Source: Yoonia sp. (GTDB lineage: Bacteria; Pseudomonadota; Alphaproteobacteria; Rhodobacterales; Rhodobacteraceae). From it: 64,000 nucleotides of DNA. Positions 1 through 64,000 of this stretch are shown here, one piece after another (positions within the stretch are counted from its first letter, which is position 1; the number at the start of each line of letters is the position of its first letter). The notes under the pieces were generated by a model. The model worked only from the letters and a program-made list of their open reading frames with translations, was not told the origin of the DNA and ran no database searches. The stretch covers positions 62,001 through 126,000 of the forward strand of contig NZ_JAGYJK010000007.1 in the NCBI RefSeq assembly GCF_018402175.1. The letters are read 5' to 3'. Made by a program: the position numbers and the translations under genes.

Positions 1-274
1 GCGCCCATAGAAGCGTGGAAAAAGTCAGCGCCCCCACGATCAGCAAACCGCCCATCGTCGGCGTGCCGGCCTTGGCGAAATGGCCTTCTGGGCCGTCGCT
101 GCGGATCGGCTGGCCCTTGCCCTGCTTGCGCCGCAACACGTTGATCAGCGGCCGCCCGAAGATGAAGCCAAAGACCAGCGCCGTCAGAAAGGCCCCACCG
201 GCACGAAAGGTGATATAGCGAAACAGGTTAAAGACGTCGCCGCCATCCGAAAGTGCCGTCAGCCAGTAAAACAT
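1..274 (-). CDS. mraY: Phospho-N-acetylmuramoyl-pentapeptide-transferase, N-terminal part (window edge)
   Basis: Only the first 91 codons are inside the window; the gene continues beyond base 1. The enzyme moves phospho-MurNAc-pentapeptide from UDP onto undecaprenyl phosphate in the inner membrane, giving lipid I. The reading frame starts at an ATG at 274 ([16 protein letters not shown]) and runs through the conserved [15 protein letters not shown] and [10 protein letters not shown] segments, which are diagnostic of MraY. The first membrane span lies at about residues 24-44. It follows murF by 12 bases in the same orientation, as the dcw cluster order predicts. Identification is secure even though the gene is partial. 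Confidence 0.95.
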
Positions 275-286
275 GATGTGGTCCTG

Positions 287-1717
287 TTATTCATCACCGC
301 GGCGATGCCCGAGTTTGCGGATCGCGTCAACGACCAGCGATACCTTGCTGCCTTTTGATCCTTTGACCAGCACAACGTCGCCGCTGTCCACCAGCCGTGT
401 GGCCTGCGCGGCAAGTTCGGCCGCGGTGGCCGCCCATTGCCCGCGTTTGCCCTGCGGCAAGGCGTCCCACAGATGCCGCATCAACGGCCCCGCGCAATGG
501 ATCAGGTCAAGCTGCTGCAGATGGGGGTTCTGCGCCATGGCGGCATGCATCGCGACCTCGTCCGTGCCGAGTTCGAGCATGTCGCCCAGAATGGCGATCT
601 TGCGCCCCTTGACGATCCGCCCCACCCCGTCGCGCGGCTGGCCTGCCGCGATCACCTCGAGCGAGGCGGCCAGCGATGTGGGATTGGCGTTGAACGCATC
701 ATCCATCAGGTCAATCGTTTCGAATTCATTGGCCATATCAATCTGGATGATCTCGCGCGTGCCGCGCCCCGCAGGCGGCACCCAAAGTGCCAGATCAAGC
801 GAAGCGGCGACAGGGTCCGCCCCAAGGGCCGCGACAACCGCCAACACACCCACCGCGTTCAGCCCGAAATGCCGCCCCGGCACTGACAGTTTGAACAGGT
901 AATCATGCCCGGGCGATGTGGCACCGATCACCGTCACATCCTGCGAAATACGCAGATCGCTGATCCGCCAATCGCCTGCGGTTTCACCGAACAGCACGAT
1001 CTGCGCGCCGATATCGCGTGCGTGGTCCTGCATTATCGCCGTTGTCGCAACATCGCCGTTCAGCACCGCGATCCCGCCCGTTTCCAGCCCGTCAACAATC
1101 GTGGCCTTTTCAGCCGCGATCCCCGCAAGGCTTTCGAATGACGCCAGATGCGCCGCCGCCACGGTCGTGACCATCGCCACATGGGGCCGCGCCATGCATG
1201 ACAAAGGCGCGATTTCGCCCGGATTGCTCATCCCGATCTCGATCACGGCGAAATCGGCATCGGCGGGCATCCGCGCCAGCGTCAGCGGCACGCCCCAGTG
1301 GTTGTTATAAGACGCCTCGGCGGCATGGCATTTGCCTTGGCGGCTCAGCACGGTGCGCAGCATTTCCTTGGTCGATGTCTTGCCGACCGATCCGGTGATT
1401 GCCGCGATCCGCGCGGTGCTGCGGGCGCGCGCGGCGATGCCCAGCGCCTCCAGCCCCGCCAGCACGTCAGGGACGACCAGCAAAGGCGCATCGGCTGCGA
1501 CACCTGCGGGGCGGCGGCTGACAAGTGCGGCGGCGGCCCCTTTTTCCAGCGCCATGGCCACGAAATCATGCCCGTCGCGGACATCTGTCAAGGCCACGAA
1601 CAAATCGCCCTTTTGCAAGGTCCGTGTGTCGATCGACACGCCTGTCGCGGTCCAATCGCCATGGGCCACGCCACCCGTGGCAGTGGCTGCATCAACGGCG
1701 GTCCAAAGTGCGGTCAT
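287..1717 (-). CDS. murF: UDP-N-acetylmuramoyl-tripeptide--D-alanyl-D-alanine ligase
   Basis: 476 aa, a normal MurF length. Cytoplasmic Mur ligase that adds D-Ala-D-Ala to UDP-MurNAc-tripeptide using ATP. The N-terminal substrate domain carries VSIDTRTLQKGDLFVAL; the ATP-binding loop TGSVGKTS is at residues 108-115, followed by SYNNHWGVPL and IEIGMSNPGEI, both typical of MurF rather than the other Mur ligases. The C-terminal domain has DDAFNANPTS and LGDMLELG. The start ATG overlaps the murE stop by 4 bases (ATGA), implying translational coupling. mraY follows 12 bases downstream. Confidence 0.97.
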   Translation of the reverse strand: MTALWTAVDAATATGGVAHGDWTATGVSIDTRTLQKGDLFVALTDVRDGHDFVAMALEKGAAAALVSRRPAGVAADAPLLVVPDVLAGLEALGIAARARSTARIAAITGSVGKTSTKEMLRTVLSRQGKCHAAEASYNNHWGVPLTLARMPADADFAVIEIGMSNPGEIAPLSCMARPHVAMVTTVAAAHLASFESLAGIAAEKATIVDGLETGGIAVLNGDVATTAIMQDHARDIGAQIVLFGETAGDWRISDLRISQDVTVIGATSPGHDYLFKLSVPGRHFGLNAVGVLAVVAALGADPVAASLDLALWVPPAGRGTREIIQIDMANEFETIDLMDDAFNANPTSLAASLEVIAAGQPRDGVGRIVKGRKIAILGDMLELGTDEVAMHAAMAQNPHLQQLDLIHCAGPLMRHLWDALPQGKRGQWAATAAELAAQATRLVDSGDVVLVKGSKGSKVSLVVDAIRKLGHRRGDE

Positions 1718-3195
1718 ATCCGCCCCTCCAAGGCTGCGACGGCGACGCTGGCCTGTTCGACATCGTCAAAGGGCATCACCGTATCGCCAATGATCTGCCC
1801 GCTTTCATGGCCCTTGCCCGCGATCAGCAATGCATCGCCCGGTTGCAGCATGTCGATGCCGCGCAGGATCGCCTCGGCGCGGTCGGCGACCTCGGTCAGG
1901 CTGTCGCAGGCTTGCGCACCGGCCAGCACGGCGGCGCGGATGCTGGCGGGGTCTTCGGACCGGGGGTTGTCGTCGGTGACGATCACGCTGTCGGCAAATT
2001 CCGCCGCTGCCGCGCCCATCAGCGGGCGCTTGGTGCTGTCACGGTCGCCGCCAGCGCCGATGATCGCCACGATCCGGCCCATCACATGCGGGCGTAATGC
2101 CTTGAGCGCGGTTTGCACGGCATCGGGCGTATGGGCATAATCGACAAATACTGCCGCCCCGTTGGCGCGGGTCGCGGCCAGTTCCATCCGGCCCCGCACG
2201 GTGCCAAGCTGCGACAAGGCGGCAAAAACATCCAGCGGATCAGCCCCTGCGGCGATCACCAAACCTGCCGCGAGCAGCACGTTTTCCGCCTGAAACCCGC
2301 CGATCAGCGCAAGGCGTGCGTGATGCGGACGGCCCTGCCATGTGAACAAAAGATCCTGCCCTGTCGCATCGAACCGCTGGCCGGTCAGGCGCAGGCGGGC
2401 GTCGTCGCTGCGGCCAACGCCGATCACCTCTTGGCCGCGCTGGGTGCAGATCGCGGCCACCACCGGCCCCTTGGGATCATCGAGATTGATGACAGCCACG
2501 CCATCTTCGGCCAGAACACGGGTGAACAGGCCCATCTTGGCGGCGAAATAGGCCTCGAACGTGTGGTGATAATCCAGATGGTCCTGCGTGAAATTGGTGA
2601 AACCCGCCGCCGCCAGCACCACGCCATCAAGGCGGCGCTGGTCCAGCCCGTGCGATGATGCCTCCATCGCGACATGGGTGACGCCGTGGCCCGCGGCCTC
2701 GGCCAGCACGCGGTGCAGAGTGATCGGTTCGGGGGTCGTATGTTTCAGCGGATAGGCCCAGGCACCTTCGACACCGGTGGTGCCAAGGTTGACGCCCGCA
2801 AGCCCCATTTCTTCCCAGATCTGGCGGCAAAAGCTGGACACCGATGTCTTGCCATTGGTCCCCGTCACGGCCACGACCGTCCCCGGATGCGCCCCGAACC
2901 ACAAAGACGCCGTCTGCGCCAGCGTCTGGCGCGGGTCTTCGGCGACGATCAGGGCGGCGTCGCTGGCGGCCAGCACATCGGCGGCGATCCGCGCACCGGC
3001 AGCATCGGTCAGCACGGCAGCAGCGCCCATGCGCAGCGCATATTGGATAAATTCTGCGCCATGCACCTTTGCCCCGGGCAAGGCGGCAAACAGGCTGCCC
3101 TTGATCACATCGCGGCTGTCAACAGCCAGGGATGTGATGGTCGCATCGCGGCCCTGCGCTGCCGTCAGTCCCAGCGCGGTCAATGTCGTCATCAC
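1714..3195 (-). CDS. murE: UDP-N-acetylmuramoyl-tripeptide synthetase (meso-diaminopimelate adding)
   Basis: 493 aa. Cytoplasmic Mur ligase adding the third amino acid of the peptidoglycan stem. The N-terminal VDSRDVIKGSLFAALPG segment and the P-loop TGTNGKTS (residues 111-118) are conserved. The C-terminal DDNPRSEDP contains the DNPR signature of enzymes that select meso-diaminopimelate, so this cell wall is the usual Gram-negative type. Two adjacent ATG codons open the frame; either could be used. It sits 8 bases after ftsI and overlaps murF by 4 bases, so it is inside the dcw operon. Confidence 0.97.
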   Translation of the reverse strand: MMTTLTALGLTAAQGRDATITSLAVDSRDVIKGSLFAALPGAKVHGAEFIQYALRMGAAAVLTDAAGARIAADVLAASDAALIVAEDPRQTLAQTASLWFGAHPGTVVAVTGTNGKTSVSSFCRQIWEEMGLAGVNLGTTGVEGAWAYPLKHTTPEPITLHRVLAEAAGHGVTHVAMEASSHGLDQRRLDGVVLAAAGFTNFTQDHLDYHHTFEAYFAAKMGLFTRVLAEDGVAVINLDDPKGPVVAAICTQRGQEVIGVGRSDDARLRLTGQRFDATGQDLLFTWQGRPHHARLALIGGFQAENVLLAAGLVIAAGADPLDVFAALSQLGTVRGRMELAATRANGAAVFVDYAHTPDAVQTALKALRPHVMGRIVAIIGAGGDRDSTKRPLMGAAAAEFADSVIVTDDNPRSEDPASIRAAVLAGAQACDSLTEVADRAEAILRGIDMLQPGDALLIAGKGHESGQIIGDTVMPFDDVEQASVAVAALEGRI

Positions 3196-3203
3196 AGGCC
3201 CTC

Positions 3204-4988
3204 TTAGTTCGCGGTCAGTGTTACACTGTCAGGGTCGCCCATGTCCATCTGCGGGCGCAGGCCCAGCAAAGGCGCTGTCCGGCGGATGATTTCAGCGGCG
3301 ACAGGCACGGCGGTCCAGCCTGCGGTGCGGCGCGGTTCGGTGCCGGATGTTTCCACCGGTTCATCCAGCGTGGTGATCAGCACATATTGCGGGTCACTGG
3401 CCGGAAACACGGCTGCAAAGGTCGAAATGACCTTGTCGTCGTAATAGCCACCACCCGCGGCGCGCGGCTTGTCCGCAGTGCCGGTCTTGCCGCCAACGGC
3501 ATAGCCCGCCACGTCGCCCATCGATGCCGTGCCCTCGGTCACTGTTGTGCGCAGCATATCGACGACGGATTGGCTGACCGCGGCGCTGATGACGCGCGGG
3601 CCGGGTTGCGGGTCTGTATTGCGCAGTAGGGTCGGTTCAACCTTGGTGCCGCCGTTGACCATCGCGGCATAGGCCGCCGCCAGATGCAAAGGCGACGACG
3701 ACAGGCCGTGGCCATAGGAAATCGTCATCGTCGAAATTTCGGACCAGTTGCGCGGCAGCAAAGGTGCGCCGGTCGGGGCTTCGATCAACTCGACGGGTGT
3801 TGCCTGCAAAAGCCCAAGCTGGCCAAGGAAATCACGCTGCCTGTCCGCGCCAATCTGCATCGCGATCCGCGCCGTCCCGACATTAGAGGATTTGACGATC
3901 ACATTGGTCACGCTGTTCTGCGGCCCGTAATTGCGGAAATCGCGGATCCGGAAACTCCCCCATGCCAGCGGGCTGGTCGTGTCGATGATGGTATCCGCAG
4001 TCACCAGTCCCAGTTCCATCGCCTGAGCGATGGTGAAGATCTTGAACACCGATCCCAGCTCGTACACGCCCTGCACCGCGCGGTTGAACAAAGGGCTGTC
4101 GGACTGATCGCCGGTGACGGCAACTTGCGGGCGGCTGTTGGGGTCGAAATCGGGCAAGGAGGCCATGGCGATAATCTCGCCCGAATGGATATCCATCAGG
4201 ACGGCCGTGGCCCCCTTGGCATTCATCAGCGCCATGCCGCCCGCCAGCACCCGTTCGGTGGCGGCCTGAATGGACAGGTCGATGGACAGTTGCAGCGGCG
4301 CGCCTTCATTGGCGGGGTCGCGCAGGAAAGGGTCAAACTGGCGTTCAACGCCGGCGACGCCGATCACCTCGGCGCTGGACACGCCTTCGCGGCCATAGCG
4401 CGTGCCACCCAGAATATGCGCGGCCAGCGATCCGTTGGGGTAAAGGCGCATTTCACGCGGGCCGAACAACAGGCCGGGGCTGCCGATGTCATGCACGGCC
4501 TGCATCTGTTCAGGGCTCATCTGGCGGCGCAGCCACAAAAAGCGCCGTTCGCCGGTGAAATCGGCCAGCAACCTGTCGGCATCCATTTCCGGAAAGATCG
4601 CCGCCAGCTGTGCCGCTGTATGCGCGGGGTCGACCATCTGGCGCGGATGCGCATAAAGCGAGAATGTATCAAGGTTTGTCGCCAGCAACCGCCCGTTGCG
4701 GTCCACGATATCGGCGCGCTGGCCGATGATCGGGTTGCCTTCGGCGGCGGCGCGCGGTTCTTCGGGGACTGACGACGCCAGCGTGCCCATCCGCCCGCCG
4801 ATGACGACAAAGGCGCAAAAGAACATCAGCCCCAGCAAAAGCAACCGGCCTTCGGCGCGGCTGCGCGCCTTGTCCTGTGTGGCGGCATGGCGGCGGGCGC
4901 GGTTTTCCGCCTCGATCATATCGGGGTTTTCGCCCGTCTCGCGGGCCTTGAGAATACGGGCCAGGGGCCGCAGCGGCGTGCGCATCAC
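3204..4988 (-). CDS. ftsI: Septal peptidoglycan transpeptidase (penicillin-binding protein 3)
   Basis: 594 aa class B PBP that cross-links septal peptidoglycan as part of the divisome. A cytoplasmic tail of about 47 residues rich in Arg is followed by one transmembrane span (about 48-66). The periplasmic pedestal domain contains GQRADIVDRNGRLLA, and the transpeptidase domain has SVFK (nucleophile S313, K316), SSN (367-369) and GGKTGTAD near residue 495. All three penicillin-binding motifs are intact. The start ATG overlaps the ftsL stop (ATGA). The neighbours ftsL and murE identify it as FtsI and not another class B PBP. Confidence 0.96.
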   Translation of the reverse strand: MMRTPLRPLARILKARETGENPDMIEAENRARRHAATQDKARSRAEGRLLLLGLMFFCAFVVIGGRMGTLASSVPEEPRAAAEGNPIIGQRADIVDRNGRLLATNLDTFSLYAHPRQMVDPAHTAAQLAAIFPEMDADRLLADFTGERRFLWLRRQMSPEQMQAVHDIGSPGLLFGPREMRLYPNGSLAAHILGGTRYGREGVSSAEVIGVAGVERQFDPFLRDPANEGAPLQLSIDLSIQAATERVLAGGMALMNAKGATAVLMDIHSGEIIAMASLPDFDPNSRPQVAVTGDQSDSPLFNRAVQGVYELGSVFKIFTIAQAMELGLVTADTIIDTTSPLAWGSFRIRDFRNYGPQNSVTNVIVKSSNVGTARIAMQIGADRQRDFLGQLGLLQATPVELIEAPTGAPLLPRNWSEISTMTISYGHGLSSSPLHLAAAYAAMVNGGTKVEPTLLRNTDPQPGPRVISAAVSQSVVDMLRTTVTEGTASMGDVAGYAVGGKTGTADKPRAAGGGYYDDKVISTFAAVFPASDPQYVLITTLDEPVETSGTEPRRTAGWTAVPVAAEIIRRTAPLLGLRPQMDMGDPDSVTLTAN

Positions 4989-5344
4989 AAAGGCTCCTCG
5001 CCTAGGTCAAGCGTGTCATTGGATATTTCAATCGGGTCGGTGATCGGCAGGATCGGCGGGATCGGATAGATGATCTGGTCCACCTGTCCAAACGCCTCTG
5101 GCTGCAAGGACAACAGGCCCAGCCGGTCGAAATTCAGATCCGCCAGATCCGCCAGCCGGTCAGGCCGGTTCAGATAGGCCCATTCCGCGCGCAGCATCTG
5201 CAACCGGTCATGCGCAGCACCAATGTCGCTGTAAAGCCCACGCACCTCGCGCAGGGCGGACTGCGTCGTATAGTTTTCCTGATAGGCCCAGAATGCCGAA
5301 GCAATGACCGCCATTGCCGCGAAAACATACAAAAACCCCCGCAT
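4985..5344 (-). CDS. ftsL: Cell division protein FtsL
   Basis: 119 aa bitopic membrane protein. A short cytoplasmic start is followed by a hydrophobic span (about residues 3-20, FLYVFAAMAVIASAFWAY) and a predicted coiled-coil stretch (about 28-60, containing LREVRGLY and DRLQMLRAEWAYL) as in FtsL/DivIC proteins. Sequence conservation in this family is low, so the assignment rests on size, topology and position between rsmH and ftsI. It shares one base with rsmH (stop/start TGATG) and overlaps ftsI by 4 bases. The acidic, proline-rich C-terminal tail is typical of alphaproteobacterial FtsL. Confidence 0.88.
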   Translation of the reverse strand: MRGFLYVFAAMAVIASAFWAYQENYTTQSALREVRGLYSDIGAAHDRLQMLRAEWAYLNRPDRLADLADLNFDRLGLLSLQPEAFGQVDQIIYPIPPILPITDPIEISNDTLDLGEEPL

Positions 5345-6324
5345 CAGCGCCCCCCCTTCTTGCGCATCATCGGCATGCCCAGATCAGCCGGATCAAGGCT
5401 TTGTGCCGGTGCATCAGTGCGGATCGCCACCCGCAGCTTGGCAGACCGCGACCGGGGATTTTCAGCCAGCTCCTGATCATCCGGCCCGATCGCCTTGCGT
5501 TTGTCGATCCGAAAGGCGGGGGTCACCTGCGTGGTTTCCGGCGCATAGCGGTTGGCATTGGCATTGTTGCCCGAACGTGCCTGCAAGAACCGCTTGGCCA
5601 TCCGGTCCTCGACCGAATGAAAGGTCACGACGGCCAGTTGCCCGCCCGGTTTGAGCGCACGTTCGGCGGCCATCAGCCCCATCGCCAGTTCGCCATATTC
5701 ATTGTTCACCGCGATCCGCAGCGCCTGAAAAGTGCGGGTAGCAGGATGCGACTGGTTGGGCTTGGCGCGGGGCAGGCAGCTTTCGACGATTTTCGCCAGC
5801 TGGCCCGTGGTGGTCAGCGGGCGGGCGGCGACAATCGCCTTGGCGATGCGGCGCGAGGCGCGTTCTTCGCCGTAAAGATAGATGATATCGGCCAGTTCGG
5901 CCTCGTCCGCGTCATTGCACAGATCAGCCGCCGACAGGCCCGATTGCGACATGCGCATGTCCAGCGGCCCGTCGCGCATGAAAGAAAAGCCGCGTTCGGC
6001 CAGATCAAGCTGCATCGAGCTGACACCAAGGTCCAGCACAACGCCGTCCAGATCCTGCGCATAGGTATCTAGCTGGGAAAACACGCCTTCCTGCATCACG
6101 ATCCGGTCACCATAATCGGCGACCCAACCGGCGGCCATCTGGAACGCCAGCGGATCACGGTCCACCGCGATCACCTTGTCCGCGCCTGCGGCCAAGAGCG
6201 CACGGGTATAGCCGCCATTGCCGAATGTACCATCCAGCCAGACCCCCGTCACGGGGCCGACAGCGGCGATCAACGGCCGGATCAGGACAGGTATATGCGG
6301 GGTTTGATCTGCGGCAGCGGACAT
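5344..6324 (-). CDS. rsmH: 16S rRNA (cytosine(1402)-N(4))-methyltransferase
   Basis: 326 aa. S-adenosylmethionine-dependent methyltransferase that modifies C1402 in the ribosomal P site. Visible motifs are [13 protein letters not shown] at the N-terminus, the SAM-binding [24 protein letters not shown], and the C-terminal [15 protein letters not shown], all diagnostic of RsmH (MraW). It is the second gene of the dcw operon, starting 7 bases after mraZ and ending on the first base of ftsL. Confidence 0.97.
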
Positions 6325-6331
6325 GGCGGGC

Positions 6332-6826
6332 CTATCCGTCCAGCAGGATCAGCGGGTCATAGCCGTCGGGCTTGTCCGCAAGATAGGCTGTCAGCGTGCT
6401 GGACACGTCACTGTCATAGCGGTCAGCCTTCCAGATCTCGAAATGGTCGCCAAGGCCGCTGAAGGTCAATTCACCATCGGTGATGCCCAGTTTCTGGCGC
6501 TGCTTAATCGGCATGACGGTGCGGCCGTCCTTATCCACATCCAGACGGATCGACTGGCCGATGATCAGGCGCGACAGGATCTGCTTGCGCTCGGACCCGC
6601 GCGGCAGTGCGTTGATCTGGTCCACGACCTTGGCGAATTCGGCGACGGTATAGCCGTGCAGCTGGTTTTTCAGATGCTCGCCATACAAAAGATACATGCG
6701 CGGGGTGCGGTCGGGGGTCCATTCGGGGTCACCGGATTCCAGCACACGACGAAAATCTGCCGGGATCGACATGCGCCCCTTGCCGTCCACCTTTTGGGTG
6801 TGTTCGCCGGTAAAACTCAGATCCAC
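6332..6826 (-). CDS. mraZ: Transcriptional regulator MraZ
   Basis: 164 aa. Homolog of the AbrB-fold DNA-binding protein that in other bacteria binds upstream of its own operon and tunes dcw expression. The N-terminal block [22 protein letters not shown] and a second internal copy ([20 protein letters not shown]) are the two SpoVT/AbrB-like MraZ domains. It is the first gene of the division and cell-wall operon and is preceded by an unusually long leader with an internal terminator (see the UpsM-like entry). I did not find the regularly spaced TGGG boxes known from enterobacterial mraZ promoters. Confidence 0.95.
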
Positions 6827-6867
6827 TGCCCTCTGCCTTCACTGTCCGCCGGACGCTGGTTCCGGAT

Positions 6868-7078
6868 GTGAAAACGGCGGATTGTGCTGCTGCCACTGCA
6901 CAATCCGCCGCCCTCGTCCCATCGCTGGGAAAGTCCGACTGCGCGTGCCACCTGGGGGGATGTCTGCTCGCTCACGCGCCGGATCGTTTTTGAAGTGATG
7001 CCGAAGCCTGTATGAAACCTGCTTATGCCGGTTGGGGTTCTTGATTTGCCCCTTTGAAGTCGTGTCCGTCATCACCGT
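6868..7078 (-). ncRNA. upsM: UpsM-like small RNA / long dcw operon leader
   Basis: In Rhodobacter sphaeroides, mraZ is preceded by a 5' leader of about 270 nt whose early termination yields the sRNA UpsM of about 200 nt; the arrangement is reported as specific to Rhodobacteraceae. Here the same layout is visible on the minus strand. A possible -35 (TTGATC, 7113-7108) and -10 (CAGAAG, 7090-7085) with 17-base spacing would start transcription near 7078. An intrinsic terminator follows at 6910-6871, giving an RNA of roughly 210 nt and a full mraZ leader of roughly 250 nt. The assignment is by architecture, not by sequence alignment; the 5' end is inferred. Confidence 0.7.
6871..6910 (-). terminator. 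Intrinsic terminator/attenuator inside the mraZ leader
   Basis: A perfect 13-bp inverted repeat, arms 6898-6910 and 6875-6887 (CGGCGGATTGTGC type), encloses a 10-nt loop and is followed on the minus strand by TTTT (6874-6871). It lies 45 bases before the mraZ start. On the plus strand there is no T-run, so it acts on dcw transcription. It would end the UpsM-like RNA and gate read-through into mraZ. Confidence 0.85.
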
Positions 7079-7084
7079 GCAACA

Positions 7085-7113
7085 CTTCTGCCATCGCGCG
7101 AAGCAGTGATCAA
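7085..7113 (-). promoter_or_regulatory. Possible promoter of the UpsM/dcw transcript
   Basis: TTGATC at 7113-7108 and CAGAAG at 7090-7085, 17 bases apart, on the minus strand. The -35 is a fair sigma-70 match and the -10 is poor, which is common in this family. The main support is that the implied start gives an RNA close in length to known UpsM. Confidence 0.4.
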
Positions 7114-7389
7114 GGATTTTTTGGGATTTCATGGAACTTGATGGGCAAAGCACGACAATCCAAGCGAATGATTTTGCCACGTTTCGGACTGGTTATGCGC
7201 ATATGTTGCGGACAGCGTGGAACGACACACTATATAAAGGAATGCTGGGGGTTTTATGCCTGATGCAGAAAAACCGCGGTTCTGCCACCTTTGGCATCGG
7301 TTTTTCAGATCATTTCCCGCCTTCATTCGCAAGAATCGCAGAAAAATGATTCGGATGCGTGATTGATTCCATGAATTCCCGACGATGCG
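7114..7389. other. Intergenic stretch between UpsM promoter and GNAT gene
   Basis: This 276-base stretch is noticeably richer in A+T than its surroundings. I see no credible coding frame. It holds a terminator-like hairpin (7269-7305) and a TATATAAAGG-containing patch around 7231-7240 that could be part of a promoter, but no partner -35 is convincing. Confidence 0.5.
7269..7305 (-). terminator. Likely terminator of the mrp-GNAT operon
   Basis: Outer arms AAAAACCG (7269-7276) and CGGTTTTT (7298-7305) flank an inner TGCCA/TGGCA hairpin with loop CCTT. On the minus strand the stem ends in a run of T. It lies about 85 bases after the GNAT stop codon, in the right place to end that operon. Confidence 0.55.
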
Positions 7390-7878
7390 TCAGGTCAGGC
7401 GCTTGTGCATCACATACGCCGCGACAAACCCCTGTTCGGGGTGCCGGAACGCATCGGGGATGGTGCCGATGGTGGCAAAGCCCAGCCGGTGCCACAACCG
7501 GACAGCACCCGCATTGCTGGCCAGCACGAAATTAAACTGCATCGCCAGATAGCCCATCGCGCGCGCCTGATCCTGACTGTGCAGGCACATCTGCGCCGCC
7601 AGACCCTGCCCGCGCGCCGCAGGGGCGACGATATAGCCGCAGTTGCAGATATGCGCGCCACCGCCCGGCTGGTTGGTGCGGAGGTAATAGGTGCCGACGA
7701 CACCATCATCCAGCAAAGCCACATAGGTCGCGGCGGGCTGTTGCATCCAATAGGCGAAAGCGGCGTCGCGGCTGATTGCAGGATCAACGGCATAGGTCGT
7801 GCCTGCGCGAAACACATCACGCAGGATCGGCCAAAGCGCGTCAAAATCCGCCTCGACCGCCCGCCGGATCGTGATCAC
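7390..7878 (-). CDS. GNAT family N-acetyltransferase
   Basis: 162 aa with a full Gcn5-related acetyltransferase fold. The acetyl-CoA binding motif A is seen as [13 protein letters not shown] (pattern RGxGxA), preceded by the beta-4 strand ICNCGYIV; motif B is [15 protein letters not shown]. Such proteins acetylate amines from acetyl-CoA; the substrate cannot be read from sequence. The start is GTG (7878) because it overlaps the stop of mrp in a GTGA arrangement, indicating coupled translation with that gene. No functional link to Fe-S work is known; co-transcription is the only hint. Confidence 0.88.
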
Positions 7879-8948
7879 GCCATGCCGCCCGCGATCAGCC
7901 GGCGCGCGATGGTGGCATAGGCCTCGGCCATCGGTGACGATCCTGCCGCAATCGGCGTGCCGGCATCGCCCGCCAGCCGCGTGTCAAGGTCGATGGGCAA
8001 GGCCCCCAGAAACGGCACGCCGATCTTGTCAGCCTCGGCCGCCACGCCGCCATGGCCAAAGATATGCGCCTCGTGGCCACAGCTGGGGCAGATATAGGTG
8101 GACATATTTTCGATCAGGCCCAGAATCGGCGTGTTCAGCGTGTTGAACATATCCAGTGCCTTGCGCGCATCCAGCAGCGCCACATCCTGCGGCGTGCTGA
8201 CCACGATGGCGCCGGTCAGTTCGGTTTTCTGGCACAGCGTCAATTGCACATCACCGGTGCCGGGCGGCAGATCGACCAGCAGCACGTCCAACTCGCCCCA
8301 AGCCACCTGCCCCAGCATCTGTTGGAGCGCCCCCATCAGCATCGGGCCGCGCCAGACGACCGCCTTGTCGGGGTCCATCATCAGGCCGATGGACATCATC
8401 GTGACACCATGCGCCTGCAGCGGGATGATCGTCTTGCCATCGGGACTGCCCGGGCGTTTGTTCACGCCCATCATGCGCGGCTGGCTGGGGCCATAGATAT
8501 CGGCATCCAGCAGACCGACCCGCCGCCCCTGCCGCGCCAGCGCCACGGCAAGGTTGGACGACACGGTGGATTTGCCCACCCCGCCCTTGCCCGACCCGAT
8601 GGCCAGAATGCGGTCCACGCCGCTAACCTTGGCGGGGCCGGCCTGCGGGGTCGGATGGCGACCAATCTTGATCTGGGGCGGCTCGGCCGGTTTGGGCGCA
8701 GGACCATGCGCCGTCAAGATGGCGGTGACGCTGTCAACACCGGGCAAGGCCAGCACGACCTGTTCGGCCGCGCGGCGCACGCCATCCAGACGGGTGGCTT
8801 CGGCGGGCGTTTCGGCTTCGATCACGAAACTGACCTTGCCTGCGTCGATGGTCAGCGCGCGGATCATGTCGCGCCCCACGATATCACCGCCATCCGGCAG
8901 CGTGATCCGGCCAAGGGCGGTCATGATGATTTCTCGGGTTACGGCCAT
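7875..8948 (-). CDS. apbC: Mrp/NBP35-family Fe-S cluster carrier ATPase
   Basis: 357 aa. P-loop NTPase of the Mrp/ApbC family that binds and transfers iron-sulfur clusters in the cytoplasm. An N-terminal MIP18-like (DUF59) domain occupies about residues 1-80. The ATPase domain has the deviant Walker [12 protein letters not shown] (118-128), the switch [14 protein letters not shown] and [13 protein letters not shown]. The conserved CPSCG carries the cluster-binding CxxC. All key residues are present. It overlaps the GNAT gene by 4 bases. 'mrp' is an equally used symbol. Confidence 0.95.
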
Positions 8949-9198
8949 ATCGACGGTTCCTTTTCAATTACGCCTGTTTTTGCGTCAACTTCTGGCACGT
9001 TTTAGGCAAGACGCAAGGGCACAACCCCACCTGCCCAATTTTGCAACAGTCAGATGACATTAGGTCAGCATAACTTATGCATTTTCTGCATAGCAGCATT
9101 GACCGATCAGCCATTGTGCAAGTGCAGCATTATCTTACATGATGGTCACAAGCGAACGGCAAGCCTGCCGCGACCAGCACAACGAAACGAGTAGTGAC
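8949..9198. other. Divergent intergenic region between mrp and the DUF1127/CcsR locus
   Basis: 250 bases without a gene. It must hold the mrp promoter and the promoter of the DUF1127-hairpin transcript. Visible items are a palindrome resembling the PhaR operators of the PHA locus (9086-9096), a second TGC/GCA element near 9118-9127, and a weak -35/-10 pair TTGTGC (9114-9119) and CTTACAT (9134-9140). In R. sphaeroides the equivalent transcript is driven by heat-shock-type sigma factors; I cannot confirm such a promoter by eye. Confidence 0.5.
9086..9096. promoter_or_regulatory. Candidate PhaR-type operator (CTGC-N3-GCAG)
   Basis: CTGC-ATA-GCAG at 9086-9096. Its context closely matches the second operator upstream of phaP (59585-59595): both read TTTTCTGCA, two variable bases, then GCAGCAT. 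The motif is short and could be chance, but the flanking identity over about 18 positions is notable. Confidence 0.4.
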
Positions 9199-9415
9199 AT
9201 GACAACCTTTAACATCACGCTTCCGACAAGCATTCCATTCATGGACCGTCTGTCCGGGCTTGCGCGCCACCCTGTCCGACAAGCTGGCCAAGCGCAAAGT
9301 GTTTCTGACAACGCTGAGCGAACTGCAGTCGCTGTCCAACCGCGATCTTGCGGATCTGGGCCTGTCGCGCTCTGCGCTGCGCGGCATCGCGCTCGAAGCT
9401 GCCTACGGCAAGTAA
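9199..9415 (+). CDS. DUF1127 small basic protein, CcaF1-like (frameshifted)
   Basis: The ATG frame at 9199 encodes MTTFNITLPTSIPFMDRLSG, then loses homology. The +1 frame from about 9260 continues with LRATLSDKLAKRKVF, the motif LSNRDLADLGLSRS and ends AAYGK at 9415. That is a complete DUF1127 protein of about 71 aa split by one extra base in GGGCTTGCGC (9256-9265). Removing either one G or one T restores SGLR. No alternative start except TTG (9260) exists in the second frame and it lacks a ribosome site. In R. sphaeroides the DUF1127 protein CcaF1, encoded just upstream of CcsR RNAs, binds RNA and affects their maturation. The position here, directly before the same kind of hairpins, supports orthology. 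It may be a pseudogene, but a consensus error is at least as likely. Confidence 0.75.
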
Positions 9416-9420
9416 TTCAA

Positions 9421-9733
9421 GAATCGGATCTGCTGCCTCCTCCCTGAAAAGGCAGATCTGACAGACCCCCGCGCTCTACCTCCTCCCGGGGCCAGGGGTC
9501 ATGATTAAGGCGGCGGCGCCCACCTCCTCCCGGGTGCCGCCGCTTTATGACACAGGTTTCGGAACCGCCCACCTCCTCCCGGGCTGGGACCGATGATACC
9601 GCCGACGGCGCCCACCTCCTCCCGGGCAAAGTTGGCGAGGACGCGCCTTGCTTCTTCTCCTCCCGAGACGCAAGGAGGCGCTGATAAAAGAGAACGGTCA
9701 TGCCCACCTCCTCCCGGGCATGGCCGTTTTTTT
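9421..9733 (+). ncRNA. ccsR: CcsR ('cuckoo') small RNA array: seven CCUCCUCCC-loop hairpins
   Basis: Seven consecutive hairpins each present the anti-Shine-Dalgarno motif in the loop. CCTCCTCCC occurs at 9436-9444, 9479-9487, 9523-9531, 9572-9580, 9615-9623 and 9707-9715, with a one-base variant TCTCCTCCC at 9656-9664. In hairpins 3, 4, 5 and 7 the loop is exactly ACCTCCTCCC closed by GCCC/GGGC-type pairs. Outer stems differ completely (for example GACCCC/GGGGTC for hairpin 2, a 12-bp GC stem at 9506-9517/9536-9547 for hairpin 3, CCTTGC/GCAAGG for hairpin 6), so structure is conserved and sequence is not. Spacing is 36-51 bases. This matches the CcsR family (CCUCCUCCC-motif stress-induced RNAs), co-transcribed with a DUF1127 gene and processed from one precursor in R. 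sphaeroides, where four RNAs are known. The last hairpin doubles as terminator. Confidence 0.9.
9694..9733 (+). terminator. Terminator of the DUF1127-CcsR transcript
   Basis: Arms 9694-9705 and 9716-9727 form a 12-bp stem with one G-T pair around the loop ACCTCCTCCC, followed by TTTTTTT (9727-9733). The seventh CCUCCUCCC hairpin therefore is also a strong Rho-independent terminator. Confidence 0.92.
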
Positions 9734-9746
9734 ATGCGCGGTTGCA

Positions 9747-9782
9747 GGGGGCGCTGCCCCCACCCCGGATTAAATCCGGGGT
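9747..9782. repeat. Tandem inverted repeats between CcsR array and lrp
   Basis: Two adjacent palindromes: GGGGGC-GCT-GCCCCC (9747-9761) and ACCCCGGA-TTAAA-TCCGGGGT (9762-9782, pairing extends to 10 bp around one base). They lie about 35 bases after the lrp stop on the minus strand and next to an intergenic repeat (9791-9808). They probably contribute to ending lrp transcription or are part of a dispersed repeat. Confidence 0.6.
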
Positions 9783-9790
9783 CCCCCCGA

Positions 9791-9808
9791 AGTATTTTTG
9801 GAAATAAG
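9791..9808 (-). repeat. Dispersed intergenic repeat, copy 1
   Basis: On the minus strand this reads CTTATTTCCAAAAATACT and is identical over 18 bases to the plus-strand copy at 23352-23369. It lies 10 bases after the lrp stop codon in the direction of transcription. See the finding on 3'-end repeats. Confidence 0.7.
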
Positions 9809-9818
9809 AAGCCGGCGA

Positions 9819-10271
9819 TCAGGCCCGCGTATCCTTGGGTGATCCCATCACCATATAGCTGGTGATAGACCGCACATGCGGCACCGTGCCAAGGGTATCG
9901 GTGTGAAACGCCTTATAGGCAGGCAGATCGGCGACCTCGACCCGCAGCATGTATTCGAACGCGCCTGCCACGTTGTGACATTCGGTGACTTGCGGCGCCC
10001 CCTGCATCGCGCGTTCAAACCCCGTCTGCGCGGATTTGGTATGTTCCGACAGCCCCACAGCGACATAGACCACATAGGCCCGACCGGTCTGCGCCGGATC
10101 AAGCCGCGCGCGATAGCCTTTGATGACCCCGCTGCGTTCCAGGTCCTGCACGCGGCGCAGGCAGGCCGAGGGCGACAGCCCGACCTGTTCGGCAAGCTGC
10201 AGATTGCTGATCCGGCCATCGCGGGACAGGATGCGCAATATATGCGCGTTTATTTTGTCTATATGGGTCAT
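9819..10271 (-). CDS. Lrp/AsnC family transcriptional regulator
   Basis: 150 aa. N-terminal winged helix-turn-helix (residues about 4-62, with ISNLQLAEQVGLSPSACLRRVQDLERSGVIKGY) and C-terminal RAM ligand-binding domain (VTECHNVAGAFEYMLRVEVADLPAYKAF). The start ATG at 10271 is chosen because it begins the canonical DKINAHILRILSRDGR; the open frame extends upstream but without homology. It is divergent from a LysE-type exporter with 72 bases between starts, the classic layout of an amino-acid sensing regulator next to the exporter it controls. Three TTGCGC elements in that gap are candidate binding sites. The effector amino acid is unknown. Confidence 0.92.
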   Translation of the reverse strand: MTHIDKINAHILRILSRDGRISNLQLAEQVGLSPSACLRRVQDLERSGVIKGYRARLDPAQTGRAYVVYVAVGLSEHTKSAQTGFERAMQGAPQVTECHNVAGAFEYMLRVEVADLPAYKAFHTDTLGTVPHVRSITSYMVMGSPKDTRA

Positions 10272-10293
10272 GGGTTGCAGAAATAGCCTGAAC

Positions 10294-10342
10294 TTGCGCA
10301 ACTTGGCAATTACATTGCGCGATCTACCCACTATTGTTGCGC
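10294..10342. promoter_or_regulatory. Three TTGCGC boxes, probable Lrp-family operator
   Basis: TTGCGC occurs at 10294-10299, 10315-10320 and 10337-10342, spaced 21 and 22 bases, close to two helical turns. The first is part of the palindrome TTGCGCAA. They lie in the 72-base gap between the divergent lrp and lysE genes, so a regulator octamer could touch one DNA face. The last box abuts the lysE start codon. Confidence 0.5.
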
Positions 10343-10343
10343 G

Positions 10344-10943
10344 ATGAGTTATGACATCCTGATCGCCCTTGTGGGCTTTGCTTTTGCCTCTTCTGTCACG
10401 CCGGGGCCGAACAATGTGATGCTGATGGCCTCGGGGGCCAATTACGGGCTGCGCCGGACGGTGCCGCATATGCTGGGCATCTCGGTGGGTCATGCGTTTA
10501 TGGTGTTCATGGTCGGCGTCGTGCTGCTGGGGGTATTCTTGGCCTATCCCGCCCTGAATATCGTGCTGAAAGTCGTCAGCGCCGCCTATATGCTGTGGCT
10601 GGCCTGGAAAATCGCCAATGCAGTGCCGCCAGAGATGAAGCAAGTCACCGGCAAGCCGTTCACCTTTTTGCAGGCAGCCGCGTTTCAATGGGTCAATCCC
10701 AAAGCCTGGTTCATGGCAACAACCGCGATCAGCGCCTATGCGCCGCAGGACCGCGGGCTGGTGCTGGGGTCGCTGATGGTGGCGGGGATTTTCGCCACGA
10801 CCAACCTGCCCGCCGTCACGATCTGGGCCTGGATCGGGGTGCAGCTGCGCCGCTGGCTGGGCACCGCGCGCCGCCTGCGGGTGTTCAACATCAGCATGGC
10901 ATTGTTGCTGGTGGCGTCACTCTGGCCGATGCTGGTGGGCTAG
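10344..10943 (+). CDS. LysE/RhtB family amino-acid exporter
   Basis: 199 aa inner-membrane protein with about six hydrophobic spans. The N-terminal signature FAFASSVTPGPNNVMLMASGANYGLRR and the central FQWVNPKAWFM are hallmark LysE/RhtB motifs. Members export amino acids (Lys, Thr, homoserine, Leu and others); the substrate is not readable here. The start ATG (10344) has no clear Shine-Dalgarno sequence, so the mRNA may be leaderless or poorly translated without activation. Divergent to an Lrp-type regulator, which suggests amino-acid induced expression. Its last 4 bases overlap the end of the convergent helicase gene. Confidence 0.92.
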   Translation: MSYDILIALVGFAFASSVTPGPNNVMLMASGANYGLRRTVPHMLGISVGHAFMVFMVGVVLLGVFLAYPALNIVLKVVSAAYMLWLAWKIANAVPPEMKQVTGKPFTFLQAAAFQWVNPKAWFMATTAISAYAPQDRGLVLGSLMVAGIFATTNLPAVTIWAWIGVQLRRWLGTARRLRVFNISMALLLVASLWPMLVG

Positions 10944-13333
10944 AACGGCACATCATCAGCCGCATCGGCGCTGACGATGAACCGCGCGACGACATGTTTG
11001 GTCCCGGCCTTGTCAAAGGCGATTTCGAGCTTGTCACCTTCGATCGCCAGCACATTGCCATAGCCGAATTTTTGGTGGAACACGCGGTCATCCACGCTGA
11101 AGGCCGATATGGCGGTCGCGTCGATCGTCATGTTGCGCGCCTCGGACGGCATGGCCATGCCGCGTTGCTGGCTGCGCCCTTGCAGCCGCCGCCAGCCCGG
11201 CGAATTATAGACATCGGCGTCATGCGCTTTCTGGTGCAGATCAGACCCCGCCGCCCCCATAATCGCGGGCGAGGCGCTGGCCGCCATCCCTGCCGCCCCG
11301 AACCCGCCGCCATAAAGGCCCGGCGGCGTCAGCACCGCGACATGATCGACAGGCAATTCGTCAATGAACCGCGACGGCATCTGCGATTGCCACTGGCCGT
11401 AAACGCGGCGGTTGGCAGCAAAGGAAATGGTGCAAAGCTCTTCGGCGCGCGTGATGCCGACATAGGCAAGGCGGCGTTCCTCCTCCAGCCCCTTCAGCCC
11501 GCTTTCGTCCATCGACCGCTGCGAGGGGAACAACCCATCCTCCCAGCCTGGCAGGAACACAGACGGAAATTCCAGCCCCTTGGCCGCGTGCAGGGTCATG
11601 ATGCTGACCTTTTCGCCCTGTTCCTCGGTCTCGTTATCCATAATCAGGCTGACATGTTCGAGAAAACCCTGCAGATTCTCGAAATTTTCCAGCGCCTTGA
11701 CCAGTTCCTTGAGGTTTTCGAGCCGTCCCGGCGCCTCTGGCGTTTTGTCGTTCTGCCAAAAGCCGGTATAGCCGGATTCGTCCAGAATGATCTCGGCCAG
11801 CGCGACATGGGTATCCGCCTCGGCGCGCACTTGCGCCGCCCAGCGGTCCAGCCCTGCGACCAGTTCGGTCAGTTCCTTCAACCCCTTGCCGCCCAGCAGA
11901 CGCCCTTGGCAGACCAATCGCGCGCCTTCCACCAAGGACACGCCACCCGCGCGCGCGGTGCGCTGGATCGTCTGGATCGCCTTGTCGCCCAAGCCGCGTT
12001 TGGGGGTGTTCACGATCCGCTCAAACGCCAGATCATCGGCGGGCGACACGGCCAGCCGGAAATAGGCCATCGCATCGCGGATTTCCATCCGTTCATAGAA
12101 TCGCGGCCCGCCGATCACGCGGTAGGGCAGGCCGATGGTCAAAAACCGGTCTTCAAACGCGCGCATCTGGTGGCTGGCGCGCACCAGAATCGCCATACTG
12201 TCCAGCCCCAACGGTGCCATGCCACGGGTGCCGCGCTGGCTGGCCTCGATTTCCTCGCCGATCCAGCGTGCTTCTTCCTCGCCATCCCAATGGCCGATCA
12301 GGCGGACCTTTTCACCTTCCTGCACGGAGGTGAACAGCGTCTTGCCCAACCGGCCCTTGTTGGCGGCAATCACGCCTGACGCAGCAGCAAGGATATGCGG
12401 GGTAGAGCGGTAATTTTCTTCCAGCCTCACCACATGGGCGCCCGGAAAATCCGCCTCGAACCGCAGGATATTGCCCACTTCGGCCCCGCGCCAGCCATAG
12501 ATCGACTGGTCATCATCGCCCACGCAGCAGATATTCTTGTGCCCCGCCGCCAGCAGGCGCAGCCATAGATATTGGGCAACGTTGGTATCTTGATATTCGT
12601 CCACGAGGATATAGCGAAACCGCGTCTGGTACTGGCGCAGCACATCGGGATATTTCTGGAAAATCGTGACCATATGCAGCAGAATATCGCCAAAATCGAC
12701 AGCATTCAGGTCGACCAAACGGCGCTGATAGGCGGCGTAAAGATCGACACCCTTGCCATCGAACGCCCCGCTTTCGGTGACAGGCACCTTGTCGGGCGTC
12801 AGCGCCTTGTTCTTCCAGCCATCGATGATCCCCGCCAGCATCCGCGGCGGCCAGCGTTTTTCGTCGATATCGGAGGCCACGACCAATTGCTTGAGCAGAC
12901 GCAACTGGTCATCGGTATCAAGGATCGTGAAACTCGATTGCAGCCCCACCAGTTCGGCATGACGCCGCAGAAGTTTGGCACTGACTGAATGAAACGTACC
13001 CAACCATGGCAGACCTTCCACCGCCTCGCCCATCAGCGCGGCGATCCGGTGCTTCATCTCGCGCGCGGCCTTGTTGGTAAATGTGACCGCCAGCACCTCT
13101 TGTGGCCGCGCGGACCCTGTCGCCAGCACATGCGCGATCCGGCTGGTCAGCGCCTTGGTCTTGCCGGTCCCCGCGCCCGCCAGCATCAAGACCGGCCCGT
13201 CCAGCGTTTCCACCGCCTGCCGTTGCGCAGGGTTCAGCCCGTCCAGATAGGGCATCGCAGGCCGCGCCATCGCGCGCTGGCTCAGCGGAATGGCGGCCGC
13301 CTCAAAGGCATCATCTTCGGAATAATCACTCAT
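10940..13333 (-). CDS. uvrD: ATP-dependent DNA helicase, UvrD/PcrA type
   Basis: 797 aa superfamily 1A 3'-5' helicase for nucleotide-excision and mismatch repair. Motif order is complete: Walker A AGAGTGKTKAL near residue 53, motif Ia TFTNKAAREMKHRI, motif II LVDEYQDTN, motif III GDDDQSIYGWRGAEV, motif IV EENYRST, motif V TLHAAKGLEFPSVF and motif VI RRLAYVGITRAEE. A C-terminal Tudor-like tail (DDRVFHQKFGYGNVLAIEGDKLEIAFDKAGTKHV) is the part of PcrA/UvrD that contacts RNA polymerase. The start at 13333 (MSDYSEDD) gives the usual acidic N-terminus. Single gene, convergent with lysE. Confidence 0.95.
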   Translation of the reverse strand: MSDYSEDDAFEAAAIPLSQRAMARPAMPYLDGLNPAQRQAVETLDGPVLMLAGAGTGKTKALTSRIAHVLATGSARPQEVLAVTFTNKAAREMKHRIAALMGEAVEGLPWLGTFHSVSAKLLRRHAELVGLQSSFTILDTDDQLRLLKQLVVASDIDEKRWPPRMLAGIIDGWKNKALTPDKVPVTESGAFDGKGVDLYAAYQRRLVDLNAVDFGDILLHMVTIFQKYPDVLRQYQTRFRYILVDEYQDTNVAQYLWLRLLAAGHKNICCVGDDDQSIYGWRGAEVGNILRFEADFPGAHVVRLEENYRSTPHILAAASGVIAANKGRLGKTLFTSVQEGEKVRLIGHWDGEEEARWIGEEIEASQRGTRGMAPLGLDSMAILVRASHQMRAFEDRFLTIGLPYRVIGGPRFYERMEIRDAMAYFRLAVSPADDLAFERIVNTPKRGLGDKAIQTIQRTARAGGVSLVEGARLVCQGRLLGGKGLKELTELVAGLDRWAAQVRAEADTHVALAEIILDESGYTGFWQNDKTPEAPGRLENLKELVKALENFENLQGFLEHVSLIMDNETEEQGEKVSIMTLHAAKGLEFPSVFLPGWEDGLFPSQRSMDESGLKGLEEERRLAYVGITRAEELCTISFAANRRVYGQWQSQMPSRFIDELPVDHVAVLTPPGLYGGGFGAAGMAASASPAIMGAAGSDLHQKAHDADVYNSPGWRRLQGRSQQRGMAMPSEARNMTIDATAISAFSVDDRVFHQKFGYGNVLAIEGDKLEIAFDKAGTKHVVARFIVSADAADDVPF

Positions 13334-13393
13334 CCCCCAGACATAGCGCCATCACCGCGCCATGAAAAGCCTTGTTCTACTTCCGTTCCATCC

Positions 13394-13424
13394 CATCTTC
13401 CGAGCAAAAATATCCCCGCCGGAG
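13394..13424 (+). repeat. Dispersed intergenic repeat, copy 2
   Basis: CATCTTCCGAGC, then AAAAATATCCCCGCCGGAGG. The first 26 bases match the minus-strand copy at 41164-41189 at 24 positions; the last part matches the copy at 18173-18191. This copy lies between the divergent uvrD and lldD-like genes, unlike the others. A small palindrome GCCATT-GCA-AATGGC at 13433-13447 follows and could be an operator. Confidence 0.6.
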
Positions 13425-13472
13425 GTATCCCAGCCATTGCAAATGGCGGGAAATCCCCCCTAACGTCGCGGC

Positions 13473-14612
13473 ATGAACGCCCATGCAAAATACCCCGCGA
13501 TATCCGATCTGAAAACCCGCGCGCGGGGCCGTATCCCGCATTTCGTCTGGGAATATCTTGACAGCGCGACAGGGGTCGAAGCCACGCAAAGGCGCAACCG
13601 TACCGCGCTGGATCAGGTGCTGCTGGACCCGTCGATCCTGCATGGCGAATTCGCGCCCGATCTGTCCACCACCCTGCTGGGGCGCGACCATCCTCTGCCG
13701 ATCGGGATCGCACCCTTGGGCATGTCGGGGCTGATCTGGCCGGGGGCGGAACAGATGCTGGCGCGCATGGCCGCGCGTGAAGCCATCCCCTACACCCTGT
13801 CTACCGTGGCCAGCCAATTGCCCGAAGATGTGGGGCCACATGCGGGCGATCAAGGCTGGTTTCAGCTTTACCCCCCACGCGATCCGGTGATCCGCGACGA
13901 TATCCTGCAGCGCGCCAAGCGGGCGGGGTTTCACACGCTGGTGCTGACAGTCGATGTGCCTGTCGCCTCGCGGCGCGAACGGCAGACGCGGGGCGGGCTG
14001 ACGCAGCCGCCGAAACTGACGCCGCGGCTGGCGCTGCAGGCGGCGCGCTGTCCGGCCTGGCTGCTGGGCATCAGGCAGACCGGCATGCCGCGCCTGCGGC
14101 TGATGGAAAGCTATAGTCAGGTCAAAGGCTCGCTGCCATCGAACCAGCACATCGGCTACCTTTTGCGCACCTCGCCGGATTGGGATTATTTCAAGGCCCT
14201 GCGCGATGCATGGGACGGCCCTTTGGTGGTCAAGGGCGTGGGCCGCGCCGATGATGCCGCGCGCCTGACCGACGAAGGCGCGGATGCGATCTGGGTCAGC
14301 ACCCATGCGGGCCGGCAGTTCGACGGCGGTCCCGCCAGTATCGAAACGCTGCCTGCGATCCGTGCCGCCACCCCGCTACCAGTGATTTTCGACAGCGGTA
14401 TCGAAGGCGGGCTGGACGTTTTGCGCGCGCTGGCCTTGGGCGCGGATTTCGTGATGCTGGGCCGCGCGTTTCATTACGGGCTGGCCGCGATGGGCGAACC
14501 GGGGGCAGCCCATGTGCTGGATATCCTGCGCCAGGACATGATTTCCAACATGGGCCAGCTGGGCGCGCGCAGCCTGAAAGACCTGCCTGCCTGCCTGCGC
14601 CAGACCCCTTAA
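13473..14612 (+). CDS. FMN-dependent alpha-hydroxy-acid dehydrogenase (LldD-like)
   Basis: 379 aa, the length of L-lactate dehydrogenase/glycolate oxidase family members. FMN-binding features are seen at FVWEYLDSATG (substrate Tyr region), IAPLGMSGLIWPGAE, QLYPPRD, LTVDVPVASRRER and K254 in LVVKGV. The catalytic base is H278 in STHAGRQFDG with R281; most relatives have SNHGGRQLD, so Asn-His-Gly is replaced by Thr-His-Ala, which may alter substrate. The C-terminal half has FDSGIEGGLDVLRALALGADFVMLGRAF. Likely oxidises a 2-hydroxy acid and passes electrons to the quinone pool. No lactate permease or regulator is adjacent; pyc follows 59 bases later, so both may feed pyruvate into central metabolism. 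Confidence 0.88.
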   Translation: MNAHAKYPAISDLKTRARGRIPHFVWEYLDSATGVEATQRRNRTALDQVLLDPSILHGEFAPDLSTTLLGRDHPLPIGIAPLGMSGLIWPGAEQMLARMAAREAIPYTLSTVASQLPEDVGPHAGDQGWFQLYPPRDPVIRDDILQRAKRAGFHTLVLTVDVPVASRRERQTRGGLTQPPKLTPRLALQAARCPAWLLGIRQTGMPRLRLMESYSQVKGSLPSNQHIGYLLRTSPDWDYFKALRDAWDGPLVVKGVGRADDAARLTDEGADAIWVSTHAGRQFDGGPASIETLPAIRAATPLPVIFDSGIEGGLDVLRALALGADFVMLGRAFHYGLAAMGEPGAAHVLDILRQDMISNMGQLGARSLKDLPACLRQTP

Positions 14613-14671
14613 CCATCTGGACGTCTCCGCATTTGCCGCTTACCAATGCTGCAACTGCGAAGGGGACGACA

Positions 14672-17600
14672 ATGACCGAATTCAAGAAAATCCTGATTGC
14701 CAACCGTGGCGAAATCGCGATCCGCATCATGCGCGCCGCCAACGAGATGGGCAAGAAAACCGTCGCCGTCTTTGCCGAAGAGGATAAACTCGGCCTGCAC
14801 CGTTTCAAGGCGGACGAGGCTTACCGGATCGGCGAAGGCATGGGGCCGGTCGCGGCCTATCTCTCGATTGACGAAATCATCCGCGTGGCGAAAATGTCGG
14901 GCGCGGATGCGATCCACCCCGGATATGGCCTGCTGTCCGAAAACCCCGATTTCGTGGATGCCTGCACATCGCACGGCATCACCTTTATCGGTCCCAAAGC
15001 GCAAACCATGCGCCAGCTGGGCGACAAGGCCTCTGCGCGGCGTGTGGCGATCGAGGCTGGCGTGCCGGTCATCCCCGCGACCGACGTTTTGGGCGATGAT
15101 ATGGACCTGATCCGCAAACAGGCGGCCGAGGTTGGCTATCCCCTGATGCTCAAGGCGTCATGGGGCGGTGGCGGGCGCGGGATGCGCCCGATCATGCATG
15201 AAAAGGAGCTTGAGGAAAAAGTCCGCGAAGGCCGGCGCGAGGCCGAGGCGGCCTTTGGCAATGGCGAAGGCTACCTTGAAAAGATGATCATGCGCGCCCG
15301 CCATGTCGAGGTGCAGATCCTGGGCGATAGCCACGGCCAGATCTACCATCTGTGGGAACGCGATTGTTCGGTCCAGCGCCGCAACCAAAAGGTGGTGGAA
15401 CGCGCCCCTGCCCCCTATCTGTCTGCCGCCCAGCGCGAACAGATTTGCAATCTGGGCAAAAAGATCTGCGCCCATGTGAATTACGAATGTGCCGGCACGG
15501 TCGAATTCCTGATGGATATGGACAGCGGGGATTTCTTTTTCATCGAGGTGAACCCCCGCGTGCAGGTCGAACATACCGTCACCGAAGAAGTCACTGGCAT
15601 CGACATCGTGCGCGCACAAATACTGATCGCCGAAGGCAAATCACTGGTCGAGGCAACGGGCTGCGCCTCGCAATATGACGTGAAACTGGACGGCCACGCC
15701 CTGCAATGTCGCGTCACCACCGAAGACCCGCAAAACAATTTCATCCCCGATTACGGGCGCATCCAGATGTATCGCAGCGCCACGGGTCCGGGCATCCGCC
15801 TTGACGGTGGCACCGCCTATTCGGGTGCCGTGATCACGCGCTATTACGACAGCCTTTTGACCAAGGTCACCGCCCGCGCCCCCACGCCCGAAATGGCGAT
15901 TGCGCGGATGGACCGTGCCTTGCGCGAATTCCGCATCCGCGGGGTTTCCACCAATATCGCCTTTGTCGAAAACCTGCTGAAACATCCAACCTTTCTGAAC
16001 AACGAATACCACACCAAATTCATCGACGAGACGCCGGACCTGTTCACCTTTTCCAAGCGCCGCGACCGCGCAACGAAAATCCTGACCTATATCGCTGATA
16101 TCACCGTCAACGGGCATCCCGAAACCGCAGGCCGTGCGCGCCCCGCCGCCGATATCCGTCTGCCGCGCCCGCCGGTGAAACCGACCAGCAACCTGACGCC
16201 CGGCACCCGCAACATCCTTGATACCCAAGGGCCTGCGGCAGTGGCGCAATGGATGCGCGACCAGACACAGGTGCTGATCACCGACACGACGATGCGCGAC
16301 GGGCATCAATCCTTGCTGGCCACGCGGATGCGGTCGATCGACATGATCAATGCCGCCCCCGCCTATGCCGCGAAAATGCACGGGTTGTTCAGCGTCGAAT
16401 GCTGGGGCGGTGCGACATTCGACGTGGCCTACCGGTTCTTGCAGGAATGTCCGTGGCAGCGGCTGCGCGATATCCGCGCCGCCATGCCCAATATCATGAC
16501 GCAGATGCTGCTGCGCGCCTCCAACGGTGTGGGCTATACCAATTACCCCGACAATGTCGTGCAAAGCTTTGTGGCGCAGGCCGCGATTTCGGGTGTTGAC
16601 GTGTTCCGCGTCTTCGACAGCCTGAACTGGGTCGAAAACATGCGCGTCGCGATGGATGCGGTGATCGACGCGAACAAGGTCTGCGAAGGCACGATCTGTT
16701 ACACCGGTGACCTTTTGGACCCTGCGCGCAGCAAATATGACCTGAAATATTATGTCGCCATGGCCAAGGAGCTGGAATCCGGCGGCGCCCATGTGCTGGG
16801 GCTGAAGGATATGGCGGGGCTGCTCAAACCCGCCGCGGCCAGCGTGCTGATCAAGGCGCTGAAGGACGAAATCGGCCTGCCCGTGCATTTCCACACGCAT
16901 GACACATCGGGGGCCGCAATTGCCACCGTACTGGCCGCTGCTGCGGCGGGGGTGGATTGCATCGATGCGGCGATGGATTCCTTTTCAGGCAACACATCGC
17001 AACCCACGCTTGGCTCGATCGTCGAGGCCTTGCGCGGCACCGACCGCGACACCGGTCTTGATATCGCGGCGATCCGCGAGATCAGCAATTATTTCGAACA
17101 GGTCCGCGCGCATTACGCGGCCTTCGAATCGGGTCTGCAGGCCCCCGCGTCAGAAGTTTATCTGCACGAGATGCCCGGCGGCCAGTTCACCAACCTCAAG
17201 GCGCAGGCGCGGTCCTTGGGGCTGGAAGACCGCTGGCACGAGGTCGCACAGACCTATGCCGATGTGAACCGGATGTTCGGCGATATCGTCAAGGTCACGC
17301 CATCGTCCAAGGTGGTGGGCGATATGGCACTGATGATGGTCAGCCAGAACCTGACCCGCGCGCAGGTCGAGGATCCATCGGTCGATGTCTCGTTCCCCGA
17401 CAGCGTGATCGACATGATGCGCGGCAATCTGGGCCAACCGCCGGGTGGCTGGCCTGTGGCCTTGCAGAAAAAGATCCTCAAAGGCGAGGCGGCGCAGACC
17501 GACCGCCCGGGCAAGGCGCTGGCCCCGTTGATCTGGTCAAGACCAAGGCGGATTTGCAGGCAAAATTCGAGGATGTGATCATCGATGACGAAGATCTGAA

Positions 17601-18114
17601 CGGGTACCTGATGTATCCCAAAGTGTTCATGGATTACACCGCGCGCCACGAAATCTATGGTCCCGTGCGCACCTTGCCCACGCAGACCTTCTTTTACGGG
17701 ATGGAACCGGGGATGGAAATCACCGCCGAAATCGACCCCGGCAAGACGCTCGAAATCCGCATGCAGGCCGTGGCCGACATGAACGAGGATGGCGAGGTCA
17801 AGGTGTTCTTCGAACTCAACGGCCAGCCCCGCACGATCAGGGTGATGAACCGGCTTGCCGCCGCCGACAAGGTCCAGCGCCCCAAGGCGGAACTGGGCAA
17901 CACGGCCCATATCGGCGCGCCGATGCCCGGTGTCTTGGCCAGCGTGGCCGCTGTGGCGGGCAAACAGGTCAAGGCAGGCGATCTGTTGCTGACGATCGAG
18001 GCGATGAAAATGGAAACCGGCATCCATGCCGAACGGGACGCGGTGATCAAGGCCGTGCATGTCCAGCCCGGCAGCCAGATTGACGCCAAGGATCTGCTGG
18101 TCGAGCTGGAATAA
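14672..18114 (+). CDS. pyc: Pyruvate carboxylase (single-base frameshift near 17526)
   Basis: Biotin-dependent cytoplasmic enzyme making oxaloacetate from pyruvate, bicarbonate and ATP. The start ATG 14672 is preceded by AGGGGA. Biotin carboxylase domain: residues about 1-450 (KILIANRGEIAIRI, GGGGRGM, FFFIEVNPRVQVEHTVTEE). Carboxyltransferase domain: about 525-800 (TDTTMRDGHQSLLATRMR, VECWGGATFDVAYRFL, HFHTHDTSG). Biotinyl domain: IEAMKMETG, with the biotinylated Lys codon at 18007. Reading frame 2 runs to a stop at 17578 after an unrelated tail (IWSRPRRICRQNSRM); the frame one base over restores VDLVKTKADLQ and runs to 18114. The break is at CCCC (17523-17526), where one more C gives ALAPVDLV. 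Corrected length is about 1147 aa, typical. The gene is probably intact in the organism. Confidence 0.9.
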
Positions 18115-18162
18115 TCTGCCCAAAGGGGCGCAACACCTGCTTGCGCCCCGTCCTTGCACTTC

Positions 18163-18191
18163 TCTTTTCCCCAAAATACTCCCGCCGGAGG
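18163..18191 (+). repeat. Dispersed intergenic repeat, copy 3
   Basis: TTTTCCCCAAAATACT followed by CCCGCCGGAGG, about 50 bases after the pyc stop and in the same orientation as pyc. It shares the AAAATAYYCCCGCCGGAGG core with copy 2. Confidence 0.6.
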
Positions 18192-18353
18192 CCCCCCTGA
18201 CCATCTGGCACCCCGCCAAGGCTGTCTGCCGTAGGGCGGGGTTCACCCCGCCGCCCCTGCCATTGCCCCAAACACCACAAAAAACACCAGGCCCTGCAAT
18301 TTTGGCCTTGCGGACCACGCCAAGTATTTGTAATTCACGCCTCACCAACGGAT

Positions 18354-18428
18354 GCGGGCGTAGCTCAGGGGTAGAGCATAACCTTGCCAAGGTTAGGGTC
18401 GAGAGTTCGAATCTCTTCGCCCGCTCCA
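18354..18428 (+). tRNA. tRNA-Gly (anticodon GCC)
   Basis: 75 nt including encoded CCA. Acceptor arms GCGGGCG/CGCCCGC (18354-18360 and 18418-18424) pair perfectly, discriminator T. D-arm GCTC/GAGC, anticodon arm TAACC-TTGCCAA-GGTTA with anticodon GCC, T-arm GAGAG-TTCGAAT-CTCTT. It decodes GGC and GGU. Confidence 0.97.
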
Positions 18429-18458
18429 ATTGGTTCACTGGCCCAGCGGGCTGTTTGC

Positions 18459-18485
18459 AAAGGCCGCCTTTCAGGGCGGCCTTTT
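18459..18485. terminator. Bidirectional terminator after tRNA-Gly
   Basis: AAAGGCCGCC (18459-18468) and GGCGGCCTTT (18475-18484) form a 10-bp stem with loop TTTCAG, followed by TTTT. It lies 30 bases after the tRNA and 11 bases from the stop codon of the convergent 18496-19125 gene, so it can serve both. Confidence 0.88.
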
Positions 18486-18495
18486 GCATTATGGA

Positions 18496-19125
18496 TCAGG
18501 CAAAAGCCTTGATTGTGCCGTTGCGCGGCGGCATCGCAGGGGCATTCAGCACCGGATGCGGGCGCACATCCGCATAATCGCCCCAGCTGCGCCGCCCTTC
18601 TGCCACGCTGTCATGCGCGGCGGGCGCGGCCGAAGCGGCGTCATCTTCTGCGTCCCAACAGGCTGCATCGTCATACTGCGCAATCAGGTCGAGATCTTCG
18701 TCACCCTCGCCCATATCCGCAGCATCGGCAGCAAGCTGACGATCAATACGGCGGGCCACCTCTGCCGCGTTGGCGACGGCAGACAAAAATATCTGGCTGA
18801 CCAGCGCCGTCTCTGTCTGCGTGCCGATCAGCGCGTAGAGACTGGGGATCAGGCCATAAAGATCATCCATCACCTCGCGCCCCTCATCGGTCATGATGAT
18901 GGTGCTGACATAGGGGTTGCGCCGTTCGGCTGACAGGGCCAGCGTATGGGTCAACTGGGTGCCGACCCGTTGATCCATAACCATAAGGTCGATCATTTCG
19001 GCATGGATCATGGCCTGGGCAAGGTCGCGGCTGGTCACGCACAGGGTCTGAAACCCCTTACTGGCCAGAATATGGGCTGTTTGCACCGCATCGGCGGCGT
19101 CGGCACGCAAGATCATTGCTTTCAT
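18496..19125 (-). CDS. Hypothetical protein with a receiver-like N-terminal domain
   Basis: 209 aa, not recognised to a named family. The start at 19125 is chosen for the AGGAGA ribosome site eight bases upstream; longer frames exist. Residues about 1-120 follow a response-regulator-like alternation: MKAMILRADAADAV, a helix, MIDLMVMDQRVG (strand plus Asp), PYVSTIIMTDEG and a helical end. The phosphoacceptor geometry is not clear, so it may be a degenerate receiver. The C-terminal 80 residues are acidic and low in complexity (GEGDEDLDLIAQYDD). No histidine kinase or output domain is adjacent. Divergent from hisB with about 150 bases between. Confidence 0.65.
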   Translation of the reverse strand: MKAMILRADAADAVQTAHILASKGFQTLCVTSRDLAQAMIHAEMIDLMVMDQRVGTQLTHTLALSAERRNPYVSTIIMTDEGREVMDDLYGLIPSLYALIGTQTETALVSQIFLSAVANAAEVARRIDRQLAADAADMGEGDEDLDLIAQYDDAACWDAEDDAASAAPAAHDSVAEGRRSWGDYADVRPHPVLNAPAMPPRNGTIKAFA

Positions 19126-19273
19126 CGGATTCTCCTGACAAGACTTCATCCCCTGCTGCATGACAGCAAATGCTTAAAACTTGCTGAAAAGCGCTGGCAG
19201 GCGCCCTGCGGACTTGGCGGTCGCGGCGGATGCCCTTATAGACAGCGCCAGCACGGCCAAGGGACAGCAGCAC

Positions 19274-19861
19274 ATGCGCACAGCCACGATCACCCGCAAG
19301 ACCGCGGAAACCGATATCACGGTGACCATCAATCTGGATGGCAGCGGGACCTATGACAACGCCACCGGCGTCGGGTTCTTCGACCACATGCTGGATCAAT
19401 TGGCGCGCCATGCGCTGATCGACATGACCATCCGCGCCAGCGGCGATCTGCATATCGACGATCACCACACGGTCGAGGATGTGGGCATCGCACTTGGCCA
19501 GGCACTGACGCAGGCTTTGGGCGACAAGCGTGGCATCCGGCGTTACGGGTCCTGCCATCTGGCGATGGATGACGCACAGGTGCGTGCGGCGCTCGATCTG
19601 TCGGGGCGGGCCTATCTGATCTGCAATCTGGACCTGCCGTTTGGCAAGATCGGCACATTTGACACCGAACTGGTGCGCGAATTCTTTCAGGCCCTGTCCA
19701 CGCATGGCGGCATCACGCTGCATATCGACCGGCTGCACGGGTTCAACGCGCATCACATCACCGAAGCCGCGTTCAAGGCGGTCGCGCGCGCTTTGCGTGA
19801 CGCGGTGGAAACCGACCCGCGCAAAAGCGATGCGATTCCCTCCACCAAGGGCAGCCTATGA
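19274..19861 (+). CDS. hisB: Imidazoleglycerol-phosphate dehydratase
   Basis: 195 aa, monofunctional HisB (no phosphatase domain). Catalyses the sixth step of histidine synthesis, dehydration of imidazole glycerol phosphate to imidazole acetol phosphate. The metal-binding motifs are visible as [30 protein letters not shown] and [18 protein letters not shown]. The start ATG 19274 ([15 protein letters not shown]) fits the family; the frame opens further upstream without homology. It overlaps hisH by 4 bases (ATGA). Confidence 0.97.
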
Positions 19862-20496
19862 CCACGGCACTGGTCGATTACGACAGCGGCAACCTGCATT
19901 CGGCGCAAAAGGCGTTCGAACGGATGGCAGCAGAGGTCGGTGCCGGCCCGATCATCGTCACTGGCGATCCTGATGTCGTGGCCCGCGCCGACCGGATCGT
20001 CCTGCCCGGCGACGGCGCCTTTCCGCATTGTCAGGCGCAACTGCACGCGCATTCCGGCCTCGCCGAAGCGATCACCGAGGCTGTGACCCGCCGCGCTGTC
20101 CCGTTCTTTGGCATCTGCGTAGGGATGCAGATGCTGGCGACCATTGGCCATGAATACGAGGATACGCCCGGTTTCGGCTGGATCGCGGGCGATATCCGCC
20201 GGATCACCCCCGCCGATCCCGCGCTGAAAGTGCCGCATATGGGCTGGAACGATTTGGTGATCGACACCCCCCATCCGGTGCTGGACGGAATTGCCACCGG
20301 CGAACATGCCTATTTCGTCCATTCCTATGCGATGCAGGTCAGCAATCCGGCAGAACGGCTGGCCCATGTCGATTACGGCGGCGATGTCACCGCCATCATC
20401 GGGCGCGACAATATCATCGGCACCCAGTTCCACCCCGAGAAAAGCCAGCATGCGGGCCTGCGCATGATCGCCAATTTCCTGAGCTGGAGACCGTAA
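19858..20496 (+). CDS. hisH: Imidazole glycerol phosphate synthase, glutaminase subunit
   Basis: 212 aa class I glutamine amidotransferase that supplies ammonia to HisF. The nucleophile is C87 in [11 protein letters not shown], and the catalytic His-Glu pair is in [10 protein letters not shown] near residue 194. The N-terminal [19 protein letters not shown] is typical HisH. Coupled by 4-bp overlap to hisB. Its partner HisF is encoded 1.8 kb downstream, separated by a transglycosylase, a convergent DUF2147 gene and hisA. Confidence 0.97.
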
Positions 20497-20498
20497 GC

Positions 20499-20999
20499 TT
20501 GACCATCTGTCACTGGTCCAGACGCGCGATGCTGTTTGGCACAGGTGCTGCACTTGCCGCTTGCGCGCGCGGCCGCACGGAAACGGCAAGCATGGCCGAT
20601 ACCAGTAACATCCCGCTGCATCCCAATGAAACACCTGCATTGCGCGCCCTGATCAACCGATATGCCGACATCCACGAGATCCCCGTGACTTTGCTGCACC
20701 GGGTGATCATCCGCGAAAGCACGCATAACCCTGCCGCGCGCAACGGGCCGTATTACGGGTTGATGCAAATCCTGCCCGCCACAGCGCGCAGCATGGGGTT
20801 TCGCGGGCAGCCGCGCGATCTGCTGGATGCGGAAACCAACCTGAAATACGCTGGCCGCTATCTGCGCGGCGCATGGCTGGTGTCGGACGGCGATGAAGCC
20901 ACCGCCGTCCGCTGGTACGCACGCGGCTATTACTACGAGGCCAAGCGCCGTGGCATGCTGGTGGAAACAGGGCTGCGCCCAATCCCCACCAGCAGCTAG
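20499..20999 (+). CDS. Lytic transglycosylase, SLT domain lipoprotein
   Basis: 166 aa. Predicted to cleave MurNAc-GlcNAc bonds in peptidoglycan. From a TTG start (20499) the protein begins with SRRAMLFGTGAALAACARG, a signal peptide with a twin-arginine pair and a lipobox ending at C22; GGAG lies about ten bases upstream of that TTG. Starting at the ATG at 20529 would remove the charged N-region, so TTG is preferred. The catalytic domain shows the essential Glu in IIRESTHNPAA (E73), YGLMQILPATARSMGF and AGRYLRGAW. It follows hisH by two bases and is probably co-transcribed with histidine genes, without functional logic. It is shorter than MltC/Slt70 types. Confidence 0.85.
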   Translation: MTICHWSRRAMLFGTGAALAACARGRTETASMADTSNIPLHPNETPALRALINRYADIHEIPVTLLHRVIIRESTHNPAARNGPYYGLMQILPATARSMGFRGQPRDLLDAETNLKYAGRYLRGAWLVSDGDEATAVRWYARGYYYEAKRRGMLVETGLRPIPTSS

Positions 21000-21005
21000 A
21001 TCAGC

Positions 21006-21395
21006 CTATTCCACCCGCACCCAGTTCTGGCTGGAACACAGCAAGCCGCCCGCCACGCAGCCACGCAGGCGCAACGCATCGCCATCAACATCCATTTTGC
21101 CCAGATAGATCCGGTCATTGGACGGGCGCCAGACCTGCCCTTGATAGCTGGCAGCCCCTGTTGGCACCATGTCGATCACCAATTGCCGACCCAGGTTTTC
21201 CGATTGATATTCACCATCGGCATTAAACGTGCGCGCAATGATGCCACACACAGCCGCGCCACAAGGCGCGATTGTGATATGGGCGAAAGCGCCGTCATCG
21301 ACCTCGGTTTGCCAGGTGCCGATAGCGGCATCCTGCGCGCTGGCGGCACCTGCCATGGCAAAGGCCGCGGCGGCGGCCAGGATTAGGTGTTTCAT
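21006..21395 (-). CDS. Secreted DUF2147 protein
   Basis: 129 aa with a clear signal peptide ([18 protein letters not shown], cleavage near residue 20). The mature part matches the DUF2147 pattern: [32 protein letters not shown], a conserved central [35 protein letters not shown] and a terminal W. Four Cys could form periplasmic disulfides. Function is unknown; family members are small beta-rich envelope proteins. The start at 21395 is supported by GGAGGAGA just upstream. It lies opposite to the his genes, between the transglycosylase and hisA. Confidence 0.85.
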
Positions 21396-21531
21396 ATCGA
21401 TCTCCTCCCTGAAGATGCGGCAGTTTGATCCGGACCGATTTGCGCAATCAAGTCTGACGTTGGGTCGGGGCTGCGTTGCATTCGCCCGCGCGCCATGCAT
21501 AACGGGCGCAAAGATGCGAAAGGCTGCGACG

Positions 21532-22266
21532 ATGATCCTTTACCCTGCCATCGACCTCAAGGACGGACAGGCCGTGCGGCTGGTGCATGGCGACATGACC
21601 CAGACCACCGTGTTCAACGACGACCCCACCGCACAGGCGCGCGCCTTCGTGGATGCAGGCTGCCAATGGCTGCATCTCGTGGATCTGAACGGCGCTTTTG
21701 CAGGCGCACCGGTGAACGCCGCCCCGGTCGAGGCGATCCTGAAAGCCTGCCCCGTGCCTGCGCAACTGGGCGGCGGCATCCGCGATATGGCCACGATCGA
21801 GGCCTGGCTCGACAAGGGCCTCGCGCGGGTGATTCTGGGCACGGTCGCCGTGGAAAACCCCGATCTGGTGCGGCAGGCCGCGCGCGCCTTTCCAGGGCAA
21901 GTCGCTGTGGGCTTAGACGCCCGCAATGGGCGCGTCGCCACCCGTGGCTGGGCCGAGGAAACCGATCTCATGGTCACCGATCTGGCGCGCAGTTTCGAAG
22001 ACGCAGGCATTGCCGCGATCATCTACACCGACATCCTGCGCGACGGTGCGATGAAAGGGCCCAATATCGCGGCCACCGCCGATCTGGCCCGCGCGGTCAG
22101 CATCCCGGTCATCGCCTCTGGCGGGGTGTCCTCGCTGGCGGATCTGACCGCGCTGCGCGACACCGGCGTGATCGCGGGGGCGATTTCGGGCCGCGCGCTT
22201 TATGACGGGGCCCTTGATCTGGCACAGGCGCTGCGCGTGCTTGCCGAACCGGCAGCGCAGGCCTAA
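21532..22266 (+). CDS. hisA: Phosphoribosylformimino-5-aminoimidazole carboxamide ribotide isomerase
   Basis: 244 aa (beta-alpha)8 barrel. Catalyses the Amadori isomerisation in histidine synthesis. The two catalytic aspartates lie in [14 protein letters not shown] and [15 protein letters not shown]; phosphate-binding loops are [14 protein letters not shown] and [16 protein letters not shown]. The start ATG 21532 is chosen to match the family; a longer open frame is not supported. hisF follows 8 bases later. Confidence 0.97.
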
Positions 22267-22274
22267 ACAGGGCC

Positions 22275-23033
22275 ATGCTTAAGGTCCGCATCATCCCCTG
22301 CCTCGACGTCGCCGAAGGGCGCACTGTGAAAGGCGTGAACTTCGTCGATCTGGTCGATGCCGGCGATCCGGTGGAACAGGCGATGGCCTATAACGCGGCA
22401 GGCGCGGACGAATTGGTCTTTCTCGACATCAAGGCGACCCATGAAAACCGTGGCACCATGTTCGATCTGGCGACGCGCACGGCGGAACAATGTTTCATGC
22501 CGCTGACCATCGGCGGCGGCGTGCGCACGCATCACGATGTGCGCGACCTGCTGCTGGCGGGGGCGGACAAGGTCAGTTTCAATTCGGCGGCGGTGGCCAA
22601 CCCCGATGTGGTGGCCGAGGCCGCGATGCGCTTTGGCTCGCAATGTATCGTCGTGGCCATCGACGCCAAAACCGTCAGCCCTGGCAAATGGGAGATTTTC
22701 ACCCATGGCGGCAGGCGGGCCACCGGCATCGACGCCGTGGATTTCGCCCGCACGGTCGTTGAAAAAGGTGCCGGTGAAATCCTTTTGACCTCGATGGACC
22801 GCGACGGGACCAAGGCGGGGTTCAACCTGCCGCTGACCCGCGCCATCGCGGATGCTGTCGATGTGCCGGTGATCGCCTCTGGCGGGGTCGGCACGCTGGA
22901 TCACCTTGTTGAAGGCGTGACCATCGGCGGGGCCTCCGCCGTGCTGGCCGCCTCGATCTTTCATTTCGGCACCTTTACCATCGCGCAGGCCAAGGCGCAT
23001 ATGGCCGCAGCCGGCATCGCGGTGCGGCCATGA
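22275..23033 (+). CDS. hisF: Imidazole glycerol phosphate synthase, cyclase subunit
   Basis: 252 aa barrel enzyme that uses ammonia from HisH to form imidazole glycerol phosphate and AICAR. The first catalytic Asp lies in [18 protein letters not shown] and the second in [20 protein letters not shown]. Phosphate loops [16 protein letters not shown] and [16 protein letters not shown] are intact. Overlaps hisE by 4 bases (ATGA). Confidence 0.97.
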
Positions 23034-23341
23034 CGCTGGATGATCTCGCAGCCCTGATTGCCGCGCGCAAGAATGCCGATCCCGCCAGCAGCTGGACTGC
23101 GCAACTCCTTGCCAAAGGCCCCGAAAAATGCGCCGAGAAATTCGGTGAAGAGGCGATCGAGGCGATCATCGAAGCCGTCAAAGGCGACCGCGACAAACTC
23201 ACATCCGAAGCCGCCGACGTGCTTTACCATCTTCTGGTCATGCTGACCGCGCGCGATGTGACTTTGGCCGAAGTTGTGGCCGAACTCGCCCGCCGCCAGG
23301 GCACATCAGGCATCGCCGAAAAATCCGCCCGCCCGTCCTGA
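23030..23341 (+). CDS. hisE: Phosphoribosyl-ATP pyrophosphatase
   Basis: 103 aa all-alpha NTP pyrophosphohydrolase (MazG-like fold) for the second step of histidine synthesis; separate from HisI, which is not in the window. The metal-binding pattern [13 protein letters not shown] and [14 protein letters not shown] is clear, with the N-terminal [18 protein letters not shown]. Last gene of the hisA-hisF-hisE group. Confidence 0.95.
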
Positions 23342-23351
23342 TCCACGATTT

Positions 23352-23388
23352 CTTATTTCCAAAAATACTCATACGCAGGGGCAGCCCC
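23352..23388 (+). repeat. Dispersed intergenic repeat, copy 4, with short palindrome
   Basis: CTTATTTCCAAAAATACT (23352-23369) starts 10 bases after the hisE stop and is identical to copy 1. It is followed by the palindrome CAGGGG-CAG-CCCCTG (about 23376-23390), comparable to the palindromes beside copy 1. Confidence 0.7.
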
Positions 23389-23390
23389 TG

Positions 23391-23858
23391 TCACAGCTTC
23401 GAGGAAATAATCCCCGTCGCAAACCCGCCCATGCGCAATTCACCAAACAGCCGCTGGTATTCGATCTTGGGGCAACGATCCTGCACCACCGTCACACCGC
23501 GTGCTTCAGCCTTGGCCGCAGCCTCTGCATGGGTCACGCCGATCTGCATCCAGATCGTTTGTAAATCAGGCCAGCGCGCGAGTGCTTCATCAACCAGCGC
23601 AGGCACGGCATCGGGTTTGCGAAAGATATCGACCATATCCACATCATGCGGGATATCGGCCAGGCTGGCATAAACCGTCTCGCCGAACAGGCTCTGCCCC
23701 GCCAGCCCCGGATTGACCGGGATCACGCGAAAGCCTTTCAGCCCCAGATAGCGCGCCACGAAATAGCTGGGGCGCACCGGATTGGCCGACACACCCACCA
23801 CCGCGATGGTGCGGGTGCGTTTGAGAATCCTGCGCAGGCTGTCGTCATTGATGGTCAT
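23391..23858 (-). CDS. CoA-binding domain protein
   Basis: 155 aa, a single Rossmann-type CoA_binding domain as in the N-terminus of succinyl-CoA synthetase alpha. Visible are TIAVVGVSANPVRPSYFVARYL (nucleotide loop), FRVIPVNPGLAGQSLFG, VDMVDIFRKPDAVPALVDEAL and IWMQIGVTHAEAAAKAEARGVTVVQDRCPKIE. Such single-domain proteins (YccU-like) have no established enzymatic role. Convergent with hisE; alone on its strand, since the rlmB terminator lies 27 bases upstream of it. Confidence 0.88.
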   Translation of the reverse strand: MTINDDSLRRILKRTRTIAVVGVSANPVRPSYFVARYLGLKGFRVIPVNPGLAGQSLFGETVYASLADIPHDVDMVDIFRKPDAVPALVDEALARWPDLQTIWMQIGVTHAEAAAKAEARGVTVVQDRCPKIEYQRLFGELRMGGFATGIISSKL

Positions 23859-23884
23859 ATGGTCACCCTAACCCAAGGTCTGAA

Positions 23885-23916
23885 AAGAAAAAAGCGCCCA
23901 AGGAAACCTTGGGCGC
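23885..23916 (-). terminator. Intrinsic terminator downstream of rlmB
   Basis: GCGCCCAAGG (23894-23903) and CCTTGGGCGC (23907-23916) form a 10-bp stem with loop AAA. On the minus strand it is followed by TTTTTTCTTTTC. It lies 124 bases after the rlmB stop codon, an unusually long 3' region. Confidence 0.92.
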
Positions 23917-24025
23917 CAGTTATGGAACGAGGGACAGTGCGTTTGGCACAACCGGTTCCAAAGGCCGCGCCACACTACACAGATGGTAAGCCATCCCGAC
24001 AACAAAAGGTTCCCTCAGCAAGACG
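23885..24025 (-). ncRNA. Candidate small RNA or structured 3' UTR after rlmB
   Basis: The 124 non-coding bases between the rlmB stop (24040) and its terminator contain complementary blocks on the minus strand: GAGGGAAC near 24019-24012 and GTCCCTC near 23933-23927, with a palindromic GGAACCGGTT near 23964-23955 between them. Together with the strong terminator this could be a 3'-UTR-derived sRNA of about 130 nt. No promoter is obvious and no known family was recognised. Confidence 0.3.
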
Positions 24026-24039
24026 TGATGAATGTGTGA

Positions 24040-24816
24040 TCAGCCTTTTGCGGCATAAAGCGCGACAGCGGCCGCATTTGAAACGTTGAGCGAGCCGAAA
24101 TCGGCACTTGCGTCGATCCGGACCAGTATGTCGCAGGTCTCGCGGGTTTTGTCGCGCAGGCCCGGCCCTTCGGCCCCCATCACCAGCGCCACGGCGCGGT
24201 CGCGCTTGCCCTCGACGGCGGCTTCGATCGTTGTCTCGGCCTCACCGTCCAGCCCCAGCACCAGATAGCCCATCTGCTGCAATTCCACGATCGCATCGGC
24301 CAGATTGCGCACCCGCAGGTAAGGCTGGCGTTCCAGCGCGCCGCTGGCGGTCTTGGCCAAGGCGCCGGTTTCGGGGGCTGCATGGCGCTGCATCGCGACA
24401 ACAGCGCGCGCGCCGAACACTTCAGCCGATCGCAGGATCGCACCCACGTTATGCGGGTCGGTCACGCGGTCCAGCAGCACGATGCGCGGCGGCATCGGAC
24501 CTTCGCGCAGGGCGACATCCTGCAAACTGCCCCAATCCAGCGGTTTGACCTCCAGCGCGGCCCCCTGATGCACCGATTGCGGATCAAGCGGTGCCGCGAA
24601 TTTGCGCGGATCACTGATTTCAGGTTCGATCCCGCCCGTCGCCACCGCCTCACCCAGACGTTCCAGCGCATTGCGCGTCACGATCAGGCGCAGTTTTTCG
24701 CGCGCGGGGTTTTCCAGCGCATCGCGCACGGCATGCAGGCCGAACAACCAGACGGTTTCCTGCGACGCCACGCGCTTGGCCTGTTCCTTGGCGATCACCC
24801 ATGTCGGCTTTTTCAT
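24040..24816 (-). CDS. rlmB: 23S rRNA (guanosine(2251)-2'-O)-methyltransferase / TrmH family
   Basis: 258 aa SPOUT-class methyltransferase. The N-terminal L30e-like substrate domain begins QETVWLFGLHAVRDALENP. The C-terminal knotted domain shows the three SpoU motifs: LLDRVTDPHNVGAILRSAEVFGA, VMGAEGPGLRDKT and SLNVSNAAAVALYAAKG. The length and the GLHAV start fit RlmB better than TrmH. The frame stays open upstream across the antisense of tRNA-Tyr, but the ATG at 24816 (MKKPTWVIAK) is the supported start. Divergent from tRNA-Tyr. Confidence 0.92.
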   Translation of the reverse strand: MKKPTWVIAKEQAKRVASQETVWLFGLHAVRDALENPAREKLRLIVTRNALERLGEAVATGGIEPEISDPRKFAAPLDPQSVHQGAALEVKPLDWGSLQDVALREGPMPPRIVLLDRVTDPHNVGAILRSAEVFGARAVVAMQRHAAPETGALAKTASGALERQPYLRVRNLADAIVELQQMGYLVLGLDGEAETTIEAAVEGKRDRAVALVMGAEGPGLRDKTRETCDILVRIDASADFGSLNVSNAAAVALYAAKG

Positions 24817-24941
24817 TCTGGCATCCGTCCTTGCTTTTCCTAGCCGATACGCGACATTGCACGCGCTGTGAAGAGGCAGGCCGAAACCCGCGACTTTTGC
24901 GGTTGACGGCAATCGGGGCCGCAGGTAATCACCCCCGCAGT

Positions 24942-25025
24942 GGGCGACAGGCCGCAAGGTGTGGCAGGGGACTGTAACTCCCTCGCGGAGACGCACGCCA
25001 GGTTCGATTCCTGGGTCGCCCACCA
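24942..25025 (+). tRNA. tRNA-Tyr (anticodon GTA)
   Basis: 84 nt with encoded CCA, class II with a long variable arm. Acceptor arms GGGCGAC/GTCGCCC (24942-24948 and 25015-25021) pair fully, discriminator A. Anticodon arm GGGGA-CTGTAAC-TCCCT with anticodon GTA, variable stem GCG-GAGA-CGC, T-arm CCAGG-TTCGATT-CCTGG. Confidence 0.95.
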
Positions 25026-25104
25026 CTTTCATCTTTTGCCTACTGTTACTGCGGCGCGTTTTCTCTTAGGGAAAGCGCGGTAAAAAGTGACAGGATTTCG
25101 ACCG

Positions 25105-26090
25105 ATGCCGCAGCCGTTCAATATCATGATCGTGGGTCAGGCCGGGCGGCTGCAATACGAGGCATTGGTCTTTGTGGCCAGTCTGCGCGCCCATGCACCG
25201 GGGTTTGCAGGGCGGATGATCGTGGCGGAACCGCAGCCGGGACCGCTGTGGCAGGATGATCCGCGCATGACCCCCGATATCACGGCGGCGCTGGTGGAAT
25301 TGGGGGCAGAGGTGATCCCTTTCACCGCGCGCCATTTCGGGCAAAGCTATCCGCATGGCAACAAGATCGAAGGCTTGCAGACCCTGCCCGCGGACGACGC
25401 CTTCGTGTTTTTCGACAGTGACACGCTGATCACCGGCGATATCAGCGCACTGCCATTCGATTTCACGCGCCCTGCCGCTTCGATGAACCGGACGGGGACA
25501 TGGCCTGTCGAAGATCTCTATTGGCCGGGCTATACCGCGATCTGGAAATCGCTTTATGACAAATTCGGGCTGGATTTCGCGTCGTCACTGGACCTGTCGC
25601 AGCCGGATGAATTCTGGGAACGTTATCTTTATTTCAACGCAGGCTGGTTTTACGGGGCCGATCCGGCTGCAATTCGGCGCAGCTGTTCACCGAATACGCC
25701 GTGGCGATCCGCGATGCACCGCCGCCCGAACTGGTGATCCAGCCGCTTGATCCCTGGCTCGATCAGGTGGCCTTGCCGCTGGTCATCCATGCCTTGGGGG
25801 GCGGCAGGCCAGATGCGGCGCTGGCGGGGCTGGATGGTGATCTGACCTGCCATTACCGGCTGTTGCCGCTGCTTTACGCGCGCGGCAGCGATGCCCAGAT
25901 CGCGGCATTGGAACAGGTCTGCGCGCCCAACCAGATCAAGAAACACCTGCGCCAGCATCCGCCGTTCAAGCGGATGGTCTATCAGGGCCAGGGGCAAAAG
26001 GTACGCGCCCTGTTCGACAGGGCCAACCTGCCCCGCCATGAACGCGCGATCCGCAACCAGATCAGGGCGGCGGGATACTGGATGCGCTAG
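25105..26090 (+). CDS. Glycosyltransferase-like protein with DxD motif (frameshifted)
   Basis: Two overlapping frames make one protein of about 328 aa. The first (from ATG 25105, AGGA upstream) reads MPQPFNIMIVGQAGRLQYEALVFVASL, has FVFFDSDTLITGDIS with a DxD-type metal and sugar-nucleotide motif, and YLYFNAGWFYGADP. After about 25670 it turns into nonsense and stops at 25737. The frame one base over supplies QLFTEYAVAIRDAPPPEL, PLDPWLDQVALPLVIHALGGGRP and ends GYWMR at 26090. One missing base between 25670 and 25683 (for example a G in CGGCGC) would join them. The fold resembles GT8/GT-A transferases, but no acceptor or pathway is evident. It stands alone after tRNA-Tyr. Pseudogene or sequencing error are both possible. 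Confidence 0.7.
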
Positions 26091-26194
26091 GCGGGTCGCT
26101 GCCTGCGTCACGTCACCCCAATGGCCACTGCGGCCACAATGTCATTCGCGCGCAATCAGGCAAGTGTCATGGTTTGTGGCGACAGCCCCGCCGA

Positions 26195-26608
26195 TCAGGC
26201 CGCGAAAACACCGCTTTCGGCGGCAAACCCCTTGATCTCGATCGGGTTGCCAGAGGGGTCGCGGAAAAACATCGTCCATTGTTCGCCCGGCTCGCCCTTG
26301 AACCGCACCGAAGGGGCAAGGATGAAATCGGTCTGCCGGTCTTCCAGACGGCCGGCAAGCCGGGTCCAGTCATCCAGCGGCAGCACCACACCGAAATGCG
26401 GCATCGGCACCATGTGATCGCCCACCTTGCCGGTCGGCGCATTGGCAAAGGGTTCGCCTAGATGCAGGCTCAACTGATGGCCGAAAAAGTCGAAATCGAC
26501 CCAGGTGTCGGTGGACCGGCCTTCGACGGCCCCCAGCGCGCCGGTATAAAACGCGCGGGCCTCGTCCAGATCGGTGACGTGATAGGCGAAATGGAATGGC
26601 ACAGGCAT
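26195..26608 (-). CDS. VOC-family (glyoxalase/bleomycin resistance fold) protein
   Basis: 137 aa with two beta-alpha-beta-beta-beta modules. The first contains FHFAYHVTDLDEARAFYTGALGA, the second HFGVVLPLDDWTRLAGRL and ends with FFRDPSGNPIEIKGF. Conserved His and Glu at the expected metal positions (H in HFGVVL, E in PIEIKGF) suggest a metal-dependent enzyme; the substrate is unknown. The open frame could extend upstream, but MPVPFHFAYHV is the family start. Divergent from the sulfhydrylase gene. Confidence 0.87.
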   Translation of the reverse strand: MPVPFHFAYHVTDLDEARAFYTGALGAVEGRSTDTWVDFDFFGHQLSLHLGEPFANAPTGKVGDHMVPMPHFGVVLPLDDWTRLAGRLEDRQTDFILAPSVRFKGEPGEQWTMFFRDPSGNPIEIKGFAAESGVFAA

Positions 26609-26767
26609 GGGCGGCTCCTTGGGTTCTGCACGCCAATTTACACAGTCTGTGCTGCGAAGTCCAAGCCGGAAGTATCCTTTCGCCGCACAAGTCTTTTCGC
26701 GCGGCGCGCTGTTGTTTGCCCACCACTTTGGCCCTACACCTTTGGCAGTTCATTCAAAGGGAGAGAG

Positions 26768-28063
26768 ATGATGACAGACGCCCCCAGCTACGGTTTCGAT
26801 ACATTGCAAGTTCACGCAGGCGCGCGCCCTGATCCCGCGACAGGCGCACGGCAGGTGCCGATCTACCAGACCACCGCCTATGTGTTCCGCGATGCCGAAC
26901 ACGCCGCAGCACTCTTTAACCTGCAAGAGGTCGGATATATCTATTCGCGCCTGACCAACCCCACGGTCGCGGCCTTGCAAGAACGGATCGCCACGCTCGA
27001 AGGTGGCGTTGGCGGTGTGTGCTGTTCGTCGGGCCATGCGGCCCAGATCATGGCGCTGTTTCCGCTGATGGCACCGGGGCGCAATATCGTGGCGTCGAGC
27101 CGGCTTTATGGCGGCACGGTCACCCAGTTCAGCCAGACGATCAAACGCTTTGGCTGGTCGGCAAAATTCGTCGATTTCGACGATCACGCCGCGGTTGCCG
27201 CCGCCATCGACGATGACACCCGCGCGGTGTTTTGCGAAGCCATCGCCAACCCCGGCGGGCATATCACCGATCTGGACGCGATTTCCGCGATCTCGGATGC
27301 GGCGGGCATTCCGCTGATCGTGGATAACACCACGGCGACACCCTATCTGTGCCGCCCGATCGAACATGGCGCGACACTGGTCGTCCATTCCACCACGAAA
27401 TACCTGACCGGCAATGGTACCGTCACGGGTGGTTGCGTTGTGGACAGCGGCAAATTCGACTGGCGCGCCAATGACAAATTCCCGTCCCTGTCGCAGCCCG
27501 AACCCGCCTATCACGGGCTGACATTCGCGGAAACCTTTGGCCCGTTGGCATTCACCTTTCACGGCATTGCCATCGGGTTGCGCGATCTGGGCATGACGAT
27601 GAACCCGCAAGCCGCGCATTACACGCTGATGGGAATCGAGACGCTGTCGCTGCGGATGGACCGGCATGTGCAGAACGCACAGACCATCGCCAAATGGCTG
27701 CAGGATGATCCGCGCATTGATTATGTGACCTATGCGGGGCTGGACAGTTCCCCCTATGCGCATCTGGTGCCCAAGATCTGCCCCAAAGGCGCCGGTGCCT
27801 TGTTCACCATCGCGGTCAAGGGTGGCTATGACGCCTGCGTCAAACTGGTCGATAGCTTGGAAATATTCAGCCATGTGGCGAACCTTGGCGATACACGCTC
27901 GCTGGTGATCCATTCAGCCAGCACGACGCACCGGCAGTTGACGCCAGAGCAGCAAAAGGCCGCAGGGGCAGGCCCGAACATCGTGCGCTTGTCCATCGGG
28001 ATCGAGGATGCCCGCGACCTGATCGCCGATCTGGATCAGGCGCTGGCCAAGGCTGTCGGCTAG
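26768..28063 (+). CDS. metY: O-acetylhomoserine sulfhydrylase (aminocarboxypropyltransferase)
   Basis: 431 aa PLP enzyme of the Cys/Met metabolism family. It would form homocysteine from O-acetylhomoserine and sulfide. The PLP lysine is K211 in HSTTKYLTGNGTV; other motifs are YIYSRLTNPTVAALQERIATLEGG, SSRLYGGTVTQF and IVDNTTATPYLCRPIEHGA. The length exceeds the about 390 aa of cystathionine synthase/lyase and matches MetY. The start is ATG 26768 (or 26771) after AAAGGGAGAG; a much longer open frame lacks homology. I looked for a SAM-II riboswitch in the 159-base leader and did not see its conserved blocks. Confidence 0.93.
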   Translation: MMTDAPSYGFDTLQVHAGARPDPATGARQVPIYQTTAYVFRDAEHAAALFNLQEVGYIYSRLTNPTVAALQERIATLEGGVGGVCCSSGHAAQIMALFPLMAPGRNIVASSRLYGGTVTQFSQTIKRFGWSAKFVDFDDHAAVAAAIDDDTRAVFCEAIANPGGHITDLDAISAISDAAGIPLIVDNTTATPYLCRPIEHGATLVVHSTTKYLTGNGTVTGGCVVDSGKFDWRANDKFPSLSQPEPAYHGLTFAETFGPLAFTFHGIAIGLRDLGMTMNPQAAHYTLMGIETLSLRMDRHVQNAQTIAKWLQDDPRIDYVTYAGLDSSPYAHLVPKICPKGAGALFTIAVKGGYDACVKLVDSLEIFSHVANLGDTRSLVIHSASTTHRQLTPEQQKAAGAGPNIVRLSIGIEDARDLIADLDQALAKAVG

Positions 28064-28083
28064 GCCTGTCGCAACAGGATCTG

Positions 28084-28115
28084 CCCGCCCTTGCCCTTGG
28101 CTTGGGCGGGTTTTT
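28084..28115 (+). terminator. Terminator after metY
   Basis: CCCGCCC (28084-28090) and GGGCGGG (28104-28110) form a stem with a 13-base loop, followed by TTTTTGCTTT. It lies 20 bases after the metY stop. Confidence 0.85.
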
Positions 28116-28181
28116 GCTTTAGGATTTGGGGATCTGCGCAATAGCGTTCAGATGCGGCCTTCAACCTGCTAGACGCGGTAT

Positions 28182-30467
28182 ATGACACCCGATTTCGCCC
28201 TTTCGCTTTCGCATGCAGGCATTGATCTGCTGCAACGTACCGACACAGGATGGCGTCGTGTTGGGACGGCATCGCTGTCGTCGCGCGACATCGCGGCAGA
28301 CTTGGCCGATCTGCGCGCCAAAGGGCAGGCGCTGGCACCTGACGGATTTTGCACCAAGCTTGTGATCCCGATGGAGCAGGTCAAATACCTTGCACTGGAC
28401 ACCGCGCAGACCACGCTGGCCGATATCACGCGGGCGCTGGACGGGACCACGCCCTATGCGCTGGACGCATTGGCGATTGATTTCGAACGCAGCAACGGGC
28501 GCACCCATATTGCCGCCGTCGCCCAAGACACCCTGCGCGAGGCCGAAGATTTCGCCGCGGCGCATGGGTTCAACCCCGTCGCCTTTGTCGCGGTGCCGGA
28601 CCCTGACACTTTTGCGCAGGAAATCTTTTTTGGGCCCACCACGATGGCCGCCCGCGCTCTTGGCCCCGGTGTGACCGTGACCCGCGACAGCCTACCGGTC
28701 AGGTTGATCGGCACGCGGATCAAGGCGTATCTGCTAGAGCCGCATACAGCAGTCATTCCCTCTGCCGCGGCGTCTGACCCAGCCCAAGCGCCGTCGCTTG
28801 ACCAGATCATCAGCGAATACCACCCGCAGGACAGACCCGCAGCTGTGGTGCCTGCACCGCCGCGCGTGGTTCTGTCTGCCGCAGTGCCTGCCGCACCGGA
28901 CCATCTGGACCGGATCATCGGCGGCTATCACGCCCCCGCAATCCAGACCGAAGTCCCGATGATCGCCGTGCCTGCGCCCGGATCAATGCGGGCCGTGGTG
29001 CTAGGCGGGGTTATGGCGACAGTGTCAACGACGGCTTTGCGCTGGCCCACCTATCGGGTGGCGGGCGCGGCTGCGGCCAGCCTTGCCGCCTTGGGCATGA
29101 TCTGGTGGTTGCAATCAGGCCCCGTGCCCGTTGACGCCGTGCCCGTTGACGTACCCGTCACGGTCGCCGCACAATCTCAGATCAGCCCCAAAGCGGCGCA
29201 GCTCGACATCGCGATCGCGCCACCGGATCAGCAGGCTTTGGCACAAAGGCTGCCCGACGCTGACACCGCATTTGCCACCAGCCCGCCACCTTTGCCTTTG
29301 ACGCCTGACGCGGCTGACAGCCCCGGCGGCGCGCCGCAACCCCCACCTGCGCGGGTCATGGCAACAACGCATGTCCTGAGCGCGGATCAGGCGCAAACCG
29401 CCTATGCCGCGACAGGCGTCTGGCAGCGGCCACCGCGTTTTGTCGATCGGCCCTCTGCCGCCACGACCGAGGACGTCACTTGGCCAGCCATCACAGCTGC
29501 CCCCACCTCAGTGGCTGCGCCCCGCTTGGCTGATATTGAAACGCTGACAACCGATCTTGCCTTTGTGCCACCTGCGATCCCGCCTGCGGCTGATACTTTT
29601 TTTGACATTGACGAAGACGGCTTTGTGCGCGCAACCCCCGAAGGTACGCTGACGCCCCAAGGTATCGTCGTTTACGCTGGGCTACCGGACGTGCCGTTCC
29701 GCGTGCGGCCCGCCCTGCCCCCCAATACGGACGCCGCACAGGCCGATACCAGTGTCGCGGACATTCTGGTTGATATTGTCGTCATCCCTGGCCCGCCGCC
29801 AATTGTGCCACCCGTGCGCCCTGCGGCTGTCGAAGACAGGACAGCGGGCGGGGTGTCGTTGGCGGGATTGCAACCGGGTGCCACCGGACAGGATGCGATC
29901 GACGATCTGGCACCACCCCCCGGTGCGATCCGCCCACGGGCACGCCCCGCCTTGCCTGCGTCCGTTACGGCGGCCAGCGAGATTGAGGCCGTTCTTGGCG
30001 GTATCGCGCTGGCGACGCCGAACCCGAGCGCCACCGGATCGGCCTTTGCAGTGACACGTTCACTGCGTCCGACCAGCAGGCCCAGCAATTTCGACCGCGT
30101 CGTCGCCGCGGCCCGCAGCCGCCAACAGCCCGCCGCAGCGCCATCGCCCGGTGCAATCGCCGCAGCACCTGCGCCACCGGTACAGGCCGCAGCCCCCGTC
30201 GCGCCGCAGAATTACGAACCCGTGCCGGGCGGCGTTGCCCGCGCCGCCACGCAGGACAGCGCGATCCGGCTGCGCGACATCAACCTGATCGGCGTCTACG
30301 GGCAACCCAGCGCGCGGCGCGCACTTGTCCGGCTGGGCAACGGTCAATTTGTCCGCGTGCAGGTCGGCAGCGACCTAGACGGCGGGCAAGTGACCGCCAT
30401 CGGTGAAAACGCGCTGAACTATGTCAAGCGCGGCACCACCTATGCGCTGCAGATCCCGCAGGGGTAA
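28182..30467 (+). CDS. Large hypothetical membrane protein with C-terminal PilP/GspC-like domain
   Basis: 761 aa, not assigned to a named family. Residues 1 to about 170 are globular and regular, rich in alternating strands and helices. A proline/alanine-rich stretch follows, then one hydrophobic span at about 289-309 (VAGAAAASLAALGMIWWLQ). A long Pro/Ala/Thr-rich periplasmic region of about 380 residues leads to the C-terminal block DINLIGVYGQPSARRALVRLGNGQFVRVQVGSDLDGGQVTAIGENALNYVKRG, described here in pieces because it resembles the domain of PilP/GspC-type inner-membrane secretion proteins. The architecture suggests an inner-membrane protein reaching into the periplasm. No pilus or secretion genes are adjacent. 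It stands alone between the metY terminator and cobT. Confidence 0.65.
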   Translation: MTPDFALSLSHAGIDLLQRTDTGWRRVGTASLSSRDIAADLADLRAKGQALAPDGFCTKLVIPMEQVKYLALDTAQTTLADITRALDGTTPYALDALAIDFERSNGRTHIAAVAQDTLREAEDFAAAHGFNPVAFVAVPDPDTFAQEIFFGPTTMAARALGPGVTVTRDSLPVRLIGTRIKAYLLEPHTAVIPSAAASDPAQAPSLDQIISEYHPQDRPAAVVPAPPRVVLSAAVPAAPDHLDRIIGGYHAPAIQTEVPMIAVPAPGSMRAVVLGGVMATVSTTALRWPTYRVAGAAAASLAALGMIWWLQSGPVPVDAVPVDVPVTVAAQSQISPKAAQLDIAIAPPDQQALAQRLPDADTAFATSPPPLPLTPDAADSPGGAPQPPPARVMATTHVLSADQAQTAYAATGVWQRPPRFVDRPSAATTEDVTWPAITAAPTSVAAPRLADIETLTTDLAFVPPAIPPAADTFFDIDEDGFVRATPEGTLTPQGIVVYAGLPDVPFRVRPALPPNTDAAQADTSVADILVDIVVIPGPPPIVPPVRPAAVEDRTAGGVSLAGLQPGATGQDAIDDLAPPPGAIRPRARPALPASVTAASEIEAVLGGIALATPNPSATGSAFAVTRSLRPTSRPSNFDRVVAAARSRQQPAAAPSPGAIAAAPAPPVQAAAPVAPQNYEPVPGGVARAATQDSAIRLRDINLIGVYGQPSARRALVRLGNGQFVRVQVGSDLDGGQVTAIGENALNYVKRGTTYALQIPQG

Positions 30468-30511
30468 GCAGCGCCAAGACCTGCTATTGCTTTTGCGCCT
30501 TTGAACGCTGG

Positions 30512-31522
30512 TCAGGCGTCGCTGACACCGGCCTCGGCGAAAGTGGCCATGCCGGAATGGCAGGCGATGGCCCCTTGCAGGATGGTGATGGCAAGCGCCG
30601 CGCCTGACCCTTCGCCCAGCCGCAGACCCAGCGACAACAGCGGCTGTTTGCCCAAGGCATCCAGCAGGGTCTGATGCGCGCCCTCAAGGCTGAGGTGGCC
30701 CGCGACGGTGTGATCCAGACCGGCGGGATGCAGTTTGTGCAGCACGCCCGCCGCCGCCGAACAAATGAAACCGTCCAAGATCACCGGTATCCGGTGCGCC
30801 CGTGCCGCGGCCATTGCACCGGCCATTGCCGCAATCTCGCGCCCGCCAAGACAGCGCAAAGCCTCCAGCGGGTCAGTCACGTCATGCAGGGCCAGCCCCG
30901 CATCCACCGCCGCCACCTTGCGTGCAAGGCCCGCATCATCGACGCCGGTGCCGCGCCCGGCCCAATCAGCGCCTGTGCCGCCAAACAGCGCCGCGGCAAG
31001 GGCTGCCGCCGACGTGGTGTTGCCGATCCCCATTTCGCCGGTGACCAGCAGGTCGGCGTCAGGATCGACCGCGGTCCAGCCGGTTTGCAAGGCGCTGACC
31101 AGGTCACCTTCCGTCATCGCGGGGGCCTGGGTGAAATCGGCCGTCGGGGTGTCGAGCGATAATGCATGCACATCCATCCGCGCGCCTGCCGCCTTGGACA
31201 GCTGGTTGATCGCCGCCCCGCCATGGTCGAAATTGGCGACCATCTGCGCCGTGACCTCTGGCGGGAAGGCCGACACACCCTGCGCGCAAACGCCGTGATT
31301 GCCGGCAAAGATGATAACCTGTGGCGCGCGGATCGCCGGGCGTGGATCATTGCGCCAGCCTGCATACCAGATCGCCAGATCCTCCAACCGCCCCAAAGCG
31401 CCCTGCGGTTTGGTCAACTGGCCGTTGCGGTCGGTCGCACCGGCGATGGCACTGGCGTCAGGGGCGGTCAGATCGGCAAAGATCGCGCAGAATTCGGCAA
31501 GAGTGGTGAAAGGGGCTGTCAT
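30512..31522 (-). CDS. cobT: Nicotinate-nucleotide--dimethylbenzimidazole phosphoribosyltransferase
   Basis: 336 aa. Makes alpha-ribazole phosphate, the lower-ligand nucleotide of cobalamin. Visible motifs are the N-terminal [53 protein letters not shown] and the catalytic Glu in [16 protein letters not shown]. The start at 31522 is preferred since GAGGA lies eight bases before it; an ATG 21 bases upstream is in frame. Divergent from cobS with 50 bases between starts, so one short promoter region serves both late-step cobalamin genes. Confidence 0.95.
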
Positions 31523-31572
31523 CAGGTCCTCGTTGCGTAACATGTCCTGACTGTCTAACGATCAGGTCACAG

Positions 31573-32361
31573 ATGAAAAGAGCCGCAAGGGGCAAACAAT
31601 TGACCAATCCCGACAATCGTCTTTTTGCCGCCATCGACCTGCCTGCCGCATTGGGCCTTTTGACGCGGCTGCCGGTGCCCGTGGATGGGGCGGCAGCGAC
31701 CGCGCGGGGCGCTGCGGCGGTCTGGGCCTATCCGCTGGCGGGCATGGTCGTGGGTGGGGTGCAGGCGCTGGTGATGGCGGTGCTGGTGTGGCTCGGTGTG
31801 CCGGCCGCGATCACGGCGGCGCTGGTGCTGGCGTTGGCGGTCAGCATGACGGGGGCGATGCACGAGGATGGTCTGGCCGACAGCGTCGATGGTCTGTGGG
31901 GCGGCTGGGACAAGACGCGCAGGCTGGCGATCATGAAGGACAGCCATATCGGCACCTATGGCGTGATCGCGCTGGTCCTGACGCTGGTGCTGCGCTGGAC
32001 AGCGCTGGGGATGATTGCGGGCACGGGGGGCTTTGCGCTGGCGCTGGTCGTGGTTGCAGCACTCAGCCGTGCGGCCATGGTGGGCGTCATGGCCGCCCTG
32101 CCCCATGCCCGCGAAGACGGGCTGAGCCGCGCCGTCGGGCGACCTGCACCGCGTGTGGCTTGGGTGGCTGTAGGCATCGGCGCGGGGCTGGCGTTCGTGA
32201 CGGGGTATCTGGGGCTAGTGGTGGTGGCGGCGACGGTTGCCGTGCTCTGGGCAATGATCGCGCGGGCCAAGATCGGCGGACAAACAGGTGATATTCTGGG
32301 CGCAACCCAGCAATGGGTCGAGGTCGCCTTGCTGATCGCGGTCGTCTCGGCGCTGGATTAA
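31573..32361 (+). CDS. cobS: Adenosylcobinamide-GDP ribazoletransferase (cobalamin synthase)
   Basis: 262 aa inner-membrane enzyme that joins adenosylcobinamide-GDP to alpha-ribazole. The signature MTGAMHEDGLADSVDGLWGG and MKDSHIGTYGVIAL with several hydrophobic helices is characteristic (CobV/CobS). It is the natural partner of CobT: CobT product feeds CobS. The last 4 bases overlap the end of the convergent FG-GAP gene. No B12 riboswitch fits into the 50-base divergent gap. Confidence 0.95.
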   Translation: MKRAARGKQLTNPDNRLFAAIDLPAALGLLTRLPVPVDGAAATARGAAAVWAYPLAGMVVGGVQALVMAVLVWLGVPAAITAALVLALAVSMTGAMHEDGLADSVDGLWGGWDKTRRLAIMKDSHIGTYGVIALVLTLVLRWTALGMIAGTGGFALALVVVAALSRAAMVGVMAALPHAREDGLSRAVGRPAPRVAWVAVGIGAGLAFVTGYLGLVVVAATVAVLWAMIARAKIGGQTGDILGATQQWVEVALLIAVVSALD

Positions 32362-33085
32362 TCCGGCAGCGGGTCGCACCGCAGCGCCATGGCGAAACTA
32401 TCCGCGCCATCATGCCGCCCGATGTCGGTCTGCTGCAGGCGCCCGTCGTGCAACCGCGTGGCGATGATCCGTGACCAGTCGGCATTCGCGGTGATGATGT
32501 CCGGCCCTTGCCCGCAATCGCGGATGCCACCGGCGATGTCGGTCTGTCCGATCCGGTGATTGGTCAGCCCGGGGGAACGGGCGATTTCGCGCAAGGACCA
32601 CACATCACCCGCCTGACTGATCCGCACCACGACCAGTTCGCGCGCCAGATGCGGGCGGTCGATATAGGCAATCTCGATCGCGCCGTCGCCGTCCAGATCG
32701 GCAGCACCCGCCACGGCCAGCCAACGAAACCGTGTGCCGATATGTGGCCCCGCGACAAGCGGCTGCAATGCGCCGTCGCGCAGACCCCAAATCGCCAGTT
32801 GCGCGCCAAAGGTCTCGTGGCTTTGCACGACCATCACCTCTGCCGCGCCATCGCCGTTCAGATCAACCACGCGGGGGTTGGTATCTTCGAACACCATCGG
32901 CGCGGGCCAGCGCGTGGCCAGTTGCCTGCCATCCGCCAATGTGACCGTAAGCGTGTCATGTTCACTGGGCGTGCCAAGCACGCCATGCGGATAGCGGTCG
33001 GTCGGGCCGGTCAGCCGCGCATCCGTGATCGTCTGCGCCTGCGCCAAGGCCGGAAAAACCGCCAAGGCCAGCAGGCACAGCCGCA

Positions 33086-33086
<1 letters not shown>
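32358..33086 (-). CDS. Secreted FG-GAP/VCBS-repeat protein
   Basis: 242 aa with a signal peptide (LCLLALAVFPALAQA, cleavage near residue 18). Two calcium-binding FG-GAP-like loops are visible: VVDLNGDGAAEVMV and AADLDGDGAIEIAY, both of the DxNGDG or DxDGDG type found in beta-propeller proteins. The protein is too short for a full propeller of seven blades. Function is unknown, likely periplasmic. It shares one base with the upstream ferredoxin stop (TGATG), so the two are co-translated, an odd pairing of a periplasmic and a cytoplasmic protein. Confidence 0.85.
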
Positions 33087-33544
<458 letters not shown>

Positions 33545-35014
33545 TTATTCCTGATCCAGCACCAGCGCCACGAAACGGGGATCACCGCCGCGCCGGACCA
33601 GCATCAGGATCGATGTGCGCCCTGCTTCGGTTGCAAGGTCGATCTGTGCGCGCAGCTCGTCCATCGTGCCGACCGGCTGGCGCGAGGCTTCGGTGATCAC
33701 ATCACCTTCGATCAACCCTTTGGACGCGGCATCTGAATCAGGCGCGATAGCGGTGATGACAAGGCCCTGATCGACGTTCAGCGAAAATTGTTCCACCAGT
33801 TCTGGGCTGACAGGTTCCAGCGTCAGACCGAGCAAGGTGTCGGGTTCGGCAGCTGGTGCCTCTGGTGCGGCGGCGGGAAACGCCACGGCCTCGGATGTTT
33901 CGCGCCGGCCGAGCACAACGGTCAGCTGTGCCATTTCGCCATCGCGCAGCACCTGCACGGGGACTTCTTTGCCCACGGGCGAATTGCCGACGATGCGCAC
34001 CAGTTCGCGGGTATCCGCAATCTCGACCCCGTCAAAGATCAAGATCACATCGCCTGACAGCATGCCGGATTCCTCTGCCGGTCCGGCGGGAACATCCGTC
34101 ACCAGCGCGCCGCGCGCATCGTCCAGCCCGTCGATCGCCGACACCATGTCAGGTGTCACATCCTGAATCCGTACACCCAGCCAGCCACGGCGGGTTTCAC
34201 CGAATTCGATCAGCTGATCGACGACATTCACCACAACGCCGGACGACATGGCAAAACCGATCCCGATAGACCCGCCCGTGGGCGACAGGATCGCCGTGTT
34301 CACGCCGATGACCTGACCGTCCATGTTGAACAATGGACCCCCCGAATTGCCACGGTTGATCGCGGCATCGGTCTGGATGTAATCGTCATAGGTGCCAGAC
34401 AGCGCGCGGTTGCGGGCCGAGACGATCCCGACAGAGACCGAAAAGCCCTGTCCCAGCGGGTTGCCCATCGCCATCACCCAGTCACCGACGCGCGCGCCTT
34501 CGGCATTGCTGTCGCCAAAGGAAACGAACGGCAGGTCGGTGGCATCCACTTTCAGCACCGCGATATCAGTGTTGGGGTCGGTGCCGATCAATTCGGCCGG
34601 CAATTCGACACCGGAATAGAATTCGATCAGGATCTCATCCGCGCCTTCGATGACGTGGTTATTGGTGACGATAAAACCATCCGACGAAATCACAAAGCCC
34701 GATCCCAAAGCCGACGACCGCTGCGGCCCACCGCGCGGACCGTTGTTAAAGAAATCCTCGAACGGTGATCCTTCGGGGACGACACCGCGCGGCATGGTGC
34801 GTTCGGCGATCGTCGTGCTGGTCGTGATATTCACCACCGAGGGGCTGACCAGTTCGGCCAGATCGGCAAAGCTGGGCGGACGGTCCTGCGCAAAGGCGGC
34901 CGCGGCCTGCATGACAAGGAACGACACAGCCAGCAGGATCGCGCTGGCGCATGCAATCAGCATGCGGCGCATCTGGGAAGGGTCTGTTTGGATAACGACT
35001 GCCTTTGCGTTCAC
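33545..35014 (-). CDS. degP: Deg/HtrA-family periplasmic serine protease
   Basis: 489 aa. Envelope protease-chaperone. An N-terminal hydrophobic signal (about 17-42) is followed by a trypsin-like domain with triad H120 (TNNHVI), D150 (NTDIAV) and S224 (RGNSGGPLF). Two PDZ domains follow: about 265-350 (RRGWLGVRIQDVTPDMV) and 395-485 (GLVITAIAPDSDAASKGLIEGDVI). The N-terminus (MNAKAVVIQTDPSQMRRM) is longer than usual for a secreted protein, and an internal start at the Met before RRML is possible. It lies 162 bases downstream of hflC, behind a hairpin. DegP, DegQ and MucD orthology cannot be separated by eye. Confidence 0.93.
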   Translation of the reverse strand: MNAKAVVIQTDPSQMRRMLIACASAILLAVSFLVMQAAAAFAQDRPPSFADLAELVSPSVVNITTSTTIAERTMPRGVVPEGSPFEDFFNNGPRGGPQRSSALGSGFVISSDGFIVTNNHVIEGADEILIEFYSGVELPAELIGTDPNTDIAVLKVDATDLPFVSFGDSNAEGARVGDWVMAMGNPLGQGFSVSVGIVSARNRALSGTYDDYIQTDAAINRGNSGGPLFNMDGQVIGVNTAILSPTGGSIGIGFAMSSGVVVNVVDQLIEFGETRRGWLGVRIQDVTPDMVSAIDGLDDARGALVTDVPAGPAEESGMLSGDVILIFDGVEIADTRELVRIVGNSPVGKEVPVQVLRDGEMAQLTVVLGRRETSEAVAFPAAAPEAPAAEPDTLLGLTLEPVSPELVEQFSLNVDQGLVITAIAPDSDAASKGLIEGDVITEASRQPVGTMDELRAQIDLATEAGRTSILMLVRRGGDPRFVALVLDQE

Positions 35015-35122
35015 GGATCATCTCCTCAAGGATGGGCGGGACCATTGTCCTGCAATAAAGCTAAGATCAAGTTAGAGCATCGGCTGCGCAGGACAATCCC
35101 CCTCACCGGCAAGTGATCCAAT

Positions 35123-35154
35123 GCAAAAGGCCGACCACAAGGGCCGGCCTTTGC
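35123..35154 (-). terminator. Hairpin between hflC and degP
   Basis: AGGCCG (35128-35133) and CGGCCT (35145-35150) form the core stem, extended by AA/TT and GC/GC with a bulged A, around a 11-base loop. On the minus strand a TTTTGC follows. It probably ends or reduces hflKC transcription before degP. Confidence 0.6.
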
Positions 35155-35176
35155 AATGCTGCACGGGTGCAGCGGA

Positions 35177-36130
35177 TCAGCGCAGGGCTGCTTCATCCTC
35201 GACCGGTGGCAGGCTCTGCACGGCAGCTCCTGCATCGCCATTACCGGTAGAGCGCAGCGAATCCGCCCCTTGGGCCGACCGCAGGTAGTTGAAGAACTCA
35301 CTTTCCGGCGACATCACCATCATCGTGTTCCCACCCTGCAAAGCCCGCTGATAGGCGGTCATCGACCGGTAGAATTCAAAGAATTCCGGGTCCGCACCAA
35401 AGGCCGTCGCAAAGATTTCGTTGCGCAAAGCGTCGGCCTCACCCTGAATGACCTGGGCTTCGCGTTCGGCTTCGGACACCAGTTCGATCACGGTCCGGTC
35501 GGCCTGTGCCTGAATCCGCTGGGCGGCTTCACGGCCACGGGCGATTTCATCGGCAGCTTCGCGTTCGCGTTCGGCCTTCATCCGCTCGTAGGTGGCGTTG
35601 AGGTTGGCCTCTGGCAGGTCGGTCCGTTTCAGGCGCACGTCCAGCACCTGAAGACCCAGGGCTTGCGCTTGCGTGATCGCACCGTTGCGGATGCGCAGCA
35701 TCAATGCAGCCCGGTCGATGGACAAGATGTCATTGGACGACACCGAACCCAAAACTTCGCGGGTTTCAGCGCGCAGGATACTGTCCAGACGCTGCGACGC
35801 TGCCGCAAGTCCCCCGACACCGACAGCGCGGCGGAATTGTTCCACATCCGAGATACGGAACCGCGCAAAGGCATCCACGACCAGACGACGATCATCCGCA
35901 GGGGTGACTTCGATCGGGTCCAGATCGCGGCTCAGGATCCGATCATCGTATTTCACGACTTCCTGAATCAGCGGGATCTTGAACCCCAAACCGGGTTCTT
36001 CCTTGACGCTGACGATCTGGCCGAACTGGAGAACCAGCGCCTTTTCGCGTTCGTCCACGATGAACACCGACGACAGGGCCACGCCGATGATGACCACCAA
36101 TGCGGGAATGAGAAGTGCTGTTTTCCGCAT
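35177..36130 (-). CDS. hflC: HflC, SPFH/band-7 protease modulator
   Basis: 317 aa. With HflK it forms a periplasmic-facing inner-membrane complex that surrounds and restrains the FtsH protease. An N-terminal membrane span (about 5-24) precedes the SPFH domain (VDEREKALVLQFGQIVSVKEEPGLGFKIPLIQEV). A helical region rich in Glu and Arg (ERMKAEREREAADEIARGREAAQRI) and the conserved EFFEFYRSMTAYQRAL near the C-terminus are typical of HflC. Its start overlaps the hflK stop by one base (TGATG). Confidence 0.95.
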   Translation of the reverse strand: MRKTALLIPALVVIIGVALSSVFIVDEREKALVLQFGQIVSVKEEPGLGFKIPLIQEVVKYDDRILSRDLDPIEVTPADDRRLVVDAFARFRISDVEQFRRAVGVGGLAAASQRLDSILRAETREVLGSVSSNDILSIDRAALMLRIRNGAITQAQALGLQVLDVRLKRTDLPEANLNATYERMKAEREREAADEIARGREAAQRIQAQADRTVIELVSEAEREAQVIQGEADALRNEIFATAFGADPEFFEFYRSMTAYQRALQGGNTMMVMSPESEFFNYLRSAQGADSLRSTGNGDAGAAVQSLPPVEDEAALR

Positions 36131-37278
36131 CAGTTGTTACCTCCTGTCGCAGCGGGCGCGCGCCGCATTTCGTTCAGCGGCAGATAAGGCACGACGCCTT
36201 GGCTGCCGGCGGCGTTTTCATCCATCATGATGATATCGACATCGCTCAGAACGCCTTCGAGCGTTTCCAGATAGATCCGCTTGCGCGTCACATCGGGCGC
36301 CTGAACATATTCTGCCAGAATGGCCGAGAACCGGCTGGCCTCACCCAAAGCTTCGTTCACGACGCGGGCGCGATACCCTTCGGCCTGTTCCAGAACCTGT
36401 GCCGACTGACCGCGCGCTTCGGCGACGACGCGGTTGGCATAGGCGTCAGCCACGTTCTGCAGACGGTCGCGTTCCTGACGGGCATCCTGCACCTGCCGGA
36501 AGGCCGCGATCACGGGCTCTGGCGGGTCGGCCTTGTCAAAGTTGACACGGATCACATTCACGCCTGAATCAAAACTATCGAGCGACGCTTGAATGGCTTC
36601 GCGCAGGCTGTCTGCAATCGCGCCACGATCACGGTTCAAAATTGGCGCCAGTTCCGATTGCGAAATGATTTCGCGCATCGCGGATTCCGACACAGCCGCA
36701 ATCGTCTGGGGCGGATCGGTCAGGCTGAACAGGTAAAGCTGCGGATCGATGATATTCCACACGATCTGGAAGTCGATATCAACGATGTTTTCGTCGCCGG
36801 TCAGCATCAGGCCGGGATCACGGCGGGTCGCACTTGCGCCGACGTCGATCGTACGTTCGGTCGACACAGCCAGCACCTCGCGGGTGACGACGGGCCAAGG
36901 GGCAAAGTTCAAACCGGGTTCACCGGTCTTGTAATAGCTGCCCAGAAACAATTCGACGGACCGTTCTTCGGGCCGGACCGTGTAGAAAGAGGCAAAAAGC
37001 CACAGGGCCACCAGCGCCAGTATACCAAGGCCCACGGTGCCGCGTGTCAGTTGCGGCCCTTGACCGCCACCTTCGCCGCCCGGACCACGCGATCCGCCAC
37101 GGCCGCCACCCATCAGGACGCGCAGCTGTTCGCGGCCCTTGTTCACCAGTTCATCAATTTCGGGGATGTTGGGACCGTCATTGCCGGGTCTGCGCCCACC
37201 GCCACGATTGCGGTCGTCGTCGCCGTTCCCGCCCTTGTTGCCGCCACCGCCCCACGGGCCACCAGAATTTCCTGCCAT
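36130..37278 (-). CDS. hflK: HflK, SPFH/band-7 protease modulator
   Basis: 382 aa. Partner of HflC in the FtsH-regulating complex. The N-terminal about 85 cytoplasmic residues are strongly Gly/Asn/Asp/Arg-rich (MAGNSGGPWGGGGNKGGN), a known HflK trait. One membrane span is at about 93-113, then the SPFH domain with YTVRPEERSVELFLGSYYKTGEPGLNFAPWPV and SESAMREIISQSE. The start ATG 37278 has AGGGAAACG upstream; the open frame extends 24 codons without homology. Operon order hflK-hflC is conserved; hflX and hfq are absent here. Confidence 0.95.
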   Translation of the reverse strand: MAGNSGGPWGGGGNKGGNGDDDRNRGGGRRPGNDGPNIPEIDELVNKGREQLRVLMGGGRGGSRGPGGEGGGQGPQLTRGTVGLGILALVALWLFASFYTVRPEERSVELFLGSYYKTGEPGLNFAPWPVVTREVLAVSTERTIDVGASATRRDPGLMLTGDENIVDIDFQIVWNIIDPQLYLFSLTDPPQTIAAVSESAMREIISQSELAPILNRDRGAIADSLREAIQASLDSFDSGVNVIRVNFDKADPPEPVIAAFRQVQDARQERDRLQNVADAYANRVVAEARGQSAQVLEQAEGYRARVVNEALGEASRFSAILAEYVQAPDVTRKRIYLETLEGVLSDVDIIMMDENAAGSQGVVPYLPLNEMRRAPAATGGNN

Positions 37279-37354
37279 CGTTTCCCTATTCTTCCTTTCA
37301 ACTTGCCCCGCGCGCGGGGTTCTTGTTCGACATGTGTGTCCTGACGCCACAAAT

Positions 37355-38791
37355 TCAAGCGCGGCGGACAGGATCCTTCATGGTGACCAGTTCTTCGGCC
37401 ATGGTCGGATGAACCGCGACCGTGCGGTCAAAGTCCTCTTTTGTGGCGCCCATCTTGATCGCAATCGCAGCCAGCTGGATCATCTCGCCTGCGTGGTCTG
37501 CGACGATATGACAGCCCAGCACTTTGCGGGTGGCGCTGCTGACGACCAGCTTCATCATCACGCGGTCCGTGCGTCCCGCAAAGGCATGGTTCATCGGCTT
37601 GAACGAGGTGCAATAAATCTCGACCGGTTCGATGTCGCGGGCTGCTTCTTCGGTCAGGCCGATGGTGCCCATTTCGGGCTGGGTAAAGATCGCCGAAGGG
37701 ATCAGATCGTGATCGACCTTGGTCGGATTGCCCTTGAACACGGTTTCGACGAAAGCCATGGCTTCGCGGATCGCCACCGGCGTCAGCTGCACGCGGTCGG
37801 TCACGTCACCGATCGCATAGATCGACGGCACGCCGGTCTGGCTATAATCATCGACCACGATTTCGCCGCGCCGCCCGATCTGCACGCCGGCCTCTGCCAG
37901 CCCGATGTTTTCGGTATTGGGCGCGCGGCCGGTGGCGAACATGACCTGATCAAAAATCGCCTCCTGACCATTGGTGGCCTTGACCCAGATCCCCTTGGCC
38001 GGTTCGCCGGACGGGGCCGAGACGGGCTTGCCCTGGTCGACCGGGGCGGACATGCCGTTATCTTGCAGGTCGTCGGCGGTGGCGGCGCGCATTTCGACGA
38101 TATTAGTGCCCAGATGCAGATTCACACCTTTTTCGCGCATGCCTTCGGCGACCAGACCGCGGGCTTCGTCGTCGAAACCCCGCAGGATCTGCGCACCGCG
38201 ATAGAATTGCGTCACCTTGACGCCCAGCCCGTTCAGGATGCCCGCGAATTCAGACGCGATATAGCCGCCGCCGACGATCAGGATCGATTTTGGCAGTTCA
38301 TCCAGCAAAAAGATATCATTCGAGGTGATCCCCAACGCGGCCCCCGGAATGTCGGGCACAACAGGGCGGCCGCCTGTGGCGATCAGGATATGTTTTGCCG
38401 TCACTGTCCGGCCGCTGGACAAGGCCACGGTATGCGCATCGGTGAGACTGGCGCGCGCATCGCAGATTTCGACGCCGGAATTGTCCAGCAGCTTGCGATA
38501 GATCCCTTCGAGCCGGTCAAGTTCCTTGTGCAGATGGCTGCGGAACCGCGGCCATTCAAACGGGCCATCGGTCACATCCCAGCCATAGGCGCGGGCGTCG
38601 TCGAACATTTCGGAATAGCCAGAGGCAAAGACCATCAGCTTTTTCGGCACACAGCCGCGGATGACACAGGTGCCGCCCATGCGGAATTCCTCGGCCAGCG
38701 CCACTTTGGCACCGGTCGCGGCCGCCACACGCGCGGCCCGCACCCCGCCCGAGCCGCCGCCGATGACGAAAAGATCATAGTCAAAGTTCAT
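37355..38791 (-). CDS. gor: Glutathione-disulfide reductase
   Basis: 478 aa FAD/NADPH flavoprotein that regenerates glutathione in the cytoplasm. The N-terminal FAD loop VIGGGSGGVRAARVAA is followed by the redox-active disulfide GGTCVIRGCVPKKL (C42 and C47). The NADPH-binding GGGYIASEFAGILNGLG and the FAD second motif SIYAIGDVTDRVQLTPVAI are present; the catalytic base His lies in the C-terminal AVHPTMAEELV. It follows rpiA by 27 bases in the same direction, so the two may share a transcript (both support NADPH and redox balance). Confidence 0.95.
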   Translation of the reverse strand: MNFDYDLFVIGGGSGGVRAARVAAATGAKVALAEEFRMGGTCVIRGCVPKKLMVFASGYSEMFDDARAYGWDVTDGPFEWPRFRSHLHKELDRLEGIYRKLLDNSGVEICDARASLTDAHTVALSSGRTVTAKHILIATGGRPVVPDIPGAALGITSNDIFLLDELPKSILIVGGGYIASEFAGILNGLGVKVTQFYRGAQILRGFDDEARGLVAEGMREKGVNLHLGTNIVEMRAATADDLQDNGMSAPVDQGKPVSAPSGEPAKGIWVKATNGQEAIFDQVMFATGRAPNTENIGLAEAGVQIGRRGEIVVDDYSQTGVPSIYAIGDVTDRVQLTPVAIREAMAFVETVFKGNPTKVDHDLIPSAIFTQPEMGTIGLTEEAARDIEPVEIYCTSFKPMNHAFAGRTDRVMMKLVVSSATRKVLGCHIVADHAGEMIQLAAIAIKMGATKEDFDRTVAVHPTMAEELVTMKDPVRRA

Positions 38792-38818
38792 ATCTGGTCC
38801 TTGGGTCGGTGCAGGCGA

Positions 38819-39607
38819 TTATTTCGCAAGATCTGCGAACAGATTGACATCGTCCTGCAGATCGAATTGCACAACATCATTGATGTCGTTGGTGATGTCA
38901 CGGATTTCAACCTTGCCAGTGCCGTGACCCACGATCACGACATCGCAAATGTCGATAAACAAACCGTTTTCCACCACACCGGGGATCTGGTTCAGCATCA
39001 TCGCCAGATGGCGCGGATTGCCGATCCTTTTGAGATGCAGATCAAGGATGAAATTGCCCTCATCCGTGACATAGGGTGCATCGCCCTGCATCCGCTGGAT
39101 CACGTCACGGCCCAGCACATCGGCGTCGATCAGCAGTTCCTCGATCAGACCGCGGGTGATCTGCATGCCAAAGGGCAGCACCTCGACCGGCAAGGGAAAG
39201 GCCCCCAGCGTCGCCACCTTTTTCGAGGCATCGGCGATCACGATCATCCGGTCGCTGGCGGTGGCCACGATCTTTTCGCGCAGATGCGCGCCGCCGCCGC
39301 CTTTGATCAGGTTCAGGTCCGCGTCATATTCATCGGTCCCGTCGATGGTCAGGTCCAGCCATTTTGCCTGATCAAGGGTGATGATCTCGATCCCCGCCTC
39401 GCGCGCCAGTTCGGCAGTACGGTTGGAGGTCGGCACGCCCTTGATCTGCAAACCGTGATCGCGCACCATCTCGCCCAGGCATTGCACCAGCCATGCTGCG
39501 GTTGATCCGGTTCCCAGACCGACCTTCATGCCCGACTGGACATACTGTGTCGCCTGTTTGGCGGCAACGAATTTGGCCGTATCCATAGGGGACAAGTCGA
39601 TGGTCAT
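38819..39607 (-). CDS. rpiA: Ribose-5-phosphate isomerase A
   Basis: 262 aa. Interconverts ribose 5-phosphate and ribulose 5-phosphate. Conserved segments are KVGLGTGSTAAWLVQCLGE (phosphate loop), TIDGTDEYDADLNLIKGGGGAHLREKIVA with the catalytic Asp/Glu/Lys set, and ADASKKVATLG. The protein is slightly longer than E. coli RpiA. The start ATG at 39607 (MTIDLSPMDTAKF) is chosen over a longer frame that lacks homology. Upstream of gor in the same orientation; divergent from the serine deaminase gene. Confidence 0.95.
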   Translation of the reverse strand: MTIDLSPMDTAKFVAAKQATQYVQSGMKVGLGTGSTAAWLVQCLGEMVRDHGLQIKGVPTSNRTAELAREAGIEIITLDQAKWLDLTIDGTDEYDADLNLIKGGGGAHLREKIVATASDRMIVIADASKKVATLGAFPLPVEVLPFGMQITRGLIEELLIDADVLGRDVIQRMQGDAPYVTDEGNFILDLHLKRIGNPRHLAMMLNQIPGVVENGLFIDICDVVIVGHGTGKVEIRDITNDINDVVQFDLQDDVNLFADLAK

Positions 39608-39769
39608 GCGCGGGTCTCCGGTTTTGTTGCGCCGCTTATAGGCAGTTTGCCCACAAGGTGCGAGACCCAAATGCCCAGCTGACGCAACCCGCAGAGCGGC
39701 TGTCGCTTTTGAAGGATGGCCTGCACAGCAAAGCAAGTAGCAAGATCAGGCACCAGTAAGGACGCAGCC

Positions 39770-41143
39770 ATGTTCCTGTCCGTCTTCGATATGTTCAAGG
39801 TCGGTATCGGCCCGTCATCATCCCATACAATCGGCCCGATGGTCGCCGCGGCGCGGTTTCTGGACCATCTGCGCGCCCTGCCCTTTGCGGTGGCGGGGCT
39901 GCGCGCGTCGCTGCATGGATCGCTGGCCTTTACCGGCATCGGCCATGCCACCGATCGCGCGGTGATCCTTGGGCTGGCGGGCATGCGCGCGGATGAGTAC
40001 GACGCAACGCGGGCCGAGGCCGAGCTTGCCCGCATCAAGGCCGACCGCACCATCGCCCCCGAGGGTCTGGGCCTGCTGCGGTTCGATCCGTCAGCCGATC
40101 TGCTGTTTGATTACGGCCCCGCCCTGCCCGGCCATGCCAACGGGCTGGTCCTGTCGGGCACCGATGCCCAAGGCGACGTGATCACGCAGGTGACCTATTA
40201 TTCCATCGGCGGCGGTTTTGTTCTGACGGCAGACGAGCTGGCCGCAGGGCGCGCTGCCGACACCGGCCCCGCCGTCCCCTATCCGTTCCGCACCGCCGCC
40301 GAGATGTTGCAGATGGCCAGCGCCAGCGGCCTGAGCATCGCCGCGATGAAACGCGCCAATGAATTGACGCGCATGTCCGCCGCCGATCTGGACCGTGGCC
40401 TTGCGCGGATCTGGCAGGTGATGACCGCCTGCATCGACCGCGGGCTGGCGACCGATGGCATCCTGCCCGGCGGGCTGTTCGTGCGCAGACGCGCCAAGGG
40501 GATTTATGCCGCGCTGATGGCCGAACGTGGGCTGAACATGACGGCCCCCCATACGATCAACGATTACATGTCCACCTATGCCATGGCCGTGAACGAGGAA
40601 AACGCCGCCGGCGGGCAGGTCGTGACCGCGCCCACCAATGGCGCTGCCGGTGTCGTGCCTGCGACGATCCGCTATTGGCTGGACCATGTGCCGGGGGCCG
40701 CACCATCCCGCGTGGGGGATTTCCTGCTGACGGCGGCGGCAGTGGGCGGGTTGATCAAGACCAATGCCTCGATCTCTGGCGCGGAATGCGGTTGTCAGGC
40801 CGAGGTGGGCAGCGCCGCCGCCATGGCCGCCGCAGGGCTGGCCGCCGTGCTGGGCGGCACGCCCGAACAGGTGGAAAACGCGGCTGAAATCGCGCTTGAA
40901 CACCATCTTGGGATGACCTGCGATCCGGTCAAGGGGCTGGTGCAGGTGCCCTGCATCGAACGCAACGGGCTGGGCGCGATAAAGGCGGTGTCGGCGGCGT
41001 CACTGGCGCTGCGCGGCGATGGCCAGCATCTGGTCGCTCTCGATGTCGCAATCGAGACGATGCGCCAGACAGGCGCCGACATGTCCGAAAAATACAAGGA
41101 AACGGCATTGGGTGGGCTGGCCGTGAATGTCCCCAATTGCTAG
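39770..41143 (+). CDS. sdaA: L-serine ammonia-lyase, iron-sulfur type
   Basis: 457 aa single-chain serine deaminase (alpha and beta domains fused). Converts L-serine to pyruvate and ammonia using a 4Fe-4S cluster. The N-terminal [22 protein letters not shown] and the C-terminal [43 protein letters not shown] and [22 protein letters not shown] supply the family motifs and cluster cysteines. The start ATG 39770 has AAGGACG upstream. It stands alone, divergent from rpiA. tdcG and sdaB are possible alternative symbols. Confidence 0.95.
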
Positions 41144-41163
41144 CAATCGGGGAGGCGCGCCGC

Positions 41164-41189
41164 GCGGGGATATTTAGGCTCGGAAGATG
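41164..41189 (-). repeat. Dispersed intergenic repeat, copy 5
   Basis: On the minus strand CATCTTCCGAGCCTAAATAT then CCCCGC, matching copy 2 at 24 of 26 positions. It lies about 45 bases after the thiN stop in the direction of thiN transcription. Confidence 0.65.
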
Positions 41190-41234
41190 ATGTCGTTGTG
41201 CGGCTGATACTGGCTGGACTGCGGCGGCGTTACC

Positions 41235-41903
41235 TTAACCCACGCGCCGCGCAGTGGTCACGGCCGCGCCCAGATAGGCCTGCGGCAGCGTGACCAGCAG
41301 CGGGCCTTGCGCGCTGATCCGCACTGGCCCCCCCGTCGCCATGTTCGACGCACTGTTGCGCCCCACCGGATGCAGCGCCCAATCGGTGAAAGGCCAGGCC
41401 AGCCCCGCCGCCGATGCGCGCACATCCCCCAGCGGCATCAGCGACACCCGCGTGCCTGCGGGCAGGTCCAGCAGGCTGTCGCCCTGTGGCGCCAGATAGG
41501 ACACATCGTCCGCATCCACCAGAAACACGCCCCTGTCAGGCATCCGTGCCATCACGTTCAGCACCGACAGCGCATGGTCCATCCGCCCGCCGGTAAAGCC
41601 CAGCGCGATGACAAAGGGCGCGGTCACGCGGGTCAGCGCCTTTTCGAAATCGGTCGTGTCCTGTTCGGGGATATGCCAAAGGCAACCGGCAAAGGCGGCG
41701 CGGGCCGGCGCTGAGACACTGTCCAGATCGCCAATCACCGCCATAGGGGCAATCCCGCCTGCCAGCAGGTGATCCGCCCCGCCATCAACGCCGACAAAGC
41801 CTGCGACATAAGGCGAAACGACGGCAAAGACCGCATCGGCCACCGGCGCGCCGCCGACAAGGCAGATCGCGCTGGTGCTGGAAACAATACTTGGATGCAT
41901 CAT
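41235..41903 (-). CDS. thiN: Thiamine pyrophosphokinase
   Basis: 222 aa. Transfers pyrophosphate from ATP to thiamine to make the cofactor TPP. Diagnostic motifs are VGVDGGADHLLAGGIAPMAVIGDLDSV and EQDTTDFEKAL (metal and nucleotide binding), then GFTGGRMDHALSVLN. The C-terminal thiamine-binding domain contains GTRVSLMPLGDVRAS and GRNSASNMATGGPVRI. The cell can thus use salvaged thiamine directly. Divergent from the 42039 gene. Confidence 0.94.
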   Translation of the reverse strand: MMHPSIVSSTSAICLVGGAPVADAVFAVVSPYVAGFVGVDGGADHLLAGGIAPMAVIGDLDSVSAPARAAFAGCLWHIPEQDTTDFEKALTRVTAPFVIALGFTGGRMDHALSVLNVMARMPDRGVFLVDADDVSYLAPQGDSLLDLPAGTRVSLMPLGDVRASAAGLAWPFTDWALHPVGRNSASNMATGGPVRISAQGPLLVTLPQAYLGAAVTTARRVG

Positions 41904-42038
41904 ATTATTCGCCCCAATTCACAAACATTCCCCAAAACGGTCATATTGTCCGCCTGAATGACGGACCAGTTTAAGCGTTGCAACCTTTCTGCCCGATTCC
42001 GTCAGATGGCGGCAGACCAACCACGAAAGTCAGCAGCC

Positions 42039-43427
42039 ATGACCGATCAGACACAGATCCTTGATGTGACCTATGGCATGTTCTCCTGCCGCCTTGAAGG
42101 TTTCGACGACAGCGTTGCGACGATGAAGCAGATCGTCAGCTATTTCCACGATCTTGCCAGCCACGAGGCGTTTGTGGGTGACGCCTTGCTGGCACCGGAC
42201 ATGGAGGAAGTGTCGCGTTTGGCAGGGGCGTCATCGCGCGGCGATGTCGAGGCTGCTATGGCAGGCGGCAAGCTGCATTTGCGCCTGCGCGACACACCTG
42301 CACAATCCGCCGATGAAGACGCGGCGGATGCAGCATTCGACCAAGAAAGCGTTGCCGCCAAGCTGGACCGGATCCGCAGCGTCGTTGGCCGTGGCCATGT
42401 GACTGAAACCACCAATCGCCCCACTGCGGACCAAGCCGAAAAAGACGGCGTTGCGCCGCAAAGCGGGGTTAACCCTTTGGCCCAACGCCTTGCCGCGCTG
42501 GCCAAGCGCAATGCCGAACGCGCCGCGACCCAAGCGGGTTTTGCCCCCCTGCAGGACGCGCCAGAACTCATGGATGACGCCACCAGCGCAGATGTTGTCA
42601 CCGCCCTGCCGTCGGAAAATCAGACATTTGACGAAAGTCTGCATCTGGCCAATCTGGTCGCAGATGATGGGCTTGACCTGCACGCCGAAGTGGCCGAAAT
42701 CGAACGCGTGATCGAGGATCGCAAAAAGCGGCACGCATTGTCAGACAACGCCGAGGATTCGATCAGTCGGATCCTGTCGCATACCGATGCCGCGCTGAAC
42801 CGGCCCGAACACCGCCGCCAACAAGACGCTTTTGCGCAGCTCAAGGCGGCTGTGGCCGCAACCGAAGCCGCGCGCCAGCTGGGCGACGATGGCGCCACCC
42901 AGCACCGCCCGAGCGAAGTCTATCGCGACGATCTGGATGAATTCGAGACTGTGGAAGACACTGGCGATGCGAATATGGTTGCTGACGCCGTCAATCCCAA
43001 TCCCGACGCTGTCAACGCACCGCGTAGTCCGGCAACCCTGCGCCTTGTGGCGTCCCAGCGCGCGGACGTACCCGCCGATCCGGCATCACAGCGCCTGCGC
43101 CAGATCGCCGCCAAGGCGACGGATGCGGGGCCGCGCCTGATCGGCTTTGCCGAATTCGCGGCTGATTATGCCGCCACCAGCCTTGAAGACCTGATCGAGG
43201 CTGCTGCTGGCTATATCACCTTTATGCTGGACGAAGATGATTTTTCGCGGCCGCAGGTGATGAAACTGGTCCAAAGCCTGACCCAGACCGAGATTTCACG
43301 CGAAGACGGGTTGCGCTGTTTCGGGCGGCTGTTGCGCCAGAACCGGATCATCAAGCTGGACAATGGCCGTTTTCAGGTGGCAGGCGACACACGGTTCCGG
43401 CCTGATGACATGACTGCACGCGGCTGA
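42039..43427 (+). CDS. Conserved hypothetical protein of Rhodobacteraceae type
   Basis: 462 aa, no named domain recognised. The start at 42039 (MTDQTQILDVTYGMFSCRLEGFDDSVATMKQI) is chosen because the conserved-looking block begins there; the frame is open from 41958. The N-terminal 65 residues form a small alpha/beta unit with YFHDLASHEAFVGDALLAPDME. The centre (about 85-370) is polar, Ala/Asp/Glu-rich and probably disordered or coiled. The C-terminal 80 residues (ADYAATSLEDLIEAAAGYITFML and QVMKLVQSLTQTEISREDGLRCFGRLLRQNRII) are compact and helical. Cytoplasmic, no signal or membrane span. Similar proteins are frequent in roseobacters and sometimes labelled chemotaxis or lipoprotein without support. 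Confidence 0.7.
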   Translation: MTDQTQILDVTYGMFSCRLEGFDDSVATMKQIVSYFHDLASHEAFVGDALLAPDMEEVSRLAGASSRGDVEAAMAGGKLHLRLRDTPAQSADEDAADAAFDQESVAAKLDRIRSVVGRGHVTETTNRPTADQAEKDGVAPQSGVNPLAQRLAALAKRNAERAATQAGFAPLQDAPELMDDATSADVVTALPSENQTFDESLHLANLVADDGLDLHAEVAEIERVIEDRKKRHALSDNAEDSISRILSHTDAALNRPEHRRQQDAFAQLKAAVAATEAARQLGDDGATQHRPSEVYRDDLDEFETVEDTGDANMVADAVNPNPDAVNAPRSPATLRLVASQRADVPADPASQRLRQIAAKATDAGPRLIGFAEFAADYAATSLEDLIEAAAGYITFMLDEDDFSRPQVMKLVQSLTQTEISREDGLRCFGRLLRQNRIIKLDNGRFQVAGDTRFRPDDMTARG

Positions 43428-43437
43428 CAAAGGCAAA

Positions 43438-43457
43438 AGGCGGGGCTGGCCCCGCCT
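43438..43457. terminator. Hairpin between convergent genes
   Basis: AGGCGGGG (43438-43445), loop CTGG, CCCCGCCT (43450-43457). It lies between the stop codons of the 42039 gene and the DUF2842 gene and could end transcription from both sides; T-runs are weak. Confidence 0.65.
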
Positions 43458-43460
43458 GTA

Positions 43461-43682
43461 TCATTTCTGGTCTGGCGCGTCGGGGTCGGATTGGCCGATC
43501 CCCTTGAACACCCATTTCAGCGGGAACACCCAGGCGATCCCCAACACGACATAGATCAGGAATTCAATCGCCATAGGAAACCGGCTTGCCTCGGACATGA
43601 TGGTGACGGCCAGCACGATATAGGCGGGCAGGCCCACGACCAGCACGAACAGGGACAGGCGTTTGCGGTTCTTGTAGGTCAT
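43461..43682 (-). CDS. DUF2842 small membrane protein
   Basis: 73 aa with two membrane spans (about 9-27 and 38-57) connected by a short loop, KNRKRLSLFVLVVGLPAYIVLAV then MAIEFLIYVVLGIAWVFPLKWVFKG. This is the DUF2842 pattern found throughout Alphaproteobacteria. Function is unknown. The start ATG 43682 has GAGG upstream; a TTG three codons earlier would overlap the purA stop. It follows purA by 5 bases and is probably co-transcribed with it. Confidence 0.88.
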   Translation of the reverse strand: MTYKNRKRLSLFVLVVGLPAYIVLAVTIMSEASRFPMAIEFLIYVVLGIAWVFPLKWVFKGIGQSDPDAPDQK

Positions 43683-43687
43683 GATCC

Positions 43688-44980
43688 TCAATCAGCGAAA
43701 GGGTCGGTCACAAGGATCGTATCCTCGCGCTCTGGTGAGGTGGAAACTAGGGCGACGGGGCAATCGATCAACTCTTCGATGCGGCGGACGTATTTGATCG
43801 CCTGTGCGGGCAGATCGGCCCAGGACCGTGCGCCCATGGTGGATTGCGACCAGCCTTCGATTTCCTCGTAGATCGGGGTGCAGCGCGCCTGCTGGTCGGC
43901 GGCGGTGGGCAGGTAGTCCAGCCGTTCGCCATCCAGATCATAGCCCACACAGATTTTCAGCACCTCGAACCCGTCCAGCACATCGAGTTTGGTCAGCGCG
44001 ATCCCGTTGATCCCCGATGTTGCACAGGTCTGGCGCAGCAGGCAGGCATCAAACCAGCCGCAGCGGCGTTTGCGCCCTGTCACGGTGCCGAATTCATGGC
44101 CGCGCTGGCCCAGCCGTTCGCCATCGGCGTCATGCAATTCGGTCGGGAACGGCCCTTCGCCCACACGGGTGGTATAGGCTTTGACGATGCCCAGCACGAA
44201 ATCAATCGCGCCCGGCCCCATGCCGACGCCTGTCGCCGCCTGCCCCGCGATCACATTGGACGATGTGACATAGGGATAGGTGCCAAAATCAATATCCAGC
44301 AGCGCGCCCTGCGCGCCTTCGAACAAGATGCGCTTGCCCGCCTTGCGCTGTTCGTTCAGCACCTTCCAGACGGGGGCGGCATAGGGCAGCACCTGCGGCG
44401 CGATGGCGCGCAGATCGGCCAACAGCGCCGCGCGGTCAATGGGGTCCAGCCCCAGACCACGCCGCAGCGCATCATGATGCGCCAGCGCGCGGTCCAGCCG
44501 CAGTTCCAGCGTGGCATCATCGGCCAGATCAGCCACCCGGATCACGCGGCGGCCGACCTTGTCCTCATAACACGGGCCGATGCCACGGCCTGTCGTGCCG
44601 ATTTTCGCCATGCCGACCGCCGCTTCGCGGGCGCGGTCCAGTTCGCCATGGAACGGCAGGATCAGCGGGGTATTTTCCGCCACCATCAATGTGTCCGGTG
44701 TGATCGTCACACCCTGATCGCGCAGAATGCCGATTTCCTTGATCAGATGCCAAGGGTCCAGCACCACGCCATTGCCGATCACGCTCAGCTTGCCGCCGCG
44801 CACGATCCCCGAAGGCAGCAGCGACAGTTTATAAACCTTGCCGTCAATGACCAGCGTATGGCCCGCATTATGCCCGCCCTGAAAGCGCGCGATGATATCG
44901 GCCCGTTCGGACAGCCAGTCCACGATCTTGCCTTTGCCTTCATCGCCCCACTGGGCACCGACGACCACCACATTTGCCAT
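43688..44980 (-). CDS. purA: Adenylosuccinate synthetase
   Basis: 430 aa. First committed step from IMP to AMP, using GTP and aspartate. The N-terminal [21 protein letters not shown] (GTP loop and catalytic Asp), [26 protein letters not shown] and [18 protein letters not shown] are all conserved. The start at 44980 follows AAAGGACAG. DUF2842 follows downstream. Confidence 0.97.
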
Positions 44981-45163
44981 AAAACTGTCCTTTGCTGACC
45001 CGATGCCCCCTATAGCGATGCGCGCGCAGGCGCGAAACCGGAAAGTTGCGCCCTGCCGGTGCCAGCGCCCGCCCGCATCATCGCGCGAAAAGACAACAGG
45101 GGTTGCGGGAGGCGCTGTCTGCTTTTAGATACGCGCCAGTGCGCAAGCCCCGAAAGGCAAGAA

Positions 45164-45517
45164 ATGGAAAACGTCGTCCTTATCATCCACCTGATCCTGG
45201 CGCTCAGCCTGATCGGGACCGTTCTATTGCAGCGGTCCGAAGGTGGCGGTTTGGGTATGGGCGGCGGTGGCGGCACGGCGAACAGCCGGCCCCCCGCATC
45301 TGCGATCAGCAAGTTCACATGGATGCTGGCGGCGGCATTCATCGCCACATCGATCACGCTGACGCTGATCGCTGCGGGCAATACGGCGGGATCATCGGTT
45401 GCGGACCGCGTTGGCGGGATCAACCTGAACCAGAATGACGTGACGGTGCCGGACCTTGGCGACAGCCTGTTGCCCCCCTCTGCTGCCGAAGAGCCGTTGC
45501 TGCCCGCAGGCGACTGA
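45164..45517 (+). CDS. secG: Preprotein translocase subunit SecG
   Basis: 117 aa inner-membrane component of the SecYEG channel. Two hydrophobic spans (about 4-20 and 52-72) flank the conserved cytoplasmic LLQRSEGGGLGMGGGG loop with the Gly-rich tract. The C-terminal acidic tail (GDSLLPPSAAEEPLLPAGD) is longer than in E. coli. The start ATG 45164 (MENVVLIIHLILAL) matches the family. pyrG follows after 158 bases; the secG-pyrG order is common in Alphaproteobacteria. Confidence 0.95.
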   Translation: MENVVLIIHLILALSLIGTVLLQRSEGGGLGMGGGGGTANSRPPASAISKFTWMLAAAFIATSITLTLIAAGNTAGSSVADRVGGINLNQNDVTVPDLGDSLLPPSAAEEPLLPAGD

Positions 45518-45675
45518 CCACAACCGATTGCCGATCTGCAACGGTCGACAACATGATCTTGCGTCACGAGGTTGCGCTTCGGCGCCGAATCCACTATGGG
45601 TCAAATCCCGTGATGATGCGATTTTAACGGGTCGCTTTCCCACTTATTCTGGACTTTTCACGGGGGCAGCCGCCT

Positions 45676-47319
45676 ATGGCACGTTATATTTTCATCACCG
45701 GTGGCGTTGTGTCTTCTTTGGGCAAGGGGCTGGCCTCGGCCGCCCTTGGGGCCCTGTTGCAGGCGCGCGGGTTTTCGGTGCGGCTGCGCAAGCTTGATCC
45801 TTACCTGAACGTCGATCCGGGCACGATGTCACCGTTTGAACATGGCGAGGTTTTCGTCACCGATGACGGGGCGGAAACCGATCTGGATCTTGGGCATTAC
45901 GAACGCTTTACCGGCGTGCCTGCACGGCAAACGGATTCGGTCAGTTCCGGGCGCATCTATTCCACCGTGCTGGAAAAGGAACGGCGCGGCGATTATCTGG
46001 GCAAGACCATTCAGGTCGTCCCCCATGTCACCAACGAGATCAAGGAATTCCTGAAAATCGGCGAAGACGAGGTCGATTTCATGCTGTGCGAAATCGGCGG
46101 CACCGTCGGCGATATCGAGGGCCTGCCGTTTTTCGAGGCGATCCGCCAGTTCGCCCATGACAAGAAACGCGGCCAGTGCATTTTCATGCATCTGACCCTG
46201 CTGCCCTATCTGGCCGCCAGCGGCGAGTTGAAAACCAAGCCAACCCAGCACAGCGTCAAGGAATTGCAATCCATCGGCATCGCGCCCGATATCCTTGTCT
46301 GCCGGTCGGAACACCCGATCCCCGAAAAAGAACGCGAAAAGATCGCGCTGTTCTGCAATGTGCGCAAAGAGGCGGTTGTCGCAGCCTATGATCTGAAATC
46401 CATCTACGAGGCCCCATTGGCCTATCATGAACAGGGGCTGGATCAGGCGGTGCTGGATGCCTTCGACATCTCGCCCGCGCCCGCGCCGAACCTTGCGATG
46501 TGGCATGATGTCTATGACCGCATCCACAACCCCGAAGGCCATGTAAAAGTCGCCATCGTCGGAAAATATACCCAGTTGGAAGACGCCTATAAATCCATCG
46601 CAGAGGCGCTGACCCATGGCGGCATGGCCAATCGCGTCAAGGTCAAGATCGAATGGGTCGATGCGGAACTCTTCGACCGCGAAGATGCCGCCCCCTATCT
46701 GGAAGGCTATCACGCCATTCTGGTCCCCGGCGGGTTCGGCGAACGCGGCACCGAGGGCAAGATCAAGGCCGCGCAATTCGCGCGCGAAAAGAAGATCCCC
46801 TATCTGGGCATCTGTCTGGGCATGCAGATGGCCGTGATCGAGGCGGCGCGCAACGTGGCGGGGCTGGCCAAGGCGGGGTCAGAAGAATTCGACCACGAGG
46901 CCGGTGGCAAACGGTTTGAACCTGTGGTCTATCACCTCAAGGAATGGGTGCAGGGCAACCACACCGTCGCGCGCAAGGCCGATGACGACAAGGGCGGCAC
47001 GATGCGTCTGGGGGCCTATACCGCCAGCCTCACGCCCGGCTCAAAGGTCGCAGATGTTTATGGCAGCACCACGATCGAGGAACGGCATCGGCACCGCTAT
47101 GAGGTGGACACCAAATACCGCGAGACGCTGGAAAGCGCGGGCCTGTTGTTTTCGGGCATGTCGCCCGATGGCAAGCTGCCCGAGATCGTGGAATGGCAGG
47201 ATCACCCCTGGTTCATCGGTGTGCAGTTCCACCCCGAGCTGAAATCGAAACCCTTTGCGCCCCACCCGCTGTTCGCCGATTTCGTGCGCGCCGCGGTCGA
47301 GATGTCGCGGCTGGTCTGA
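45676..47319 (+). CDS. pyrG: CTP synthase
   Basis: 547 aa. Aminates UTP to CTP with glutamine. The N-terminal synthetase domain begins [23 protein letters not shown] and contains the [27 protein letters not shown] block. The glutaminase domain has the nucleophile Cys in [18 protein letters not shown] and HPEL near the C-terminus. All features and the length are standard. GGGGGCAG precedes the start. It ends 15 bases before a strong hairpin. Confidence 0.98.
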
Positions 47320-47333
47320 CCGCGCGGGTGGGT

Positions 47334-47367
47334 GGGGCTGAAATATTTGTCACAATATTTCAGCCCC
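47334..47367. terminator. Bidirectional terminator between pyrG and the OmpV-like gene
   Basis: A perfect 14-bp stem GGGGCTGAAATATT (47334-47347) and AATATTTCAGCCCC (47354-47367) around loop TGTCAC. It lies between the stop codons of two convergent genes (47319 and 47372), so serves both. Confidence 0.88.
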
Positions 47368-47371
47368 CCTC

Positions 47372-48109
47372 TCATAACCCGAAGCTGAAGCGCCGCGTGA
47401 CCATCAGGCTGACACTGGTCTGATCCTTGCTTTGCACGATGGGGCTGTCGGCGGCGTCGCCCTGCAGCTGGTCATAGCGCAGGATGCCAAGCACGCCCCA
47501 ATCGGGTGTGACCTGATACATGACCTCGGCCACGATGCCGGCGCTGATCACCCCTGCATCTGCATCATAGGCGTCAAAGGCGCTGGCCGTTGCCTCGGCT
47601 GCGGTGACGCCGAAATAGGTCTGCGCGTAATCGTCGCTGCCCCATAACAGGCGCGGGCCACCGCGCATGGACCATGCCTCATCGGGTGTATAGACAAAAT
47701 CACCCCCAACCTCGGCCACGAAAGCCTCATGTCCGCCGAAACCATAGCGCAGGGCGGTAAACACTTCGTATTGCGGGGCAATGAAGCTCACCTTCCCACC
47801 CACTTCCAGCGTCGCATCAATATCACCCAGCCCGGTCAGTTCGGCATGGTCATCAGCCGTCCGCGCCGTGACAAGGCGCAGCGACCCGCCAAGACCAAGG
47901 CTGTAAAGCCCGCTGTCACCCAGCGCAAAATCCCCTGCCGAGGTTTCACCGCGCCTCAGCCGTCCGGTGATGCCGGTCTTGGTGCTGTCCGCCCCGAAAT
48001 AGGCCGGGGCAGATCTTGCGCCCAAGCCGATAAAGATGCTTGGGCTATCATTCGTCTGGGCCAGCCCGGCCATCGGGAACCCCAGCGCCAAAATCATCAA
48101 ACCACGCAT
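47372..48109 (-). CDS. MipA/OmpV family outer-membrane protein
   Basis: 245 aa. A short signal peptide (MRGLMILALGFPMAGLAQ) precedes a beta-barrel with alternating hydrophobic strands and the family's start FIGLGARSAPAYFGADSTKTG. The C-terminus ends with Phe-Gly-Leu after VSLMVTRRFSF, typical of an outer-membrane barrel. MipA/OmpV proteins are scaffold or porin-like; function here is unknown. The start at 48109 has AAAGGAAAG directly upstream. Divergent from rlmJ. Confidence 0.88.
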   Translation of the reverse strand: MRGLMILALGFPMAGLAQTNDSPSIFIGLGARSAPAYFGADSTKTGITGRLRRGETSAGDFALGDSGLYSLGLGGSLRLVTARTADDHAELTGLGDIDATLEVGGKVSFIAPQYEVFTALRYGFGGHEAFVAEVGGDFVYTPDEAWSMRGGPRLLWGSDDYAQTYFGVTAAEATASAFDAYDADAGVISAGIVAEVMYQVTPDWGVLGILRYDQLQGDAADSPIVQSKDQTSVSLMVTRRFSFGL

Positions 48110-48227
48110 AACTTTCCTTTCATCCGTCTGGCGCCACCAAATCGCGTCTGGCACCCAGAGGCAAGTGACTTGGCACCACGGCCGCACAAGGATAGGCACG
48201 CATCAGCCCAATCAAAGGTATCAGATC

Positions 48228-49016
48228 ATGCTGTCCTATCAACACGGCTATCATGCCGGCAATCTTGCGGATGTCCATAAACATGCGCTGCTGGCGTGGA
48301 TGCTGGCCTATCTGACGCAAAAGGACAAACCCCTGTCCTATCTGGAAACCCATGCCGGACGCGGGCTTTATGATCTGACCGATGCCGCCGCCCTCAAGAC
48401 CGGCGAGGCCGCCAAGGGGATCGCCATCGCCGCCGACTGGTTTGCGCCAGATCATCCTTATAGGGCTGTACTGGGACAGATCAGGGCGAAATACGGGGTA
48501 AACGCCTATCCCGGCTCGCCGCTCGTTGCTGCCGAAATGCTGCGCCCTGTAGACAGTATCCATCTGGCCGAATTGCATCCGCAGGAATACGCGGCGCTGG
48601 CCGCCAATATGGCCCCCTACGGCGGCGTGTTCCGCCAACGCGACGGGTTCGAGATGGCGCTGTCGCTCTGCCCGCCCGATCCGCGTCGCGGGCTGATGTT
48701 GGTCGATCCCAGTTTCGAGGTCAAAACGGATTACGACACGATCCCGCCGCTGCTGGCCAAGGTGCATCGCAAATGGGGCGTGGGGGTTCTGGTGCTGTGG
48801 TATCCGGTCCTGACCGATGGCCCGCACCGCCTGATGCTGCGCGCCTTGCAGGATGCTTTCCCCGAAGGATTGCGCCACGAAGTCAGCTTTCCCCCCGCCC
48901 GTGACGGGCACCGGATGGTTGGCTCTGGCCTGTTCGTGGTGAACCCGCCTTACGGGTTGCAGGACGAAGGCGCGCGCCTGTCAGCGATGTTCCGACAGCG
49001 GCTTATGCAGAATTGA
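48228..49016 (+). CDS. rlmJ: 23S rRNA (adenine(2030)-N(6))-methyltransferase
   Basis: 262 aa SAM-dependent methyltransferase acting on naked 23S rRNA. The N-terminal MLSYQHGYHAGNLADVHKHALL is the RlmJ signature; the SAM loop is YLETHAGRGLYDL. The catalytic tetrad, DPPY in E. coli RlmJ, is DPSF here (residues 160-163, LVDPSFEVKTDYD). Asp and Pro are kept, Pro to Ser and Tyr to Phe are changed; Phe preserves the aromatic ring. The start ATG 48228 is chosen over a longer open frame. Confidence 0.92.
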   Translation: MLSYQHGYHAGNLADVHKHALLAWMLAYLTQKDKPLSYLETHAGRGLYDLTDAAALKTGEAAKGIAIAADWFAPDHPYRAVLGQIRAKYGVNAYPGSPLVAAEMLRPVDSIHLAELHPQEYAALAANMAPYGGVFRQRDGFEMALSLCPPDPRRGLMLVDPSFEVKTDYDTIPPLLAKVHRKWGVGVLVLWYPVLTDGPHRLMLRALQDAFPEGLRHEVSFPPARDGHRMVGSGLFVVNPPYGLQDEGARLSAMFRQRLMQN

Positions 49017-49053
49017 TGTTTGTTCCGGCGCGAAAATCCCCTATGTCGGTCAT

Positions 49054-49491
49054 ATGTTTGCAGACTTGATCCGGCGCATGACCGCCCCCGCCCCACAGCC
49101 CCTGTCCGACCCTGATGCCCGCTTGGCGCTTGGCGCGCTTCTGGTGCGCCTCGCGCGCACCGATGGCCGCTATGATCCCGCCGAAAAGGCACAGATCGAC
49201 CAGACCATGATGTCCCGCTACGCCCTGACCGAGGCTGAGGCCGCAACCCTGCGCGCCGATTGCGAGGTCTTGGAATCAGAGGCCCCCGACACCGTCCGTT
49301 TCACCCGCGCGATCAAGGAGGCCGTTGTCTATGACCAGCGCCTGTCGGTGATCGAGGCTTTGTGGCGGGTCGTCATGGCCGATGGTCAGCGCGATGCACA
49401 TGAAGACAGCATGATGCGGATGACAACGTCCTTGCTGGGGATCACCGATCAGGACAGCAATGCGGCACGGTTGCGCGTCACGCCGTCATGA
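49054..49491 (+). CDS. TerB family protein
   Basis: 145 aa helical protein with the TerB-like pattern: LALGALLVRLARTDGRYDPAEKAQI, then ALWRVVMADGQRDAHEDSMMRMTTSLLGI, two acidic D/E-rich loops (ADGxxxxxE) that may bind metal. TerB was named from tellurite resistance, but stand-alone members have unclear roles. No other ter genes are present. Overlaps the next gene by 4 bases (ATGA), so the two are translationally coupled. Confidence 0.85.
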   Translation: MFADLIRRMTAPAPQPLSDPDARLALGALLVRLARTDGRYDPAEKAQIDQTMMSRYALTEAEAATLRADCEVLESEAPDTVRFTRAIKEAVVYDQRLSVIEALWRVVMADGQRDAHEDSMMRMTTSLLGITDQDSNAARLRVTPS

Positions 49492-50231
49492 TCGCCAGCC
49501 TGCCGATGTATCTGCGCCCCGCCAACAGGGCGGCGCATCATGCGCTATGGGCCTTGATCCGTGATCAATTGCGCCAGCGCGATATACCGGCACCTGATGC
49601 TTTGGACGAGGCGATCGATTTCGAGGCCAGCTGGGCGCATCCCGATCTGGTGCTGGGCCAGATCTGCAATCTGCCTTACCGCGCGCAGTTCCGTGACCGC
49701 GTAACACGGGTTGCCGCGATGGATTACGATCTGCCGGGCTGTGCGCCGGGCTATTATAATTCGGTTTTCATCGTGCATCGCGACAGCCACCTCTCCGATC
49801 TGCGTCATTTGCGCGGGCGTCGGATGGCCGCCAGCGCCCTGTTGTCGCAATCGGGCTATGGCGCAGCCCAGCAATGGGCGGCGGATCAGGGGTTTGTGTT
49901 TGCCAGCCCGCTGATTACCGGCAACCATGCCGCCAGCATCAAGGCCGTGGCGACAGGGGCCGCCGATTTTGCCAGTATCGACGCGCAGACATGGTGGATG
50001 GCGCAGCAGGACGATCCGCTGACCGGACAGGTCAAGGTCATCGGCACCACACCCGCCAGCCCCTGTATGACGCTGATCACGCGCAAAGGGCAGAACCCCG
50101 CGCCCTATCTGGCCGCTGTCAGTGATGCCATTGCAGCCTTGCCTGAAACTCATCGTCAGATGCTGGGGCTGCGCGGCGTTGTGGCGCTGCCGGCTGCGGC
50201 CTATGACATCGCTTTGCCGCCTGATCCTTAG
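49488..50231 (+). CDS. PhnD-like substrate-binding domain protein without signal peptide
   Basis: 247 aa. It resembles periplasmic binding proteins of the phosphonate/phosphate (PhnD) class: IASLPMYLRPANRAAHHALW, YYNSVFIVHRDSHLSDLRHLRGRRMAAS, SGYGAAQQW and TGAADFASIDAQTWWM. The N-terminus starts directly with the first strand and no secretion signal is visible, so the protein is probably cytoplasmic or secreted by an unrecognised route. No phosphonate permease is adjacent. Coupled to the TerB gene. A sensor or enzyme role with the same fold is an alternative. Confidence 0.78.
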   Translation: MIASLPMYLRPANRAAHHALWALIRDQLRQRDIPAPDALDEAIDFEASWAHPDLVLGQICNLPYRAQFRDRVTRVAAMDYDLPGCAPGYYNSVFIVHRDSHLSDLRHLRGRRMAASALLSQSGYGAAQQWAADQGFVFASPLITGNHAASIKAVATGAADFASIDAQTWWMAQQDDPLTGQVKVIGTTPASPCMTLITRKGQNPAPYLAAVSDAIAALPETHRQMLGLRGVVALPAAAYDIALPPDP

Positions 50232-50346
50232 GCATCTGCCTCATGACGTATGGTCAACCGTTACCAAACCGTTGCAAACGCCGCGAAAAGCGGGCCTAAT
50301 CGGCGCGGAGTTAAGCAATCGAGCCTGCCAGAAAAGAAGCCTGAGC

Positions 50347-51120
50347 GTGACCAACAGCGTCCCCGTGATCGAAATTCGTGACCTCCATAAATCCTATGGG
50401 TCGCTTGAAGTGTTGAAGGGCGTCGATATCACCGCGCCCGCAGGCCATGTCGTGTCGCTGATCGGATCGTCGGGATCGGGCAAATCCACCTTGCTGCGCT
50501 GCGCAAACCTGCTGGAGGACAGCCAGCAAGGCGATGTGATCTTTTGTGGCGAGGCCGTGACCTGGAAAGGCACCGGATTGAACCGCCGTCCGGGCGATCA
50601 CGCGCAGATGATCCGCATCCGCACCAACCTGTCGATGGTGTTCCAGCAGTTCAATCTCTGGGCTCATATGACGATTCTGCAAAACGTGATGGAAGCGCCC
50701 GTCACCGTTCTCAAACGCCCCAAGGCCGAGGTCGAAGCCTCGGCGCGCGCCTATCTGGACAAGGTCGGCATTGGCGACAAATGCGATGCCTATCCTGCGC
50801 AGCTGTCAGGTGGTCAGCAGCAACGCGCGGCCATCGCGCGCGCGTTATGCATGAAACCCAAGGCGCTGTTGTTCGACGAACCGACCAGCGCGCTGGACCC
50901 CGAACTGGAACAAGAGGTGATCCGCGTGATCAAGGATCTGGCCGCCGAGGGCCGCACCATGATCATCGTCACCCATGACATGCGCCTTGCCGCCGATGTC
51001 AGCGACCATGTCGTGTTCCTGCATCAGGGCCGCATCGAAGAACAAGGCGCGCCTGACGCGCTTTTTGCCAATCCGACAACGGAAAGACTGCGCGGATTTC
51101 TGTCCGCAACAGTCGCTTAA
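50347..51120 (+). CDS. Polar amino-acid/amine ABC transporter, ATP-binding protein
   Basis: 257 aa, HisP/GlnQ class. The Walker A is SLIGSSGSGKSTLLRCANLLE, the signature AQLSGGQQQRAAIARAL, the Walker B ALLFDEPTSALDPE and the switch VTHDMRLAADVSDHVVFLHQG. A GTG start at 50347 (VTNSVPVIEIRDLHKSYG) is assumed because homology begins just after it and AGAAG lies upstream; no ATG is close. First gene of an operon continuing with a binding protein, two permeases and amine-catabolic enzymes. Confidence 0.92.
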   Translation: MTNSVPVIEIRDLHKSYGSLEVLKGVDITAPAGHVVSLIGSSGSGKSTLLRCANLLEDSQQGDVIFCGEAVTWKGTGLNRRPGDHAQMIRIRTNLSMVFQQFNLWAHMTILQNVMEAPVTVLKRPKAEVEASARAYLDKVGIGDKCDAYPAQLSGGQQQRAAIARALCMKPKALLFDEPTSALDPELEQEVIRVIKDLAAEGRTMIIVTHDMRLAADVSDHVVFLHQGRIEEQGAPDALFANPTTERLRGFLSATVA

Positions 51121-51137
51121 TCATCAACGGGAGAAGT

Positions 51138-51860
51138 ATGATGAACAAACTGATCGTGACAACTGCAACCTTGGCCCTGCTGGGCGGCATGGCGATGGCG
51201 CAAGACGTGGTGCGCCTTGGCACCGAGGGCGCCTATCCTCCGTACAACTTCATCAACGACGCCGGTGAAGTCGACGGGTTCGAGCGTGAACTGGGCGACG
51301 AGCTGTGCGCGCGTGCCGAACTGACCTGCACATGGGTCACCAACGACTGGGACAGCATCATTCCGAACCTCGTGTCCGGAAACTATGACGCGATCATCGC
51401 CGGCATGTCGATCACCGAAGAACGCAAGGAAGTCATCGACTTTTCAGACCCTTACACACAGCCGGACCCATCAGCGTTTCTGGCCATGGGCGATGTTGAT
51501 TTTGCAAACGCCGTGATAGCGGCGCAATCCGGCACCATTCAGGCCAGCTATGTCACCGGCATGGCCGGTGCGACCTTGCTGGAATTCGCGACACCGGATG
51601 AAACCATCTCGGCCGTGCGCAACGGCGAGGCGGATGCGGTTCTGGCCGACAAGGCGTTTCTGGAACCCATCGATTCCGAAGGCGGCGATCTGTCCTTTGT
51701 CGGTGACGACGTGCTGATCGGTGGTGGCATCGGTCTGGGCGTGCGCCAGTCGGACACCGCATTGCGCGACACATTCAGCGCCGCGATCCAGTCGATGAAG
51801 GATGACGGCAGCCTGAACGCGCTGATCACCAAGTGGCTGCCCGGTTCGTCCACGTTCTAA
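51138..51860 (+). CDS. ABC transporter substrate-binding protein (family 3, HisJ/ArtJ-like)
   Basis: 240 aa periplasmic protein. Signal peptide LIVTTATLALLGGMAMAQ, then the family 3 opening RLGTEGAYPPYNFINDAGEVDGFERELGDELCARAEL and the hinge region IAGMSITEERKEVIDFSDPYTQ. One disulfide is likely (Cys in the first helix and strand). The family binds polar amino acids, opines or amines; the ligand cannot be told. A GGAGAAG ribosome site precedes the start. The gene context favours a glutamylatable amine or its precursor. Confidence 0.9.
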   Translation: MMNKLIVTTATLALLGGMAMAQDVVRLGTEGAYPPYNFINDAGEVDGFERELGDELCARAELTCTWVTNDWDSIIPNLVSGNYDAIIAGMSITEERKEVIDFSDPYTQPDPSAFLAMGDVDFANAVIAAQSGTIQASYVTGMAGATLLEFATPDETISAVRNGEADAVLADKAFLEPIDSEGGDLSFVGDDVLIGGGIGLGVRQSDTALRDTFSAAIQSMKDDGSLNALITKWLPGSSTF

Positions 51861-51869
51861 GCGCAAGGC

Positions 51870-51891
51870 GCCCCGGCCACCGCGCCGGGGC
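51870..51891 (+). terminator. Stem-loop between binding protein and permease genes
   Basis: GCCCCGGC (51870-51877) and GCCGGGGC (51884-51891) enclose CACCGC. There is no T-run, so it more likely stabilises the upstream mRNA, a frequent arrangement that gives excess binding protein relative to permease. Confidence 0.6.
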
Positions 51892-52013
51892 CTCACCCAA
51901 GCCTGTCCCATTTCCCTTGATCGTGCGGTCCCGCCATTTTCAGCTTTTGTTCAGATCCCGCGACCCTTGAACGCCTGCAATGGTTTGCCTGCTACCTCAC
52001 GACCGGCAAGCAT

Positions 52014-52820
52014 ATGCAGATCTATTACGCTGTCTGGACGGTGCTTTTGTTGCTGGCGCTGACCGCACCTGCGGCGCTGGCCTTCGGCTTTGCCGGTGCG
52101 GCCGCCGCGCGCAGCGCCGTGGCCCCGCTGCGCTGGATCGGCAAGACCTATATCGCCGTGGTGCGCGGCGTGCCCGATATCGCGTTTTTCCTGTTCTTCG
52201 TGATCGCGCTGGACCAGTTGCTGGAATATATCCGCCACCGGGTCAAATGCCCCGACTGGGAACAGGCCGTCTGGCAAGGCAATGATTTCGTCGTCTGTCA
52301 GGCCGCGAAACTGCCCCTGGGCAATGCGCCGCAATGGGTGCATGACACCTATGCCTTTGCGGTCGCGGCTTTTACCTTTGCCATCGTGTTCGGCGCTTTT
52401 GCCGCCAATGTCCTTTATGGCGCGATGCGCGCCGTGCCGCGCGGCCAGTTGGAAACCGCCGAAGCCTATGGCATGAGCCAGCGCCAGACCTTCTGGCGGG
52501 TGCTGGTGCCGCAGATGTGGGTCTATGCCCTGCCCGGCCTGTCGAACCTGTGGATGGTGCTGATCAAGGCTACGCCGCTGTTGTTCCTGCTGGGGATTCA
52601 GGACATCGTCTATTGGGCGCGCGAATTGGGCGGTGCGGCACAGCCCCGCTTTACCGATTACCCGCATCCTGACTGGCGGCAATGGTATTTCCTTGCGCTG
52701 CTGGTGTTTTATCTGTGCTTTACCAAACTGTCCGAGATCGTGCTGGACCGGATCATGGCGCGGCTGACATTCGGGCAGGCCACCGCCGCAGGCGAAGCCC
52801 AGCGCAAGGCCGCTGCATGA
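52014..52820 (+). CDS. ABC transporter permease 1 (polar amino-acid type)
   Basis: 268 aa from the first ATG. Inner-membrane subunit with about five spans; the EAA loop that contacts the ATPase is RGQLETAEAYGMSQRQTFWRVLVPQMW. The N-terminal span is LLLLALTAPAALAFGFAG. In-frame codons upstream (51936-52013) translate to a sensible peptide ending QWFACYLTTGKH with no ATG, GTG or TTG; the true start may be a rare ATT at 51936. Overlaps the second permease by 4 bases (ATGA). Confidence 0.88.
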   Translation: MQIYYAVWTVLLLLALTAPAALAFGFAGAAAARSAVAPLRWIGKTYIAVVRGVPDIAFFLFFVIALDQLLEYIRHRVKCPDWEQAVWQGNDFVVCQAAKLPLGNAPQWVHDTYAFAVAAFTFAIVFGAFAANVLYGAMRAVPRGQLETAEAYGMSQRQTFWRVLVPQMWVYALPGLSNLWMVLIKATPLLFLLGIQDIVYWARELGGAAQPRFTDYPHPDWRQWYFLALLVFYLCFTKLSEIVLDRIMARLTFGQATAAGEAQRKAAA

Positions 52821-53623
52821 GCTGTTGGGAAACAATCCTCGATTACGCCCTGCGCAGTCAGGGTATCGGCGAACGGCTGTTGCCGCAGCGTGATTTCACG
52901 CTGTGCCAGCAATTCACGCTGATCGGGTCGGGCATGATCTGGAATATCTATTTCGGTCTGGTCGCCCTTTGCACGGGGTTCGTCCTTGCGACCGCTGTCG
53001 CGCTTGGCAAGGCGTCGCGCAACAGGGTGATCCACAAGGCATCGGCTTGGTTCATCTTTTTGTTTCGTGGCTCACCCTTGTTCATCCAGTTCTTTTTCGC
53101 CTATTTCCTGTTTCTCAGCCTCAAGAATGTGTCACCGTTCTTTGACCCGTTCACATCTGCTTGGGCCGGCGCGCTGGTTGTGTTGTTCCTGAACACCGCC
53201 GCCTATTCGGGCGAGATTTTCCATGGCGCGCTGCAATCCATCCCCAAGGGCGACCTAGAGGCCGCCGACGCCTATGGCCTGTCAGGCTGGGCGCGGTTCC
53301 GGCGGATCACCTTTCCCACGATGCTGCGCCTTGGCTGGCCCGCCTATACGAACGAGGCGATATTTTTGTTCCACGCCACGACGCTGGTGTTCTTTTCAGG
53401 CTTTCCCGCGATCCAGCAAAAAGGTGATGCGCTGTATTACGCGCGCTATTTCGCGGACAAGACGTTCAACCCTTTTATCCCCTATCCGATACTTGCAGGC
53501 TACTTCATCGCGCTGACTTTGGTCGTTATTGGCGTTTTCGGGCTGGTCAACGGCCGGTTGAACCGCCATCTTCCGGAAAACATGCGCGCAAAGCTGCGTT
53601 TCAAACCACAGGTAATCAGATGA
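52817..53623 (+). CDS. ABC transporter permease 2 (polar amino-acid type)
   Basis: 268 aa inner-membrane subunit. After a polar N-terminus (MSCWETILDYALRSQGIGERLLPQRDF) come about five spans. The coupling loop is KGDLEAADAYGLSGWARFRRITFPTML, and FIFLFRGSPLFIQFFFAYFLF is the conserved permease core. Forms a heterodimer with permease 1. Coupled at both ends: ATGA overlap with the upstream permease and with the downstream ligase gene, so transport and catabolism are one transcript. Confidence 0.9.
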   Translation: MSCWETILDYALRSQGIGERLLPQRDFTLCQQFTLIGSGMIWNIYFGLVALCTGFVLATAVALGKASRNRVIHKASAWFIFLFRGSPLFIQFFFAYFLFLSLKNVSPFFDPFTSAWAGALVVLFLNTAAYSGEIFHGALQSIPKGDLEAADAYGLSGWARFRRITFPTMLRLGWPAYTNEAIFLFHATTLVFFSGFPAIQQKGDALYYARYFADKTFNPFIPYPILAGYFIALTLVVIGVFGLVNGRLNRHLPENMRAKLRFKPQVIR

Positions 53624-54951
53624 GCTGGATCGACGACCGCCCCGAGGTCCGCAACGTGCGTTGCGGAGCCGCAGACCTGAACGGTCAGGCAAGAGGCAAG
53701 CGAGTGCCGCGCAAATTTGCCGCCAAGCTGGAAGAAGAAGGCACGCGGTTCCCGTTCTCCATCCTCAACCTTGATATCTGGGGCGAGGATGTCGAGGATA
53801 GCCCGCTGGTGTTCGAAGCAGGCGATCCCGATGGCGTCTTGATGCCGACCGAACGTGGCTATGTCCCGATGCCATGGCTGAACAGCCCGTCCGCCTTGTT
53901 GCCGATGTGGATGTTCCACGAAGACGGCACCCCCTTTGCCGGTGATCCACGGCAGGCCTTGGCGCGGGTGGTAGAAAAATACCATGCGCGCGGGCTGACG
54001 CCTGTGGTCGCCACGGAAATGGAATTCTATCTGGTCGATGACAGCGGCGACGGTATCCGCCAGCCCCGGTCACCACGGTCCGGCAAACGCCGTCCGGGTG
54101 CGGAAATCCTGTCTTTGCGCGCGCTGGATGCGTTCGATATGTTTTTCAACGACCTTTACGACGCCTGCGATGCGATGAACATTCCCGCCGAAGCCGCCAT
54201 CTCCGAGGTTGGCATGGGCCAGTTCGAGATCAACCTCGAACACGTCCCCGATGCGCTGAAAGCCGCGGATGATGCCTGGCTGTTCAAGATGCTGGTGCGC
54301 GGTCTGGCGCGCAACCACGGGATGGCGGCCAGTTTCATGGCAAAACCTTATGAAGAATACGCAGGCTCTGGGCTGCATACGCATTTTTCGGTCGTGGACG
54401 CGGACGGAAACAACCTGATGGCCAATGACACATTCGAAGGCACGCGGCTGTTGCACAATGCCATTGCCGGTTGTCTCAAAGGCATTCCCGATCTGGCGCT
54501 GATCTTTGCGCCGCATGGCAATTCCTATGAACGGCTGGTGCCGGAAAGCCACGCGCCAACGGGCGTCTGCTGGGCCTATGACAATCGGACCGCATCCGTG
54601 CGGGTGCCGGGCGGCAGTTTCAAGGCGCGCCGCGTTGAACACCGCGTGGCGGGCGGCGATGTAAACCCGTACCTGTTTCTGGCCGCTGTGCTGGGGTCGG
54701 CGCTGATCGGGATCGAGGATGATCTGACCCCGCCCAAGCCGATTTCCGGCAATGCCTATGAGCAGGAGATGTTGCAAATCCCCGATACATGGGCCGCAGC
54801 GATTGATGCGTTCGAGAACAGCCGGATCGCGCGGCGCATTTTCGACGACACGCTGGTGGACAATTTTGTGATGACCAAGCGGCAAGAGCTGCATTATTTT
54901 GCAGAACTGAGCGAAGAACAGCAGTTAGAGCTGTACCTCGATACGGTTTGA
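53620..54951 (+). CDS. Glutamine-synthetase-like ligase 1 (gamma-glutamyl-amine synthetase type)
   Basis: 443 aa. Catalytic Glu/His metal ligands are seen in VVATEMEFYLVDD, AISEVGMGQFEINLEH and GSGLHTHFSVVDADG, with the ATP-binding FAPHGNSYERLVPESHAPT and substrate loop EHRVAGGDVNPYLFLAA. It lacks the adenylylation tyrosine loop of GlnA-I and is closer to PuuA-like enzymes that couple glutamate to amines. Coupled to the upstream permease by 4 bases. Likely activates an imported amine as its gamma-glutamyl derivative. GlnT or another N-glutamyl ligase are alternatives. Confidence 0.85.
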   Translation: MSWIDDRPEVRNVRCGAADLNGQARGKRVPRKFAAKLEEEGTRFPFSILNLDIWGEDVEDSPLVFEAGDPDGVLMPTERGYVPMPWLNSPSALLPMWMFHEDGTPFAGDPRQALARVVEKYHARGLTPVVATEMEFYLVDDSGDGIRQPRSPRSGKRRPGAEILSLRALDAFDMFFNDLYDACDAMNIPAEAAISEVGMGQFEINLEHVPDALKAADDAWLFKMLVRGLARNHGMAASFMAKPYEEYAGSGLHTHFSVVDADGNNLMANDTFEGTRLLHNAIAGCLKGIPDLALIFAPHGNSYERLVPESHAPTGVCWAYDNRTASVRVPGGSFKARRVEHRVAGGDVNPYLFLAAVLGSALIGIEDDLTPPKPISGNAYEQEMLQIPDTWAAAIDAFENSRIARRIFDDTLVDNFVMTKRQELHYFAELSEEQQLELYLDTV

Positions 54952-55020
54952 CGCGTCCGCGCTTGCGGGCATACCTGCGGCAGGGTAGTTTGGCGTTGAA
55001 ACCCAACACATGGTGAAAAC

Positions 55021-55704
55021 ATGAAAATCGGCATCCTGCAAACAGGGCACGCGCCGGACGAATTGCGCCCGACCATTGGCGATTTCAGTGATCTGTTCCA
55101 AGGTCTGCTGGGCGGTCACGGGTTTGCATTCACTGTCTACAACGTCGTCGACATGGACTTTCCAGCGGCAATCACCGATTGCAACGGCTGGCTGATCACT
55201 GGGTCCAAACATGGCGCTTACGAGGATCACCCGTTCATTCCCCCGCTGGAGGCGATGATCCGCGACATCTATGCCGCTGACATCCCGCTGGTCGGGGTCT
55301 GCTTTGGTCACCAGATCATCGCGCAGGCGCTGGGTGGCAGGGTCACGAAATTCGATGGTGGCTGGTCAGTGGGGCGGCAAAGCTATCAGATCAACGGCGA
55401 TGATTACGCGCTGAACGCATGGCATCAGGATCAGGTCGTGGTCCGGCCGAAGGATGCCACAGTCGTCGGCAGCAACGATTTTTGCGCCAATGCCGCGCTT
55501 GTCTATGGCGACCGTATCTTTACGGTGCAACCGCATCCCGAATTTGACAAACAGGTCATAGACGGGCTCGTCACCTATCGCGGCCCCGGCAATGTGCCGG
55601 ACGGCCAGCTGACACAGGTGCGCGAAGATCTGGACAAGCCTGTCGATAATGGCCGCCTTGCCACCCAGATCGCGCGATTTTTCAAGGAAAGAAAACTGGC
55701 ATGA
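55021..55704 (+). CDS. Class I glutamine-amidotransferase-like hydrolase
   Basis: 227 aa. Nucleophile C94 in IPLVGVCFGHQIIAQALGG, and His-Glu in IFTVQPHPEFDKQV. The N-terminal MKIGILQTGHAPDELRPTIGDFSDLFQ and ITGSKHGAYEDHPFIPPL fit the stand-alone GATase1 (GuaA-like) group. In Puu-type pathways the hydrolase PuuD removes glutamate from gamma-glutamyl intermediates; PuuD belongs to another C26 branch, so equivalence of role is inferred from position only. Between two GS-like genes and coupled to the next by 4 bases. Confidence 0.83.
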   Translation: MKIGILQTGHAPDELRPTIGDFSDLFQGLLGGHGFAFTVYNVVDMDFPAAITDCNGWLITGSKHGAYEDHPFIPPLEAMIRDIYAADIPLVGVCFGHQIIAQALGGRVTKFDGGWSVGRQSYQINGDDYALNAWHQDQVVVRPKDATVVGSNDFCANAALVYGDRIFTVQPHPEFDKQVIDGLVTYRGPGNVPDGQLTQVREDLDKPVDNGRLATQIARFFKERKLA

Positions 55705-57053
55705 GCTGGACAACGAAAATCCCCGCCGCTGCCACCGCCTATCTTGAAGCCAACCGGCTGGACGAGGTGGAATGCGTCATCGCCGACCTGCCCGGCATTG
55801 CCCGCGGCAAGGCTGTGCCTGCGGGCAAATGGGAAAAGCAGACGCATTTCCACCTGCCCAATTCGATCTTTTTCCAGACCATCACAGGTGACTGGGGCGA
55901 AGCATCCGGCCCTGACGGATTTCTTGAACCCGACATGATCCTCAAACCCGACCTATCCACCGCGACCGCCGCCCCTTGGGCTGCGGATGGCACCTTGCAG
56001 GTGATCCACGACGCCTATGACCAAAAGGGCAAGCCTGTCGCCTTTTCGCCGCGCAACGTGCTGCGCCGCGTGGTCGATCTGTACAAGGCCGAAGGCTGGA
56101 CCCCCGTTGTCGCGCCGGAAATGGAATTCTATCTGGTGGGCCGCAACATCGACCCCGCCAAGGCGATTGAACCGATGATGGGCCGCACGGGCCGCCCCGC
56201 CGCCGGACGGCAGGCCTATTCGATGACAGCGGTGGATGATTACGGCCCTGTCATCGACGACATCTATGAATATGCCGAAATCCAGGGGTTCGAGATTGAC
56301 GGCATCGCGCAGGAAGGCGGCGCTGGCCAGTTGGAAATCAACCTGCGCCATGGCGATCCGATCAAGCTGGCGGATGAGGTGTTTTTCTTCAAACGCCTGA
56401 TCCGCGAGGCTGCGCTGAAACACGATTGTTTCGCCACCTTCATGGCCAAACCGATCGAGGGCGAACCGGGCTCGGCGATGCATGTGCATCATTCGGTTAT
56501 TGATGCGAAAGGCCGTAATATCTTTACCGGGCCAGGGGGCGGGGAAACCGATGCGTTTTTCCATTTTATCGGCGGGTTGCAGGAACATATGCCCAGCGCC
56601 ATCGCGGTGATCGCGCCCTATGTGAACAGCTATCGCCGCTATGTGCCGGATTCGGCTGCCCCCGTGAACCTTGAATGGGGCCGCGACAACCGCACCACGG
56701 GTATCCGCATCCCGATTTCCGACCCCGCCGCGCGGCGCATTGAAAACCGCCTGCCGGGCATGGATTGCAACCCCTATCTGTGCATCGCCGCGTCACTGGC
56801 CTGCGGCTATCTGGGGCTGAAGAACGAAATCCGGCCCGACAAACGCTGGGTCGGTGAAGCCTACGAATCCGAATCCGAGATTGCGGGGTCTTTGTCCGAC
56901 GCTTTGGACCTGTTCGACGAGGCCAAGGAATTGCGCGCTGTGCTGGGCGAGGATTTCGCGCGCGTTTATTCCATCGTCAAACGGCTGGAATACAAGGAAT
57001 TCCTGCAGGTGATCAGCCCGTGGGAACGTGAACATCTGTTGTTGAACGTATGA
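55701..57053 (+). CDS. Glutamine-synthetase-like ligase 2 (PuuA-type)
   Basis: 450 aa. Metal and glutamate-binding motifs VVAPEMEFYLVGRNID, IAQEGGAGQLEINLRHG and GSAMHVHHSVIDAKG; ATP loop IAPYVNSYRRYVPDSAAPVN; substrate side EWGRDNRTTGIRIPISDPAARRIENRLPGMDCNPYL. This is the version most like gamma-glutamylputrescine synthetase. Two GS-like ligases in one operon suggests two substrates or a heteromeric enzyme. Overlaps the upstream amidotransferase and downstream oxidase by 4 bases each. Confidence 0.87.
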   Translation: MSWTTKIPAAATAYLEANRLDEVECVIADLPGIARGKAVPAGKWEKQTHFHLPNSIFFQTITGDWGEASGPDGFLEPDMILKPDLSTATAAPWAADGTLQVIHDAYDQKGKPVAFSPRNVLRRVVDLYKAEGWTPVVAPEMEFYLVGRNIDPAKAIEPMMGRTGRPAAGRQAYSMTAVDDYGPVIDDIYEYAEIQGFEIDGIAQEGGAGQLEINLRHGDPIKLADEVFFFKRLIREAALKHDCFATFMAKPIEGEPGSAMHVHHSVIDAKGRNIFTGPGGGETDAFFHFIGGLQEHMPSAIAVIAPYVNSYRRYVPDSAAPVNLEWGRDNRTTGIRIPISDPAARRIENRLPGMDCNPYLCIAASLACGYLGLKNEIRPDKRWVGEAYESESEIAGSLSDALDLFDEAKELRAVLGEDFARVYSIVKRLEYKEFLQVISPWEREHLLLNV

Positions 57054-58354
57054 ACCCGCTGTACCGCAACGACCGCCCCGGCCAGATGCCGAAAAGCTGG
57101 TATGTCGCAAGCACCGACCTGCCGCCCGAGCGCCCTGCCCTGTTCGGTGAGGTGGTGGCTGATGTCTGCGTGATCGGTGCGGGCTATACCGGCCTGTCGG
57201 CGGCATGGCATCTTGCGCAAAAGGGGCTGGATGTCGTCGTGCTGGATGCGCATCGTGCGGGGTTTGGCGCGTCGGGTCGCAACGGCGGGCAGGTCGGCAC
57301 GGGCTACAATGCCAGCCAGCAAAGCCTTGCGCGCAAACTAGGCGCGGGCAATGCCGCAGCCCTTTGGGCGCTGGCCGAAGAGGCCAAGGCCGATGTCCGC
57401 CGGATCTGTGCCGACCACATCCCCGAAGCACGCTATCAACCCGGCGTCGCGCATGGCTATTATTCCGCCTCCGAGGCGCGGGACTATGACGCCGATGCCG
57501 ATTATCTGGCGCAAAGCTATGGCTATGACCGGATCGAGAAACTGCACCCCGATGCAATGCGCGATCTGGTGAAATCGCCGCTGTATCAGGGTGGATTGCT
57601 TGATATGGGGGCCGGCCATCTGCATCCTTTGCGCTATGCCTTGGGGCTGGCGCGGCTGGCCGAGGCGGCGGGCGCGCGCATCTATGACCGATCCGAAGTC
57701 ACCGGCCTTGCCATGGGCGATCCGGCGGTGGTGCAGACCGGCCACGGCCGCGTGCGCGCGCGCCATGTCATCATGGCGGGCAATGGCTATATGCCCAATA
57801 TCAACCGCGCTGTCGCGGCCAAGGTAATGCCGATCAATTCCTTCATCTGCGCGACCGAACCCTTGGGCGACCGCGCGCGCGATGTGCTGGCGCGCGATAT
57901 CGCGGTGGCGGACAGCAAGTTCGTGGTGAATTACTATCGCCTGTCCGAAGACAACCGGTTCCTGTTCGGCGGGCGCGAAAGCTATTCTATCGGCTTTCCG
58001 CGCGACATCAGCACGGCGCTGATCCAGCGGATGACAACACTGTTTCCGCAGTTGCAGGGCGTGAAGGTGGATTATGTCTGGGGCGGCACGTTGGGCATCA
58101 CCATGACCCGCCTGCCCGCGATCCAAAGGGTGGCCCCCAATGTGCTGTCAGGCGCAGGGTTTTCAGGGCATGGCGTGGCCCTGTCGGGGTTTGCGGGCAA
58201 GATCATGGCCGAGGCTGTGGCAGGCCAAGCAGGCCGTTTCGATACGCTGGCGGGGCTGAATGTGCCCAGCTTTCCGGGTGGTCGCGCGTTGCGGGCGCCG
58301 CTGCTGACGCTGGCAATGACATGGTACGCGCTGCGCGACCGGTTGGGGGTTTGA
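57050..58354 (+). CDS. FAD-dependent amine oxidoreductase (PuuB-like)
   Basis: 434 aa DadA/DAO-fold flavoprotein. The FAD loop CVIGAGYTGLSAAWHLAQKGLDVVVLD is followed by FGASGRNGGQVGTGYNASQQ, characteristic of gamma-glutamylputrescine oxidase, and the C-terminal GVALSGFAGKIMAEAVAGQ. It would oxidise the glutamylated amine to an aldehyde with release of ammonia and H2O2. The expected aldehyde dehydrogenase (PuuC) is not in the window. Last gene of the operon; its end is 3 bases from the convergent phaR. Confidence 0.88.
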   Translation: MNPLYRNDRPGQMPKSWYVASTDLPPERPALFGEVVADVCVIGAGYTGLSAAWHLAQKGLDVVVLDAHRAGFGASGRNGGQVGTGYNASQQSLARKLGAGNAAALWALAEEAKADVRRICADHIPEARYQPGVAHGYYSASEARDYDADADYLAQSYGYDRIEKLHPDAMRDLVKSPLYQGGLLDMGAGHLHPLRYALGLARLAEAAGARIYDRSEVTGLAMGDPAVVQTGHGRVRARHVIMAGNGYMPNINRAVAAKVMPINSFICATEPLGDRARDVLARDIAVADSKFVVNYYRLSEDNRFLFGGRESYSIGFPRDISTALIQRMTTLFPQLQGVKVDYVWGGTLGITMTRLPAIQRVAPNVLSGAGFSGHGVALSGFAGKIMAEAVAGQAGRFDTLAGLNVPSFPGGRALRAPLLTLAMTWYALRDRLGV

Positions 58355-58357
58355 CCC

Positions 58358-58894
58358 CTATTTGCCCATCTTGGCCAACTTTTCCTGCAAGGCGGCCAGC
58401 TGTGTCTTGATCTCGTCCAGATCGTCGCCATCCTTGGCGGGACCAGACGCACCGCCGACCAGACCACCCGTCATCGCCTTGAAAAACGCGGCCTGCTGGG
58501 CGCGCATCGCGTCAAAGCCCGGCATCGCGGTCATTGGATTGGCTTTGGTCATGTTTTCCATCGCCTTGGACTGGCCGTCGCGCAGCATCTCGAAACTGGC
58601 AGCCAGGAATTGCGGCACGACCGATGCGGCCTGCGTGGTATAGCTGCGCACCAGATCGGTCAGCACATCGACGGGCAGCACACTTTCGCCACGGCTTTCG
58701 TGTTCTGCGATGATCTGGAGAAGATATTGCCGTGTCAGGTCGTCGCCGGATTTCAGATCGACGATCTGCACCTCGCGGCCTTCGCGGATGAACAGCGCGA
58801 TGTCTTCCAGCGTGACGTAATCGCTGGTTTCCGTGTTATAGAGACGCCGGCTTGCGTAGCGCTTGATAAGCAGTGGTTTATTGGTGTCAGCCAA
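58358..58894 (-). CDS. phaR: Polyhydroxyalkanoate synthesis repressor PhaR
   Basis: 178 aa. DNA- and PHA-granule-binding repressor of phasin and PHA genes. The N-terminal PHB/PHA accumulation regulator domain is seen as IKRYASRRLYNTETSDYVTLEDIALFIREGREVQIVD, followed by the helical VLTDLVRSYTTQAASVVPQFLAASFEMLRDGQ. The C-terminal coiled tail (LDEIKTQLAALQEKLAKMGK) is typical. It sits next to phaP and phaC, whose promoters carry CTGC-N3/4-GCAG palindromes. When granules form, PhaR is titrated to them and repression is lifted. Confidence 0.95.
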   Translation of the reverse strand: MADTNKPLLIKRYASRRLYNTETSDYVTLEDIALFIREGREVQIVDLKSGDDLTRQYLLQIIAEHESRGESVLPVDVLTDLVRSYTTQAASVVPQFLAASFEMLRDGQSKAMENMTKANPMTAMPGFDAMRAQQAAFFKAMTGGLVGGASGPAKDGDDLDEIKTQLAALQEKLAKMGK

Positions 58895-58975
58895 GACGCG
58901 CCCTCCCCTTGGACATGTTGCATTAAAAATAAGCCTAGGCTGCGTCCACCAGAAAGGAAAGCGTTACCTCGAACG

Positions 58976-59005
58976 AAAAACGGCCCGCGTTATGCGGGCC
59001 GTTTT
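58976..59005. terminator. Terminator of phaP (bidirectional)
   Basis: ACGGCCCGC (58980-58988), loop GTTAT, GCGGGCCGT (58994-59002), extended by AAAA/TTTT to about 12 bp. On the minus strand it follows the phaP stop by about 42 bases and ends in a T-run. Confidence 0.9.
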
Positions 59006-59046
59006 CGGAACAATCCCCAAGGGAGAGGTGGGGTCGTTCGTATCGC

Positions 59047-59493
59047 TTATTTCGCGGCTGTCGCTTTTTTCGCAGCGGCGGTGACGTCGTTCGTTGCTTT
59101 CTTGGCAGCGGCGGTCATTTCTTCGGACATGTCCTTGCCAGCGGCCAGAACCAGTTCCATCGTCTGCGTCTGGACCTTTTTCGCGATCTCGGCGAAAGCG
59201 GCCATATGCTCGGCAGCGGATTCAGCAGAGGCCGATGCGAAATCGGTCATCGCCTTGGCGTAATCTGCAGGTTCGGTCTTGGCGGATGCCATGGACTGCA
59301 GCTTGGTCAGCGTGTCCTGTGCCCATTTGGCGGACAGTTCGGTGGACTTGCCAGCCGCGTCGATGGCGACGGCGGACATTTTCTCGGCCAGGGCGGTCTG
59401 GTTCTTGAATGTGTCTTCCATTGCCTTGGTGTCAACGGGGAACGCGCCCATCATGTCTTTGAACACGCCGGTGAAATCTTGGGTCTTAGCCAT
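59047..59493 (-). CDS. phaP: Phasin, PHA granule-associated protein
   Basis: 148 aa amphipathic helical protein coating polyhydroxyalkanoate granules. The phasin_2-type pattern DFTGVFKDMMGAFPVDTKAMEDTFKNQTALAEKMSAVAIDAAGKSTELSAKWAQDTL is visible in segments, with an Ala/Lys-rich C-terminal tail (AAAKKATNDVTAAAKKATAAK). Located between phaR and phaC, with two PhaR-type palindromes upstream. Highly expressed genes of this type commonly have their own terminator, as here. Confidence 0.93.
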   Translation of the reverse strand: MAKTQDFTGVFKDMMGAFPVDTKAMEDTFKNQTALAEKMSAVAIDAAGKSTELSAKWAQDTLTKLQSMASAKTEPADYAKAMTDFASASAESAAEHMAAFAEIAKKVQTQTMELVLAAGKDMSEEMTAAAKKATNDVTAAAKKATAAK

Positions 59494-59553
59494 TGGAGTA
59501 ATCCTTTGTATATGCGGATCAACATCCGCTGTTTTCGTCTGACACCAATATGC

Positions 59554-59570
59554 ATGCTGCAGTGCAGCAT
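59554..59570. promoter_or_regulatory. PhaR operator 1 upstream of phaP
   Basis: Perfect palindrome ATGCTGC-AGT-GCAGCAT (59554-59570), 61 bases before the phaP start. It matches the TGC-rich PhaR-binding sequences known from Paracoccus and Rhodobacter phasin promoters. Confidence 0.85.
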
Positions 59571-59584
59571 TTCAAGTATTTTTT

Positions 59585-59595
59585 CTGCACCGCAG
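59585..59595. promoter_or_regulatory. PhaR operator 2 upstream of phaP
   Basis: CTGC-ACC-GCAG (59585-59595) in the context TTTTCTGCACCGCAGCAT, centred 28 bases from operator 1. Two sites upstream of phaP would allow cooperative repression. Confidence 0.75.
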
Positions 59596-59636
59596 CATGA
59601 ATTTTTTGTAAAGCGGAAAAAGTGCTTTGTGCAGGC

Positions 59637-61433
59637 TTACTTAGCGGAAACATATGTGCCGGGTGCGGGGGCCAGAACCGGATGATCCGCATCGCCCGGT
59701 GTGCGGGCAGGCACCGATTTGCCCGATTGCGGCGCCAGCCACGCATCCCAGCGCGGCCACCATGACCCGTCGTGCCGCACCGCGGACAGGCGCCAGTCAT
59801 CCACCGACAATCCCAGTTCGGGGTTGGTGTAATGGCCGTATTTGTTCTTGCTGGGGGGGTTGATGATCCCCGCGATATGGCCGGATTCCGACAGGATAAA
59901 GGTCTTGTCCTTTGACCCCATCTTTTGCACGCCCGCGAAACTGCTTTTCCACGCGGCGATGTGATCCGTCTCGCAGGCGATGGCGCAAAGCGGGACGGTC
60001 ACGTCTTTGAGATGGACGGTGGTGCCGCAAATCTCGAACCCGTCGGTGGCGAAACGGTCGGCCTGACACAGGCCGCGCAGGTATTCGACCGACATTTTCG
60101 CGGGCAGATTGGTGCCATCACCATTCCAGTACAGCAGATCAAATGCGGGCGGGGCCTTGCCCAGCATATAGCTTTTGATCGCGGGGCCATAGATCAGGTC
60201 GTTGGACCGCAGATAGGAAAAGGTCCGCGACATGAAAAAGGAATCAAGGATGCCGTTCTGCGCCACTTCGGCCTCGATCCCGTCAACGAAATCATCGTCA
60301 AGGAACACGCCCACTTCGCCGCGATCGGAAAAATCGGTCAGCGTGGTGAACAGGGTCGCGGTGTTGACGGATGTATCCTTGCGCTGTTTCATCAGCGCCA
60401 GCGTCAGCGACAGCGTTGTCCCCGCGATGCAATAGCCCACGGCGTTGATCTTTTTGACGCCACAGATTTTCTTGGTCTCGGCCATCGCCGCCAGATAGCC
60501 ATCCTCGACATAATCGGACATCGATGTGTCGGCATAGGACGCATCGGGGTTCACCCAAGAGACGACGAACACGCTATAGCCCTGATCCACGGCCCATTTG
60601 ATCAGGCTGTTTTGTGGTTTCAGGTCCAGAATATAAAATTTATTGATCCAAGGCGGGAAGATCAATAAAGGAATTTCATGCACGGTTTCGGTACTGGGCG
60701 CATATTGGATCAGCTCGAACAGGTGGTTGCGGAACACGACGGACCCCGGCGTGGTGGCCAGATTTTCGCCCAGTGTGAACGCCTTTTTATCGGCCAGCGT
60801 CACGACCAGATCGCCGTCATTCGCCTCCAGGTCGGCAATCATGTTTTCCAGCCCCGCGACAAGGCTTTCGCCTTCGGTTTCGGCGGCCAGCGCCAGCGCC
60901 TCGGGGTTGGTTGGCAGGAAATTAGTGGGGCTAATCATATCGACCATCTGCTGGCTGAAATAGCGCAGACGCTTTTTTTCGTCGGCATCCAGCGTGTCGA
61001 TATCCTCGACCGCCTGCTGCACGGCGGCGGCATTCATCAGGTATTGCTGCTTGATAAAGTTGAAATAGGGATTGGTGTCCCATAATTCATGGCTGAAACG
61101 ACGATCCTTTGGGGTTTCATCGGTCGGCGGGGTCAGCTTGCCTTGGGCCAGCAGGTGCTGGGCCTCGACATAATGTTTCACCGACTTGCCCCAGAATGCC
61201 AGCTGATGTTCGATCAGCTTGGCGGGGTTCTGCATCATCTCGGCCATATAGGCGCTGGCGGCCTTGACATAAAGTTCCTGACTTGGCCCCTGCAAGGATG
61301 GCGCGACCTTGCGGGACTGGCCCATCACCTTGAGCAGGCGTTGGGTCAGTTCTTCGACACGCGCAAGGTTGGCTTCCAGTTTGGCAACACCGGCGCCCGT
61401 TTCAGTGACCGGGTCTAAATCGTTTGTTGTCAT
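59637..61433 (-). CDS. phaC: Class I poly(3-hydroxyalkanoate) synthase
   Basis: 598 aa from the ATG at 61433 (MTTNDLDPVTETG; AGGTGG upstream). Polymerises 3-hydroxyacyl-CoA into PHA on the granule surface. The lipase-box-like nucleophile is C335 in GYCIAGT; the conserved Asp is in ACETDHIAAW and His in SGHIAGIINPPSKNKYGHY. The N-terminal domain contains DRRFSHELWDTNPYFNFIKQ and the conserved PPWINKFYILDL. It lies behind phaP on the same strand and divergent to phaZ, with a shared operator in between. No phaA/phaB genes are within the window. Confidence 0.96.
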   Translation of the reverse strand: MTTNDLDPVTETGAGVAKLEANLARVEELTQRLLKVMGQSRKVAPSLQGPSQELYVKAASAYMAEMMQNPAKLIEHQLAFWGKSVKHYVEAQHLLAQGKLTPPTDETPKDRRFSHELWDTNPYFNFIKQQYLMNAAAVQQAVEDIDTLDADEKKRLRYFSQQMVDMISPTNFLPTNPEALALAAETEGESLVAGLENMIADLEANDGDLVVTLADKKAFTLGENLATTPGSVVFRNHLFELIQYAPSTETVHEIPLLIFPPWINKFYILDLKPQNSLIKWAVDQGYSVFVVSWVNPDASYADTSMSDYVEDGYLAAMAETKKICGVKKINAVGYCIAGTTLSLTLALMKQRKDTSVNTATLFTTLTDFSDRGEVGVFLDDDFVDGIEAEVAQNGILDSFFMSRTFSYLRSNDLIYGPAIKSYMLGKAPPAFDLLYWNGDGTNLPAKMSVEYLRGLCQADRFATDGFEICGTTVHLKDVTVPLCAIACETDHIAAWKSSFAGVQKMGSKDKTFILSESGHIAGIINPPSKNKYGHYTNPELGLSVDDWRLSAVRHDGSWWPRWDAWLAPQSGKSVPARTPGDADHPVLAPAPGTYVSAK

Positions 61434-61450
61434 ATTCATCCACCTATGCG

Positions 61451-61470
61451 TATGCTGCGGGTGCAGCATA
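61451..61470. promoter_or_regulatory. PhaR operator in the phaC-phaZ divergent promoter
   Basis: TATGCTGC-GGGT-GCAGCATA (61451-61470), an 8-bp perfect palindrome 18 bases before the phaC start and 26 bases before the phaZ start. It would let PhaR control synthesis and breakdown together. Confidence 0.82.
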
Positions 61471-61495
61471 TGTGCCTGACCGATCGGAGCTTTCT

Positions 61496-62764
61496 ATGAA
61501 GTATATGATGACCTATGACCTGATGGAAAGCACGCGCAATACCTATCAGTGGCTGGGGGCCAGCGCACGCGCCTATGCATCCTATCCGATGATGTCTTGG
61601 GCGGCAAATCCGGGGATGGATTGGCTCAAGGCCTGGGGCGAGGTCACGGAACGGACATTTGCACGGATGGTGGTCAAACCCGACTGGAACATCCCGGCGA
61701 TTTCCGATGACAAGGGCAAGGACCACCCGGTCGTGATCAAACGCGTGCTGGAACGCCCGTTTGGCGATTTGATCCATTTCACCACGCCCGGCCGTAAGGC
61801 CAGCAAACGGCGGGTGCTGGTTGTCGCCCCGATGTCGGGCCATTACGCGACCCTGCTGCGCAAGACCGTGCTCAGCCTGTTGCCCGATGCCGATGTCTAT
61901 ATCACCGACTGGCACAATGCCCGCGACATCCCCGTCAGCGCGGGCAAGTTCGATGTCGAGGATTACACGCTTTATCTGGTCGATTTCCTGCGCGAGCTTG
62001 GCCCCGACACCCATGTGATCGCCGTGTGCCAGCCTGTGCCTTTGGCGCTGGCCGCCACCGCCTATCTGGCCGCCGAGGACCCCAAGGCGCAACCAAGATC
62101 ATTGACCCTGATCGGTGGTCCCGTCGATCCCGATGCGAACCCCACCGAAGTCACCGATTTTGGCCGGTCTGTCACCATGGGCCAGCTGGAACAGACGATG
62201 ATCCAGCGCGTCGGTTTCAAATATGCGGGCGTTGGCCGGACGGTTTATCCCGGCCTGTTGCAGCTTGCGTCTTTCATCTCGATGAATATGGAAACCCATT
62301 CCGACGCGTTCCGCGACCAGATCATCAAGGCCGCCAAGGGCGAAGCGACGGAACATGACAAACATAACGTGTTCTATGACGAATATCTGGCGGTCATGGA
62401 CATGACGGCGGAATTTTACCTGTCCACGGTGGAACGCATTTTCAAAAACCGCGAAATCGCGCTGAACAGCTTTTCCGTCAACGGCAAGCCTGTTGACCTT
62501 GGCAAGATCACGACCGTCGCGGTCAAGATCGTCGAAGGCGAAAATGACGATATTTCCGCCCCCGGCCAGTGTCTTGCCGCCTTGCCCCTGCTGACCGGCC
62601 TGCCCGACAACAAGAAGTTCGCGCATCTGGAACCAGGTGCAGGCCATTACGGGATTTTCGCGGGCCGCAGCTGGCGACAAAATATCCGGCCCCTGGTGCT
62701 GGATTTCATCGACGCCAATTCCGGCGATACGGCCAAACCCGCCAATAAAAACGCCGCCGCCTGA
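61496..62764 (+). CDS. phaZ: Intracellular polyhydroxyalkanoate depolymerase
   Basis: 422 aa alpha/beta hydrolase releasing 3-hydroxy acids from granules. The N-terminal KYMMTYDLMESTRNTYQWLGASARAYA and the core VLVVAPMSGHYATLLRKTV are characteristic of PhaZ1. The nucleophile is C178 in VIAVCQPVPLALA rather than a serine, as known for intracellular depolymerases. The C-terminal HLEPGAGHYGIFAG supplies the His. The start ATG 61496 has CGGAG seven bases upstream; a longer frame runs into the operator. Divergent from phaC. Confidence 0.94.
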   Translation: MKYMMTYDLMESTRNTYQWLGASARAYASYPMMSWAANPGMDWLKAWGEVTERTFARMVVKPDWNIPAISDDKGKDHPVVIKRVLERPFGDLIHFTTPGRKASKRRVLVVAPMSGHYATLLRKTVLSLLPDADVYITDWHNARDIPVSAGKFDVEDYTLYLVDFLRELGPDTHVIAVCQPVPLALAATAYLAAEDPKAQPRSLTLIGGPVDPDANPTEVTDFGRSVTMGQLEQTMIQRVGFKYAGVGRTVYPGLLQLASFISMNMETHSDAFRDQIIKAAKGEATEHDKHNVFYDEYLAVMDMTAEFYLSTVERIFKNREIALNSFSVNGKPVDLGKITTVAVKIVEGENDDISAPGQCLAALPLLTGLPDNKKFAHLEPGAGHYGIFAGRSWRQNIRPLVLDFIDANSGDTAKPANKNAAA

Positions 62765-62765
62765 C

Positions 62766-63485
62766 CTACAGCCGCAGCAGCGGCGGCGCTGTCATCCAGC
62801 GCCGCAGCGCCGCCGTCACCTGATCCGGCGCCTCGAGCGTGGGCACGTATCCGGCATCCTCGATCACCTCTAGCGTGGCATAGGGGATCAGTTCGGCCAT
62901 GAATTCCTGCCGCTTGACCGGATATTGCCCGTCATGCCGCCCGCAGATCACAAAGGCGGGCTGTTTGATCTGGCTCAGCGTCGATTGCTGGTCCTTGCGC
63001 CGCTGCATCGCGCGCGACTGGCTGACATAGGCGGCAGGGCCCAGCGCCTCGGCCATCTGGCGCAGATGGCGGACCAATGCGACGCGGTCGGTCGTGGGGG
63101 CCATCCATGTTGAATTGATTTCGTGCTGCACAACCTCGTGCCAGCGCCCGCCGCCTTTGGCCGCGATGATATGAGATTCGCGCGCGGCTGCGGTCTCGGG
63201 CGTCTCGGCCTGCGCGCTGGTGGCGATCAGCGCGATCCGCGTCACACGCTGCGGCGCGCGGCGCAGGATTTCCAGCGCGACCATCCCGCCCATCCCCATC
63301 CCCGCCAGCGCGAATTTCGCAGGCGCCCAAGTCAGGATCTGCGAGGCGATTTCTTCCATCCTTTCGCCTTGGGTCGTGGGGGCGAACATCACCGCGTGAT
63401 CCTTGGCCAGATCCAGCATCTGCGGCCCGAAAACCCCCAGATCGCACAGCATCGGCGGGACAAGGACGATCGGATCATGCGGCAT
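62766..63485 (-). CDS. Alpha/beta-hydrolase-fold protein lacking nucleophile and histidine
   Basis: 239 aa with a recognisable alpha/beta fold: VLVPPMLCDLGVFGPQM, the elbow AGMGMGGMVALEILRRAP, ICGRHDGQYPV and EDAGYVPTLEAPDQVTAAL. The nucleophile position of GxSxG is Gly (G64) and the catalytic His position (usually GHxPTLE) is Tyr (Y213). The Asp region GRHDGQYP is kept. It is therefore unlikely to hydrolyse esters by the usual mechanism. Convergent with phaZ, two bases between stop codons, and upstream of it lies a second hydrolase gene on the same strand. Confidence 0.82.
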   Translation of the reverse strand: MPHDPIVLVPPMLCDLGVFGPQMLDLAKDHAVMFAPTTQGERMEEIASQILTWAPAKFALAGMGMGGMVALEILRRAPQRVTRIALIATSAQAETPETAAARESHIIAAKGGGRWHEVVQHEINSTWMAPTTDRVALVRHLRQMAEALGPAAYVSQSRAMQRRKDQQSTLSQIKQPAFVICGRHDGQYPVKRQEFMAELIPYATLEVIEDAGYVPTLEAPDQVTAALRRWMTAPPLLRL

Positions 63486-63575
63486 TGTGGCTATCTCTGG
63501 TTGTTCCGGCTGGGCCCTTTTGGCCTGCCTGCCCCCGCATCACAAGTGGCATCGGCGCAGGACCGTCGCCTTTGG

Positions 63576-64000
63576 TCAGCCACGCGCGATCACATCCGTG
63601 ATACTGTCCGCGATCAGGGCAAGGCAGCTGTCATCGGAAAACCGGTGGTCAGCCCCGTCCACCAGCGTCAGCCGCATGTCAGGCCCCTGCGCATGATCCA
63701 GCAGGCGCTGCGCCACGGTCATATCCACATCCTTGTCCGCCGTCCCTTGCAAGAACCGCACGGGGAATGGCAGGTGCAGGGGCGCGCGCAGGACCAGATG
63801 GTCGCGCCCGTCCTCGATCAGGCGGCGAGTGATGATATAGGGGTCGCCATAGTCTGACGGCAGCGCGATCTGTCCGTCCGTCATCAGCGCCGCACGTTGG
63901 GCGTCACTTGCGCCCGCCCACATGCTGTCTTCGGTGAAATCGGGGGCGGCGGCGATGGTCACCAGACCGGCCACCCTGTCAGGCATGGCGCGCGCCAAAA
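63576..64000 (-). CDS. Alpha/beta hydrolase, C-terminal part (window edge)
   Basis: About 141 codons to the stop at 63576; the start lies beyond base 64000. The visible portion reads RAMPDRVAGLVTIAAAPDFTEDSMWAG, FPVRFLQGTADKDVDMTVAQRLLDHA (acid residue after the strand) and LTLVDGADHRFSDDSCLALI (catalytic His in DGADHRFS). These are standard lid and C-terminal elements of a serine hydrolase, probably of the BAAT/dienelactone or thioesterase-like group; the nucleophile is outside the window. Confidence 0.8.
   Translation of the reverse strand, partial: LARAMPDRVAGLVTIAAAPDFTEDSMWAGASDAQRAALMTDGQIALPSDYGDPYIITRRLIEDGRDHLVLRAPLHLPFPVRFLQGTADKDVDMTVAQRLLDHAQGPDMRLTLVDGADHRFSDDSCLALIADSITDVIARG

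What the first reader, a model, noticed from the sequence alone, without database searches (positions are those of the whole stretch)
9421..9733. Seven-hairpin CCUCCUCCC (CcsR/cuckoo) RNA array behind a DUF1127 gene
Seen: seven stem-loops in about 310 bases, six with the exact loop motif CCTCCTCCC and one with a single change, while the stems have no sequence in common. This is strong covariation inside one locus and means selection acts on the exposed anti-Shine-Dalgarno loop. Known: CcsR RNAs in R. sphaeroides (four copies) are co-transcribed with DUF1127 gene ccaF1 and respond to stress. New here: seven copies, a terminator that itself carries the motif, and one degenerate copy (hairpin 6). 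Copy number expansion and loop-exact closure by GCCC/GGGC suggest a titration device for something that reads CCUCCUCCC, such as a protein, the anti-SD region of targets, or other mRNAs with GGGAGGAGG.
Basis: partly seen in the sequence, partly recalled or inferred. Interest (0 to 1): 0.8.

Follow-up and report, generated by a model that had tools for sequence, protein, structure and literature searches.

The report
Seven-hairpin regulatory RNA array
A bacterial gene is followed by a row of seven small RNA hairpins that display nearly the same short sequence; this is a known kind of regulatory RNA, kept in this form across the genus, and it probably turns down nutrient-uptake genes under stress.

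Summary
In detail: six CCTCCTCCC and one TCTCCTCCC in seven predicted hairpins, 9424-9733. The motifs are unusually exposed (0 of 200 shuffles); five of seven stems covary.

It is a cuckoo/CcsR-type array behind a DUF1127 gene (published as CIN1 locus). Three claims of novelty fall. Seven hairpins is usual in the genus (45 of 60 loci), and Paracoccus kondratievae has twelve. The sixth hairpin is UCUCCUCCC in 35 of 45 seven-hairpin arrays, not decay. Rfam ar14 already ends in a motif-bearing hairpin.

New here: (1) the constant core is UCCUCCC; bases 1-2 vary. Rhizobial AbcR/NfeR1 use the same seed. (2) In this genome 16 of 41 genes with a GGGAGGA ribosome site encode solute-binding proteins, against 4 of 54 with another base in front. 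Dependence on the array is not shown. (3) A VtlR/LsrB-type LysR box (9087-9101) precedes the gene and 55 of 56 genus arrays tested.

The DUF1127 frame is broken in this assembly. Titration is not supported.

The parts
9060..9142 (+). Conserved promoter block (TTAGGTCAG ... TTATGCATTTTCTGCATAGCAGCATTG ... ATTGTGCAAGTGCAGCAT ... TACAT)
   Evidence: Alignment of 14 upstream regions of the genus
9087..9101 (-). VtlR/LsrB-type LysR box; reads CAATGCTGCTATGCA on the - strand, 13 of 15 with the reported VtlR motif CAATGCAGCCATGCA
   Evidence: motif quoted in PMC12595884; 2 of 1000 permuted motifs match the 700-nt upstream region as well
9114..9119 (+). -35-like TTGTGC
   Evidence: Lies in the conserved block; assignment as -35 is inference
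9135..9140 (+). -10-like TTACAT, 15 nt after the -35-like hexamer
   Evidence: Lies in the conserved block; assignment as -10 is inference
9199..9267 (+). N-terminal part of the DUF1127 (ccaF1-like) gene, frame of ATG 9199
   Evidence: tblastn piece with query residues 1-23
9263..9415 (+). DUF1127 core in a different frame, stop TAA 9413-9415; the gene is split by a frame change in this assembly
   Evidence: tblastn piece with query residues 23-72; Pfam DUF1127 33.8 bits, cut-off 23.3, on 9260-9412
9424..9461 (+). Hairpin 1, motif 9436-9444
9464..9500 (+). Hairpin 2, motif 9479-9487
   Evidence: covariation
9506..9547 (+). Hairpin 3, 16-bp stem, 10-nt loop, motif 9523-9531
   Evidence: covariation
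9559..9593 (+). Hairpin 4, motif 9572-9580, AA/GA internal loop in the stem
   Evidence: covariation
9600..9637 (+). Hairpin 5, motif 9615-9623
   Evidence: covariation
9643..9681 (+). Hairpin 6, variant motif TCTCCTCCC 9656-9664, also found at this place in most of the genus
   Evidence: 35 of 45 seven-hairpin arrays carry it in the sixth hairpin
9688..9733 (+). Hairpin 7, 18-bp stem, motif 9707-9715, ending in a T-run: motif-bearing, terminator-like
   Evidence: covariation

Best explanation
This is a CIN1-type locus: a DUF1127 (ccaF1-like) gene and, as its 3' UTR, a seven-hairpin cuckoo RNA ending in a motif-bearing terminator-like hairpin. Most likely the operon is switched on by a VtlR/LsrB-like LysR regulator bound just upstream of the promoter (site conserved; binding inferred). 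The transcript is cut between hairpins, by RNase E as in R. sphaeroides (inferred). Each unit offers the same seed, UCCUCCC, in a hairpin loop (shown in silico). The seed pairs with GGGAGGA in ribosome-binding sites and blocks translation (inferred from rhizobial AbcR/NfeR1 genetics). In this genome such sites front solute-binding proteins of TRAP and ABC-type transporters unusually often (shown by counting), so the array would lower nutrient uptake under stress (inferred). Several like loops on variable stems give dosage and redundancy rather than different targets (inferred). Identity of the locus: about 0.95. Full chain as stated: about 0.55.
For: Array and structure. Family: two Rfam ar14 hits (55.7 and 51 bits, E 1e-8 and 1e-7, below the 58.8 cut-off); of 16 genus genomes searched with ar14, 15 match and 8 pass the cut-off. 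Conservation: paired exact motifs in 52 of 56 genus genomes, 51 of 51 that are at least 90% complete and at most 5% contaminated, and in 352 of 390 genomes, 127 of 139 genera, of the order. Seed: 292 hairpins found, 277 with at most 2 mismatches; in these, mismatches fall 46 times on base 1, 15 on base 2 and 14 in all on bases 3-9. AbcR aSD1 is CUCCUCCC and acts on a solute-binding-protein mRNA by pairing at the ribosome site (PMC8844928, passages); NfeR1 has three redundant CCUCCUCCC loops that silence such mRNAs (PMC10746234, passages). Targets: solute-binding proteins in 16 of 41 GGGAGGA-ATG ORFs against 4 of 54 HGGAGGA-ATG ORFs, Fisher p = 0.0003; 14 of 29 against 4 of 30, p = 0.005, with the strictest start filter (all 54 controls scanned with no family list cut short). 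Promoter: box in 55 of 56 genus arrays tested, in 48 of them 342-354 nt before the array, against 15 other sites in 329,639 bp of other stretches of this genome. LsrB activates NfeR1 and AbcR1; VtlR activates AbcR2 and three DUF1127 genes (passages).
Against: Overall use of GGGAGGA against HGGAGGA before ATG is not array-specific: 49/84 here and 98/210 in the other array genome of the class sample, but genomes without a match reach 50/78 and 86/142 and others fall to 28/109. In 20 GGGAGGA ORFs from genomes of the class sample at least 2 were solute-binding proteins against 0 of 13 controls, so part of the association may not need the array. One weak suhB-like match of this genome (L439) has CACCTCCC beside it, six of the seven seed bases, so a second, AbcR-like reader is not excluded. 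Pairing, processing and expression were not measured. I had no search left to look for the LysR regulator in this genome. The window's hits stay below the Rfam cut-offs. The only direct CcsR target that I saw named is flhR (PMC8307010, passage), not a transporter. The DUF1127 frame is broken here. In 9 of 26 arrays of other genera the box was not found at 3 mismatches or fewer.
Confidence: 0.6

Rival explanations
1. Ribosome mimic: the loops copy the 3' end of 16S rRNA (CACCUCCUUU, recalled) and act on translation generally.
For: Loop CACCUCCUCCC shares CACCUCCU with the 16S tail (recalled).
Against: Bases 1-2 of the motif, shared with 16S, are the ones that vary, while the CCC end, not shared with 16S, is nearly fixed.
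Confidence: 0.08
2. Titration device or sponge: the array soaks up a protein (such as the DUF1127 protein) or RNAs carrying GGGAGGAGG.
For: Several near-identical loops on one transcript; CcaF1 is an RNA-binding protein and affects CcsR levels (PMC10253847, passages).
Against: GGGAGGAGG occurs only 3 times in the genome outside the array. The array is complete where the DUF1127 frame is broken. Base-pairing by the same seed is supported by genetics in rhizobia (passages).
Confidence: 0.15
3. Plain silencing array as in the best explanation, but controlled by RpoH sigma factors as in R. sphaeroides; the LysR box belongs to another function or is a relic.
For: R. sphaeroides ccaF1-CcsR is described with an RpoHI/RpoHII promoter (PMC10253847, figure legend).
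Against: The box keeps its position (48 of 55 genus cases at 342-354 nt) and orientation (54 of 55), and in the four genus arrays where one search found no DUF1127 gene it lies 74-103 nt before the array.
Confidence: 0.2

Closest known systems
ccaF1-CcsR1-4 operon of Rhodobacter sphaeroides (CIN1 locus; Rfam CcsR1, RF02791)
   Same: 71-aa DUF1127 gene followed by tandem CCUCCUCCC RNAs and a terminator (PMC10253847, passages and figure legend; loop motif from the Rfam alignment)
   Different: Only 39 bits to RF02791 (cut-off 65.3); seven hairpins; DUF1127 frame broken in this assembly; a LysR-type box is found here, whereas an RpoH promoter is what is described there
NfeR1 / alpha-r14 of Sinorhizobium meliloti (Rfam ar14, RF02344)
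   Same: Hairpins with the same loops, variable stems, LsrB-type site upstream; tested targets include solute-binding proteins (PMC10746234, passages; PMC8844928, passage); ar14 consensus ends in a motif hairpin with U's
   Different: Three hairpins; not behind a DUF1127 gene as far as the passages say
AbcR1/AbcR2 of rhizobia
   Same: Seed aSD1 CUCCUCCC equals bases 2-9 of the motif; silences transport mRNAs; AbcR1 transcription depends on LsrB (PMC8844928, passages)
   Different: Different RNA family (suhB, RF00519); this genome has only weak RF00519 matches (best 24.5 bits, cut-off 41), none of the five inspected with TCCTCC in the 300 nt examined, one with CACCTCCC
SmelA075/SmelA099 (cuckoo RNAs with three and four hairpins)
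   Same: Same loop, variable stems, variable number of modules (PMC3927594, passages)
   Different: Three and four hairpins against seven here

Membership tests
cuckoo RNA / CIN1 locus | Several hairpins with loop CCUCCUCCC | tested here: met
   Six exact, one with a single change, all in predicted hairpins
cuckoo RNA / CIN1 locus | Stems free in sequence but kept as stems | tested here: met
   Both-side changes above all 500 shuffles for hairpins 2, 3, 4, 5 and 7; not for 1 and 6
cuckoo RNA / CIN1 locus | Array follows a short DUF1127 gene on the same strand | tested here: met
   DUF1127 core ends 9415, first hairpin starts 9424; the frame is split in this assembly
cuckoo RNA | 2-4 hairpins per RNA (PMC4504443, passage) | tested here: inconclusive
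   Seven in a row here; whether they are cut into units of 2-4 needs RNA data
Rfam ar14 (RF02344) | Score above the gathering cut-off | tested here: inconclusive
   Window 55.7 and 51 against 58.8, so not reached here; 8 of 16 genus genomes searched reach it
Rfam CcsR1 (RF02791) | Score above the gathering cut-off | tested here: not met
   39 and 21.5 against 65.3; not filed as CcsR1 itself
CcsR RNAs | RNase E processing and stress induction | not testable with these tools
   Needs RNA data
VtlR/LsrB regulon | Binding box upstream of the promoter | tested here: met
   13 of 15 to the reported motif at 9087-9101; at 3 mismatches or fewer before 55 of 56 genus arrays; one deviation (TG to AG) from GCAT-N3-TG-N3-T
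VtlR/LsrB regulon | Regulator present in this genome and binds | not tested
AbcR (suhB, RF00519) | Rfam score above cut-off in this genome | tested here: not met
   Best 24.5 against 41

The most novel reading that the evidence does not exclude
One circuit spans the Rhizobiales and Rhodobacterales: a VtlR/LsrB-type LysR regulator turns on RNAs that all display (C)UCCUCCC (AbcR, NfeR1, and here the DUF1127-cuckoo arrays), and these silence solute-binding proteins that carry a GGGAGGA ribosome site. In Rhodobacterales such as this one, whose genome has no suhB/AbcR match above the Rfam cut-off, the multi-hairpin array takes over the job, with TRAP and ABC uptake systems as main clients.
Probability: 0.4. 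Interest if true: 0.65.

Novelty: new member of a known kind. Interest (0 to 1): 0.45.

Why it matters
In the papers seen here, CcsR work in Rhodobacter and AbcR/NfeR1 work in rhizobia run side by side. The shared seed, the shared LysR box and the enrichment of solute-binding proteins behind GGGAGGA sites suggest one stress-to-uptake circuit for two large orders. The seed, the regulator site and a target list are given, so each link can be tested directly.

Tried and rejected
Copy-number expansion: rejected by the genus and order counts. Hairpin 6 as decay: rejected. GGGAGGAGG as the target code: only 3 sites outside the array, none with ATG at the spacing tested. General excess of GGGAGGA ribosome sites as a mark of the array: tested on 95 class genomes and not supported. 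I considered comparing genomes without arrays inside the order, but 32 of the 38 without an exact pair still give ar14-like matches, and the ten loci that I read mostly carry arrays with the shorter seed, so no clean array-less group remained. The control (pattern read backwards) is not empty: up to 6 matches in some genomes, probably because loops such as CCCTCCTCCTCCC also hold the reversed word (inference); it is 0 throughout.

What was dropped before counting: clusters with fewer than three TCCTCCC, closer than 20 nt, or with less than 350 nt upstream; in the L366-375 set two of the ten positive clusters share one site. In one search the stem and spacing filters keep only part of the hairpins (120 in the genus set), and 15 hairpins with 3 mismatches are left out of the position counts. 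In some searches, ORFs under 60 aa (5 of 46 target sites, 26 of 82 control sites), one repeated control entry and one of two identical control ORFs. In one search, arrays without exactly seven hairpins (15 of 60 loci); orthology there rests on order alone. Reinkensmeier and Giegerich 2015 and Gruetzner 2021 are not held; Billenkamp 2015 was not looked up.

Full report
What is there. Between the stop of a DUF1127 reading frame (9413-9415) and the end of a T-run at 9733 lie seven predicted motif hairpins. Six carry CCTCCTCCC exactly and the sixth carries TCTCCTCCC. The fold is far more stable than shuffles (z = -6.0). The motifs are held unpaired: 0.93 against 0.49 when only the spacers are shuffled, 0 of 200; all 52 genus arrays with six or more hairpins exceed each of their 4 shuffles. 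Hairpins 2, 3, 4, 5 and 7 show both-side changes above every one of 500 shuffles among the 45 seven-hairpin arrays (28 to 43 distinct sequences per hairpin); hairpins 1 and 6 do not in my ungapped test, perhaps because their loops vary in length.

Which family. Rfam finds ar14 twice (55.7 and 51 bits, cut-off 58.8), CcsR1 twice (39 and 21.5, cut-off 65.3), ar7 twice (36.2 and 31, cut-off 60) and one chance-level match. In 16 genus genomes searched with ar14, 15 match at E <= 0.01 and 8 pass the cut-off. DUF1127 plus CcsR-like RNAs is the published CIN1 locus (PMC10253847, passages), and cuckoo RNAs are described as 2-4 hairpins with a fixed loop and free stems (PMC4504443, passage). I file the locus as a CIN1-type cuckoo array, not as CcsR1 itself.

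How widespread and how many. Two exact motifs at array spacing are found in 52 of 56 genus genomes (51 of 51 good ones; reversed control 0 in all) and in 352 of 390 genomes of the order (127 of 139 genera; reversed control up to 6 in some). In a sample of 95 genomes of the class, about one per family, a pair of CTCCTCCC at array spacing occurs in 9; this genome and its one family member have arrays, and the seven others show pairs or simple repeats that I did not follow, although one search shows array-like loci in named Rhizobiales. Of 60 genus loci examined (window and several secondary loci included), 45 have seven hairpins, 6 have six, one has eleven, by duplication of hairpins 3-6, and 8 have five or fewer. 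Paracoccus kondratievae has a DUF1127 gene (Pfam) and twelve motif hairpins counted by eye. So seven is not an expansion.

The seed. In 292 hairpins from three sets of arrays, accepted at up to 3 mismatches at any base, 277 have at most 2; in these mismatches fall on base 1 (46), base 2 (15) and on bases 3-9 together (14). The sixth hairpin is UCUCCUCCC in 35 of 45 arrays and CCUCCUCCC in 10. The constant part is UCCUCCC. This is within AbcR aSD1, CUCCUCCC (PMC8844928, passages). The variable bases 1-2 are shared with the 16S tail (recalled: CACCUCCUUU) and the fixed CCC end is not, which speaks against a ribosome mimic.

Possible targets. GGGAGGAGG is found only 3 times outside the array in this genome. 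GGGAGGA within reach of an ATG is found 49 times (reversed control 4); the same with A, C or T in front 84 times (reversed control 17). After dropping ORFs under 60 aa, 16 of 41 GGGAGGA genes are solute-binding proteins by Pfam (DctP 5, Peripla_BP_4 5, SBP_bac_1 3, Peripla_BP_6, NMT1_3 and NMT1 one more each) against 4 of 54 controls; p = 0.0003, or 14 of 29 against 4 of 30, p = 0.005, with a strict start filter. Fifteen of the 16 were confirmed protein by protein; NMT1_3 was assigned to L088 by elimination. The first control list was cut at 25 of 68 families, so I scanned all 54 again in parts: still 4. A DctQ, an ABC ATPase and PufQ are also in the GGGAGGA set. Against a simple reading: the overall ratio of GGGAGGA to HGGAGGA sites is not special to genomes with arrays, and in genomes of the class sample at least 2 of 20 GGGAGGA genes against 0 of 13 controls were solute-binding proteins. 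The enrichment is therefore shown for this genome; its dependence on the array is not.

The promoter. Upstream of the gene lies a block of about 80 bp that is strongly conserved in 14 genus sequences aligned. Within it, 9087-9101 matches the reported VtlR motif CAATGCAGCCATGCA (quoted in PMC12595884) at 13 of 15 bases; 2 of 1000 permuted motifs do as well in the same 700 nt. With up to 3 mismatches it is found before 55 of 56 genus arrays, 17 of 26 arrays of other genera and 10 of 11 clusters of genomes without exact pairs. In the genus 48 of the 55 lie 342-354 nt before the array and three at 382-481 nt. The other four lie 74-103 nt before arrays where one search found no DUF1127 gene (L004, L034, L037, L063). 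Orientation is the same in 54 of 55. In other genera most lie at 333-399 nt. 130 other stretches of this genome (329,639 bp) hold 16 such sites, one of them this very site, since one stretch spans the locus. VtlR/LsrB activates AbcR, NfeR1 and DUF1127 genes in Rhizobiales (passages). In the searches, whose listings I read and of which I read passages of some, I saw no paper that ties it to the CcsR locus of Rhodobacterales; they cover open papers only.

The DUF1127 gene. In 52 of 59 other genus loci tblastn finds the DUF1127 core in one frame, in 15 of them from the first residue on; seven loci gave no hit. In the window the N-terminal part (ATG 9199) and the core (9263-9412) are in different frames. 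It may be a real frameshift or an assembly error; unbroken copies exist in relatives. The array itself is complete, including its last hairpin.

Mechanism and confidence. Shown in silico: array, exposed seed, stem covariation, conserved LysR-type box, solute-binding-protein enrichment in this genome. Inferred: transcription by the regulator, RNase E processing, pairing at the ribosome site, lower uptake under stress. Identity is about 0.95 certain, the full chain about 0.55.

Noticed in passing
window 9199-9415: The DUF1127 (ccaF1-like) gene is split between two frames in this assembly, while 52 of 59 other genus loci show its core in one frame and 15 of them from the first residue.
   Followed up: partly
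   Followed up: partly
   Followed up: partly
order scan, G194, G069, G159 (genus g14) and G186 (g69): 15-19 exact-pair matches per genome, that is perhaps 16-20 hairpins, more than any array that I could read.
   Followed up: no
L271 (own genome, contig C16, near 638970): PufQ, a photosynthesis gene (Pfam), has the GGGAGGA ribosome site; the organism is probably phototrophic.
   Followed up: partly
window 9060-9068: TTAGGTCAG, a second strongly conserved element upstream of the LysR box, of unknown reader.
   Followed up: no
L439 (own genome, contig C17, near 163690): Weak suhB-like match (22.5 bits, cut-off 41) with CACCTCCC beside it; could be an AbcR-like RNA.
   Followed up: partly
L034, L037, L063 (unnamed genus genomes): Second, short motif arrays elsewhere in some genomes, without a DUF1127 hit, with the LysR-type box 74-82 nt before them.
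   Followed up: partly
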